Assembly: GCA_009192285.1 (NCBI GenBank)
Contig: WBVU01000005.1
Location: 2,932,731 to 2,996,730, forward strand
From: Morchella semilibera
Lineage: Eukaryota > Ascomycota > Pezizomycetes > Pezizales > Morchellaceae
Direction of reading: 5' to 3'
DNA length: 64,000 nt
The notes under the pieces were generated by a model. That model saw nothing but the letters and a program-made list of their open reading frames with translations. It made no database searches and was not told where the DNA came from. Made by a program: the position numbers and the translations under genes. Positions 1-64,000 of the stretch are shown here, in pieces (the first letter of the stretch is position 1; every line of letters begins with the position of its first letter).

Positions 1-2931
1 GGGCATTAAACTACATGTACTTCTGTTTGGCATGGTAGTTGAGACTGTAACATCATTTAGAATAACTATTGGACGTGGCTAGATATATATGTGGGATGAC
101 GGAAGAGGACATATAACTGTGGCCTAGAGCTTGGAAATTTAGTCACAACGGTTAATATCGCGTCTTCACGAAGGGTTCCGGTTGGTCATGGCCTGTCATT
201 GACCTTGTAAAGTGAGAGGGGAAAAAAAAAAAAAAAAACCTGATAGAGGGTATCATATCAAGACAGTAGCGGGTCACGCCGGATAGTAGAAGCCTAGACT
301 GGTGGTTTTGCGAGATTCGGGGAATGAATTACGTGTCATGTCGGCCAGTGGACCTCTGCCAATTCCGGGAAGTAGAGGCAACTCAGGCTCATTCATGATC
401 AATTGGCGCGTAGTGCACGATAACTAAATATAAACTACCCCACTTTCTACTAAAAGGGGTTCTATACTATATTATTGGAGGCATAAGGAGAATATAACAT
501 CGTTATGGAAGGTTGGGGGTCGACGGGCCGCGGTATCGGAATTAAATTCTGCATGGGGAGTAATGACACTGGCAGTGATTTGCAGGCTGTTACTGGGTTA
601 GGGTTATGGCGCTGGCTGACGGTACTTACAAACACATGCCGCGACAGCTGGGGGCGGGCATAACCATAACTTACGGATTTGTAACTAGGGTGGATATAAG
701 AATCCTAAAGTTAGAGGTTGTATTGTTATAAGGCAAACATTGGCCTGTGTATAGATTTCAGGTTCGTGTGATCCACAGAACGTAGATCTTTCTTCCGGTA
801 TCTCCCTTCCCAGTATTTGTAACCATACACAGACAGCCCTATGTGAAGGTAACGTTGCATGAATCTTTTGTGCGTTGTCAATATTGCAACGATACACTGT
901 GTACCCCGCTCCTTAAAGCGTCAGTTATTTGGTTTGTAAAGCTATGCTATGATATATGAGTCTGCCTTACTTGGTGGTGACTATTTCTGGGGGCCGAAAG
1001 CCGAGGACCGTTCGTGGTTTTTTTTTTTGCTGATCGTTTGTGGTGTCGTAGCTCGGGATTTGCGGTTTTGATCATATTTCCAGGCCTCAGCCCTATGAGC
1101 CCATACGGGTGCGGCTTGCAAGGACCCCTGTCATTCCCTTGAGGGTTGTATATTAATCAATCTGTGGTTCTCGCTAAGACTATAAAATAAACCCTTGACC
1201 GTCGATCTTTCGTCCAACCCGTCTATCATTTGCCGGTTTACTATTTATAAGCCTGAAAGGTCTCGGAGTCATAGGTTTGAGCAGTTGTCGTGGTGATGTG
1301 TCCGAACCTCGGGCGCGCGCTCTGCAGGAATGATGAGGCTTTCGTTTGGACCAGAGATTTGGGTAAAACTTGAATTCTGGACCCTGAGAGCTGGTGGCCT
1401 AGATATGTAGTTCACGAGGCAATTAAATTTGTCGTGCTTTGCACCACGAATCCCATCCAACCATGCCAGTTCGATATGATTGAATGGAATCAAGTATTTC
1501 CATAAAGGCCTGAGTTGGTGGCCAGCCTGTGAGGCGAGGTTTGTCGGCGAGTTCAGCAGCTAGAATAGGAAATCGGCCCGAGTGGGTATCCGATTTCTTG
1601 TGCTATCTGAAATCGCGATCTGGTTATCCCACGATCCTGGGAAGAGGCTTGCTTGCATCACATTTCGATGTGACTGTATGGTGCATAAGCGGTTCCGAGC
1701 CTTTATTATTATTATTATTATTATTATTTTATTTGTATCCCTTTGATTTGTGGATGGATGGGTGGAGGTGGAGAGTTTCAGCAAACATACATCTTGTTTA
1801 GGACACTCGAAACATGTGCACGTACGTTTTCTGAAACTCCATTCCATATAGATAAAGACGAATTGGTACCAAATTATGCACAAGGAAAGATTTTGACACA
1901 CCTGGTGGTACGATTCTCGCCAAACTTTTCTGGATATGTATGTGGGGATGTGTGTAGTAGTCACGGGCACTGTAGACAGGGCAGAAAAAAAAATGCGGGG
2001 AGCCGCACCCCACACACACATCGCACTGGGCAGGGCCCACCACCACATTTTAAAATAGATGATGCCCCCCCCCCCCGCCCCCCACCACACACGCCAGTAA
2101 GCGATGTAGATCATCGACAAGGTTTAAGTTCATCTCCCACCGCCACATCACACCATATTAGATAAGCCACACAAGGCAAATGAACCAGGTCTCTCTCCTC
2201 TCTCTTCCTCCTCACGCGCTGCGCTGCTGCTGGGACGACCCACTCTCTCTCTTTGAGCACTCTCACCGTTACCCCCACGTCACGTCTTTCCGTACCTTTG
2301 CAAACTCGAGTACACCTTTGAGGCTCTGCTGCTGCGATACAAAGTTACCCACCTGTACTTCTACATTACCATAGCTGTACCAACTGACTGAATTATTCCG
2401 ACCGAGCTCATACTTCTTGGTACAAAGCGGGCCGTAGCTTATATACTACTAACCTAGCTCTTAGTAACCTCGCCTGGGTTCAGCAATCAGTCAGCCCCAG
2501 CCCAGCCCATCACACATAAGCACAAGCAAGCACACATCCATACGCATACGCACACACACATTACACACACACGCACACACCCCTCCCGATATCTGAAGGT
2601 TCGGCTTCTCCCATCCCTCCCCTTAAAGTGATACCTGTCATCCGGCTTCCCGAGTTCCCGGTTCCCTCTCTCTCTCTCTTTCCTCTCCGAGGTTCTTTCT
2701 CCTCATCCATCCCTTCCTTGTTCGGTCCGTTCTCTCTCTCTCTCTATCCTTTATGCGCACACCTTTTTTTTTTTTTAAGCCTCATATACTATTCACAAAC
2801 CAACCATCGTATCTCATTCTAATTACCCCCCCCCCCTTCTTGTCACTGCGCTATCGTTACCCCTCGTAAATATTTTTTGCCTTCATCTTTGTCCGTAGCA
2901 GAATTTTTATTAAATACAAGCCTCGTTTTTT
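1..2931. other. intergenic region with long pyrimidine-rich leader
   Basis: I see no credible coding exon here; the ORFs are short and lack protein-like composition. Simple sequence includes a run of A at about 221-238, an (ATT)n tract at about 1703-1730, a C-run near 2067-2078 and CA-rich and CT-rich stretches from about 2190 to 2880. The CT-rich part lies directly upstream of the kelch-BTB gene and probably contains its promoter and 5' leader. One TACATGTA palindrome lies at 12-19. Confidence 0.6.
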
Positions 2932-5679
2932 ATGTCTCTACAGCCCAACATACCGTTTACGCCCGTGCAGAATCGAGAACAAGCGATGAATAGCATATTT
3001 GCATCCGGCGGAGCAAATTCCTCGAATCTATCCTTCTCTACACCCCCGACGCATAAGGCTACCAATCTCCTTGGACGCAAGCGGTTCGTGGACGGTGGCG
3101 GCGCGGACGACAGTACTAATGATACTGGAGGAGGGCCATATAGATCAGTGGCGTATAGGACTGAAGGTTTGTGCAAATTTTCGGGTGATTTATTTCTCTC
3201 TGAGCTTTGTGATTGAGGCAGTGTTGTGAGAGTTTTTTGTGACTAGAGGCTCGAGTTTTCGATTGCCACTAGGTTGATTATCGTTGGACTTTTGACGGTA
3301 CTAGTATTTTGGTTTGCTAATGCGGACGATGGTTCGAATCTTAGGTGCAAGGCTGGCTTGTCTGGTCAACGCTTCAGTCACAGTGTGTGGGGATGACGAG
3401 GCTATCTATGCCTTTGGAGGGTTCGATCAGTATACAGATGAAGGTATGGTTTCCGGTGTTACTATGTAGTTGGGTCGATGGATTAGATGTTGTTCCCCTT
3501 TGCAGGGGTCGGCTTGAAGATTTATTAGCTGACTTTTTTTTTTTTTTTTCCTTTCTTTGTTGGGCAGTGTACAATCACGTGCTGAAACTGGACCTGCATA
3601 CATACACGTGGACGCTCGTAGATAATTATGGTGACATCCCGAGTGTCAGAATGGGTATGATTTATAATTCCTGTCTACTCCCCCCATATATATATTCCCT
3701 TTTTTTTCTTGGCAGTTTGTGTTGTTTCATGTGTCTGGACTTTGGGACATACCCTGGTCACTACTAAATCTATTACTAGTGGATGACTTACCCTTTTCGG
3801 CTTGCTGATGACGTTTTTTCCAAATAATTTAGGGCACACTACTACCTACTGGCGCGATAATAAATTGGTCATTTTTGGAGGCGAAAACGAACATCGCATG
3901 TTTCTCTCAGATGTCTACATATTCGATATATCCACAGCAACCTGGTCCCAGCCAGTCGTGGAGGGACATCCTCCTAACGGGCGTTCCCGCCATGCTGTTG
4001 TGCTCCATGAAGATAAGCTATTCATTCTGGGTGGTATTCATAATAATCCCAATGCCGTAGAAGAGGAAACGGAATACAACCCACAAGGGGTTCTTGATGA
4101 CATATGCTATCTTGACCTGAAAACTATGACATGGAGTAAGAGCTGGAAATGGATCGCCCGGTTTGATCACCAGGCTTGGGTCCGAGGTAATAAGTTGTGG
4201 GTCTTCGGTGGTATGGGGAAAGAGATGGATCGAACGGGAGAGCTCATCTCGCTGGATTTGAATCACCCTGCATTTGCGAGGCCAGATACAAAGCAGATGG
4301 GATACGTGACCCGCCAGGCTGGCGCAAGTAACGGGCCAACCGTGGGCCAGAGTCGTGTGCTCCGGTCACACCGCCCTTATGGGCCAAATTCTCCAAGGCC
4401 CATTAATCTGTCTCAACGGCATTCTCCGCCGCCGAGAAAACAGCCTGTCCCTGCTGCCACCTCGTCGGTGAGGTTTTTATGGGGCCGTGATATTCCCTCG
4501 GAAGCTCATGGGACTCATTTCCATCATATCTGTGGGAACACTTTGCTGGACTTTGTAACTTCGGCCAACACTATTGATCCATCTGAGACAGGCCTATGCG
4601 CACTGGACCTCAACGAAATGACATGGCGAAAAATGGCTGATGGCCCTGATATCTTTGGTGGCGGAGAATGGAGATGGCACTACCTCGCCATTTCGCCTAA
4701 TAGCACGATGGCCTATCTTCTCGGGTGTCCTACACACGAGGAGGAGGATTTTGGTCTCGGCGAAGGCGAGGAGTATCTCTCGGATGTTCTTCCTATCGAT
4801 CTCAGCCGGATCGGCATCGATATTGGTCAGCGGCAAGGCGAAATTCCTCGTACTGGCACACTTGGTTGGGACCTGACTAGGGTGTTTGATAACCATGAAA
4901 TCGACACTGGTGCAGACTTCGTCGTTCGTGCGATGAAGGATGAGGCTACAGAGGGCGATGAATGGGATATAGGTGGAGTCTGGAGTAGTAGCGTCAATAA
5001 TAGCCCCATGCCGGCATCCGAGGACCCTGACATGCCCCCGGAGCAAGTCATGGGGCCCCCGATCAAAGTCCATAAGCTCATACTGCTTGCTAGATGGCCT
5101 CACTTTACCACATTATACAATGCCCAAATGAGAGAGTTCCACCGGGGGAGTCTTTATCTGCCTGAGGCATACTCAGTTGTGAGGGCGTTTATGTATTACT
5201 TGTACAGCGACTCCATCGCTACATCTTCCTATTGCCCGAATCTCTCTGTTGTTGCTGGCCTCCTCGTCATGGCAAACATATATGACATGAAGCGGTTACG
5301 CATGCTTGCCCTTGGTCGACTGTTTAACGAGCTTGACATCGAATCAGCCGCCGTCGTATGGGAGCGTGCCGGCACCGCCGGCGAGGAAGCACTTAGGAGG
5401 AAGGCGGCGCGCTTCGTGCTGACTTTTTGGGGGAGGATTGTCCGCACAATGGGATTCAGGAAACTGAGCAAAAGAAGCGTGATGGAACTGTGCGAAGAGA
5501 CAGATGTGGAGGGGCGCGTTATGGGCGGAGAGGAGCTCAACACAGTGGGTGCGGTTGATGGTGGGGATGTAGTGGGGAGGGGCTTTGGTGGAATCGGTTT
5601 CGGCGGAGTGGCGAGAAGAAAAGAGGAATTCGAAGAGGGTCGTGAGTTAGAGGCAGATGAGGATGATGAAATGTTGTGA
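2932..5679 (+). CDS. Ral2-like kelch-repeat / BTB protein
   Basis: The model has four exons (2932-3166, 3345-3443, 3568-3654, 3833-5679), all with GT..AG introns in matching phase, giving 755 aa. After a low-complexity N-terminus of about 78 residues come kelch blades with typical repeats (AIYAFGGFDQYTDE, KLVIFGGENEHRMFLSDVY, KLFILGGIHNN, KLWVFGGMGKEMD) to about residue 220, then more divergent blades. A BTB domain with BACK-like helices starts near residue 548 (IKVHKLILLARWPHF). The C-terminus is glycine- and acid-rich. Kelch followed by BTB is the architecture of fission yeast Ral2, which acts upstream of Ras1 in mating and morphology; orthology is inferred from architecture and was not tested. 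The start is the first ATG of the frame, after a long CT-rich leader. A poly-T tract precedes the acceptor of intron 2. No gene lies within 1 kb on either side. Confidence 0.85.
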
Positions 5680-6736
5680 GATCGCAACCTTTACGCAGAA
5701 TATTAGTTAACCTAGATTCAACTAAGCTTGTAATTCTGTACTCTCTATCTTCCTTTTTAGTTCTTTGTTTCCTATCCACTGTCCTTATATATTTTGGCTT
5801 TTTTTTTTATCATCATTGTGGCGTCTTACTCTGCTTATACACTTGTATCTCTCTCTATATTTCTTAACCAAAAAAAAAAAAAGGCGGACTATCTAGGCTA
5901 GGCATGGGTGGGTGGACGGATGGACCCGGGGGGGGGGGGTACGGATTGGCTTTGGTTGGGAATTCTGCGATCGTAATCTATCTGTTTACGTTGCTATTAA
6001 AATACGGGGCACGGTTTTAGAAACCAATATTTATGACCGATTGGTTGGATTGACTCGGAGTGGGGGTCTCTCAGGAGTGGCGCTGTGGCTTTTTTCATAT
6101 GTACCTACATAGTATGGAACAGGTCGAGTGATAGATTATGATTATATGTGGTCAATCGCTTTATTTAATTCATTAATTGTATGCAGCATGGTCAAATCGT
6201 TAGTTGTACATGATCTGAAGACAATGGTTCGGGTCACCGTAATTCTCTGCCAGCCGCGTGTTCCCCTAGGGGGAAAAGGATGCACAAATGTCATCTTGGG
6301 AACGTTCTTTGCCCCCGCTAGCTAGTCTGTTGGTCGTATTAATCCGGACTAGATCGTCTTATCTAATCCCCCCCCCCCCGGGGTAAAAGAGGGAAGGAAA
6401 AGTAGATTAGGGCAAAAAGGTCATCGCCGCTGTTCGTTGGGAGTCCTGTGTGCTAGTTGTGGGGATATGGGGTGGTGGGGTGGGGTAGGCTTACCCCGTT
6501 ATTCTAGCCGTAGTCAAACATTCTCTTAAATACAGCCTTTTCTTATTAAATTCGGTGAATGTGCTACCCTTTTTGATGAGCATGCGTAATCTCACTATAT
6601 CATAGCAAAGCCAGAGACGTTCATATGCCTCCGTTTCACTCCATCTAGTCTATCGATCTCTATCTAATGTCTATCTCTAACCCGTCTACTCTATCTAGGT
6701 ATCTAGTATATAAAATAACGAAAACAACAGCTAGGT
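5680..6736. other. intergenic region
   Basis: I see no gene here. It holds the 3' flanks of two convergent genes (the kelch-BTB gene on + and the methyltransferase on -). There is an A-run at about 5871-5882, a G-run at about 5929-5938 and a C-run near 6368-6378. Short ORFs in it show no family features. Confidence 0.6.
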
Positions 6737-7865
6737 TCAGCATCCCCAACTCCATATCGACCACCAGCAACTTACCTCTCCATTACCCCAATCGTCCCAA
6801 CCCGTCTCCACACCTTGATCAACCACTACTAGCCCTGCATCCCTCATCTTTACCTTGAAGTCCTCTCTCTCCATTTCGAATCCATCCCTCAACGGCAGCT
6901 CCACCACCGCTCTCGAACTCCCATCCCTCTTCATCCACCGCCCCACCACCCCCGCAACTAGCGCCGGATGCTCAGGCGAATAAATCGCATCCGCAGCAAA
7001 CACCACCTCAAACCTGTCGGCCTCCTCCACGGCCGTTTCGTCCCGCCAGTCCAGCACCGCAACGTCAACGGCGCTCTTCACAGCAGCGCGGTTCCGGTCC
7101 ACGTTCCGCCGTAGGTTCGGGACGATTTCGGGAAGATCGGTGAGGAGGACGGAGTGCACGCCTGCTAACGTCCCCGCAACAGCTAGCCCCACAAGTCCTG
7201 TGCCGGAGCCGAGCTCGAGGGCTCTGGCCCCCGCGGGGAGGGAATGGAGCGGCAGATGTGGGAGACGCTTTGAGAGTAGGTAGGAGCTGGCCCAGGTCTT
7301 GAGCCCGAGGTTGTCTGCGGTGAGTGTGGGCTCGTGGATTACGAGCTCGAGGGATTCAGAGATTTTGAATGTTCGATCTGTGGATGGCATGGCTGCACAT
7401 GATTTTTTTTTTTTAGTTTTGAAGGGGAAAAACGTTAAATTTTTGGAAATACTACAGATATGTCTATAACGTACCAGTTCGGCCACACCGCTCTGCGAGT
7501 CGGGAACTTGCAGACTCCCAGATTTGCTCCTGGGTGTCTTCATCGGGAATCCACTGTAGTGGGGAGGCAATGACCCCTGTTAGCCATTTTGTGAGTCCTG
7601 GGGGCGCGCTTTTTTGGCTTGCTGGTGGACGGTCCCAGGACGGCGGCGGGAGGGTGAGTTGGTCCAAAGTCTTTAGAAGGATATTTGAACTTGGCTTTGT
7701 GTATAATGCCGGCAGATCCAGAACTACATTTAATGAATGGATGTCTACTCAGTTTAAACTCGATACAGAAACAACCTGAGGTTAAGGGGGGCGAACTATA
7801 CCATGGAAATCTTCGGTTTCGAGCTCGGGCTCGGGCTCATATTGTAGAGTTAGAGCTGGTGCCAT
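6737..7865 (-). CDS. EFM2/Rrg1-type protein-lysine methyltransferase
   Basis: Three exons on the minus strand (7865-7802, 7723-7475, 7392-6737) give 322 aa. Exon 1 begins with MAPALTLQYEPEPELE. It splices into VLDLPALYTKPSS and then the family's N-terminal helix block ending in QWIPDEDTQEQIWESAS and RLAERCGRTAMPSTDRTF. The class I SAM-binding fold follows, with motif I ELGSGTGLVGLAV near residues 160-172. The next acidic strand is followed by DLPEIVPNLRRNVDRN. A post-motif DAIYSPEHP closes the core. This layout matches the METTL21-like family that includes yeast Efm2, which methylates elongation factor 2, and fission yeast Rrg1; the substrate here is inferred. The second exon has no internal ATG, which is why an upstream exon with a good start is required. 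The final exon stops soon after the last strand, giving a rather short C-terminus. Confidence 0.82.
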
Positions 7866-8906
7866 TGTTAATAACAAAAGAAAAAAGATATATTAATTAA
7901 GTACTGGATGCAACAATCTGCAAAGTTGAGCTGGGAAGGGGAGAGGGGTTAGAGGAGTGGAAAAGAAGCTTCTCTTATCTCTACAGCTCTTCTAATCTCT
8001 GCTGCCCCCCTGGAAAGACTGGACAACGTGGAGGAAAATCAACCAAAAAATTTCAGCAGGGGGGGAAGGGGATAAGGACGAGACTTGACCTGGTACGGAT
8101 TAGCTTTATTCCGGGATCTGGATCTGAATCATGCTGGTCCGTGCGTGCGTTTACCGGGATGGCCGTTTGCCTCATACTGCCCAATATAGGGTAAATATAA
8201 TAGCGTGACGTTCAGCTTTTGTTGGTGGTGTCTTAGCTGATGATCTACTAGCACTTGACGAGAGGAGAAGGGAATGTTTGGTTTAATTAAGCAAGTACAC
8301 AAGTAGTTACAGCACAGACTCCAGTGTGCTCTCTGATTCGTTGACATCAAGATTCCCTGCAGAGTTACCCCTGTTGGCTTACATATCTGTATCAACGAGT
8401 ACAAGAACAACTGAGTGATAGTTCATGAAGACGCCAGCCAGTACCTGTACTCAAGCCGCGGTTGCGCTAGTTACCCAATACACACAACATTTGCATTTTC
8501 ACAAAGAGAGGCTCCATCCCTATTTGGTTGAGTGACCGGAAATGTGCTTTGTGCTTCTTACATTATTGTTTGATTTATTTTATTACGCACCCTCTTACTG
8601 GGCTTTTAATCGGCCGGAATTCCCAACGATCGAATCTAGAATAGCAAATAAAATGCGGCTGTCCGGGTGCCAAGGCGCAGTACTTGTGTACGCGCATGAT
8701 ACTCGGTTTCTCGCATCAACGTCGAAGTAAAGCTACTTAGGCTCTAGGAAATAGAGAGAAAGGGAGGGGGGAAAAGGAGACGAAAGAAAATAGGGCGTAG
8801 TCATTTGACGCGGAACCATAATGGCATCAACTTCATTACAGGCGCCTAGATGTATATATTTACAAATTAAAAGACACACATGTAGTCAAACAAAAGAAAA
8901 GATGAC
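7866..8906. other. intergenic region
   Basis: I see no gene here. It contains the promoter of the methyltransferase (- strand, from 7866) and the 3' flank of the secreted kelch gene. Purine-rich stretches occur at about 7930-7970 and 8750-8800. No repeat structure stands out. Confidence 0.55.
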
Positions 8907-11438
8907 CTAGATTGGTGATGTACCCTCTGTAGGTTCGTGTAATCCCGGGCTAGGCGAAACGGAGGGGATATTCTCTAAAACTGTTTCTGGTGATACTGGT
9001 GACACCGGTGACACCGTTCCTAAGAACAAACCTCCCCGGAACATGCTAGCGCTGCTTAAACCACTGAGCGGTCTCGAGAGAGGGTTGGGTGATTGTGATG
9101 TGTCAGAAAGATATCCACCAGCATACACGCCTGTGTCTACTTTGTAAGTGTTAGCTAGTGCACATTGCAATACGGGTGGAGGACGGAGAGGAGTTGTGGT
9201 GCTTACGGGCTGGGGGGCTCTCGGTGGTCGGCAGCTCATAAACTACAGACTCCGCTGCTATTTCAGCTGGAGGTCTAGGCTCTGCTGACATCTCCGGGAT
9301 GGGCGCAGGATTTGCTGACATCTCTGGGATGGGCGCAGGATCTGCTGACATCTCTGGGATGAACGCAGGATTTGATGGCAGTTCAGATACCCCGGACTTC
9401 TTGTTGGCATCATCAAACTCCCCCCCCAAAAACCCGGGACCGAGAGCTCCAGATTTCTTGTCATATTGAGATTCAGAAGAGCCCGTCGCGTGAGGTCCAC
9501 CAGAGCCAAACCCTTTCCTAAGTCCTGCATATCTTCTACGCCTCCAAAAGAGAAAGCCTGCAATTGCAAAGAGTACGACGGCAACGGCCCCTACGATTAT
9601 ACCGATCAAGGCTCCTTTTGGAAGCCCTGATGCGCCCTGACTGGTATCTGCGCCCTGACTGGTATCTAGCGGTTCGTTGGGGGATGAGCTATTGAACGTG
9701 GAGTTTCCAGTGAACAGTTCTTTCACGCCAGCGCTGGCCCAATCAAGGGTAGGTTCAGTCATCACTTCCCCACCAACCATACTACCCTCAACTACTTTGT
9801 AGTTTACAGAGTATGGCTCAGTTGCCGGCGTGTACGTGACTTCCCATCTGAGGTCAGTCATGTCCAGTACGGAAATCTCGTCCCACCTACACCATGCCGC
9901 CTGTACGGTCATCGAATCGTTTCGGCTTCCGCCAACTACCAACATTTGGCGGTTGTTGATAACATGACAAGTGTGCCGGGTTCTTGCTGCTGGCGCGTTT
10001 TTGAGCTCTGTATATCTCTGCCATACAAACGTAGGAATGTTCAGAACGTATAAGTCTCCCATAAATCTCTCGTCGTCCATACCAAAGAATCTTGTACCCG
10101 TACCACCTCCATAGTAGAATACCTGGTATGACCCCGTGCCCTCCTCAGCAGCTGCAACTGCACAGGCGTGCATTCGGGGCGCTGGCATATTAGCCCCGGT
10201 GGATATCTGAACGTGCCATTTATCTTTCGCGATATCGTATATATGGACTTGATTCTCGGGTATCTAAGTGGATAACGATTAGATTGAGGAATATTTTGAG
10301 GGCCCTAAATTCTACTTACAAGTGAACTGCCTCGGGGTGCTATATCACTTGAGCTCTCGCTTGTTCCCTTAAAGTATGTCAGCTTTTTTTTCTTTTCTTC
10401 TTTAAACAGCTGTAGGATCATTACTCTTTCACCAATCCTCTCAGAGCTTCCTCCTATCTTGATCAAGCTCCCCTTTTCCCCTACCGGAATCCATGCGACT
10501 GCAGCGCCTGTTGTTTTCGTGACCCCATCCATGATTTTTTGATACTACCGAGAATTAGAACAGTACCAAACAAACCAGGCAAGCAAGAAATCATCCCTAC
10601 CTTTACATCAAAGTTTCCAATTCCAATATCCATCCCAACGAGCTGCTGATTGACGGGATATACCCACTCTTTCGTCTCATCATCTCCCAGGTGCAGCCTC
10701 GCCCCTCCAACATAGAAACCCATTCCTATTTCCGGGACATTGACACTGGTACCCCTTGCGAACCTACCCGGAAGACGTCCATCTTCGTTGGACCAACTTT
10801 TTTCGAGATTCCAACTGAAATTTCTTATATCATAGGCCCAGAGTGTTGAGGGATCATCATGGCGTGCACCCTTGGTACGCTGGCCTTCATAGAGGTAGAG
10901 CTTGTTATCTCTTGCCCACATCCCACCGCTGGCAACTGCAAGGATTTCAGTCATATTGGGTCTGTACTCGTCTGTAAGATAGACTGGGAACCATGGAGGG
11001 AGTGCGGTTCCATTTTCGTTGTCATCCGTTTTCTCAAGGCTGAAAGGGGTGGTGAGATCCAGAAATATGAATTCACCGCCTGTGGGAAAAATGTTAGGAT
11101 GTAGAAAGGGGGAGGTTTTGTTCTGTGGGCGGCTTACTAGGCTCGCCTTCCCAGGTGGAGGATATATTTCCAAGCTGTTTTCTGAGAGTGTCTTTGACGA
11201 GTACACGGCCACCAACGAGATAGAGCCTGTTGTCCAACACAACGCCTAGAGGGAATCATTAGCTTTTGATATTCCACCTGAAGGAGTATTTTCTGAACCT
11301 ACTTTGGTGGTCCCAGCGTCTGCAGAGCTCTTTCAAAGGGTATTCGAGTACTCCATCATCATAGGCGGCGAGAGTGACCGCTGCCAGGGCAAGCCAAAGT
11401 AACAAAGAAAGGCTGTGGATCTTCTGCATCATTTGCAT
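8907..11438 (-). CDS. secreted single-pass kelch-repeat membrane protein
   Basis: Six exons on the minus strand (11438-11303, 11245-11138, 11079-10601, 10544-10320, 10263-9207, 9139-8907) give 745 aa. It opens with a clear signal peptide (MQMMQKIHSLSLLLWLALAA). A kelch/galactose-oxidase-type propeller follows: LYLVGGRVLVKD, NKLYLYEGQRTKGARHDD, GFYVGGARLHLGDD, SLIKIGGSSERIGE, a final QVFYYGGGTGTRFFG blade. N-glycosylation sequons are common. Near residues 525-555 a glycine-rich hydrophobic helix (GALIGIIVGAVAVVLFAIAG) is followed by FLFWRRRRY, so the protein is type I, with the propeller outside and about 190 residues in the cytoplasm. The tail has tandem proline-rich repeats (PAPIPEMSA) and VSPVSPVSP. 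Three ATGs are clustered at the start; the most upstream is used. Family members of this build are common in Pezizomycotina but of unknown function. The last intron was placed by frame and a CTAAC branch site. Confidence 0.85.
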
Positions 11439-13802
11439 GTGTTAAAACAGGCACGCAGAGAGAGTTAAGGAAATAGAGAGAGGGGAAGGGAGAGGGAGAG
11501 AATTTTTATTTTTCTGAGAAACGCTCTACCATTTGAGTAGTCTGGGCTTGGCATTGTTTAAAGTTTAATTATTGTTGTGAATTCTGACCCGCAACCCAAT
11601 CTTACCATGCCATTATGCATTGTTATTACATGCATCTAGCCGCGATGAAAGTTCTTGCGCTAAAAGCACAAGAGAATGAAGAGTCCCATATGCAATGGAA
11701 AACCTTGGGATAGAATACATGTAATTGGCTAAGCCAAAAACTATGAAGAAAGGAAATCCTGCGGGTATTTTGTTGGAACAAGCAAGAAAAGGTCCGAGAA
11801 AATCCAAACCTTTGACGCGGCAACCCCATATATAGATTGAGTCCTTTGAACTTTACCGCTCGTTTCTTGGAAATACACGTAGATTAGCACTATTTGTTAA
11901 TTCTAGTCGGTAAAAAAGATGCAGACCAATTTTCATGACAGTAGTAACCAATTGAGACCTACTGTAGGTTTCAAATACCTCCTCTACGCCGTACAGATCC
12001 ACGAGACATGTCAGGATATAAATAGCAATATTTATAGTAGGGCTAGCCATCCTACTAACCGTCTTGGGCCTCAAAAAGTAGGTTTTGATGAAGATCTTTA
12101 CTACACTTAGGGCGGCTGAAAGTGCAACTCTCAATGTTGCAACAGTAGGAAATTCCCCGATACGCCGTGAGCAGGCATAGCCCACCTTCTCTAGATTAAA
12201 GTAGAGTACACCAGCTCCGCACTCCACGCTTGGTTACCTTAACACCTGTACTGCCTGTGCTTGCCCACTGAAGCCACAACGTGGTGCACCCCAAGAGGTG
12301 ATGGCGCCGCTCTAAGACAAGTGGAGTGGAGATCCTACTTGCCAAACCCATACGTGTATGTACCTACATGTATGTACTCTAGAGTAGGTACATGTATAAC
12401 CTATAAAAGAAATTGGAAGCTGGACGCCTAAAGTACATTTAGGTATTTGATAGGTAAAGATACATGCGATGAAGATTAGAGACACAAGCACATCTTGCCG
12501 CCCATAACCCGCCACTAAAGCCACATGTCTTGTAGTACATAATATCTCACTCGAAGTGATGAACTTCCGCCATCGATCTCGCTACATGTATGCATAGCTG
12601 TACCACATGCTAATGTCTCATATGCTCTTTCTCCACCTTGCAAGATTTATCGGACATTACTGATCTGGCAGCGGGACAAACCTTAAACTGCACACTCACC
12701 CCATTCACGGTGTGATGGGGTGACGGCAGATTGCTTAGAGTGAGCTCTGCCATTGACTCCAAGCCCCCTGCTCACTACATCTACCCGCCATCATCGTGTG
12801 AGAAAGTACATGTATGCTTAATTAACTGCAATTATCCTTGCCTCCCGCCCTAAAACACCGCAGGACGTCTGGCGTTATTGGTTGCTAGTATCGGCAGAGT
12901 TGGTCCACAGACGACCACCCATGATGTTGTGGAAATAGAAGTGGGCTGGCTGAACGGTTATGGCAGTCAAGGTAGCAACGCCCAGATATCTATCTTCCTC
13001 ATTGGTCTTTAATGATAGTTTACTATCGGGACCGGAGGTGTAGTACGGGAAGGGCTAAAAGAAATTGTCAGGGATAATGTTTCCATCCAGGTTTCCATGC
13101 AACAGGTATTCGGGGCAGCAAATGCTCTAAGGTACATGTAGTCAGTCCCGTGCCCATCCCTTACGAGAAGGCTTGCCATCCGGAGCACAGCAAAAGGAGC
13201 ATAAGATGGGATCGTGCCTATGCAGAAAACAGTTTCTAGCTGTGCAACAGGATAGATACATCCATCGGCTGTTTTGCGGGGCGTTTACGGACATTGGGCG
13301 CTGGTGACTAGCGGGGTTTGGACTGATGGAGAAGTCTGCCGCCCTGAGCTTGGCTACTGCATCTTGATCGAACAGGGTTCCTGGTAGGCTCGTACCCAGC
13401 CCTCCTACGACTGGCACTGCAAGTAGGGGATGGGTACGAGACTAGGTTCCTGGTAATAGGGGATAATAGTAACCCTTCAAACTCCAGGAATCATCAGACC
13501 GAGTGATGGTTTATGGTTCAACCACAGTGCTTCAGGAGATGAGTTATTCCGTAATTGTATTCTGATCTTACCCTTTACATAAGTTGCGCCATCTTCTATA
13601 AGAAAAATAGGGTTCTAAATTGTTAAGCAAGAATCACATGCTCGCCCACATGTCAGAATGAAAAACTCCGCAAAGCGCCATCAACCAAGGAAATGTTGAG
13701 CAGTCGAAATAAAACAAAAACTGAATAGAGGTAAACATCTATGCTAACGAAATAGATGAAGAAAAGAAATAAAAAAAAATCATAACAAGTAGCAGTGAGG
13801 AC
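11439..13802. other. intergenic region with clustered TACATGTA palindromes
   Basis: I see no supported gene. Five copies of TACATGTA lie at 12365, 12389, 12583, 12807 and 13133. A 19-nt sequence at 13092-13110 recurs exactly at 24323-24341. An open frame on the minus strand (11853-12227) has a moderately protein-like composition but no recognisable domain and no splice support. Confidence 0.55.
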
Positions 13803-16536
13803 TCAATCGTCCATCTCATCCACGGGAGTATCACGCGCCCCAGGTCTCCATCCGAATGCCAATCCTAATCCCCACGCTATCCACCCTACTTTCCTTTTCT
13901 CGCGTACCCCAATCATACTGGCCCTTGCCTCCACTTCTTCAACACTTCTGGCAAACATTCTCATTGCGTCTTCGACATCCGTCATTTTGCCCCTGACGTT
14001 CCCAAGTTCATATTGCATCCTTGCACCTATGACCTCGACCTCTCTTACTGCTTCTCTTAGCCCTTCTTTCTGCCGCTCCAGGACATCTCGTTTAGCGTCT
14101 TCCATGTCCGCTACGATTGCACTCTGTGAATCTCGAATCTTGGTTATCTCATCGAGGGTCGTGGTGAGATATTGATGGAGGTTCTCAACTGTCGTGGTTT
14201 TGCGCTCGACCCATTTTGAGAGAGTAGGTATGTCCTCGGCGAGATGTCTCACGAGTTTAAGCGAGGGGGGCTGTGAACCTTCCGAGTGCGATGTATCCGA
14301 CAAGGAATTCCAGTCAAGGATAGCCTCTTCGGCAATACTGAAGGAGAGACGACGAGGCCAGTATTCTTCGTGGCGTGGTGTTTTCCAAGAGTCGACTACC
14401 TTGGAGAAGCTCTTTCTGTGCTGTAAACCGATATCGATATTTCGGTACAGGGTTTCCAATGGGTATTCACTGGTATACGTCTCGTCAATCCCTGGACGAG
14501 CATCCTCATACGTTTGTCCATCCTCATCTGGCCCTTCCGCGACGTGGGGGTCCTTTTCATGGATGCTTCCGGTAACACTATGGTAGCCAGTCATCACTCC
14601 CTCCGTTGGGCTTTCTGTTTGAAATGACATCTTCAGTAGTGAGGTAGTCGGGCTTTCTGCTGCTTGTCCTTCTTTTTCGAATCTGTTGATCTGTGCTCCT
14701 GTCGAAATCTTCAAACTTCCCCCGTTGAGACGTTGTGTGGCTGTTCCACTATGCTCGATTGAATTTTGGAACTCGGCCCCTTCTATTGAATGACTTTCCT
14801 TCGTCAGTGTAGACCGTTGGTGTTGGCCACGGCCCCTAACATAGTCTGCACCAGCTGATATGCCTGAAGCGACATCCTTCATGCGCCCAGTCATTGTTTT
14901 GAACACAGCCTTCCTGAGGTCAGATACTCCCGTGGGATCCTTTGTGTCTCCTGAATTACTAGAGGCGCCCGCACTGCCGTTTCCTAGTGGCAAATTTGAA
15001 GAATGTTGGTTCGCAATCGGAGAAATAGGATTTTCGGATATATCCTTTCCAGCCTGGTCCTCTTCGCTGATACTTCCATCACCTAGGCTGTTGCGTCTAC
15101 TCTTATTGCCCTCTGGCGGGGATTGCATACTTCCGGCGCCTGGGACGCTTTTTCTTGGCTTCCCTTGCCAAAGAAATTTGCAGGTCTCGCCCGACAAGTG
15201 TAGTACAAACTTCTCAATATCCGTTGTTTCCACAGCGCTCCCTTCCACCTTGTTTGATGTGCTTCCCACGGCCCTGCCACCGAGGTCAACAACCGTACTT
15301 TTGATAGCCCTTGGGACGGCAAATATATCCCCTGAAGCTGCTGTTCCATTCTTCATTGTGAATTTTTGGAGTCGGTCCATTGTTTGCCTATCAAGTCTCC
15401 GAGTTCTTGGTATGCGCTGTTGCCTTTGAAAGTGATATATTGCTTTCTTGAACTGTGGGATATCGAACGCATCCTTCGGTACGGGCGCACCACACGATGA
15501 TAATCTATTTCTAGCGCCTAAAACCATCCCCAACAGCGCGGCGACTGTCGTCGGCCCCATTATTCCATCGTTGGGCTCTACGTTGTAAAAATCAGTCCCA
15601 AATTGTGTCCACCAGTCATAGATACCCATCTCGGTGATATCGCAAAGTAGCCCATCCGCGTATTCGGGCTTGAGCTTTTCAAAAAGCGTTAATGCAATTT
15701 GACATAATCTTACAAGTTCGATAACGGCAGTATAAAAAGGGATTCTATCGCTTGTACGAAACAGCTGGTGGAATTTTGTCTGGCTGGCATCCCCAGGCTT
15801 AGTCAAGCTCATCGCCGACCGCCCGGAACAACCCATCCGCTTAAGATCTTCATTTACAATAAAGTCCAGGCGATGCTTTCGCATATTACCATCAGGGACA
15901 GCGACGACCGTCAGAGCGCTTGGAAATGAAGACAGATTTGTCACCATCACGATTCCGATGGGGGTTTGCTTGGGACGTGCATGGAACTTCTCCACAGCCT
16001 TAAAGTATACACGGAGGCGTGGAGACCAGTGGGATTCATTGAGAGGGATGTCTAAAACCCCGACACAGACGACGTGTGAGGGGTCGCCAGTGTAGGTGGC
16101 GATGACGAACGTAGGATGGATACGGGAGCATGCCCATTGTTCAACGAGGTAAAGCGAGTACCCGGGGAGTGTCTTCTGTCGGTACACTACTGTAACACAA
16201 GGTTCATCTTCGAGATAGCGAAAAGCTACCTATGGTACATTCGCAGATCATGAGCAACAGGGTAGACTGGATGTCGGATAATTCCATATTTACCGGATCA
16301 CAAAACACAAACAACTGTCTATCGGCAGCTGGTGTAAGTTCTATCGAGGCTCTTTCCTCCGCTATACTTCCACTCCAGCTCCCCTCCCCCTCCCTTGGGT
16401 AGCCAACCAAGCTCCTTGAGACTGAATATCCATTTTGTGGTGACGGTGTAGAGCTGGTGTTTTGTCTGTTGTTAATAGCGTTTCGCTGAAGAGTCTGGGC
16501 AGCTATGTTTGAAGCGGACACAGGGGCTGTAGGCAT
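13803..16536 (-). CDS. Stb6/Stb2-like protein
   Basis: Two exons on the minus strand (16536-16294 and 16229-13803) give 889 aa. The splice joins LFVFCDP to VAFRYLEDEPCVTVVYRQ, leading into the conserved N-terminal block LPGYSLYLVEQWACSR, which continues to about residue 330. This is the hallmark of the fungal Stb6-like N-terminal domain; yeast Stb2 and Stb6 were found as Sin3-binding proteins, and the biochemical role is not settled. The middle (about 380-650) is serine/glycine rich and probably disordered. A coiled coil spans roughly 745-850 (VERKTTTVENLHQY, then EITKIRDSQSAIVADMEDAK). Near the end lies a short hydrophobic stretch, VGWIAWGLGLAFGW, that could anchor or bury in a membrane. The ATG at 16536 was chosen because the peptide after it is like orthologues' linkers; the same frame is open upstream to 16749 with less convincing sequence. 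Confidence 0.82.
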
Positions 16537-17980
16537 CGTCCGCAGCAGCCTGCAGCATCTCGGGGGGGGGACGTCGATGATGAAGGTAATTTCAGTACTC
16601 AAGAGAGTGTGTGCGATGGATATAAAAACCTGTATGTAGGTATGACGAACGAATGGTAAGGAGAGGGGATGGGAGGGATTTAATGAAGGAGTGTGTTTAA
16701 GCCAAGAAGACGTTGAGCAGCTCCAAAAAAGTCCAACCGTCCCATGCATGTGAGCTAGAAAGGGGAAGTCCGTGCACGTGGTAATGATCCTGTGTAACCA
16801 CCATCCCCCCCACCAACGATCATTGACAAGAAGTAAGTACCCGAAAGCCGCATTCTTCGACCGTTCAACTAGAGCTGTAATTCTAATTAGTTGAATTCAT
16901 GAAACCCTAGTAGTATAAACAATGCTGTTAAACGCTAAGATCGCATAATTAAGCTTCACCCGATAGTTAGCGAGAACAAAAGCTACAAACAACTCCCCGC
17001 AATGTCACGGAAGACAGCTTGAAACTGCATGTTCTCAAAAGTGGATCTTGCATGACTTAATGGTCTTATTTGTTTTAAAGAAATTTTTTGCTGTAAGCAT
17101 GGACCAAACCAAAGAACTGAATAAGGGTACCTGTGCTTATAAAGGGTTAATCGCCTGGGAGTTCTTGGGGGTTAGATGAATATGTAAATTAGGTTTAAAG
17201 GAGCGAACAAGGTCACACCATCATGGGTTGAGAGGCTGTGGGCTAGTGGCTGTGGGGGATGGATATTGGGTGGTCGTGGAGGAGAGGTTCCCCAGCCGCG
17301 CATGGGGGTGGGTTGGATCCCCACCCCCGGAGGACTAACTTTTTTCTTTTATTTTCCCTTAAGGGCCAATATAATAGCGATAGGGCTATCGGTTCAACAC
17401 CCACTTCTGCAGTAATTCCACCAGACTCTATACAAGAATATTCTATACAAGTGCTAAAAAGGATTCGCGAAATACTGTTTCGGGCTAGCTAGGTGGCGCG
17501 CCCTTGGGTAGGATAGTGGATGATCTATCCCCGCCCCCGTAGTTTGGTTAAAGATCTAACTACAACCCAACCATTCACTAGCCCTATAGAATCATCTCCC
17601 CTATAGCTACCTCTAAACTAGCGCGACGATGACTAAGTACATGTACTTGTTACGAAACCCCTTGAGTAACTCAACCGGACCTATACATTCTAGGAGCTGG
17701 GTAATATATAATGTACTAGCCAATCTATTTAGCTTACGCACTTCTTCTAAACATATATATAGTTCTTTTTATCGTGATCACGTACTCTATATGCCACAGA
17801 ATATAGATACATTTAGCTACATACAGTTCCCTGTTCTGAAGAGAGCGGGCGTATATACAGTAAAAAAAAGGGGGGGGTGTAATAGATACCATAGCAATGC
17901 TGTAACATTACCGCAGCTAGTGACATGGTATTCTGGCAGTTAATGTACTACATGTAGATACACCCGCTTTTTTGGTACTA

Positions 17981-18056
17981 TACATACATACAAGTACCTA
18001 CATGAGTCTTAACTACATGTACAAAGTACATGTACTTACTTGTATATATGTATGTA
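17981..18056. repeat. imperfect inverted repeat (foldback)
   Basis: The left arm TACATACATACAAGTA (17981-17996) pairs with TACTTGTATATATGTATGTA (18037-18056), the right arm having four extra bases. Two TACATGTA palindromes (18014 and 18027) lie in the loop. Confidence 0.6.
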
Positions 18057-18070
18057 ATGGACTACAACTA

Positions 18071-18108
18071 CTCCTCATGATCAGACGTGAACATTCACGT
18101 CTGAGGAG
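18071..18108. repeat. short strong hairpin
   Basis: CAGACGTGAA and TTCACGTCTG face each other across a 2-base loop, and the flanking CTCCTCA/GAGGAG arms extend the pairing after a small bulge (TGAT) on the left. No T-run follows, so it is not an obvious polymerase III terminator. Confidence 0.6.
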
Positions 18109-20288
18109 CATTCACCACTAGCGCAAGGGGGGCCCTCTATGAACACCAACCGCAACCGCCCTCATCGTAAACGACAAAAATAAAAGATAGTTTTCCTTTT
18201 CCCTATAATCCCCGAGCACAGAAGTTGTGTGGTATCCCATAAGCAGCAGGTTGGTACCAGGGGATCACAGGTCATCACTCGGTACCACAAAATTAATCAT
18301 GTGTATTTTGTACTCCGGAGGCATGGGAAGAACACAGTCATGTTAGGACTACGGCAGCCATTTTTGGTACTCCTAGGAACTCGGTTAAAAGTGTCCTGGA
18401 TGTTGGTCCGGTACATATGTAAGTTTTTGAGGAAATAGTATATCTATTATTTGCAGATAAGGCATGTTAAAAATCAAATAAGAATTAAGTAACCACAACT
18501 ACCCATATATGCAGGAGACGGTGATATAGGGAGCACTGAAAGAGGCTTCTGCCTTTTTTCTTTCTTTTTTCTTTCTTGTTTAATTCATTAATTACGTGAA
18601 GAGGCTTCTGCCTAAGGTCATAAACTTCCCCGCCGTGCTGTGATTGGTGGGTGGGTCCATATGTTAGTTGTACTTATAACCAAATATAGCTAGTACACAG
18701 CGCAGAACGACTGCACATTACGGTGTTTCACTCCACTGGCTGTCTCTAGGGCTAATAGTCCTACTTTCAAGCCTCTGTTGGCCTTCATCTTGGAAAAAAC
18801 ACCCACTAGTTACGGGCCAAACACCCACTCGCTCCTCCACCTTTCCTCGAGCAGCAAGCAGCTTCTAGCCTTGACTAGCTAGGAATTTTTATACCCTCTT
18901 TCAACCCCAGGCCCTCTCCACAATCTTCGGAGAGGGAAATAGAAGCGGGGTGGTAGCTGAGCAGCAGACTAGCCCCATCCCTAAACCGCCCCGCAAACAC
19001 CACCACGGAGAGACTGCAGCGGCTGGCCATACCTTTTATCCCTCTAGACTGCTTACTGGAGGGCGCAAAATTTAAAGAGGACCCCCCCCCCTTGCCCTAG
19101 GCCGGCTAGGCCGGGGTTCTGTCATTCCCATGGAAAGTAAATAAAAGATCTCTCTTTGACCTTGGACTTTGGCTTAAGAATCAGGAGGTCCTTTTGCATT
19201 TGGTCAGCTCTTCTGTCCCTCGTTTTGTGGGGGTGAATCGATTGCTATCTGGGCATAGTCCTAGGAATTGAGAGTGATTTTCAGCTATCCTCCCCCCTTT
19301 TTTTTGCAGACATTACGGAAAGGTTCTTGCGCTCGAGCGCTCCCTACGCTCTGTCAGAGGAGTATTAACTAATGCTAGCACGAGACAAGACAAAAAATTA
19401 AGACTCTTCACAATGCGAGACAATTGTCCCGAGGAAACATCGGGATCGATTGGTCTTAAGGCGTCTCATAAGAATTAACTGTGAACACTTCTAAGGAGGC
19501 CTAGGTGATTCCGGTCCTTGAGCGCAGATGATGGTTGGTTAGGAAGGAAGTGGAATAGCAGTCCTTATGTAACTTTCGATAGCCACAGAACGATAATAGT
19601 CTTGAAAAGTCTTGAATCTCGAGACATCTCGGGGCTTTCCGTTGCGGGGTGGGACTGTGGAGTTTCTGCCCCAATACGAACCCGTGAACCACCTTAAACT
19701 TAACATGGTCTAGTCTTAAACTAGCGCATCAAGCATTAGCTTGCTAGTCTAGTCTAAATACATGAACGTACATGTATACCTGTCCCTTTCCTACTCGTCC
19801 TTTTATAGCGTTTTAGAGCTACTAGCTGCTATTACATAACATACGAAAGCACCAAGCACACCTTTAATTTTGTATGCCATAGCGGTTGTGTTCGAAAACG
19901 TCATGGGAATCTTAGTAGTCCCATGAGACCGTAGGCTTATAAAAAAAGCTTTAGTACTACCTACTTAAGTAATTGTCAAAGACGCCCCTTACTTACATTT
20001 ATATAGTATAGCGAATTACATAACCCTCTTGTCTAGGTGTTGGGAATTATTCCCCATCCGTGTTTCAAACATTCTAGTCGGTTTGAAGCAATTCATGCAA
20101 ATACTGCGTTTCGCTGATCGGATGATCTAGGAATAGTGTAATTACTAAATAGATACTCGGAACTGATATTATCGATTTACTTTTATCAAATGAGGAAGCC
20201 TATAAATTAATAACACGTATTTATATCACGACCCAAACGAAACAAGCCCAAATCCTACGTACTAACTAGTACAAGGCCAGACATTATG

Positions 20289-20600
20289 GTGTCAAAAGTG
20301 ATTTTACCAACGGTGGTAAATTATTTTACCACCGGTGGTGAAAATAATACCAGCATTTATACCTTAAAATGGATAAAAGCACAGACCTTTTGGCCAAAAG
20401 GGGCTATATAATGCCAGTATATATGAACATTGTCCACCAGTGGTAGGTCATTTTACCACCGGTGGCAGCTATTTTACCACCAGTGTGAAACTGTTAGTAT
20501 TAATGATAATGCAGAATAAAGACTTAAAGTCAGCATTTATACCGGAATAAGGACTGAAATTCAGTGCTTATACCACCGTTGGTAAAATTACTTTTGACAC
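20289..20600. mobile_element. MITE-like element with 30-bp terminal inverted repeats
   Basis: The ends are inverted copies of GTGTCAAAAGTRATTTTACC followed by AACGGTGGTA: 30 bp with one mismatch (left 20289-20318, right 20571-20600). The 312-bp element has no coding capacity and contains several internal copies of the palindrome TTTTACCACCGGTGGT in both orientations. These are the features of a non-autonomous foldback or miniature inverted-repeat element. I see no clear target-site duplication at its borders, so the superfamily is not assigned. Confidence 0.75.
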
Positions 20601-20750
20601 ATTTGCCGTTCCATACAGACATCCTATGAAGATACTAATGTAATGTACTTGATACCATAGGGTCTCGGATTTGTGAAGGGAATTAGGGAAGGGAAAAAAA
20701 GACGCCAGTGCAATTCAACCAACCTCAACAGGTGCAAAACTACATGTATG

Positions 20751-20853
20751 TACAGCGGTGAGTAATAAGTCATCGTACGACCTAGCCACAGTTTTGCCTG
20801 CAAACGCGCATTCTAGTGGCGTTCCGTCCGATGACTTATTACCCTCCGCTGTA
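20751..20853. repeat. inverted repeat with 25-bp arms
   Basis: The arms at 20751-20775 and 20829-20853 are reverse complements at 23 of 25 positions (TACAGCGG...TAATAAGTCATCG) around a 53-nt loop. TACATGTA copies sit just outside both arms (20741 and 20871). Confidence 0.65.
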
Positions 20854-20957
20854 CAGTTCGCTAAAATATATACATGTAGACGTTTGAGACTCTTCTTCTT
20901 TAGGGGGCAGATTTCAAATCTATTTACAGAGATAACTCAAACCTCGAGGTACTTCGA

Positions 20958-21043
20958 TAACTGGACTTCCTTTTTCACTGCGCCGCCACGTTGCATGTGC
21001 ATGCCTCCACACGCCACGAAGTCAACCACGGGAAGTCCAGTTA
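20958..21043. repeat. inverted repeat with 13-bp perfect arms
   Basis: TAACTGGACTTCC (20958-20970) is perfectly reverse-complemented at 21031-21043, with a 60-nt spacer. It lies about 100 bp from the previous inverted repeat and has a similar layout. Confidence 0.55.
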
Positions 21044-24000
21044 ACCTACATACATACAGCGAACCTCATTATTCAACTAACGCCTACAATGGCCAAGAGC
21101 TGGTGTACGTTACTCCTTATTGTTCTAATTAAACGAAAACACAATATAATACCCCTAGTGGAAAATACATCGCAGATCATCGATGTACTCATTGAATGAT
21201 ATATATATAGCTAGGCTTAATATTGTTGTATCATAGACGTAGACTGGGCTTGTATGGACAACAAGTACATACTAGATATAAGACTAAACATTATATAGAT
21301 ATATATAGACAAGAAATAAACTCTATAATCAATGCTTAATGGCTCAGGTATACACTAATTACAAAAAAGTCTTTCCTTTACATTTAGGGCTAGCTGCAGG
21401 TACCAATAATAAGACCACCATTCTTAATCCCTGCCCTCTAAAGGATCTACATAAAACTGATATTACATTAACAGACATCGTGCCTACATACATCTAGGTC
21501 TTGTTAGGCGCCACGACATTTGCAATAGTTCAGTACTGCACTTCATAGTTGCCGCATTACACTTGCACATATATAGATACATGTAGCCAAGATTCCCCAA
21601 TTCCAACATCCACACTATCAAAAAACAGAGAATTAGTGCATATTTTGAGACTCCATGTACACAATTTAAACTTCAGCAGAGATCCATACCACAAAACCGC
21701 ATAATCCTAGCGTTTGCGAACAAGATATATATCGAGTGATATCTCATGAATCAAACCTACAGCATGAATAACATCTCTGACCACGAACACGTGCGTCATT
21801 GACCTAGATATGACCTAGGAGCAGACCCCATGATCATTGATGACCGAAATCTGCAGTCAGCACGGGTGAGGGGACGAAAATCGCGCCCGACGTTCGTAAT
21901 ATGATTCTGGTGGTGGGCCGATCATGACTTGATTTCGAATAAAGACTTTCTATTGGCACGTCTATGTGGAGTAGATACCACATTGAGGTAATTTTTTGTG
22001 GGTAGATTAGGAGAATAGTGCACTTTTCAGAGAATATAGATTCAATCAACAACCCGTATAACATCCAGGAGCGTTACCGCGCACCAAGACTCCACTACCT
22101 TCACTCCCACATTTAGAGAGACTCACCCATGCTCTCAAAATACTTCACCAACAACTCGGGGTTTTCGGTCTTCGTTTATCTCCGTGATAGACTGACCCGA
22201 GGCCATCTGATGAAACATTTTTGACTAATAGCTGGGCACGTGAAATCAGGATGTGCGCGATGCACGTGTAATTGACGGGAGCGCTTAGGTTAAATCTTCT
22301 GTCGCCCGGGGGGATGGCAAAACGGGTTTTCAGATCCGTATCATGCACTGGAGGCAGTGCATACGTACGTTATCGGGTGCATTTGCAATAACCAGTTTAG
22401 TAGAGAAAAAGGAAATCCATGGACCTTCCGATGTTACATGAGTACATGTAGGGACCAATTAAGAAGGAAGTTTAAACCTATATATAATATATCACAAGAA
22501 GAAAACAAAGGGCTCAAAAATAACTATACTCCCTATCCTATCAACCGCTCATTGACGACGTCTCCCAAGTTATATCTGAAAACATGGGGTTCAATCCAAA
22601 ACGTGTTCCGTAAAAAGCAACCGTTGACACGGGAAAACATGATAATTTAGAATTCACCTTGCTTGGGTGTTGTGTTGCCACAACATGTGCATAAATGTAC
22701 GGGGTTTTGTATTTTTTTTTATCAATTTTTTTTTGTGGCTGTCAGGCCGCATGCATCACCTTTCGGCCCCGGAGCCACGTACTGATGAGTTCCAAGAACC
22801 AGAACGCCAAGTTGCTTCCAAATTAATGTTTGATGGGCAGCTACATATTCTACCGGCAGACCGGTAATGGGCCTGCCCCGTGGCTGAGGGTACACCTTAA
22901 GCTTTCTATCTTAAGTACAAACTCGATCAACTACATGCAGCAGAAGGAGTCTGGTCAGTGGGTCTGTATATAGGGCTTAGCGTGATTTATGGTTTCATAA
23001 CCCACCTTTCCGTCTGTGGTGCAGGACATAAGCCGAACAAGCATTTTCTATTTCCGACACTTTTTTCTTCAGAGCTAATGCAACATGGGCAACTGAAACA
23101 TTGCCTCGGCCGTTGAGCCTTTTCAAGAACAGATCAAAACGTTGATTTGCGGGTATGCGTGGCACGCAGTCAAGTACGTTCTTTCATAGAGATGTAAGGA
23201 CGTACGTGTAGATACTACATCTCTAGGCTGTTTCAAGGTATGCATTGGGAACATATCTTGAGCTTTTTCGCAGTCTTGCTAGCTCCTTTGGGCCAAAAAT
23301 CCCCTCGTGTACGCTTCACACACACAACAGAATTAAATCCCAAACTCTTTTTGGTTTTAAATTGTTTGGCACTTCCTAAAGATTCAGCTGGGGGGCACTT
23401 CCACCCCCACGACCCTCCAGGTAAAGAATAGTGGCGATAGATCTACGTGCAGTCTTACTGGCCGTCTCAAAGTGCTGGAACTAGGCTCCAACATATCGGG
23501 GCATCTAGGAAGACAATTATGTTTCAGAAAGGGGCCTAGAGCCAATCTTGCAACTTTCCCAGGCTCGATTTTTGCTTCAACGATGCGATCGATTGATACC
23601 TCTCGATATGAATCTAGACTATACGCTACATGTATTTAGCTATATATATTTTGTTCGCACAAGATAAATGTGAAATGATTCAAATGTGCTGCTAGCAACC
23701 CCTTCATCGTGTCTGGACTGCTGACCTGAAACTTACAATACATTAATAGATATGACGGGTGTTTCTTCTGTGATCTCTTATTATCATTAGCTGATTTCAA
23801 TATAATGAGATGGTTCGAATGTCATTACGTTGATCACGGTGTACGTCAATACATGGTAAATCTACTTGGGTTCTTCTAACTAGCATGCGACATCATGCAT
23901 CTGCCAAGCCTAATATTTGATTAGGTCTAGCAAAAAGAAAGAATTACCGGTGGGTATTAGGTACTCTAGCTAGGGCTGCATATATTTTTTGATTTTTTAA

Positions 24001-24086
24001 TTATAGGATGTAGCCTATCAGGTGCTGCGCCTACTGCATTGGTGATCTTAGCCATCATTCGGCGACATTTCGGACGATCCGGGCTG

Positions 24087-24131
24087 TCGGAACAGGGAGG
24101 GTGTGGGGAAAAATGGTTAGAAACCGCCGTA
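24087..24131. mobile_element. possible decayed transposon end flanked by GGGCTG
   Basis: The segment ends in CCGCCGTA and is bounded on both sides by GGGCTG (24081-24086 and 24132-24137), exactly like the right junction of the large element at 60202-60215. The left end (TCGGAACAGG) matches the terminal repeat only weakly. It may be a solo remnant of the same family, or coincidence. Confidence 0.3.
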
Positions 24132-26838
24132 GGGCTGGAAGGTTAAATGTGTTGATACGTTGGAGCTTGGTATATACCCCCCTTTTTCTTGACACGTCGA
24201 CTGAAAGCAGAGAATCTGTCCAGGCGAGACCCGCATATACGATTGTTCACTAAAGCCGATCTTAAGTCCCTCCGGGGCATGAGTTAGAGTAGATTAAACG
24301 GCAATGGCTTGGTAGTATTGTATTTCCATGCAACAGGTATTTCCGCGTCCCTTTGTTTTATCAAGTTATAATTAATATATCTAGTATCGAATTTAACTGA
24401 GTCAATTACGGGCGACAACCGATAATGGAAGGTGCCAAAGCGATCGATATGGCTAGTATACTACACAAAGAGCGCATGGCTGGAAACATAGGACTTGGTC
24501 CATATGAGGTAGTTTACTATAGTGAGGCTCCAGACGGAGATAATCTTTTTCTCCATTCAGGCGAACAGGGAATGGTGACATTCTATTGCAGATCGTTGCC
24601 GAGTGATTGGTTGTGATGTGTGGGTGTGCAAGGCGACTAGCTCGATGCTCATGCAACTCAACACAACCAGCAACTCGAGTCGCCCAATCCCGGCCCACCT
24701 TTTTTTAAAAACAAGGTATTTCATGCGAATATTTCCTGCATCTACTCCAGAACGGCCATCAGCCCAGGCCACACCCATGTCCATCTTAAGGTTGTAGAGA
24801 TAAGAGTAAGCAGGTGGTAAAGAAACAAGGGGAGATTGGCGAGGTACCTACCAGGGTTTCCATGCATAACACGCGCGCTGGCTGGATAAATTATCCGAAG
24901 TACGCGCCATAATAAGTTCGATCCGTGGGGTGGCTCAATGCCAGTTCGGCTTACCACTCGGTGTGAAGTTATCGGTCGACACCCTTGTGATTCATAGTGT
25001 GTCACTCGATTGTGGCTATACTAGCCAATTTAGTAAGAGTAAAATCTAGGCTTACTCGGGGGGGGGGGGTGGATTTGCAGGCATACAGTCCCTTTGTTCA
25101 GTGGAAAATCTACATGTAGTCAGAATTAGGAGGGGCTTTAGCGCTATCTCTAGATAGGTCATTAAAGCATACCGTCTGAGGCACAGTTGTTATCCTGATA
25201 GAATGGGGGGACAAATTGAGTATAGAACGAGGAGAGAAGTGATTTCTGCGGATGGTACAAGAGGTGGGGGAGGGAATGTGCTTACCAAGAAGTACATACA
25301 TCGGATGGCCACATGTATGGAACACCTTAGTGTGTACAAGTATGTGCCAAGTACTTAGGATAAACAAATTAACATCTAATACGTCATAAAATTACTAGTG
25401 ATCTAATATAAAACTGGTGTAATAAATTGGTAGCTGACAGATCAAAATAGCCACATGATGGCTTAAAATGCCATTAGCGGTAAAGAGTTCCTCGCCTGAT
25501 GCGGCGGTCCGTGCGCGCACACACAAATAAATGCATAACAATAAAGAAAAACCCATGCATTTAGGGTATGTACATGTATGTAGGAACGATGAGCTGAATG
25601 AAGTATATGATGTACATGTACTTATGTAGTTCATGTCCCATCACTCGACAAATAAAGTTCCGTCTAAGGGCGGGGCAGTAAAGGCAAGTCAAAGCGGGGA
25701 GAATCTGTGTCAACTACACGTCCCCTCCTCCTTCCCCTCCCTCTCTCATTCCCCTCATTATTCTCCTCCCCACCACCACCCCCTTTTCTCTCTCTCTTCC
25801 CTTATCATATCGTCAGCATCACCATAACCAACAATCATCTTATCGTTCGACAGGCGATAGGATCATATATGCAGGCACCATGCAGGTAATACTACATTCT
25901 AGAAGAACGGTAAGTTCATACTAAACCTAAGGGGGTTGGACTTGTAGGTAGTAGTATCTAAGCCTCACTTCACAGGGATAGTTTATTTTTCGATCAAGGA
26001 CATACTCTATCTATCCCGAGGGACTTTTTACCTTTCTTTACTTTGCATACAACTAGTCACAATTTCTTCGGGCACTTACCTCACCGAGATTTAATTTACC
26101 TTTCTTCCAGCTGTCAGTACGTACATAGCGAAGTGATGATTACTTTTATCAGGCAGGACCAGGCTTAAACGAACAACGTGGCTGCTGATCAATACACTAG
26201 TTGTAGCTACCAGTAGCCTCTGTAGCTGTGGCGCATGGATAAGCTTGAGGTACAGAGAGGGGGGGGGGGGGTTTGCTTCGCATAGGGCTGTCCCCCCCCC
26301 CCAAGACCTTTGTCGTCCGTTGTTAAAGAAATAGAAGGTCTCTGAAAAATAACACTTTTCGTGCCGAGTACCGACGCGGCATATGGTGCATTGAGTCCTT
26401 CTCCATTTGGTCTACTAATAATAAGTACCTACCCAAATGGCTAGCTTAAGTAATGTTACCATAATACAGGAACAATCACACGCCCGGCCTGGCGGGCGTA
26501 TCGATAGGCGAACATAAGGGAAAAACCTAAAGTCTACTCCCCGACTAATGCTACTTTTTTGGGAGATAAGGAGGAAGAGGGCCGGGTCTCGCAACCCCGT
26601 TAAAAGGTCCGGTGAGTGAAATCGGTTGGTCAATAATTATGAAGGGGCGCGCGCAGATGCACGTTGCCGTTTGGCATGGGTCTAGCTCGACTTGAGAGCT
26701 ACATGGGAGCCAATGCGAACTTTTGATAAAAAACAAGCCTCTAGAACTTATTTCACAGCCGCAAACTGGCGTCAAATAAGGAAAGCATGTGGCTTGTCAG
26801 TTGGATGATGTGACGTGAGAACGTGAGGAGGTAAGGTC

Positions 26839-26899
26839 GAGTAAGTACATGTATAGTCTCATAGGTAGGCTGTATGGAGGTACATACATGTACTTACTC
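26839..26899. repeat. perfect 16-bp inverted repeat built on TACATGTA
   Basis: GAGTAAGTACATGTAT (26839-26854) is perfectly reverse-complemented at 26884-26899 across a 29-nt spacer. Each arm contains a TACATGTA palindrome. Confidence 0.7.
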
Positions 26900-28358
26900 T
26901 ACATTACAGCCAGGGAATGTAGGTATGTGCATCTGAATTCAGTACTTTAGTACAAAACTGACTAAATTGGCTAAGCCTGTCTAGTATTGTTGGCTCTTGG
27001 CAAATATCCTTGATTGACTTTTTAGCATGCTCCGACATATTCCCTATCAGGCTAGTTGCAGAAGGTGTAATATTACTAATCGACCAATAGGGTACCACAA
27101 CGACAACAACCATGTCACGCTCCCCACAGAATAATCAATCAGCCTTAAAAAGCCACGATCGATGGATGTATTCTACCGTAGGGCTGAGATCAATCCGGCC
27201 TTCCATTTTCCGGTGCGCTGACGTGATATTCTTAATCCTCCTGAGCGAAAAATGCCCTAGGACCACCCCATCCAAGAATTATTGGAGTTTTTAATGTATG
27301 TAGGTAATGTATTTCTTCTTGAATCGGATGTGATTACATATTATTCACTTTCCACTGTCAGATGCAAGGCAAAGGGAGCTGCAGATAATCCATCCATTCA
27401 TTGAATCATAGGACTTAAATCACATCAGAAGACCCTGAGGTCTTAGGGGCCAGAGCAGGTACTCTACTGGTAATGTACCAGAAAGGCTTATCCACGTAGG
27501 TGAAAAGATCCATCGATAACACACAATCCACCAACTGCACACATCCTGCCGAACAAGGGAAAATAAACGCTTGATCCTGGCGAATGCAATACCTCATGGG
27601 GCTCAAGTTCTCCAGTCAAGGAGGGACCGTTGCACATATCCCCTAGTAAGAGATTATCGGCTCGTTCGCTGGGAGACTTGCCGGCTCGTGGAACCGTCGA
27701 TGCGCGACTGGCCATGGGCTGGGTTCACGTTGCGCTTTCTCTCTTTCTCTGCGGTAGCTCTGTACATCCTTCACAAGGCTGAACGTGCAGTAGTTTACAA
27801 GCAGGGATGCGGCGCAAGAAAATTAATTTTTTTTTTCCCTTTTCCCTTCCCCTGCGAGGGGAAAGACACGGGCCAGTCCTTTGTTCCGTTATTTCTACAG
27901 GTATTAACCCTCTCACTCTGATCGTCATGTGTGTTTTGGAAATTGTAGCCAAATCTCAGGGCAGGGAACCTGGACCAGCAGTCTGTTGTTGTGTTTCGCA
28001 AGTAGTAAAAAAAAAAAGAGCCGAAGAGAAGAGAAAAGAAAGGGAAAAAAAACATAAACACCTCGTTTGAACATTGAGTCGTATGGAAATAAAGAAAAAT
28101 AATCATAGGAGAAGAGTGCGATACAGTATTTGTAGAGTTGCAGCCAGTGGCAAAAGTGTAAAAAGAATAAATCGAGGTAAAAAAAAAAAAAAAAAAAGGA
28201 AAGCCCCCAAAAAAGTTTCAAAATACACCAATAAATAGAACCCGAATAAACACCAGCCCAAGACTCCCCCAAGAGAAACGGCACAAAAAAGAAATCTAAT
28301 TACAAAGAGAGAAAGAGTGTCGAATAACTCGGAGGCAATGCCGCATCATACGATAGCG

Positions 28359-30557
28359 CTACGATTCTCCATGGTCGACTGCCGAAACAGGAGAGAATCC
28401 CTGTGGCCACTGCGTGAAATATTCCGACGGATCTGGCATGACTGTGCCAGTCGACGACAAAGAGAGTAGTCCTGCAGTGAAAGGTGGCAGTGTTGAGGGG
28501 CCTGCCTGCGACGATTGGAGGAATTGATAGTTGACATCTTCCTGCGTTGAGAACGCGCTCGCCTGCTGTTGTTGTTGTTGCTGCTGGTTTGAACCTAGGA
28601 AGTATATGGGCGGCGAGAGCGGGACGAAGGGGGATAGTGGCAGTTGAGCCCAGGAGCTGTCATCTACAACCCCGATACTTGGCGAGCACGATGATGGTGT
28701 AGGTGTGCATGTGGGGTTCTCCAGCATCTGCGACATTGGGGGAATTATTTGGCGCCATGTAGTCTTTCCAATAAGGCTGCTAGGGTCGGCTTTAGTGAAC
28801 TCCCAGAGAAACATCGCTGACCTCCGCTTGATCCCTGCACTCGATAGGGCTGTTGAGAAAAGCTCCTGTACTACGGTGATACCCTTGATTGCTGCTCGGG
28901 CTTCCTTCCCCCGTCTACGGCGCAGACGCTCCCTGTCTAGTGTGACAGCTGCTCCATCTTGCCGTTGGGCTGTAGAGAGCTCGGTGTAGAAGGCAGCCCA
29001 GAACTCTGACGCAAAGGGAAGCGTGAGCTTCTTACTCTCGTTGAATATCTCATCAGTGGCAGAACAGGCTTGGGACGATTCCCAGACCTGCTTTCCCGCA
29101 GAGTATATGCGAGTCACGCACTCCCAGCCGTAGTTGTCATAGGTAGGGCTAGATGACGTAACCTCAAACTCAGCGCAGAGGACGGACGATTGCGAGGGCA
29201 TTGTGGGCATGACGGACACGCTCGATTCAAAATGCACAATTGGGAAACTTGCTGGCGTTGCTGACTCTGGATGTTCTAAAAGATCCGCAAGGTATGGGAA
29301 ACGTGTGTTCCACTCTGGGATTGACGATAACGGCGCTGCAGCCGCGGGTCTTTCTGTGTGTGAGAGACGTGTGTATGTATGAAAGCAACCCTCCACACCC
29401 CCAGCGTGGTGACTTGGAGAGCCAACCCACATTGCGAAATTCGTGGGTCGAACCGTTGGTAATACCTCCTCCTCAGGATTGAAAATCCCCTGCGGGTAAT
29501 ATACCGAGGGGTCATTTGAACCATATTCGCCGGAGGAACCGCTAGATTGGGAGGGGTAAAATGGCGAACCATTTGAAGGTGCTGGACTAGGCGCCATGTT
29601 GATCTCGGCCTCGTCTTTCCAGCTATCAGAGCTATTGTCCCACCCAGACACAGGCTTCTCAGTTGTCACAAGCTTCATAACTATACAATATATTAGATTC
29701 ATTCAATTAATTTCCAGAGGGCCTACAAGCAGCCAACTTACAGTCCTTGTTATTGCGCAGAAGATTCTTCAAAACCTGAATATGACTAGAGACCTGTTTC
29801 CGTGTCCTCCGCTTTCCAGTGACCTTGAAGATGTAGTCCGCAATCAACTCGTTCCTCCCACGGGGTTTTCCCTCCATTGAGAGCTTCCTCCTTCCGATTT
29901 TCGGGATCTTTTGAATAGCTAAAAGTACGACTAATTAGTAGATGCGCATAACGCCGGGGTGTTGAAAAAAATGGCTATTTTACCTTCCATAAAAGCTTCC
30001 TCTAGCTCCTCGTCCCACACAGATTCACCCTCCATCGAAGCGTCCCTCCTCTGGCGAGCTCTATATTGGTGATAGGGCACCAAGTCCTGCTCCTGTGCAA
30101 CGGCGGCCGCCAGCGTTCTGGGGGTTGCAGACAGGTTACCATGCGCTCTCATAACTCTAGCACGCTTTCGCTGATCCAACTTGAGGGAGTTGCGCTTTAT
30201 CTGGTCCGAGTTGTTAATGGACACAGGTGATAGATTTCCTCCTGGCGGGGATGGCGAGGAGAGTTGAGTATTAGTTGATGTTTCCTCTAGTGCTCTTCTA
30301 GATGAGGATGAGATGTAGCTTGTTGGCACGCGGGGAATAGTAGTAGATGTGGGGGGGTGTGGTGAATGCGAGTTTAGTATCCCCTGGCTTGGAATAAACA
30401 GGGAAGAATTATGATTATGAATAGTTGAGCTCAGTTGGTCGTCGTTGAGGTTGACGTTATTAGTATTGTGGCCAAGAGAGCGGATATCGAGGAGGTCGGG
30501 ATATAATGATGAAGGAACACAAGATGCATAGTGATGAATAGACGAGGAGGAATCCAT
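28359..30557 (-). CDS. AbaA/Tec1-type TEA (ATTS) transcription factor
   Basis: Three exons on the minus strand (30557-29984, 29918-29742, 29680-28359) give 690 aa. A serine-rich N-terminus with a basic segment leads to the TEA DNA-binding domain at about residues 179-251. It starts with [14 protein letters not shown] and continues [32 protein letters not shown] and [17 protein letters not shown]. The last peptide is the recognition-helix signature [11 protein letters not shown]. The middle exon encodes almost the whole domain, and both splice phases fit. The C-terminal half keeps conserved blocks seen in AbaA proteins ([28 protein letters not shown]) and has a polyglutamine run (eight Q). AbaA controls conidiophore (phialide) development in Aspergillus, and Tec1 controls filamentation in yeast; the role in this species is inferred. 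A long non-coding leader region lies upstream. Confidence 0.92.
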
Positions 30558-32977
30558 TTAATACTAAAGTAAGAGAGACCAGGTAGCCCGCTAGAACCTG
30601 CCGAGAGTTTTTTTATGCGCTTCAGTTGTGGGATGGGGATGACAGGGATGAGCAACGGTGTAAGGCAGGGCGTTTTGTATAGGACCCCGTAAAAGAAGAA
30701 AATTAATGTTACAGGTGCTGGTACGAGGCAGACAATAAGTGTAATCGGGTGTGCAGCAGCGTGCAGGAAGCAAGCAAGCAGTACCGGTAGGGTAATTATG
30801 TGTGTAGGGAATAAAAGACCATTGACTGAGTAATAATAGGAAAGTCTGCGAGAAATCGCCGAGGTACCTTACCAGGAGGTGAGAAGGGTAAAGTGGGCTG
30901 TATCTAAATCGCTGGATGACGATGCACAGGTTCAAAATGACCGTAGCTAATAGTAGGCAGTGGCAGTGAAAAAAAGAGTGACACTCCGATCTTCTGTATT
31001 TGGCAAAAGACAAAAACAGAGTCTAATAATAATAAAAAAAAAAAGGGCCGAAATAGAGATTGTAAGAGGAAAGAAGGAAAGAAAAGAAAAGAAAAAAAAG
31101 AGTGTATGACTAGCTAGTGAACGGGTGATTTTCGAATGAGTGACTGAACTGAACTGAACTGACTGACTGAATGAATGAATGTTGGATAGTTTGAGAGTGC
31201 GAGAACGAAAAGAATGGGAATGAAGCCGGTTTGATATAAAGATTGAAGGCTGTAGAAAAGTACGCCGGTTACAGAAACTACGGGAATCTTGATCAAATTG
31301 AATTCCTTAGAGATGCAGGACAAATACTCAAAGGCCAAAGGAGAGTATTTCCAGCATACCAGAGATAAAGGACTTGTATTGAAGAATATAGAGAAATCAG
31401 TCAAATATTTAAGAGGGAGCCCGTACATTATTACCACGAGAATGATGAACCAAGGGGCCCCCCCCAACTTGCACAAAAAAAAAAAACCAGATTCGACTCT
31501 ATACAGAACCACCCTCCAAAATGGGTCGCATCAATATTACCGCACTCAAAGAAGATCAAATGGGTAAAGAAGCTGCATCTGGAAAAGGTGGTGTAGTTGA
31601 ACAATTGCAGAAGTAAGGGGTTCCCCCCTCAAGAAATCCTAAGGGGACGCGACTTTTGAAAAAGACGCGAAGAATCAAGAGATTTTTCACGACAACTAGT
31701 GCGCTCATTCAGCGAGGGGCGTAACTAATGGATTCCTTCACTCAAATATCCCATTCCAGTGTATGTTAAAGCCCGATCGGGAAAGCTTTCATGATAACCA
31801 TCGAGCTTTCCTATTCCAGGGAACATCTGAGATTGCGGATTAACGAATCTACAACTTTGGCGATTGAGATCCGTACGTCACAAGATCCCACGAGGTGATG
31901 GGTGTGTGTGTGTGTGTGTGTGTGTTCACACGGGCCGCGGGGTGCCCTCGAGGGATGAATATCATATCATTGCTATCTTTAATTGTTTAATTGTTATATA
32001 CCAGATTCCGATGTATTTGTCGTCCGTTTTCCAGAAGGAGACAAAAAGGAAATTTCGAAACAACGCGAAACCCTAGTCCCCGGCGGCCAGGTTAAGCTTT
32101 TGAATCCCCGCCCAATTCTAACGTTTGAATCTCGCCCCCCCCCCCCCCCTCCCTTCCCCTCCCCTACGCCCAGGTCAGTACCACATGTATTTAGCATTAG
32201 TACTATACTAGAAATTAAATTGCCGGCGTATAATCTCGGTCATATAACAAACGAGGAAATAAATTGGGCGCCAATTATGGGGCTCAATTGCTACATGGAT
32301 ATAGCTACATGTAGCTAAATACTACAACTTATAAAAGTAAGACGGTGAGAAAGAAGGCTTAAATCTCGGGGAGAGTAGACACATTATATTAATTGGGCTG
32401 ATATATAGTACTAATGGTAGTTGATTGCTATTAATACCCCTACCGGCGGTATATTGTGGTCTATCTATATAAGAGAAGGGCGGGCGTTACTTTAGAGTAT
32501 GGACAGATTATTAAGGCAGGTGCACGAGGAAGATAACTCAAACCGTTAGATAGAAAGAAAAAGAAAAAGAAAACTCCTTGTTGCTTGTTGCTCTTCGGGA
32601 CAGAAGCAAATTCAAGCAATGACCCACGGGAGACCCCTCCTGTCTTCCCGCAGCACGCTAAGTAAGCGAATGTAGAAACATTTCTAAAATACGGCATCAG
32701 AGCCGGCCCATCCATGGGGATGCGGGCGGGATAGAAAATCCGCTGGAAGCCATACATGGCCGAGAGCAAGGAAGGAAAAAAAAAAGAAAATAGGTTCATC
32801 TCTCATCCCCCCATCCAAGAAAAGGAAGAGGGAAAAAAAAAAAAAAAAAGGTCTTCTCTGAGAGGGTTGTCTGGACGGAGCATTCTCTCAATCTAGTGTG
32901 TCTTCTCCCCCCCTCCGTAGTCCTCTTTGCTACTGCAACACCGCTTTCTCAAATCAGAACGCATTCCCTTCGACAAA
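30558..32977. other. divergent intergenic region upstream of the TEA factor and the transporter
   Basis: The region separates two divergently transcribed genes and must contain both promoters. It contains purine-rich tracts (31020-31110), a tandem CTGAA/CTGA/ATGA array (about 31141-31182), a (TG)n tract (31902-31925), a C-run near 32138-32150 and poly-A at 32833-32849. An ATG at 31521 opens a 31-codon frame (MGRINITALKEDQM...), but I could not build a convincing gene from it. One TACATGTA lies at 32306. Confidence 0.5.
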
Positions 32978-35900
32978 ATGCCCGGAAACACTATTGGAAT
33001 TGGTAAAGGTGAGGGAAGCTCTTTCTTGTCTTGCCTGCTGCTTATCCCCTTATCTACACTCCAAGGCAGAATGTTTCTTGGCTGACTTCGTGAGGCTCAA
33101 TGGATTGTCACGAGTTGTGAGACTCATGACGTCCGTTTGGCTCTCATTTCTCTATAGTCATCTTCGTTGCGATAAAGCCGATGGTTAAGATGGCCGCTAT
33201 TGCTGGGGGCGGAGTTTATTTCGCCAAAAAAGGTACAGATTTCAATCTTATGGTGTGGTATGAGATGAGATGGGGTGGGGAGAACAAGAATTCCCCGATG
33301 TCATCGGCATTATTGCGGGATTAAGCTTCTTCACCGCGAAGCAAACAGGCCAAGCAATCCGTCCCTTATTCCCCAATTGAAAAATGAGGTGATGAGAAGA
33401 GATGAAGAATAAGGATATAAAGATGAAAAACAAACAAACAAAAAAAAAAAAAAGGCGAACTTGGCAATTAATCGTTATTGTACCCCCCAGGATTCCTCAC
33501 GCCTGAAGCCTGTAAAGCGAACGCATCGATCATAATGAACCTGCTACTGCCACTACTAATATTTGCGACTGTCCTCCCTGCCTTTGACCGTGATAACATG
33601 ACATCAGTCTTATCTGTCGTTGTTACGGGAGGTCTCTACCAAGGTGTGCTTGCTACTCTATTTCCCACTCTACGCACAACAGTGGCCATCCCGGGGTTCG
33701 GATGGCTGTCTGTGTCAGAGAACCCGAAAGCTAAAAGTGTGTCCGCGTGTGTGTGTGTGTGAACCATTCAGTTATGGGGCTCTCCTTTGGACTCATCGTC
33801 AGGTGGCTTACACCAGTTCCACCATCATGGAGAGGTGGCGTTCTCGCTGCTGGTTTGTGACCTCTTCGTTATCTCTCCCATTCACTCTACTGGCAATATC
33901 ATCAATTGTTATCTAAACAGCATTTGCATGTTCGTTTGAGTCAGTGACGGAAGCATGGATGGATGAGTCTGTGATTGAAATGGTGTGGGTGATCACTAGA
34001 GAGGGCTAACTGATTGAATTTCTCCCTCTAGGAATCTTTAGCAACCTTGGAGACCTAGTAAGTAACGGATTATTTTTATTTAGTACCTCTGTCGTGCATT
34101 CGTTAGATCGATCTTCTCCCTGCATCGGAAGACACATCTTGGAACGAACCACGGGTTGGTGGGTTTCTCTACGGGGCAGCTCTCCCAAATGGGAATACTT
34201 GGCCCTTAACACACGCTGTTATGGAAAAAACTGTTCTTGGCCCCACAACAGAATATTGGCCGGGCGGGTCCGAAGACTACTTTCAATTGCTAGTAGTAGT
34301 CACGGTTCTGTCTGTCACGTATCACGATCACTCATCTAATTGCGGGCGTGCCCATTGGACGGTGTCAGCAAGGTGTCAGACCGCAGCCGGCGGGTGCATT
34401 GAGACCAATGGATCATCATCATCATCGTCGTCGTATGCTTAGGTTGGCGTTTAACAGCGTTGACGAGTGATATCTTAGGTGATCGCATATCTTTCTACAC
34501 TTGCGAAATCTGAACCATTCCATGGTGAAGCAGATGTAAATGATTTCCTTGGCCCCAGGCTGGATGAATGGAGGTACAGACATCTTACAATTTTTCATAA
34601 TGAATAGGTTACCAAAGGAATTGCATATTCGTCTATATTTATGGTCGTGCAAATGATTGCAATGTAGGTTTCTCCATACCATCCATCTAAATGACGCACA
34701 GCGCAATTTCCCCCTATATTCACAGGATCGCACTCGACCCTCCCGCACCCCTTGTGTTGGGTGGTTCCCCTTGGTAGAACCGTATTACTAATTTGTCCTA
34801 CCTAGCTTCAACCTCGGCGGGCTTCAACTGATAAGAAGCGATTTCAACATCTCCCGCGACACTTTTGCCAATGTGGACCTAGAGCGGACCGCCACGCCCC
34901 TCCCACCACCATCACCATCACCCCCCGCCCCCTTCTCCCTCCTCAAAAGTATCAACATCATACTCCGCCGCACCTCCACCGTCGCCGCACCACTTTCTCC
35001 AATCTCCGATGAAAAGACGCCCGCAGCGCCGCCGCCTGTCCCCGCCCATCGCCGCATCTGGCTCGCGCTCCGCCCGTTCGTGACCGCGCCCTCAATCGCG
35101 CTAGTCGTGTCTCTTGTCGCGGCAAACATCCCGGTGCTCAAAGCGCTGTTTATAAAGACGCCTGGCGTCAACATGCCCGAGGCGCCAGACCAGAACCCGC
35201 CGTTGGACTTTTTGATGGATATTGCGGGGTTCGCGCAGCCGACAGTGCCGGTGCTGGGCCTGATATTGCTGGGCGCGAATCTGAGCAGATTGAGTATGAA
35301 GGGGCTGCCTAAGGGCTTTTGGAAGAGCGCCGTGCTGATGGCGGTGCTGAAGCTGGTTGTTGGTAAGATTTGCGAGTTTTTATTTTTTCCTTTACACCGT
35401 TTTTATGGATGGCCGCTCTAGGGAGGGCCCCCGAGTCATTGGGGACTGGAATGGGGAAAACTAGTCACTGGAATGAGACGAACCTCGATATGAGGGTCCG
35501 ATCATGACATATCACCCACCCACCCCACCCACCCCACCCCACGGTCACACCCTCTTACCTGCCCCTTCAAAAAAACAAGAAAAACGAGGACTAACATACC
35601 TAGGCCCTATAATCGGCATAGCCTGGACCACAGGCCTCACCCGCCAGACCAGCTGGATCTCAAGGGAGGACAAAATCCTGCAGCTGGTGCTTGTCATCGG
35701 GAGTGCGGGTACGTGCATCTCCTTCTATATTGGGGCGGGGGTCTCGTGTGCTGACGCAGAGGGTTTGTAGTCCCAACAGCGACAGCACAGGTCTATCTAA
35801 CGAATATATTTGCGCCCCTAGGGCCGGAGGGGTGCGTGGAGATGTCAGCACTGTCTGCGTGAGTGCCCTTTTGCTTTTCCTGTGTGAGTGAGGGCGGGAG

Positions 35901-36146
35901 TGGAGAGGATGTAAGGTGGGATTGGGTGAATTGGGTGGGAAGTGAGGAGAGGAGCTTTTGCTGATTGAGTGTGGATGGATGGGCATTTAGGACTCTGCTG
36001 GCGCAGTATGCGTTGAGTAAGTTGGCTCCCCCCCACCCCCCGGTTCTCCTTGATCTAGCTAGAGCTATTGAAACTGACTTAGATATTATACAGTGATGAT
36101 AACGCTGACCGCGACGGTGGCCTACTCCCTTGTGTTCGTCTTGTAA
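32978..36146 (+). CDS. auxin efflux carrier (AEC) family membrane transporter
   Basis: Eleven exons (32978-33008, 33158-33232, 33491-33643, 33772-33852, 34032-34061, 34180-34318, 34806-35362, 35604-35708, 35771-35858, 35991-36016, 36094-36146) give 445 aa. The first helices read VIFVAIKPMVKMAAIAGGGV, then TPEACKANASIIMNLLLPLL and LPAFDRDN, the pattern of the PIN-like AEC family, which in fungi is an uncharacterised set of ER or plasma-membrane transporters. The central cytosolic loop (from FNLGGLQLIRSDF) is proline/serine rich. The second transmembrane half has AQPTVPVLGLILLGANLSRL, GLTRQTSW, LQLVLVIGSA, VPTATAQVYLTNIF and a final hydrophobic helix. All phases fit. The donor of exon 5 could instead be GTAAGT at 34058, but that breaks the frame. 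Intron 6 (34319-34805, 487 bp) is much longer than the others. Confidence 0.82.
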
Positions 36147-37598
36147 CGCGAGAGAGAGAGAGAGTGAATGAGAGGGGGGGGGGGGAAAGTATTGGTTTGA
36201 TTATAGTGGGTTTTTGCATGTAGGAATAGAAAAGCAGGGCTTTTTGGGAATGGGGAGCGAAGGCTATGATGATTATGAAATTTGGTTTGGTTTGGCCTGG
36301 TCTGGCCCGGTTTGGTTATGGGCATATTATGTATGGAGTTGGTTATGAGTATAATGATGCACGGAGATTTGGCATTGGTTTCTGTTTTCAGAGAAAATAA
36401 AGTAACAACCTTTTCACCCGATTAAAGATAGAGTATATTAAAGGTGCTCCGCAGTTTCGCCCAGGGAAGGGAAGGGAAGGGAAGAGGCCATCTCTTGAAG
36501 CGAGTTTCGGATAAACTCCGCACCCTGTCCTGCCCTGCCTGTCCTGCCCTGCCTGTCCTGTCCTGTCTGAACGTTAACGTCGGGTAGAAGGATGGTGGAA
36601 GTTCTTTCTTTTCCTTTCTTTTCCTTTAATGTATTACACCAACCATTATTATGATAAAGTTATAGAGTCTCTCTATATACCCACCTACCCATCAGGAGAG
36701 GATTGATCGCTTGGACCGTTGGTTGTTGGTGCTTTAGATTAGAATCCTGTCTGTTCCTGTAGATCTGAGATGTCGGGCCGGCGAACCCTACATGTACATA
36801 CAATAGCTACATCATACATCGATCGGAGGAAATTAAATGGTAGATACATGAAATGTACATCTTGGATATGTCATTTCATCTGGGGGAAGGACAGACCCAG
36901 ACTCAGACTCGGATTCATGTATTCTCACTCACATTGCTCTTGTTCTTGTTTTTGCTACTCTGTTCTCTTCTGTCTCTAAAATCTGTTCCGTCTCCATCTC
37001 CATCTTTACTCTCTCCATCTCCATCTTTACTCTCTCCGTCTCTGTCTCTCCATCTCTGTCTCTCCATCTCTGTCTCTCCATCTCTACTATCTCTATCTCT
37101 ATCTCCATCTCTATTATCTTTATCTCTATTATCTCCACCTCTATCTCTATCTCTCTCGATCCGTCCCACCCAATTCCACACAACCACACGATCCTGCAGC
37201 AAGCCGAGGACACGAGAATTGCGCTGTAACCCGCGATCCTCAGATTGCACTGCCCTATCACCGCTGCCCACACCTCACCTCACCACCACTGTCACCTCAA
37301 TTGGACTACAGTCTATCAGACCAAGGATAAAAAGAGACAGTGAGAGAAGGAGAATTGACTTACATACTACTTTATAGTGCTGACCCTACTTATTTGCTTA
37401 GCTACAGAGCTCACGCCCAGCCAAAGCAGGCACACACCCCCCCGTCAGTCGCGTCCACCCTCAAGACAACAGCAAGGTCCACCCAGAGCCTCCACCACCG
37501 GCCTATCCACCACCACCACAACCACCACCTCCTCTCCCCTCTTTCACCAACCCACTCATATCACATCTCACACTATACCCCCCCCCCCCCCGCCAGCC
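36147..37598. other. intergenic region with pyrimidine minisatellite
   Basis: I see no gene. It has a GGGAA array near 36468-36485, CCTGCCCTGCCTGT units at about 36521-36567, and a long TCTCCA/TCTCTG pyrimidine array at about 36990-37165, upstream of the CTNNBL1 gene. A TACATGTA lies at 36789. The last 200 bp before the next start codon are C-rich. Confidence 0.55.
36990..37165. repeat. TCTCCA/TCTCTG pyrimidine minisatellite
   Basis: Degenerate 6-bp units (TCTCCA, TCTCTG, TCTCTA) repeat for about 175 bp, giving an almost pure pyrimidine strand. It lies about 430 bp upstream of the next start codon and may affect promoter structure, which is inference. Confidence 0.75.
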
Positions 37599-39689
37599 AT
37601 GGCAGACATAGATAGTCTCTTCAAGGTTCGTCCACCCGAGCACACACCCCCCACCGATCGATCGCACTGACGCCTCCCCCCTCCTAGAAACCCGCGCTGC
37701 CCCCTCCAACCAACAAGAAACGCAAAGCCGAGCCCTCCATAGATCCACGTAACCCCCCCTCCTCCCTTTCCCACCCCTCTTCTTCCCCGCCAAACGCAGA
37801 ATGCTTAACAGCCGCACCTTCGACATAGTCGCCGCCTACAAGGCCGTCCGTCTTGATGATGCCGCCGACGAGGAGGAAGGTGGTAGTAGTAGTAAGGACG
37901 CCCTGCCCGCAGACTTTTTCGACAAGGAGGAGGAGGACGAAGAGGGCGGAAGGTTCTTTGGAGGCGGCGTGGACAAGAAGCAGGCGGAGATACTGGACTA
38001 TGTGGATGAGCGCGAACGGGAGGACGGCGCGGCCGCCGTCGAGAAGATCGATGTTGCGTGGCTGAGGCGCACGGCGCTCGCGTTTGAGAAGAGGATTAGC
38101 AAGAATGCGGAGATGCGCGGCAAGTTTGAGGATGATCCACACAAGTGTGTTTTTCTTTTCTTTTGCGCGTGTGTGCTTTGTGGGGTAGCTGATGTATGAG
38201 GGATAGGTTTATGGCATCGGAGGCGGACCTCGACACGGATATCAAGGCGCTCAGTGTGCTCGCAGAGCATCCAGAGCTGTTTGGAGAGTTTAGGAGGTTG
38301 GGGTGTCTGGGGAGTCTAGTGGGGCTACTGGCGCATGAGAATACGGACATTGCGATTGATGCGGTGGAGGTCATTAGTGAGTTGACGGATGACGAGGTTG
38401 AGGCAGAACCGGAGCAGTGGAGCGATTTGGTGGATGGGATGGTGGAAGCGCAGTTGCTGGAGATGCTGGCATCAAATCTGGAACGGTTGAATGAGAGTAT
38501 CGAAACGGACCGGCATGGGGTCTACCACACGCTCAGTCAGTATATATATCAAATTAATTATACAGAGAGAATACTAACAGCCCACAGGTGTCTTTGAGAA
38601 CCTCGCATCCCAACAATCCCTCGCCGACGCCATCGTCAGCACAACTCCCCTCCTTCCCTGGCTCCTAACCCGCATCCAATCCGTCGAGTCCCCAATCTCC
38701 CAAAACAAACAATATGCCGCCGAGCTCCTGGCAATCCTGCTGCAATCCTCATCCCCCAACCGCGCCGCCCTCATCGCCCTCAACGGCATTGACATTCTCC
38801 TCCAGCTCCTCTCCCCATACCGAAAGCGCGACCCTGCAAAGGGGGGCGACGAGGAGGAGTTTGTCGAAAACATCTTTGATGCACTCACCACCGTTGTCGG
38901 CGAGCCCACCGGTAAGACGCACTTTGTCGACGCCGAGGGCGTCGAGCTTGCCCTCCTCATGCTCCGCGAGGCACGCATGGCCCGCCCCCGCGCCCTCCGC
39001 CTCCTCGACCATGCCGTCGGTGGCCTGCAGGGTGCGCCCGTCGCACTAAGGATCGTTGATGCCGCGGGCCTCAAGACGCTGTTTGGCATGTTCATGAAGA
39101 AGAGCGACAGCGCGACGACGGAGCACCTCCTCGGAATCTTTGCGGCACTACTCATGCTGCTTCCGGCAGAGTCGGCGGCGCGCATCCGCACGTTGGCAAA
39201 GTTTGTTGAGCGCGACTACGAGAAGATCTCGAAGCTGCTGTCGCTGCGGGGCGGGTACGCGGCGCGGCTGGCGGTGGTGGAGCGGGAGATTCGGGCGCAG
39301 AGGGAGGGCATGGGGGCTGAGGAGAGGGAGGAGATGAGGGCCGAGTGGGAGAGTAGGCGCCTGGATGCGGGGCTGTTTTGCGTCCAGGTGGTGGATCTGT
39401 GTTTGGCGTGGCTGTGCGCGGAGGATGATGGCGCGAGGGGGAAGGTGAAGGAGGAGCTGGGGGGCGAGTTGACGGCGGTGAGGAGAACGTTGGAAGGTAT
39501 GTCTTTTTCTCTTTCCTTTGCCTTTTCCGTAGACGGGTGAGGGGGGATCGGCGAAGGCTAATTGGTATGTTGTGGGGTGTAGCGCAGATCGAGGACCTGA
39601 AGGCGGCAGCGGAGGAGGAGGAGGGAGAGGCCGGCGAGGAGGCGAGGGTTAATAGGGATATGTTGAGTACCCTGGTCAAATTCTTGTAG
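37599..39689 (+). CDS. CTNNBL1: beta-catenin-like protein 1 (CTNNBL1), spliceosome-associated armadillo protein
   Basis: Six exons (37599-37625, 37688-37748, 37829-38144, 38207-38535, 38588-39496, 39583-39689) give 582 aa. The start MADIDSLFK joins a basic NLS-like segment (PPPTNKKRKAEPSIDP) and an acidic stretch. The conserved GRFFGGGVDKKQAEILDYVD follows, which identifies the family. Then come armadillo-type helices with family signatures FEKRISKNAEMRGKF, SEADLDTDIKALSVLAEHP and NKQYAAELLAILLQ. The protein ends in KAAAEEEEG and a short NRDMLSTLVKFL. CTNNBL1 associates with the Prp19/CDC5L complex of the spliceosome in the nucleus and reads nuclear localisation signals in mammals. The first exon is only 27 bp. 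For exon 3 the acceptor at 37828 was chosen because the nearer AG (37799) breaks the frame and a CTTAAC branch site lies between. Confidence 0.9.
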
Positions 39690-42600
39690 AGTGGGGGCCG
39701 GAGAGCCCAGAGGGGGGTTAATGGTAATAATAACGTTTCTTCTTTGTGTTTTTGTGGCTTCTTCTGGTTTCTTTTTCCTGTAGTTTCCTTTGTGGCGGGT
39801 TTGTTTGTTGGTGGGTATGTTTATTCTTATATTACACAGGCACAGGCACAGGCGGGTGTTGTAGCTTGTAGCTGGTAGACCACAGCAGCAGCAGCGAGAA
39901 GCAGCAGCATCCTGTTCTTGTTTTTTGTTCTGTAACCCCCCTCTCATCCCACCCCATCCCACCCCATCCCATCCCTTCTGCCCAGTACCTTACCTCATCT
40001 ACCATTGGATCTAGCTAGCAGTTAGCTTAAAAGTAAAAGAGTAAAGTAAAAAGTAAAAGTACAATTAGAAAAAGATACCCATGACCCACCACTGCCACAC
40101 ACAGTACGTGCCGAGGCCTACAGTTGGCTGGTTGGGCTGTATGTAGACTTCCTTACACGCCTGGATGGCCGGGCAGGGTGCATCACAGAGTGTCACTCGA
40201 TGCCAAGACATTGTAGTTTCTAGCTACAGGGAGCTAGAGCGTAGAGTAGACCACACATGTAGTACATGAAGGTATTGTAGATACATGAAGCAGTATGCGT
40301 TATGCTGGTGCTTTGACATCTACATCTTCGTCTATCCACTCCCTAGCCATACAGGCCCGTGAGATCGTGGTGCGCGTGGGGGAGGGAACAAATCAAAAGG
40401 GCATGGTGAGCTTTGTGGTTCGCATCTACAATATGTACCTGTATCTCTTTTCATACCACCTGCGTGTAGAGAATATGTAGTATATCACAAATTCCCGGCC
40501 CGGTTACTCTTTCTTAGACCCCCCATGCGCGGCCGGGCTGGCTGGCTAGAGTACGTATACATAGCCGCCAATCCACTCTCCCGCCCGCCAGACCCCCGCC
40601 GCCGCCGCCGCCGCACGCCGTGGCCGGTCTACCAACCAACAGCAGCCTCCACCCACACCCCAATCCCGAATCCGGCGCCCCGCAAGTGCAACCGGCCGAA
40701 ACGCATCTATCTATGCCTTGCATTACCTTGCCTTGCAATGGGGGGGGCAGCTGACGGTCGCGCGGTGTATAGCTATATCTATATGTCTATATGCAGGTAC
40801 CTGACTCCCTCCGGCCGATCCCCCTCACTGGCACCTGCTCCCTGCACCTGCCCGGGCTGCTGTCAAAAAAATTAAAGGACGCACGGTCACAGTCCCATGA
40901 CCCCCCCACCCATGTGAGGGGAGTGGGGGGAGTAAGGGGCGGTGGTGGTGGTGGTGGTGGTGGTGGTGGTGGTTTCATATAATTGTCCAGTTGTGGGGTT
41001 TGTGGGAGATTAGATATTACCCGAATGGGAATTGACGATAATCTAATTATGGTACGGCTTTTTTTTTTTTTTTACTTATATGTGTGTGTGTGGGCTTAAT
41101 TCGGCAAGGCATAATTTTTTTTTTTTTTGAATGCAGTGCGGTATTGATTATTCCTTGTAGATACTGCGATGAATTTTACCGTTTTGATGTGCATGTGTGC
41201 TGTGCTGTGTGCTGTCCCCGGTGTGTAGGCACTACACTTTTTCCCCCTCCCCTGAGGCTCTAGGAGGGAGGGTTCATGGGGTTGAGCCTTTCGGTGTTTA
41301 CACCGCAAAAGAGCTGAAATAGCATTGGTTTTCCTTCCTCCTTTCTTCACGGAACCCCCCCCCCCCCCCGCCCCCCCCCCCCCCCAACAGCTGGCCGTGG
41401 TATCGCGTTGGCTACTAACTATGACTATTACTCCACGATGGAACTACATGTAAACATGTATGTACTCGGATCTTCGTGGCATGCTGATAGTCGGCAATCA
41501 AAAGTCCATACCCTACCAGAAGCAGAAGCATTATCCCAGCTCTGCAGTCGACATCGTGGCATATCCCCGAAAAGAAGTGGCCGCAGTCGGTAGCGGTCGG
41601 TCTTTAATCCAAAATCTGCATTTAATCTCTTTCTTTTTCCTTCTTCTTTTCCGCATGCGCAGGACAAGACTTGACGTATGCACGTCTATATATTTATGGG
41701 CCTGTCCGCTTATGGCCTTTGAGTATATGACGAGCAAATCAACGCAAGGGGACGTTTGTGCCAAGATATCAATTAGTAGGCCAGGCTCGAAATTGCAGGC
41801 CTTCTACTTTTGTAGGTGCACCACAGTAATATTATTATTATATGGCTCCTGTATATAGAAAGACTATTATTACACCCGCCTACCGTTGGTTCGGAATGCC
41901 AGGTGCAGGGGACCAATGATAGGGATTCGGCCTTTTCTCTTGCATTGAACCCTAACCCTGATACCAGGATGCCCGATTAGGCGAACTACATAGAAAACCT
42001 GATATCTCGTAACCTTTCATTGGCTAACGGTTAGAATCAACCACCACCTCACTCAGGTGTCAGCCCGTCTGCGCGTGTCGCCTATTCGTCAAAGGTGGGG
42101 TCGGCGGCAATAATAGACCGACGGATCTATTCAGTAATTTGGGGGGGAATCATGTTTCTCCATAGGCCAAAGGCCTCTTCAACCTAATTGCTTATATGCA
42201 TATGGGCCATGTGGACGGGACATGGAGGTTTGAAGGGTGCTATGCGCTCAGATACCTATCGGACGCAAGTCAGATAAACAAACCCTCATCGCGCCAGTCC
42301 TGTGAGAGAGCAGCGATTTTGCACTGACCCCTCTCGAGATCCTTTGTTGCTTCATCGTAGTATGTATTTGCCGTGGCCATCGTGACGATGACACGAACAT
42401 CCAGGGGTTACACAGATGTGCTAGCACATATCCTGAAGGACATGATGAACATACGTGTAGATTGGGTTAGATTGGGTTTAAGGTACATATTAATATCGTA
42501 ACCTTGTGGGGCCGGGTGCCAATGATATTTTCCCCCTTTCTTTTGTGTAACTTATTGTTTTCATTTACCTATACTCATACTGCCCCTCTACGGAGGTAAG

Positions 42601-43307
42601 AGATGGGCTTTCAAGAGGCTTCCTACTATAAACCGTATTGTGCCTTCTCGATCATTGGCTGCTCGTTGAACACGACGGATTACCCGCTGATACATGAATA
42701 CCAGGTGGTCAGTGCGCCACCAATCTACAGAGGCCTATTGAGCATATTGGGAATGAGTCAAACAAATCGGAAACCTTCCACACTATTATTAAAAACTTGA
42801 CCACCGTCAAGTGCCCACGGCGGTGTCTACGCGCCAGATTGCGCACTATACCATCGATTCAAAGAGCCCCCCAAGCAGTACTAGTGCAGTTCAAACGTTG
42901 GGACGTTTGAAACAAGATCTGGAAGCCTCCTGGAGGATGAGACGGTGACATTGGGCATTGCATCACGGCTGCCTTTGCGTGGCAGCGGTGTCACCATACA
43001 CCGCGGCCGGCCACGACAGCGGGTGCGCGGTGAAACGTTGGGGACGACCGGAGATGCCCGGAGACGCACGGGGATACCAATATCCATATGCAATGCTCAA
43101 TGTCTCATCAACGACGTCCGGCCCTTTGTGGGTAGTCTTGACCAGCGTTGGCATTAAAAGACGCACTTGGGTATTTTAGCAGCTGTTGATATAAACTTAC
43201 TATCAATTACCGATCTCAGAGCTGCCTTTTTCTCCATGTTAGTTAGCAGATTCGAGATTGAGACCGATAACACCAGATACCCACCCCCAAACAAAATTAA
43301 ATACTCA
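39690..43307. other. gene-poor spacer
   Basis: I see no gene in these 3.6 kb. Features are CCATCCCAC repeats (about 39946-39976), a (GGT)n tract (about 40940-40973), poly-T runs at 41059-41074 and 41117-41128, and a C-run interrupted by one G at about 41355-41385. A TACATGTA lies at 41445. A short telomere-like CCCTAACCCT at about 41950 is too small to be meaningful. Confidence 0.55.
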
Positions 43308-44138
43308 ATGAAAACCAAACGCGCCACCAAAGCGAAAAAGCCTAAACCCATCCCCATCCCCACCCCCACCCCGAACCTTCCCACTCCCGCCCATAGCCCC
43401 GCACCGCTACCATCTACATTCCCCCTGCTCTCCCTACCAAATGAGCTCCTCTGGATGTCTGCCGAGTATCTCCCCACCCCGGACCTCAATAACCTCCTTC
43501 GTACCAACCGCCGCCTCTCACTCCTACTAGCCCCCATGCTCCATGCAATCGGTGCTGAAGACAAGGATGGTATGCCTGCGCTCTGCTGGGCCATTAAGAA
43601 CTCCTTTAATCCCCTCGCCAAGGTCCTCATTGAGCGTAGAATGGACATTAACGTCCAAGACTTCTTCGGCCAAACACCACTAAGCTGGGCCGCCTACAAG
43701 AACAGCACCGAGATGGTGCGCCTATTGCTCGACTGCGGGGCCCGTCAGGACATCTTGGCGCCAAAGCTGTGTATTTCGCCGCTGCACTTGGCCGCCAAGG
43801 CTGGGTTCTCCGAAGTTGCAAGGATGTTAGTTGATGGTGGGGCCGACCTGGAGTATCGATGTAGAGGTAGCTGGACGGCGTTGATGTTGGCACTGAGGAA
43901 TACAGAGTTTTATAAGTGGAGATACTATTTCAAAGGTGATGCGATCAGGGTGATCCTGGGGCTAGATGATACACACTATTTGGATGGGCCTCCTGAATCA
44001 AAGATTCTGAGGTGGAAGTCGTTGACAGAGGTTGCGAGGGTACTCCTGGAGTCGGGGGCAAGTATAACGGACTTGGATACTGAGGGCCAAAGCTTTTGCA
44101 GGAAGCTTGGCCAGATTTATGAAATTGAAATTGAATAA
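43308..44138 (+). CDS. F-box-like ankyrin-repeat protein
   Basis: A single exon encodes 276 aa from the ATG at 43308; the same frame is open back to 43167 but that extension is not protein-like. After a lysine- and proline-rich N-terminus (KPKPIPIPTPTP) there is an F-box-like motif (LLSLPNELLWMSAEYLPTP). The ankyrin repeats follow: MPALCWAIKNSFNPLAKVLI, then the canonical FGQTPLSWAAYKNSTEMVRL, ISPLHLAAKAGFSEVARMLV and SWTALMLALRN. A degenerate last repeat ends in TEVARVLLESGASITDLD. This build is expanded in filamentous ascomycetes. F-box proteins usually recruit substrates to SCF ubiquitin ligases; that role is inferred here and the substrate is unknown. The gene stands alone between long spacers. 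Confidence 0.8.
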   Translation: MKTKRATKAKKPKPIPIPTPTPNLPTPAHSPAPLPSTFPLLSLPNELLWMSAEYLPTPDLNNLLRTNRRLSLLLAPMLHAIGAEDKDGMPALCWAIKNSFNPLAKVLIERRMDINVQDFFGQTPLSWAAYKNSTEMVRLLLDCGARQDILAPKLCISPLHLAAKAGFSEVARMLVDGGADLEYRCRGSWTALMLALRNTEFYKWRYYFKGDAIRVILGLDDTHYLDGPPESKILRWKSLTEVARVLLESGASITDLDTEGQSFCRKLGQIYEIEIE

Positions 44139-45536
44139 CAATAGGCAGGCACCGAATTTGTTGGGAATATAGGTTTTTATCGGACCGAGAAAAACTTTGA
44201 GAGAGAACCGATGATATCGATAGGAGGAAGCAAAGAGGAGGATCGAGGGCAGGTCTCTCTAAATACCACCGTGGAGTCTTGAAAAGAACAAGTGTTTTCT
44301 AACCCCAAAGTATAAGTAAGTTATGTAGCCTGATTACTAAAAAAAAAACCCAATTACATGTAGTTGTCCCTTTGAGCGGCGACAAATGTACGTACATAAG
44401 CTCTCTATATATATTATGTGTAAATAATAGCTCAATAGAAGTAATGGATAACGTTATGACTGATCAGGACCCAGCTCTCCATGTGAATGTTCTATAGTTT
44501 TACCCCGCAGACGAAGTTTTCCGGTTTACGAACTGTCCAACAGGTTGGCCCGCTCAAATGATTGGTGGGCACAGCAAAACACGTGCCTCCAAGGCAATCG
44601 ATCTATGTTAGAACCATTTTTTGGGATTAACCGGCGTAGTACTCTTTTATTCGCCCATTCCACTTGATAACTTCCTCTTATCATAACCCGTGCCTATCCC
44701 ATACTACTCGCATGTTTTTTGACTATTAAACAGGTATACTAATTCACCCACAAAACACCCAAATTTATTTTCCTTGTACTATTTCTGTACTACTAACTGA
44801 CCGGTGCTTAATGAAACAACGGTACACTTGAAACACTAGGAATCAAATGCACAGCGTCTTGGCATTAATCCCCGAGCTCAATTATTAGCGACACGGCATT
44901 AGATAACCCATAGCCTAAACCTTCAAAAGACACATTTTTCAGTAGTGAACATTAGGAAAACTACATACATACTTTATAACTTTCTCCAGACCTGAGCCTG
45001 TCTTCTATTCTGAAATATATAACCAATATCTCTGTTTCTATACCCGTATCCCAATTCCTACTCCCCTCATTTATCTCATTCATTACATATTGTAGCTACA
45101 CCGATTCCATCAATTAATGAATCAATCAATTCCATTGAATGTTGGGGCACTAGGCATATAGTTAGGTTTAAAAAACTTTTTGTAAAAATATCCATCTAAA
45201 TTATAATCCTCGTGCCATCCCTATTTCCGTTAGGTTCTCATGTTGGGAGGTGACAAATTGTGTTTTCATCTTTCATTTATTTCCATTTTATTTCCATTTT
45301 ATTTCCATTTCCTTTGAGGCGTTCCGGAAAAATACATGTAGTGCGGTTCTACTATAACCGAGAGGTTGCATGCAATTAATGAACTAAACAAAAAAAAAAA
45401 CCCATTTCCGCTGCTGCTTGGCATGCACTAATTCGGGCGAGTGATAAACTATGATCGCCCCACACCACACAGTTCTTCTTTTTGATTAATTCATTAACAA
45501 CATCTCACAGTACAACCACCAACCAAACCACCCCCT
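44139..45536. other. intergenic region
   Basis: I see no gene. The sequence is AT-rich with TACATGTA palindromes at 44355 and 45333 and a triplicated TTTCCATTTTA-like unit at about 45279-45310. It separates the 3' ends of two convergent genes. Confidence 0.55.
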
Positions 45537-46299
45537 CTAAATTGGCCCCACCAGACTCCCGTACCTAGGCCGATCCCGTTCAACCCCACTATCGATCAAT
45601 CCACAACCGCACAGCACATTCAGATCCTCCGAACTACAATCCCACAGGGTCCTCGCCATCGAATCCAACAACAACATCATCTTCCAGCTCGACCGCCCCC
45701 TCCCACGGACATTGACCAGAAGCTTAGTGCGGATGAAGCCCAACCGCTCGTAGATGCGCATGGCATGACCATTCTCCGCTTCCATATTCACTGCAATCTG
45801 AGAACATCAGCGAGCTAGGAAATGTCACAAAGAGAGAGAGGGTATATATTACCTCGTCCGCCTCAGCTGCAACCAGAGTCTCTACAGCCCGCGCTGCAAG
45901 TTCTGTCCCTGAAGCGTTCAGATATGTCGAGGCCGCCTTGGACTAGGGGGCCCTGGGGACCTACCTATGCCACGGCTTCTGTAGTCCTCCCTGACGGCCA
46001 GCAGCTCTATTCCTCCTCGGAGCATGCCGTTGTGATGAATAGCTATTGAAGAAGCAGTAGCGCCGACAATCTCCCCGCCGTCCATGGCCTGCATTGACCA
46101 TTATCACATGTATAAACATCAGATACGGTACTTGCCTATCACATACCATGTGGCACAGCTCGGGCCAGGTATACAGGAGATAACGATACAGAACCAGGTG
46201 TGAGGGGGAGTTGGGAATAGCTTCGACGAAGAATGAATGGATTTCTTTGAGCTTTGCGGCGTCTAGGGCGCAGTAGGAAATGATTCTCACATCAGCCAT
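45537..46299 (-). CDS. GNAT-family N-acetyltransferase, NAA30/Mak3-like
   Basis: Four exons on the minus strand (46299-46147, 46088-45965, 45908-45853, 45797-45537) give 197 aa. The N-terminal part (SHLVLYRYLLYTWPELCHM) matches the YRYFLxxWPEL region of NatC catalytic subunits. The acetyl-CoA-binding core follows, with LLAVREDYRSRGIGTELAAR as motif A (R-x-x-G-I-G), and motif B reads NMEAENGHAMRIYERLGF, the usual N-x-A-x-x-x-Y-x-x-x-GF pattern. The protein ends in a charged segment (VNVRGRGRSSWKM) where NAA30 proteins normally have a tyrosine-rich RYYLNG-like stretch, so the assignment to NatC is uncertain. GNAT enzymes transfer an acetyl group from acetyl-CoA to an amine. All splice phases fit and introns are 50-60 bp. 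Confidence 0.8.
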
Positions 46300-49213
46300 C
46301 TTGGAAAGCTCTTCCTGTTCAGATGGCGAAAATCAAGGATGCCTCTGGGGATAATTGCATAGGTGAGGTGTTGTGGAATGTAGGAGAATGGGGGTCAAGT
46401 AGCTCGGACTTGGTGATTGGACGAGACGTGTCTTCACCGTGAACTGCGTGGAAGCCACATTTATGGGATCTTCCTTGGACGCTGCAATTACCCAGAAACG
46501 ACGGGTATGTGTGGGGAAATAACCTTGCTCAATTTACCTCAGCCTTGTCAGAAACGGCCGATAACACGACCCCGGCCTTAGATTGAGGAATGCAAGATCT
46601 AGATGCACTTAATTGACACAACCCCGTAGTTTGGCGCCCCGGTGGGGCAATTATTACCTGTTATAGCTAGGTTTCAACCACCCAAGCACAACTCCGGTGC
46701 CTCTCACCGAGATTCTCAAACCCAGGCCATATAAAGAATATGGCAATACTAATTATAGATAACGGTAAGTAGGGGAAAGAGAGACCATATCTACCAGAAC
46801 CAAGACGGGAATCATTGGGAACCATTCCCGGACATAAGATATATACTTGGCATAACTCCGTTAAATCCAGAACAGAGGAGTAGAGGCATGATCAAAATCG
46901 TTCCAGAATAGTGATATTTGTTCTTTTCTTGTACTTGGTAGGTGAGAGAATGAGGCGAGGAGGGGGAGGTGAATTGTCATATCCTTAGGCTGCGTGCAAT
47001 AATGACCACAATCCATGTAGCCCTAATCTTCAATGCCCCCTCCTCTTCATGCGTGCGCAAAAGGAACAAAAAGCACTGTCCAGCAGCCTACTCATAAGTG
47101 AAACTCCACCTCAAGTACTTGGCGGGCAGTGTATATGCCAACCATAGCAGGAACTCTATATTCAGGGCCTGTGGCTCACCTCACCAGCTCTAGAGTATCT
47201 AGAGAGACCCACTTGTCAGGAAAAATCGGCCTAAAGGCAGTAAAACCCTGTCTATCACTGTGCCCTAACATGTTGTAGTGTCTTCATCTATGTATGTACC
47301 CCGGCGGGCTGGGTTGAAGCCGCTTATATAGAAATGGCAATTAATCTGAACACTGCAAAGCAATGAGCCCTTATGTAATGTACTACTGGTTACCAAACCA
47401 CCCGCCACAATGTGGGTGGTCCTCTCGAGACCTGTGGCTACCTACTCCAGTACTTCACCAAACTGAAAACCGAGGGCCTGCTTGTCACGCAAAGTCACGT
47501 ACCTAGAAAGGTGGTTGATCTGACTAGTAATCGCCGTCAAAACTCTGTCTACCACAACGCCGCTCTGGAGCTAAGACTGCGGCCGGGTACACGAGGACAC
47601 CGCCGGGAACAGGAGAAGTTGTACTTATGTACTTATTATGTTACAAACAGAGGTAAGTAGCTGGCGCCAGGGCGTGTACATACAAAGAACCCTAACCCCA
47701 TCTCTACCAACCAAGCCCTTCTACATGCATGTATAGACTATTAATCGATGAATCAATCAAACTCTCCTGCTTCCAAACGGACCGTACTTGATTAAATTCA
47801 CAAGGTGCATTTGGTTGGGTGGGTTAAATATTAGTTCCAGAGAATATTCGATTATATGGGTAGTGGTCGAGTGGTTATAACACTAGGGCTGCTACCCCAA
47901 CACCGAGAGTTTAAACCCCCTCACCGAGAGGTTGTGCGTTCAAACCAGGGGTGGGAAGTCGGCCCCTAGTCCTTCTAGACGCCCGGAACCTAGAACACTA
48001 GCCTCCGACTTTTTTGATGTTTTTTTTGCGCGCAAGAGAGGAGGATTAATAGGGCGGAGGGGGGTGGGTGGAGGGTGTGCAAAGGAGAAAGAGGAGGAGG
48101 GGGAGGGGAAGGAGGAGGGGGAGAAGAAGAAACAAAAGGATGAATCCCACCTCTTGGCATCGCACCAAACCGCAGAACCAGCCTGACTCCAGAAAACACC
48201 CCACCACCCACGACATGATCCATCAGGAGAATTCATCTGGGCGGGACAAAATATGTACCACCACAGCACAGTGTATTGCTCCCAAGCACACAAACCCAAG
48301 ACCACCAACACTCCCCCACCCCCAAAGCCAAGCGGCCCCACCCCAAACCCGCATCACAGCCCATCACTCGCTGCCTAGTGTGCAGAACACTGACCGCAGA
48401 TCCGCGATAACACAGGTAGCAATAACCATCTTGGCAGGAGACAGTGATGGGCATTGCAATGATCAGCACCCATCCAAAAGCACCCAGCCTGTATATAGGT
48501 GGCAGACACCCCCCCCCCCGTGCTGGCGCTGGCGCTGCGTGTTTCCAGGTTACCAACTAGTTGTAAATAAAGAAAAGCCTCCCGACTAGACCACGATGCC
48601 GGCACAACCCCCGGCTGCGGGGAGAGTAGGCTAACGATCGATGCTAAGCACCCCGCACCGCACCGCCCTGCCGCAAAAAAAAAAAAAAAAGAGAGCACTA
48701 TGTAACCCAGCCCCGGCCCCCGTCCCCCGTCCGCCAGCCCACGACTGAGAGTAAACCCCCCCCCCCCTCACAGCACCTAGCTACACCAACAACTATCTCT
48801 ACACCCGTCACTGTAGGTGTGGACTGGTACGGTGCTAGTACAGCCCGTCTACTTAATTCAGTGCAAAAAACAGAGGGGAGACTGATCGTCGGAGTTGGTG
48901 CGTGCAAGAAAGACAGGCTGTTGTAAAGAGCACTGGTGGGTTAGGGTTCCCTACATATGCGTGGTACTTCCTTCTACTAGGAGGGGGGGTAATGAGCGGA
49001 TCGCATCTTTCCCTCCCTGTACATACATTATACATGTGCACCAAATACCGAATAAAAAGCAATTAGTTGGCCATCAATCAAAAAAAACACAAGGTCTAAG
49101 AGAGCAGCCAAACATCTATTTCAAAAACATAGCGACGCCAGCTATCTATCTACAGCACACGAAAAAACTAATTATTTTACAATTACCCCCCCCCCCCCAA
49201 CCCACCATGGTAT
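46300..49213. other. gene-poor spacer
   Basis: I found no coding gene. It carries a tRNA-like sequence (47858-47957), a purine-rich GGAGG tract (about 48050-48130), an A-run at 48675-48690, and C-runs near 48509, 48758 and 49187. A CCCTAACCCC at about 47690 is an isolated telomere-like motif. Confidence 0.55.
47858..47957 (+). repeat. tRNA-Ser-like sequence, possible SINE head or tRNA pseudogene
   Basis: The sequence has a good polymerase III A box (TGGTCGAGTGGTTA, as in serine tRNAs) and a B-box-like GCGTTCAAACC about 70 nt downstream, with a long variable region between. A 7-base loop CTGCTAC would give anticodon GCT (serine). The T stem and acceptor stem do not pair well, so it is not a functional tRNA as written. 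A degraded tRNA gene or the head of a tRNA-derived SINE are the alternatives. Confidence 0.35.
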
Positions 49214-51908
49214 CTATCCCAACAGCCCACTAGCCAGCGCTTCCAAGTCCTCCAAAGTCTCCGGCTCCTCCAGCGCCTCAATAACCCTCCCCCTCCCCTT
49301 CCTCCCCCTCTTCCTCTCCTCCTCCTCCGGATCATCCTCAAACCACTTCCTCTGCCTCTTCGACGCCCTCTCCTGCACCTCCTCCTCCTGCACCTCCTCA
49401 CTCTCACTCTCACTCCCCGATTCCGGCGGCGCCTCATACGGCAGCAGCCCCGTCCCCTCCTCTTCCTCCGCCTCCGCCTCCGCCACTGCCCTGGCCTCCT
49501 CCTCCATCTCCCTCCTCTTCCTCTTCTCCTTTTTCTCCCTCCTCTTCTCCTTTGCCAGCCGCCGGTCCTCCACATCCGCGATCTTGACCCTCTCCCCCTC
49601 CTCCTGCACAAACCTCTCTCTCTGGCTCTGCGCGCTCCCGTCCTTGGCAAAGGTCTCCAGGTCCTGCAGCTCGTAGATTGCGTGTGCGTTGCCGTCGTCG
49701 TCAAAGACGAGCTTTGTGCCCTTTGGCTTGAGCTTTGCGAGCTCCTTCTTGGACGTCATCATTTTCTCGCGCCGCTTGGACTCGATGGTGATGTCCTTGC
49801 CGCCGAGGTCAATGGTGCGGGATTTTGCTTTGGCGGTGGTGGTGGTAGCGGTCGTAGTAGAGGAGACATCGCTGTCGTAGCCAGTGCGTTTCACGGTGAG
49901 GAAGTCGGCATCGTCGCCGTCGCCGGCATCAACAGCGGCGGGGTCATCGAGGATGAGGTTCTTGTAGTGATCTGTGAGGACGTTTTGATTTTCTGTGGGG
50001 GGTTAGCTTTTTGTACAGGCGGTGAAGGGTGGGGATGTGGGACTTACGTCTCTCGACCATACGGTCATATTTCGTCCTAACCTCCTTCTTCTTCTTTTCC
50101 TTCACCTTCTTCTCCCCGCCGTCCTCCTCCTCCTCATCACTCGCCTCATTTTCCAGCGCCTTCAACCCCCTCGGCGCATTCTTCAACTCCTTAATCTTCT
50201 CCAAGTCCATACTCTTCAACCCTCTAATTCTGGGCGCTCCCGGCAGCCCCAACGACGCTGCATACTCCTCCAGCGGGAGCTCCTCCAGCTTAAAGACCTC
50301 CTTATCCTTCTGGATGGAGATGCTGCGGCAGTAGCTTACGAACGCTTTCTGCCCCAGATACTTGAGCTCCGGATCCTTAAAACACAGTCCCTGCAGCTGG
50401 TTCTGCACGCTCTGCTTCTTCGCCGACTTCGGGTTGACGCGTGCAATCGGCACCTTCTTCGCCTCCAGCCTCGCCACGACACCCTTCTCCTCGCTCGGCG
50501 CCAGGAACAGCACCGCGCGCCCCGTCTTCTCGAAGCGCGCCGTGCGGCCGACACGGTGGATGTAGGTATCCGCGTCCTCGGGCGCATCAATCTGCAGGAC
50601 CCAGTCGACGGCGGGAAAGTCGAGGCCGCGCGCCACAACATCCGTCGAGAACAGACAGCTATTCTTCGAGGCGGCGAAGCGGGCGGTGACCTCTGCGCGC
50701 GCCGTCTGCTTCTGTTTCCCGTGCAGGTGCAGCAGCGGGATGCCAATGTGCAGCTGCCGGAAGGTCTCGTAGACGAAGCGCACCTGCTTGCACGATGTCA
50801 TGAAGACGATGATTTTCGCCTGGAGGTGGTTGCGCAGGAACGAGAACAGCATGTCGAGCTTCTCCTGCAGTGGAACCACCATGTAGAACTGCTCGAGCTT
50901 TGCCGGTGTCGCGGCGGCGGCGGCCTCGTGAACCGCCACGTACTCTGCGTCCTTCAGACTGAGCCTCGCCAGGTCCTTTACGTTCTTTGTCTGCGTCGCC
51001 GAGAAGAGGAGTGTCTGTCTCTGCTTGGGCAGGCCCTCGATGATTGCATCTACGGTGGCGCGGAAGCCCATATCAAGGATGCGGTCTGCCTCGTCGAGCA
51101 CAAGCAGCTGCACGTTATCCACGTTCAGCCCGAATGTCTGGTCGAGGTGCTGCAGCATGCGGCCGGGCGTACAGACAACAATGTTCATTTTGTGGAGGGC
51201 CTCGCGCTCCTCCTTCGCGCTTTTACCACCAATGACGAGCCCGGCGGAGAAGGAGTGTTGACCGCCGATCTTGCGCAGGACTTCGAAGATTTGGGTTGCG
51301 AGCTCGCGGGTGGGAGAGATGATGAGGGCGCCGAGGCCATCAAGGGTGGTCCATTTCTTGCGGTATAGGATCTCGAGTACCTATATCATATTTCCTCTTT
51401 GTAAGCAAAGCAATTGCAATAGCCATTGAGTTTCCGTAGACGGGAGAAAGGGCCATACAGGAATCAGAAACGCCAAAGTCTTCCCGCTCCCCGTCTTCGC
51501 CGCCCCAAGGACATCCCTCCCCTTCAGCGCCAGCGGAATCGCCTTCTTCTGAATATCCGTCAGCGTCTTGAAATGCGCTCTATGCAGCCCCGCCGCCGTC
51601 TGCTTCGTCAATGGCAGCTCCGTGAACTCTGTCGCTTGTAGATCCTACACACCCAATCGCCCATTCATTCGCTCATTAGCCCTCAGATCCTATATCACAG
51701 CTCCCACTCCACCACTCCCGCCATAGTACCACCCCCACCACACGACTCCCACCACTACTAACTCCACTAGCAGGTGCACACATACAAACTCATCAACCCT
51801 CTTCTCCAGCTCCGCCAGCTCCTCGTCCTCCTTCTTCCTCTTCAATCCCTTGATGGGCTTCTTAAACTTCTTCGCCGCGCCCTTCTCGGGCACCCGTACC
51901 GAGGGCAT
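49214..51908 (-). CDS. dbp4: ATP-dependent RNA helicase Dbp4 (DEAD-box)
   Basis: Four exons on the minus strand (51908-51786, 51644-51459, 51380-50048, 49992-49214) give 806 aa. The core has the Q motif region ([20 protein letters not shown]), motif [10 protein letters not shown] (about 88-96), PTRELA, motif II VLDEAD (about 198-203), SAT (about 225), the RGLDFP motif and motif [10 protein letters not shown] (near 378). The C-terminal extension starts with a Dbp4-type block ([38 protein letters not shown]). The acidic and lysine-rich tail ends in [20 protein letters not shown]. Dbp4 (Hca4, DDX10) unwinds U14 snoRNA from pre-18S rRNA in the nucleolus during small-subunit assembly. The family start ([19 protein letters not shown]) is present. 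The opposite strand is also open over much of the helicase core, an effect of GC-rich codons. Confidence 0.95.
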
Positions 51909-53744
51909 TATATCTGTTGTTGTTGTTGTCGTTGTTGTTTTTGCTGCGGTTGGAACTTTTTTTTTAAGAGAAAGAAAAATTTGGGTTGTGCTGCAGACGG
52001 AGGTTGCCGTATGTGTGCAGCTGGGGCTTCTGACTGGTTACCCTGCCTGTCTGTTGTTATCGGTATGCCGAGCTGTCAGAGAGCTCGGCAATCCGTGTTA
52101 TCTTGACAGACAGCGACGCACCAAATCCCTCGCGTGCAGAGATGCGGTACAACCCACAGGCTGCATATCGTACATTCCTATCCACATGTTCACTAATCCA
52201 ACCAACCAGAGTAAGTACCTACATAGCATCTGGCTGGCCGAGGCCCATATCAGGTAGAGTATGTGGTAGAAAGTAAACTGTAGACTGTAAGTAGACACCA
52301 GTAGCAGCCACCCTTGTACCTAATATTATTACGCAAACAGAACCCAGAGTCATCCAGCAAAAGACCAATCGGATTATTGTGTCCAAAGCCCCCTCCCCCC
52401 GTGGGTCTTATCATTGCGGTCTTCCCACCAGAGTAAACTACCTGTTTATCTACCGTAGAGTGGATAGAACAGAGTAAAGTTACGCGCACCAGAGAGCGAG
52501 GAAACATAGCGCGACCAATCCCGATCATTGAGTTGACGGCGATATCCATTTCCTACATACCACAACATTGTAGGGTAATACGGAGAAGGATCAATCATTC
52601 CAATCACGTGGCTCCGAATTTTTTGGACAAAAATATCACTGGCACAACCCCACGAATCATTTCCACTTTGGCACCCTTGGCTCACTCTGTCCATCCACTG
52701 ACATCGTTCCATTCCAGACAGAAGCAAGAATTTTTTTTTTTTTAAGTTTTCCTATCCAAGTAACATCTCCCCTCCCTAATTGCAAGCAAGCTTCTGTAAC
52801 ACGTCTCCCAACCATAAAGGCCAGCTAGCGCTAGAGTAGGCACTCAGGGCGGCAGGGTAAGGAGTAGGGGCCCGCTAAACTCTCCCCACAGACGCCAAAA
52901 GAAATAATAAAGGGCCAAAAAAAACCCACCGGCCTACCCCCGACGCTTCCCCCGCATCCCCATCAACTCACCAAGTATCTAGTCTTTTTTCTTTCTTTCT
53001 AGCCGCCCCTTCACGGGCGGGCCAGCGATGAGGCGGCTTATTTTTTCTACCGCTTTTTTTTTTTTTCGCTCGATGGGCCCCAGGGACGGGTAAAAGATCA
53101 ACGGGTAAGTAGACAGCACTACGTAAAAGGATACGTAAAATAGAGAAAAGGACGGCCCAAGAGCGAGAGAGAGGAAAACACCAAGACCGATCGTGTGAAT
53201 ATATCCGGCCACATATATCCCATCTACCAGATCAGATCGGTTGATCTGCGATTGGCTGACTGTAGGCAGAGTAGAGCGAGTAGAGGAGAGGTGGGGTCGC
53301 TGCTCGCTTAAAAGAGACGAGTAGATTTGTAGAAAATATAAAAAATATAAAAGTAAAATAGAAGAGGGGAAAAAGAAAAAAAGAACCCGATTTCCGAATT
53401 TGACGGATTCTCGGTTCAGCTGATTGACTCTGTATCTCCGGCCGGAGATGGACTGGCGGGTGCTTCAGAAGTGAAAGAAGAAGAAAAAAGAGAGAGAGAA
53501 AGGGAGAAAATAAAAGGATAACCGTGGTGGAAAAAACTACCTCCTATGTAGTGAAAGGCTGTGAAACCGTTTCCGACAACAAGGTTTTTTTTCTCTGTGA
53601 TACCTTCTAGTGTCCCACTATCAGCAAAACACTGATAACTTTGTACGATCGGGAGCTTTGATCCCATCCGCGACATCGCACAAAAGCTAAATCCAAAACC
53701 AAAGTCAAAATAAAACTCCCCCCCCCCCCCGCATTAATGACTCT
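51909..53744. other. intergenic region next to the transposon
   Basis: I see no gene. It includes the promoter of dbp4 (a TTG/TTC-type trinucleotide run just upstream of its start, about 51917-51940), poly-T and poly-A runs near 52730-52743 and 53055-53066, and a purine-rich tract at about 53455-53520. A C-run at about 53718-53730 lies just outside the transposon. Confidence 0.55.
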
Positions 53745-53750
53745 GGGCTG
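53745..53750. repeat. left target-site duplication GGGCTG
   Basis: GGGCTG lies directly outside the left terminal repeat and is repeated in the same orientation directly outside the right one (60210-60215). Confidence 0.8.
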
Positions 53751-53782
53751 TACGGCGGCTTAAGCCTACAAAAGTACATTTT
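53751..53782 (+). repeat. left terminal inverted repeat
   Basis: The 32-bp sequence begins TACGGCGGCTTAAGCC and ends ACAAAAGTACATTTT. It matches the reverse complement of 60178-60209 at 27 of 32 positions, the differences being confined to positions 11-16. Confidence 0.85.
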
Positions 53783-54021
53783 GCGGCTTGAGGCTGGCGA
53801 ACATCGCTTACTATATTGATATGTAAAAAATCAATTTCGCTTTGTTGACAGGCATATAGAATCAATTAAGTGGAGTTCAGGGAACAAATTCAAGAATAGT
53901 ATATATGAATTGCTCATCTTGTTATAGTTGGCATTTTGGGTGCGAAGATACATGTATATAGCTACAGCTCTAGATTAGAGCTTCACGATCCTCACTTCAA
54001 CCTCAACCACCAATTGCCATC

Positions 54022-54152
54022 CTGCGACCCTGCGACCTCGACCTTGCGCGACCCCGCGACCCCGCGACCCCACGATCCGCGACCTCAGCCTTGCAGTTTT
54101 GACTTGCGACCTCGACCTTTGCGACCCAATATCTGCGACCCAATATATATGA
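54022..54152 (+). repeat. GCGACC subterminal minisatellite
   Basis: More than ten units of the type TGCGACC or CGCGACCC, with variants CTCGACC, lie about 270 bp inside the left end, in the non-coding part before the first gene. Subterminal arrays are often transposase-binding sites; no such role is shown here. Confidence 0.75.
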
Positions 54153-54250
54153 CCTAGAGTTATTATCCATATACCTGATGACTTAGCCTATTGACTGGAC
54201 ATATGTATGTATGACTTAATAATTTAATGCTTTACTAATTGATTATAGAA

Positions 54251-55574
54251 ATGCCGGAAGCCTTCACCTATTTTGATATGCAGCGTATGATTGCTGCTCA
54301 GGTGCCCTCTGGAAGTTATCATTTGCAAATTCATTGGAGGTGGCACCGGAAAGATGATAAAACAATACAAAACCAACATCTCCTACCTATTCCTACCTCT
54401 ACCGGCAGCACCAAAACTATTTATAATTCCTTTGATTTTAAAGGAAGTGATGTAAAGTTTTGGGGAAAGGCTTTGGGTTGTCCAATCGGTAGCAACAATC
54501 GGTGGCTAAGAGTCCAGTTTGCTCTTCATGGTCATGCTTTACCAGTTACAAGAGCCGAGTATGATGATATGGTTCAGAGTTGGGAAGTACTTCCCACAGT
54601 TGGGGTTACAATAATTGCAGCTGCAATAGTGGGTGAAGACATGTGTGTCATATTTGTTGACAGAAACCGTCTTATGACATTGACAGTCATTGACACATCT
54701 GTTGGTACTGGTATCCCTTGGTACGATACTACATTGGCACCATGTCCTATTCAATGTCCGAGTCAATTCCAGGAAAATTTGATCAATTCCAAAGCGTTGA
54801 AAACCCTCCAGACAAGAACAGCTCCGATATATAAGGAAATGACTGATCCTACCAAAAATCATTTTTGGAATGGTATCGGTACCAGTCATGCTGTTGAAAT
54901 ACTGCACCGAGCACTCATCCACCCTGAAACAAAAACCTGCGACATATTTGGATCAAAAACTTTGGAGGTTAGGAATAGATTTTTGAACGCAATTCAAGAA
55001 TTTTTTGCAATTGCTGGATCGGACGAATACCTTCAACGAGTACCAGCTAATGGGACATCAAAACATTGTTTTGAATTCTCACCTGCTGTAACAAGATACA
55101 TCAATGAACAATTTTACCAAAGCTTATCGAAAGTCAACTACCTTAGTCAACTATACCGATTACAATTACCTATTTACCAACAACCTATTGTCACCGGAGT
55201 CAAAGGGATTACCTGATGGTTGGGAAACAAATCTTTTAACAAATACAGGACGGGAGAGAAAAAAAATTGTACCAATTTATACAATAGAATTTAGAAGCAA
55301 AAATAAGTTGATTTTAGGTAGTGGTTCTAGTAAGTATTCTTATACCTGCATTTTTAAACAGCCTGATAATTCGAAGGGAATAATATTATCAAGAAAGAGA
55401 AGGAATTTGACAGCGGATGGTAATACAGCAGAAATTGGAATAGCTAGTTTTATGGATACAATTAGGGAGATTAGAGAACGAGGGAAGCTGACAAAAATGA
55501 AAAGTCATCGAGTATCTATTAAGACAGGAAAGGTTGGTAGACCAATTAAGCGGAGGAAAAGTTTAAAAGATTAA
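54251..55574 (+). CDS. transposon gene 1, unrecognised protein with C-terminal basic tail
   Basis: I do not recognise this protein. One frame runs from ATG 54251 (MPEAFTYFDMQRMIAAQVPS) to a stop at 55216, about 321 residues. A second frame, protein-like and without a plausible separate start, continues to 55574 and adds about 118 residues. Joining them needs a +1 shift or one-base indel close to AAAGGG (55203-55208), or an intron I cannot place. The first part has several tryptophans (HWRWHRK, WGKALG) and a hydrophobic VGVTIIAAAIVGEDM. The last part is basic and ends KVGRPIKRRKSLK, which contains a GRP core like an AT-hook and could be a nuclear localisation signal. A possible 44-bp leader intron (GTATGT at 54205 to AG at 54248) precedes the ATG. 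The gene ends 35 bp from the opposing gene. Confidence 0.6.
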
Positions 55575-55608
55575 AAATATTTGTATTACTAGTATGTACT
55601 TCAAAAAT

Positions 55609-56960
55609 TTAGTTATCTTTACCACACATACGAGCCATTCTTCTAGTAGTTATAGATGACTTGAATACTGTTCCCCCAGCCAAGTTCGAAGTAAGTCCTT
55701 CATTACTTTCAACCGTTTGAGACCCAACACCTGGTACGATTATTTCGGAAATGTCAGAAAGGTCAGACACTGGCGGTGAAGATCTCAAATCCGAATTCAT
55801 TGGAACAGTCAATGGTGTTTTTGATACTTCGGAACAAGTTGTTTTCCCCTTTCTTCTTAATGTAGGTAATCCTTCAGAGCAAACTTTCTTCCTACTTCTT
55901 TGCAATGTAGGTGATGCTTCAATACTACCTTCGGTGGATGATTCAATTTGGATCTATTTCGAGTTAAAATAGTACAAAAAAATATAATATTGGTAAATAT
56001 TTACCTCATCTTCGTTCTTTGTTTTGTTGGTAAAGCTATCTGATGCTCGACGTTTGAGTGCATTAAGAAATTTGTGGCTCTCAATGTTTTCCTTTTTGAT
56101 GTTTTCGATACTCTGTAACTCGGTTTGATATTTGACAACTATAAATATCTTTGTCGAAGAACCACCAGGAAAGTCTAAAAGAAAATCCGCAACAGTAATA
56201 GGTCCATTTCGTACTTCTAAACGGTGTGGTCCTTCCTTCGAGTGAAATTGAGTGGCTAAAATAATTTGGTATATATCCAAATGCTCTGCCTTGATTGCAT
56301 CAACCCAGTTCGGGGAAGAGCTGAGGAGCATGAAGGAGAAATCGGAAAAATCTGTGATGATTTCATCAAGGTCTTCAAATACCTTTGATGATACACCTAT
56401 ATAAAAGTTAAAATCAAATATCACAGGTACAAACTTTGCAACTTACCTAGGTTTTTGTAACATGACCACTTATCCGTAATCGAACCAGCATAAATAACTA
56501 TTTTTCGAGAATCTCTAGCTGCTGTCTTTTTCTTTGTCTCTCGAGATGAAGATTCCGTTAATGCTGGAACTAAACCATATTTTGATGAAATCTTTTCTGA
56601 ATTCCCTTCTTTCATAGATTTAGCAATTGAGTTTTTACGATACAATTCGACAGTATCTCTGGCTGTTAACACACCTATTTTGACAGATGGCTCAGTGCCT
56701 GTTGTTGGACTGGATAAAAGAATAATAGTTTCGGGGTTTGCATCTTTACTCTTTCTTTTCTCAATCCGTTTTTGCTTGGTAAAACCAGTTCCGTTACCAG
56801 AATTTGAAGCTTCGGGCTTGAATAGAGATTTTGAGGAAGATATGTATAGATTTGAGGGGACTCTCTCGCCACAACAACGAAAGATCAGGTCTCTTGTTTT
56901 CCGATGAATCGTTCGTTCTCGTACAGGACAAAATTCAATAGGAGGGATTTCTGTTGACAT
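55609..56960 (-). CDS. transposon gene 2, unrecognised three-exon protein
   Basis: Three exons on the minus strand (56960-56447, 56396-56005, 55953-55609) with clean GTAAGT or GTAAAT donors and ATAG acceptors give 416 aa, all in frame. It starts MSTEIPPIEFCPVRERTIHR. The first 170 residues are serine- and lysine-rich and probably disordered. The middle exon is more globular (VFEDLDEIITDFSDFSFMLL, then NWVDAIKAEHLDIYQIILAT and VADFLLDFPGGSSTKIFIVV). The last exon is serine-rich with RRMARM near the C-terminus. I know no family with this arrangement. Because the gene is intact and lies between the terminal repeats, it is probably an accessory protein of the transposon, which is inference. Its start faces the transposase start 838 bp away, so the two may share a promoter region. 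Confidence 0.7.
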
Positions 56961-57798
56961 TGTAGGAGATAAAATCAAAAGAAAGAGAGATAATATAAAA
57001 CTGAAATTAAATAGAATTGGAATTTGAAGATGTTATAATCGAACAAGAGAAATGACAAGAAATGAAACTGTTATATATTATCGTTAATTCTGTCACGGTA
57101 TAAATTTTCAGTGTTTATTAATTATAAATATAGCAAATATCTAAAAGAAATTATAAAAATTTACCAAAACTCCAATATGATTTTGTTTGTACACTGATAC
57201 CAAAACTAGTTAGTGTTTCCGACAGATTTATGAAAATGAGTTAATATGAGTCAATATTGCAAACACGAATAGAAACCTATAGATACCAACAGAATTTTAA
57301 AAACAACAACCAACAATTATTCCAACAGTTGAGTAATTTTAGTACACTATGAGACATAACATAGTACCACCCGAAATTTTGCTTTACACTACTCCAAACA
57401 ATTTTTTCATTGGCTCGGAGAAGCAAATACTGAAGATCTTGATCCCTACTGTGACTATATAGCCGTCGGAGCGAATAAAATATTACGTAGAAATAGTATA
57501 AACAAGGTTGATTACATTGCAGCTCATTCTTCGGCATTTTATTATACAATATAGTTTGTATTCTATTCTATTTGGTATCTCTTACCGAGCTAATATGTTG
57601 TACAACAAACAATTTGATATCTTATTTAATAACGTTTCACAATTAATTATTGAAATTATTTTATCCTGTTATGTTTATTTTCTTAAAAGAAATGGTATAC
57701 AATACTTTCCGCATAGGTTTAAACAATATCAATCATTTTTTTGTTTTGGCTACCTTTACTTTACTTTCTCTTTCTATATTCTAAGCAATCGCATCGAA
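56961..57798. other. divergent AT-rich spacer inside the transposon
   Basis: This 838-bp stretch separates gene 2 (leftward) from the transposase (rightward) and most likely holds both promoters. Open frames in it lack credible starts or domains. The transposase frame is open back to 57508, but the chosen ATG at 57799 precedes the conserved helix-turn-helix. Confidence 0.55.
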
Positions 57799-59626
57799 AT
57801 GTCGAGATTTCCAGTTAGCCAAGTATTGGAACAACAAAAACAACACTTACATACTCTTTATATTAACGAAAACCATACAATCAAAGAAATATTGCAGATT
57901 CTCCACGATCAAAATATCAAATGCTCACGTATATCATTACTAAAGAAATTCAAAGAATGGTCATTTACCAAAAATAAACGAAGTGAAGATACATCATCTC
58001 TCCGGGTCGAAATCGCTTATTTATTTTGGAAGCGGTGTTTAAGTGATCAGAAAATATTACGGGTATGTATAAAAACTGGATTTTAAATGTAGAAAATTTG
58101 ATATTAACATTATATAGATATTGCAAATGAATGGATATAAAATTGAGATTCGCCGTTTAGTTCAGATACGGAAATCTATGGGAATGTATCGAAGACAAAC
58201 CAATCAATCGGAAAATGCAGATTTGAGAATACAGAGTATTATAGAGAAAGAGTTGGAGAAAGGTAATATTACTCTGTCTGGTCGACGTTCTGTATGGGTA
58301 CATCTTCGAAATATGGGTATTTTGGCTACACAGTAAGTATAATTATTACTAAAACTTTTTAATCTATTTATGAATATAATTCTTACATTAGGAAAAGTGA
58401 TCAAATTGGCAGAGCCCTGAAAGTTGTCGACCCTATTGGAGTTCAAAACCGATTGAATGGAGTAAATCGTCATCATGCGGAATTTGTTTGCCCAGGACCT
58501 AATTGGTGTTGGTCTATTGATGGACATCTGAAATTACAGATGTTTGGTATTGAGATATATGCAGCTATCGATTCTTATTCCCGTTATATAACATGGTTCT
58601 ATTGTGGTGTTTCTTCTAAGACTGGAATCAGCGTTTTAAGTCAATTCTTGAAAGTAATTCAAGAACAAAATTGTTTACCTTTACATATTCGTTCAGATAG
58701 AGGTTCCGAAACAATGTTGTTAGCAGAATCTTTCTGGAGACTTCATAAAATAGCCACCCCTGCTGTGACTTTTCCTGAAGTCTTTTGGTATGGAACCTCT
58801 ACAAGAAATGTAAGAATCGAGAGCTGGTGGAGTCAGTTGACCAAAGGAGCTACAACAGATTGGAAGGTATATTATCTTTCTTAACAAATATATAAAATGA
58901 AATTTATATTAACTTCGATAATATAGAGATATTTTAGAACCCTTCAGAATGAGCAATTCTTTCATGAAGATAGTATTGCAGATACGATCGCATTACTTTT
59001 TGTTTATTTACCTATCATCAGAGAAAAACTTCATCAATTTGTGGAAAACTGGAATAATCACAAAATACGAAAGCAAAACAACAGACCCAATCTTCCTACT
59101 GGTGAACCCTATTATAATTACTATTACCCACCTAATGGAATCATCAATTATCAGAAACCTCCTTCTAACGAATCGATAATTGAAATACGAAATGATAAAT
59201 TACGAAATATACAAACGAATGAATTATATGGTATATAGTTACCAAAACTGACTATCAATAGTTAATTTACAAATACTGATATATGTTCTAATAGATCACG
59301 ACTCTTATCTTCCCTTATCCACAATGGATTATTGTCATCAAATACTCAACAGAGGCGGATATCCAACCAAAGTGTCATACGAGGATTTAATGCCAAATGG
59401 TAGTAAAACTCATCGCATAATATACCTTTTTTTAAGGGTACATTTAGCTAGACATATAAGTAACGGAAATCTCAATCCAATATTAAGTTTAATTCCTAAA
59501 CCAAAGGAAGTACGATCCATTGATAATAGAAGACAAAACGAAAGGGAAGTAGAATTCTTTGGCGAGGATGAATCAGATATTACGGACAACGAAATTAGCG
59601 GTGAAGAAGATTCAGAGAATGAATAG
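57799..59626 (+). CDS. DDE integrase-type transposase with Clr5-like helix-turn-helix
   Basis: Five exons (57799-58062, 58118-58332, 58392-58866, 58927-59230, 59295-59626), with introns of 55-64 bp in matching phases, give 529 aa. Residues about 10-58 (HTLYINENHTIKEILQILHD, then LLKKFKEWSFTKNKR) resemble the fungal Clr5 helix-turn-helix. The RNase-H-like integrase core has all three acidic residues: D203 in CWSIDGHLKL, D262 in HIRSDRGSET and E303 in RNVRIESWW, about 40 residues separating the last two. After the core comes FVENWNNHKIRKQNNRPNLP and PTGEPYYNYYYPPNG, a C-terminal pattern seen in this integrase group. The tail is acidic (FFGEDESDITDNEIS). No stop or frameshift is present, so the enzyme looks intact. 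It would cut the terminal repeats and join them to target DNA. Confidence 0.85.
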
Positions 59627-59814
59627 CTATATTTGTTTATCAGATTAGTAATTGTTACTTTCATATATATGTAACGGTAATACTTTGATTAATATTTTAT
59701 TGCTGTTTGAATCATTTATAAACAGTAATATGATTATGATGCGTTAGATAATGTTCTATTCATGAAGCCTCGAAAGTTTTTATCAACCATTCCCGGCAGG
59801 CATATATAGCTGCG

Positions 59815-59900
59815 GGTGAGGGCACAACACTCTTCCCGCTTAGGTGGGCACAACAACACCCTTCCCGCTTAGATGGGCACAACACCCTTCTCGCCACCCT
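59815..59900 (+). repeat. GGGCACAACA-type subterminal repeats
   Basis: Three degenerate units (GTGAGGGCACAACAC..CTTCCCGCTTA, GGTGGGCACAACAACACCC.., GATGGGCACAACACCC..) of about 27 bp lie about 300 bp inside the right end. They are unlike the GCGACC array at the left end. Confidence 0.65.
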
Positions 59901-60177
59901 TCCCCCTCCCGCTTATCAGATACTATACCGCGAGTTTATCAAATACAGCTAATTCGGCATAATAGTACATATAATCCTATAGCCTAATGTTAGCGATTTT
60001 ACTTCATTTCGATTTCAGCATTCTAGATGTAATCAATCTAATTACAAGTAAATAATAAGAGAAATTTATAATTGTAATAATAAATAGTTCTTTATTTATT
60101 CTATTCAATATATTTTTATTTTCTCTAAGGTTTAGGGGTTTTGCATTTTGGTGCGTCATGCACTATCGCTCCACTAA

Positions 60178-60209
60178 AAAATGTACTTTTGTAAATATGA
60201 GCCGCCGTA
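60178..60209 (-). repeat. right terminal inverted repeat
   Basis: The 32-bp sequence ends GAGCCGCCGTA and is the inverted partner of 53751-53782 (27 of 32 identical). Confidence 0.85.
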
Positions 60210-60215
60210 GGGCTG
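60210..60215. repeat. right target-site duplication GGGCTG
   Basis: This is the second direct copy of the 6-bp flank, adjacent to the right terminal repeat. Confidence 0.8.
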
Positions 60216-63200
60216 GGAGATTCAGAAGGCCAAAGTTTGTCCCGCAGTGATAGGACCAAGCTTTTAGTCTTTCGCCTGTCTCAGGGACATAGCTTATCAT
60301 TCGCACTGAGTGGTTTCTTTCCTTCGAGCTCTGGATGTTTGCCTTTAGTATATCAAAAGGGTTTGGACACACTCTTCCTCAATCAAACCTGCCCATCGTA
60401 GCACCTTAGTTAAAATACCGGCTTGACGAACCTAAGTCTAGGTGTCAGAGTACACCTAGGAAACCCTTCAGCCCCGCCGAAAGGATACTGGAAGTTGGAA
60501 CACCGCTCGGCCGTGAAATAGACTTTAGCAAGGCAAAATCCTGGCTCCACGTAAGTCCTGCAAAAGAGCTTAAGGAATTAACTTCGCACCTCAGGTGCAG
60601 CCGTTCTTTCGTGTTGCCCAAACCTTGATAAAGGACCCCCATAACAAACCAAGGCATGAAAAAAAAATAAAAGGAATCGAAGAACAGCCGGGCGTATCGA
60701 TGGCCAGGGAAAGTATTAGGCTCATGAATAAGCGCTAAATAAAGCCCCCACTCCCTCTCGGCGACGATGAAATGAAAAGAAGGGAGGGAGGGAAGAAGGG
60801 CAGAGGCCAGCAAAAAACCGGGCCTCGATTCATCAACGTTTCTCCCAGAAGTAAGGTGAAACTGATGACCATGAGTCTGCGAGAAAAAACCGAAGATCAT
60901 AAGTAACCCCAGATCGTCCCTCTGGCCCTCCTCGATCGTAATATCCACTGCCTTCTGATATATGTTTCCTCATCATCACTATCATGATGCGGACCAATCA
61001 TATTCCCCACGTGGGTGCCTGCTTAGAGGAGGAGGGGGTGCGCCGAGTGAGCACCCATGATTTGCCTCGCTGCTGCTGCGTAACCGGCCGGGAAACTTGC
61101 ATAATCAAGCACCAGCGATACGATAACGTGCAGGGATGCCCAATCTCTTCAACAGCCCCAGCACCCAGGTTCTTGGCAGTGTGCAAGGTGAATCGACAAT
61201 TCCCTTGCCGATCGCTTGTAACGTCCTAAAAACGTATAGCCTGGATCCTCAACAACCCCCCTGTTCCCAAGATAAGGAACAGAGATTAAAAGCGGCGGAT
61301 AAATTGCATCAGCATCTAGATGCCAAGAACTCAGAATATCTGTCTCATCCATTATCTGTTGAATCGATGGGTGGATGGTTGTCGGTAGTTGGCATAAAAT
61401 CCAACAAGGAGAATCTAGCAGCATATCATGTAGCTGAAGGACCCTCAACCGATCGATTCAGTACATAATCTTTAACGACGGATATGGAGTTTTGTCTCGG
61501 TTTTTTCCAGATTACTCTGCAGTAGCAGACAGTTCGTTAGGAACATTGTATACATGACATCGAGAAACGGGGGCAGAGAAAAGGCGTACCGCAAGGTGCC
61601 CCTTAATAAGCAGGGAATAACCTCATCAACCTTATTTCCCGGCGCCTCAAAGACATTCCAGGTACCTTCCCATACAGCGGGATATGCAACCAATCGCCGA
61701 GAGCATCTTTGCAGCCAGATAGATTAATTTGGGGAAGATGTTCCAGTTGGTATCTTAGGCCCCTCCTTCAGATCAATCGTTGAATGATAACACTTTGATA
61801 GGATGGGAGGGGGAGTCTTGCAAGCACCTAGGTAGGACTTTTGAAATCCATGCCATCCAGAAGGTGAAAATCCTGAAGTGAGTTTTTTGTTGTTGTTGTT
61901 AGTGTAACTGCCGGCTCAACATAGTCAGTAACTAACTAGGTACGTAGCTATCGGTATTTCCTGAAAATATATTCCGATAAATGAGTGGTGAAAGGGGGGT
62001 GAAGTTGATAGCGAAACACCCTCCAGGCAAGGAGGGGTAGAAATGCGGGGCAGAACCTGATAGTATTAGGGTTAGTTGTATGTATACTCGGTCAAATTCA
62101 TATGGTCCGTGTAATCGTTACCATTAGTATTCAAGTAAACCAAAACACCAGAAATAACAAAACATTCTTTGCAGCTTGCATGATAGGTCGGGTCCTGGAA
62201 CCGTGCCATCAAGCCCCATCAAAAATACAACCGCCAAAACAAATTCCACTCTTCAATAGGCGGCCTAGAAAAAATAGAGCTAATTGACTCCACTAAATCC
62301 ATGTTGCTTTTTGTCTCTCTCTCTCAGTTCTAGTGTTTCCTAAGTATTATTCCTGCGGGTTTCCCCGTCTTGGAGCGTTTATAGGCGTTTAGTTGCAATC
62401 GTATCTGAGTAATAGATTTATGGGATTATTGATCATGACATTTAAGACAATGAACCAAAGTGTTAGGAGCTGGTACACACGGGGGCGTTTTTCTATTGAT
62501 ATCTCGTTATTTTTGCCTTTTTCAAAAGGATGAGATATGACCGGGAACGGTACCCAGGTTTTCCTCGTCATTATTAGCAGGGCGAGCATGTAATTACCAA
62601 TTACAAGCTGAGATACTCGGTTCCCCACATTTCCCAGGCCCAGCTTTTGCCCATCAATTGGCCCATAGCCAGGTACGCTACGCACCTTGCATCCCAAGCA
62701 AGATATGCGAAGAGCAGCAGTCTCGAGAAAACAAAACACACATACAAGAAAGTTTCTTTTTTGTCTCAATTCAGCCCCCTTTGGTGAAAAAAAAAAAAAA
62801 AAAAAGAAAGAAAAAGAAAATCCACAGCTCGTGCTTTAACGACATTAACGTTTTGTCTTGGTCCGCGGTGCGCGGAGACGGAGTTCAAGTTCAAGGGAAA
62901 GATTCACAGATATCCTGCTCACATGACCACTATCACGGTGTACGAGCGTGTATGAGCGCCGGAAGGCAGGATCAAACGAGATACCTTGGCCGACTTTTTA
63001 TGACCCCCTATCCTCTTGTGGGAAATGATGCTCAGGTACCCGCCGGTGTCCGCGCCTCACTCGCTCCAAAACCAAGACCGAGCTTGCGAGAGTCTAGAGA
63101 TTTGACCCGCTCTCAGGATTAAAGAGAGAAAAAAGAAATGGGGAGAGGAGGAGGGGGGGGTGCTGGGAAGGTTTTAGGCGAAGAGAGGAATAGCAAAAAC

Positions 63201-64000
63201 ATTTTTTTTTCTCCCTTCACCTGCATGGTACGGTAAGAGGGAAATTGTTATGTTTGCACGACCATTTGGTACCCCCACTTAATTGTACTAGAGGTGTTTC
63301 CTTACATCTGCAGCATTACTGTGCTAGGCCGCGGCTCGTAAATTTTTTCTCGAGATGTGTTTTTTTTTTTTTTCTTTTCCTTTGCTTGTTTGTATGAGGA
63401 GGAGTAGGAGGAGTAGCAGTAGGAGGAGGAGGAGGAGGAGGAGGAGGAGAAGAGGTTGACGGTTGTGGTATCCATGCACATACCATTAATAGCCTCAATT
63501 ACTTATCCCCCCCCCGGAGAACGTGCTCCGCTTACGACTTCCACACCTCTGTCTCGGCCAATTCGGTAGTCGGTTAGCTCGAGCGACAAGCTTTGATCTC
63601 ACAAACGACCCATGCACATATCGTGAGATCTGTCCAAACCTGAACCCCTCCCATCCTAAAACAAAAAAGAATTTGAGGCTGCAACATCCCACAACCATGA
63701 AAAGTGGCATGTCAAATAGCAGCAAAAAAATTTGAAAACCTTTTTTTTTCTTTATTGTCTGAGATGCATTACCGTTCGGCTTCGGATACGAAAATCTTCC
63801 CGAATTCTGCCTTTTTTGCCTTACGCTTACATCCTATCTTCGGCGACTGCTCGGCCGGCCCAACGGGAGGTAATATTTAGAAGGTACAAGAGGGAAAAAA
63901 AATATTATATGCCTACCTATTAGATGTCAATGATCGGTTTTTCAAATAAGGCTCTGCAGGGCTCAGAAAGACTTGTGACGTCACCGCGGGGGAGGGCGAT
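60216..64000. other. gene-poor region at the window end
   Basis: I see no supported gene. Open frames such as 60445-60948 (-) and 61136-61468 (+) have no domain or splice support. Simple sequence includes an A-run (62787-62806), a poly-T (63359-63374) and an (AGG)n tract (63396-63451). No inverted-repeat structure stands out. Confidence 0.5.

What the first reader, a model, noticed from the sequence alone, without database searches (positions are those of the whole stretch)
53745..60215. Intact 6.5-kb DNA transposon with 32-bp inverted repeats, 6-bp target duplication and three genes
Terminal repeats at 53751-53782 and 60178-60209 match at 27 of 32 positions, and GGGCTG is duplicated directly outside both ends. 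The element encodes an integrase-core transposase plus two proteins I cannot assign. Integrase-type DDE enzymes with a 6-bp duplication are known from Polintons and related groups, but this element is small, has TA..TA termini and no polymerase or capsid genes. The three-gene layout may define an undescribed fungal family.
Basis: partly seen in the sequence, partly recalled or inferred. Interest (0 to 1): 0.9.

Follow-up and report, generated by a model that had tools for sequence, protein, structure and literature searches.

The report
Fungal transposon carrying a DNA-repair glycosylase
This is a real cut-and-paste transposon of a known superfamily (IS3EU) that carries a DNA-repair enzyme able in principle to remove altered bases, and sister transposons in the same fungus carry other "eraser" enzymes in the same position, which suggests that they undo the host's silencing marks.

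Summary
A 6459-bp element (53751-60209) has 32-bp ends matching at 27 of 32 and a 6-bp target duplication. A second copy on another contig has the same ends and its own duplication (CACGAC). It is not a new superfamily: its TACGG..CCGTA ends, 6-bp duplication and integrase-core DDE transposase fit IS3EU.

The same position (outermost gene upstream of the transposase, on its strand) in sister IS3EU families of this genome holds other erasers: TET/JBP, KDM4-like JmjC, a divergent TET-like gene. Three different ones sit in one tight transposase clade, so the gene appears to be swapped. Of seven transposase lineages examined, five have an eraser there and two show none.

Best reading: an IS3EU transposon with an exchangeable anti-silencing slot, filled here by a glycosylase that may excise oxidised or modified cytosine. 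Element and glycosylase fold are shown by sequence and model; activity and anti-silencing role are inferred. Gene 1 of the window copy is frameshifted, so this copy is not fully intact.

The parts
53745..53750 (.). target site duplication GGGCTG, left
60210..60215 (.). target site duplication GGGCTG, right
53751..53782 (+). left terminal inverted repeat, TACGGCGGCT...TACAAAAGTACATTTT
60178..60209 (-). right terminal inverted repeat, 27 of 32 to the left one
54251..55574 (+). gene 1 (ORF1): Fpg/Nei (NEIL1-like) DNA glycosylase, starts MPE; frameshifted in this copy (54251-55216, then another frame to 55574), 440 aa and open in the C5 copy
55609..56960 (-). gene 2 (ORF2): 416 aa, exons 56960-56447, 56396-56005, 55953-55609 (introns inferred); Cys/His-rich N-terminus and SIM-like IILLSSP stretch (motifs by eye and recall); function unassigned; five homologues found, four in Morchella and one from an unnamed sample
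57799..59238 (+). gene 3: transposase, 421 aa, exons 57799-58062, 58118-58332, 58392-58866, 58927-59238 (introns inferred); Clr5 domain at N-terminus, rva_4 integrase core; D203, D262, E303
59324..59626 (+). gene 4 (ORF4): 100 aa, acidic C-terminus, relatives downstream of the transposase in the C15 and C1:5211163 loci; unassigned
59699..59966 (-). diverged copy of a ~195-bp dispersed repeat nested in the 3' noncoding part; not diagnostic of the family

Best explanation
The element is a cut-and-paste DNA transposon of the IS3EU superfamily. The transposase (gene 3) would bind the 32-bp ends, cut at TA..TA and insert with a 6-bp stagger (shown: ends, duplications and DDE residues in two copies; inferred: chemistry). 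Gene 1 encodes a divergent Fpg/Nei-family DNA glycosylase/AP lyase with Pro2 and Glu3 as predicted catalytic residues (fold shown by model and profiles; activity inferred). It most likely works as an anti-silencing eraser: it would excise oxidised or otherwise modified cytosines so that base-excision repair restores unmodified C, either downstream of TET/JBP enzymes encoded by sister transposons in the same nucleus or directly. This fits a slot that in sister IS3EU families holds TET/JBP or JmjC KDM4-like erasers. My probabilities: IS3EU 0.95; Fpg/Nei family 0.95; slot exchange 0.8; eraser/anti-silencing role 0.6.
Against: No activity, expression or methylation data. The Asn of the H2TH GIGN motif is Thr in nearly all members (compare), so substrate range and efficiency may differ. 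Single sequences are not significant: Pfam finds no glycosylase domain in the window ORF1 or the C5 copy, whose best Pfam hit is a sub-cut-off PV_NSP1 match at 0.00094 over residues 282-349, and the C5 copy alone reaches NEIL1 in PDB only at E 0.056. The N-terminal half alone aligns modestly (local 16%, E 0.0016; global 36%, E 6.6e-5; shuffles up to 16.8 against 27.1). The window copy's gene 1 is frameshifted. Two transposase lineages show no eraser: a degraded 3.7-kb element at C1:5211163 and the distant five-copy family F, of which one copy was scanned. The TET matches are below Pfam's cut-off. Named IS3EU transposases were not available for the tree. Element composition overall resembles the host, but gene 1 alone has lower CpG (observed/expected 0.57 against 0.78 in the rest of the window), which could mean past methylation and loss of CpG in spite of gene 1.
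Confidence: 0.62

Rival explanations
1. Gene 1 is an active glycosylase but serves DNA repair of the transposition process or protects the element against base damage and deamination (for example products of RIP-like editing), rather than removing silencing marks.
For: The fold and active-site residues are those of a repair enzyme, and the host keeps its own canonical Fpg, so an additional one may have a special task.
Against: Sister elements carry TET/JBP and JmjC genes in the same slot, and these have no evident role in repair of transposition.
Confidence: 0.2
2. Gene 1 is no longer catalytic and is used as a DNA-binding accessory protein of the transposase (H2TH domain plus a basic GRPxK tail).
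For: GIGN is changed to GIGT, and a basic AT-hook-like tail is conserved (one of 20 members matches Pfam AT_hook at 0.061).
Against: Pro2 and Glu3 are kept in 12 of 12 rows and the Lys in 11 of 12, which a mere DNA binder would not need.
Confidence: 0.12
3. Gene 1 is a passenger captured by chance, with no benefit to the element.
For: [quoted passage not shown]
Against: Homologues occur in several fungal genera, one Tuber indicum gene model joins it to an rva_4 transposase (P0051), and codon-position divergence indicates selection on the protein.
Confidence: 0.06
4. A new superfamily distinct from IS3EU, or a reduced Polinton or Ginger.
For: Low similarity to named prokaryotic transposase models; no named IS3EU sequence could be put in the tree.
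Against: Ends, duplication length and transposase type agree with IS3EU; Pfam reports no polymerase, capsid or integrase zinc-binding domain in the element's proteins.
Confidence: 0.04

Closest known systems
[quoted passage not shown] passages of PMC10045372)
   Same: TA..TA termini, 6-bp target duplication, DDE transposase with the first D about 200 residues from the N-terminus, no HHCC domain reported
   Different: no Fpg/Nei or JmjC gene is mentioned in the passages I read
TET+ IS3EU of rust fungi and Tuber indicum (Kojima, passages of PMC12730594)
   Same: TIRs over 30 bp with TAYGG..CCRTA, 6-bp duplication, extra gene for cytosine-mark removal; the C9/C10 element here looks like such a TET+ element
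   Different: those carry TET/JBP between transposase and an alpha-kinase gene; the window family carries an Fpg/Nei glycosylase and the C15 family a JmjC gene; no alpha-kinase was reported by Pfam in the window element
Styx of Zymoseptoria (passages of PMC10853768)
   Same: IS3EU-derived, several ORFs, 36-bp TIR, 6-bp duplications
   Different: 7.9 kb; ORFs described as transposase, GATA, CCHC and DUF3577 proteins; sequence not compared here
NEIL1 / Fpg / endonuclease VIII DNA glycosylases
   Same: fold over model residues 1-374, MPE N-terminus, active-site Lys, H2TH domain
   Different: about 15% identity, GIGN to GIGT, no four-cysteine finger seen, long basic C-terminal tail, encoded by a transposon

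Membership tests
IS3EU superfamily | TA..TA termini | tested here: met
   both copies
IS3EU superfamily | 6-bp target site duplication | tested here: met
   GGGCTG and CACGAC
IS3EU superfamily | TIR over 30 bp with TAYGG..CCRTA (as given for TET+ IS3EU of rusts) | tested here: met
   32 bp, TACGG..CCGTA
IS3EU superfamily | rve-type DDE core, first D 100-300 residues from N-terminus, no HHCC zinc domain | tested here: met
   D203, D262, E303; Pfam on the spliced protein: rva_4, Clr5, rve, no integrase zinc-binding domain
IS3EU superfamily | transposase groups with named IS3EU/GingerRoot transposases in a tree | not tested
   no named IS3EU sequences available; the tree holds only rva_4 homologues
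Polinton/Maverick | protein-primed DNA polymerase B and capsid genes | tested here: not met
   none in Pfam scans of genes 1-4
Ginger1/Ginger2 | integrase-type zinc-binding (HHCC) domain before the core (recalled) | tested here: not met
   not reported by Pfam in the spliced transposase; a Clr5 domain lies at the N-terminus
Fpg/Nei DNA glycosylase superfamily (gene 1) | N-terminal Pro2 and Glu3 | tested here: met
   MPE in 12 of 12 rows reaching that place (in P0054 it is internal to a longer gene model); roles in NEIL1 from abstract
Fpg/Nei DNA glycosylase superfamily (gene 1) | N-terminal domain with active-site Lys | tested here: met
   11 of 12 rows Lys, aligned to MutM Lys57; fold
Fpg/Nei DNA glycosylase superfamily (gene 1) | H2TH domain | tested here: met
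   Asn of GIGN is Thr here
Fpg/Nei DNA glycosylase superfamily (gene 1) | zinc or zincless finger with catalytic Arg | tested here: inconclusive
   structural alignments reach model residue 374; no four-cysteine finger seen, Arg not assigned
Fpg/Nei DNA glycosylase superfamily (gene 1) | glycosylase/AP-lyase activity | not testable with these tools
   needs an enzyme assay

The most novel reading that the evidence does not exclude
IS3EU transposons of this fungus have an exchangeable 'eraser slot': the outermost gene upstream of the transposase is swapped among enzymes that remove silencing marks at different levels (5mC oxidation by TET/JBP, base excision by a NEIL1-like glycosylase, histone demethylation by a KDM4-like JmjC protein). 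Together the families would supply in trans an oxidation-plus-excision route for active DNA demethylation, run by parasites.
Probability: 0.55. Interest if true: 0.93.

Novelty: new variant of a known kind. Interest (0 to 1): 0.85.

Why it matters
TET/JBP genes in fungal transposons are known, but what they do is not established. A glycosylase of the NEIL1 type, whose human relative excises 5caC, in the same slot of a sister transposon would give the missing second step, and a KDM4-like gene in a third sister points to silencing marks as the common target. This makes the question of whether transposons demethylate themselves directly testable by enzyme assay and methylome comparison. None of the papers listed in my searches reports, as far as their listings and the passages I read show, a transposon-borne Fpg/Nei or JmjC gene (open-licence PMC papers only, and most lists were capped).

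Tried and rejected
Undescribed superfamily: rejected on ends, duplication and transposase type. Polinton/Ginger: rejected. Non-autonomous derivatives or solo ends: none seen. Empty site: no second allele of either left flank; right flanks not searched. Viral contigs for gene 1 relatives: 10 pattern matches, none a relative. PDB relatives of the transposase by sequence: none for the single protein, six weak unrelated ones for the alignment. Gene 2: no family above cut-off in Pfam, none in NCBIfam for its homologue P0062, one weak PDB hit at E 0.66; its structure job had not finished at submission. The codon-position figure for the transposase exon was misframed and is discarded. A first scan for element ends gave repeat-rich false pairs in the C15 locus before ends with a perfect duplication were found with more flank. 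Weak transposase-like fragments at C12:1537144 and C13:1535987 were not examined. Wang et al. 2021 on Styx is not held.
Full report
WHAT IS THERE. The window lies in an unnamed 56.8-Mb genome in 23 contigs. The closest transposase is from Morchella importuna (73%) and all four named hits of gene 2 are Morchella, so the host is probably a Pezizales fungus near the morels; this is inference. The element at 53751-60209 has 32-bp ends that match at 27 of 32 and a GGGCTG duplication. It is the only such pair in the window at 24 of 32 or better, and 0 of 1268 Markov shuffles reach 27 (highest 23; first two bases required to pair). A second copy at C5:1842521-1849019 shares exactly the same first and last bases in unrelated flanks, with its own duplication CACGAC. 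The two copies differ by 38 substitutions (25 transitions, 13 transversions) and 48 gap columns, most of them in two length-variable tracts. The terminal pattern was found four times in the genome, all in these two copies.

GENES. Gene 3 is a 421-aa transposase in four inferred exons, the same length in both copies, with D203, D262 and E303; the spliced protein has an rva_4 integrase core (1.3e-33) and an N-terminal Clr5 domain (2.4e-8). One of its four residue differences in the C5 copy falls on a column that is invariant in a 19-row alignment. Gene 2, on the other strand, has 416 aa in both copies and has five homologues: M. conica, M. importuna (two), M. sextelata and an unnamed sample. In M. 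importuna its homologue LAJ45_08977 and the transposase homologue LAJ45_08978 have consecutive locus tags. Its N-terminus is Cys/His-rich and it has a SUMO-interacting-motif-like stretch; both are by eye and recall. Gene 4 is a 100-aa ORF with relatives in the C15 and C1:5211163 loci. Gene 1 is 440 aa in the C5 copy and frameshifted in the window copy.

SUPERFAMILY. Complete IS3EU families have TA..TA ends and usually 6-bp duplications (passages of PMC10045372); fungal TET+ IS3EU have TIRs over 30 bp with TAYGG..CCRTA (passages of PMC12730594). All of this is met. Prokaryotic models give weak support: the transposase matches NCBIfam IS481 at 0.00077, and three homologues match IS3 (1.4e-5 to 5.8e-10) and IS481, all far below cut-offs. 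Named IS3EU transposases could not be added to the tree, so membership rests on structure and domain type.

THE SLOT. rva_4 matches lie at 13 places in this genome. Ends and duplications could be found for four more lineages: C9:31405-37811 (6407 bp, TIR 29 of 30, duplication GGACGT with one extra base at the left), C15:887298-894633 (7336 bp, TIR 30 of 30, ACCAAC twice), C1:5438958-5445281 (6324 bp, TIR 29 of 30, GGTAAG twice) and a degraded C1:5211163-5214901 (3739 bp, TIR 24 of 30, duplication 5 of 6). The outermost gene upstream of the transposase and on its strand is: window family, Fpg/Nei; C9 (and C10 at the same gene coordinates), TET/JBP (PF12851 2.6e-5, below Pfam's cut-off); C15, JmjC (3.1e-11 and 5e-8 on two ORF pieces, above cut-off; PDB matches of one piece led by a 2-oxoglutarate oxygenase at 2.4e-10 and KDM4D at 2.7e-10); C1:5438958, TET-like (PF12851 0.0078; PDB best Naegleria Tet at 0.05; blastp 3.7e-8 to the C9 gene). 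[quoted passage not shown] 65% identical to C9's). Counts: of seven transposase lineages examined, five have an eraser in that place. Two do not: the degraded C1:5211163 element has no ORF over 103 aa and nothing but transposase in the two pieces scanned; in family F (five copies, very distant) five ORFs of one copy gave only transposase domains and one weak hit. Gene 1 remnants beside one F copy (L057) lie outside the stretch shared with another copy. In window, C15 and C1:5438958 the order slot gene, opposite-strand gene 2, transposase is the same; in C9 no gene 2 relative was matched. In the tree the window transposase pairs with M. importuna P0001 (100/98; its slot gene is unknown), next to C15 plus C1 (97/93), the four at 100/100; C9 and C5 lie elsewhere. 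So three different slot genes sit within one tight transposase clade, which is best explained by exchange.

HOW IT WORKS (inferred). Cut-and-paste transposition by gene 3. Gene 1 would excise modified bases. Human NEIL1 excises 5caC directly and stimulates TDG on 5fC and 5caC (abstract; it says that the mode of action is debated). Kojima suggests that transposon TET/JBP genes counter methylation-based silencing (passages). In the Pezizales fungus Tuber melanosporum, transposon silencing by DNA methylation is reported (search listing, title and start of abstract of PMC4165359). This genome has 11 TET/JBP matches, 4 above the cut-off and two of them the C9/C10 pair, so together with gene 1 it has the parts for oxidation followed by excision. 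Relatives of gene 1 diverge mostly at third codon positions (0.63 against 0.35 and 0.34; 0.58 against 0.27 and 0.21). Overall composition of the element shows no RIP-like shift against the rest of the window, but gene 1 alone has CpG observed/expected 0.57 against 0.78.

LIMITS. No enzyme, expression or methylation data; host unnamed; gene 2 and gene 4 unassigned. Literature searches cover open-licence PMC papers only; others (2 of 2 papers listed; 15 of 174; 1 of 1; 10 of 1060; 8 of 29) on glycosylases and 103 (12 of 17) on JmjC showed no such report in the listings.

Noticed in passing
L052:2906-9312 (G000:C9:31405-37811; same coordinates of its genes on C10): TET+ IS3EU element with TACGG ends; its visible transposase frame has N in place of the first catalytic D.
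   Followed up: partly
L050 + L065 (G000:C15:887298-894633): IS3EU element with a KDM4-like JmjC gene, gene 2-like and gene 4-like ORFs; several subterminal repeats of an AGGGAAGGACTAGAC unit, inverted between the two ends.
   Followed up: partly
L066 + L051 (G000:C1:5438958-5445281): IS3EU element with a divergent TET/JBP-like gene in the slot.
   Followed up: partly
G000:C1:1867k, C1:2368k, C2:2766k, C2:2819k, C3:2143k: Five-copy family of very divergent rva_4 transposases (long branch), about 97% alike in the two copies compared; one end is TATGG, the other was not found.
   Followed up: partly
L053, L054 (G000:C1:5075868-5077091; C16:923906-925294): Two gene 1 relatives (about 60% and 54% identical over the parts compared) with no transposase match in the 9.9-kb loci; both look like relics.
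   Followed up: partly
G000:C3:2457424-2457944: The host's own canonical Fpg gene (MPE start, GVGN H2TH motif), distinct from gene 1.
   Followed up: partly
window 59699-59966; L006, L008: A ~195-bp dispersed repeat (copies on C12/C13, C9/C10, C1) has a diverged copy inside the element's 3' noncoding part.
   Followed up: partly
contigs C9/C10 and C12/C13: Matches recur at nearly the same coordinates on these contig pairs, as if they were haplotype or duplicate contigs.
   Followed up: no
window 53718-53730: A run of 13 C about 20 bases left of the element.
   Followed up: no
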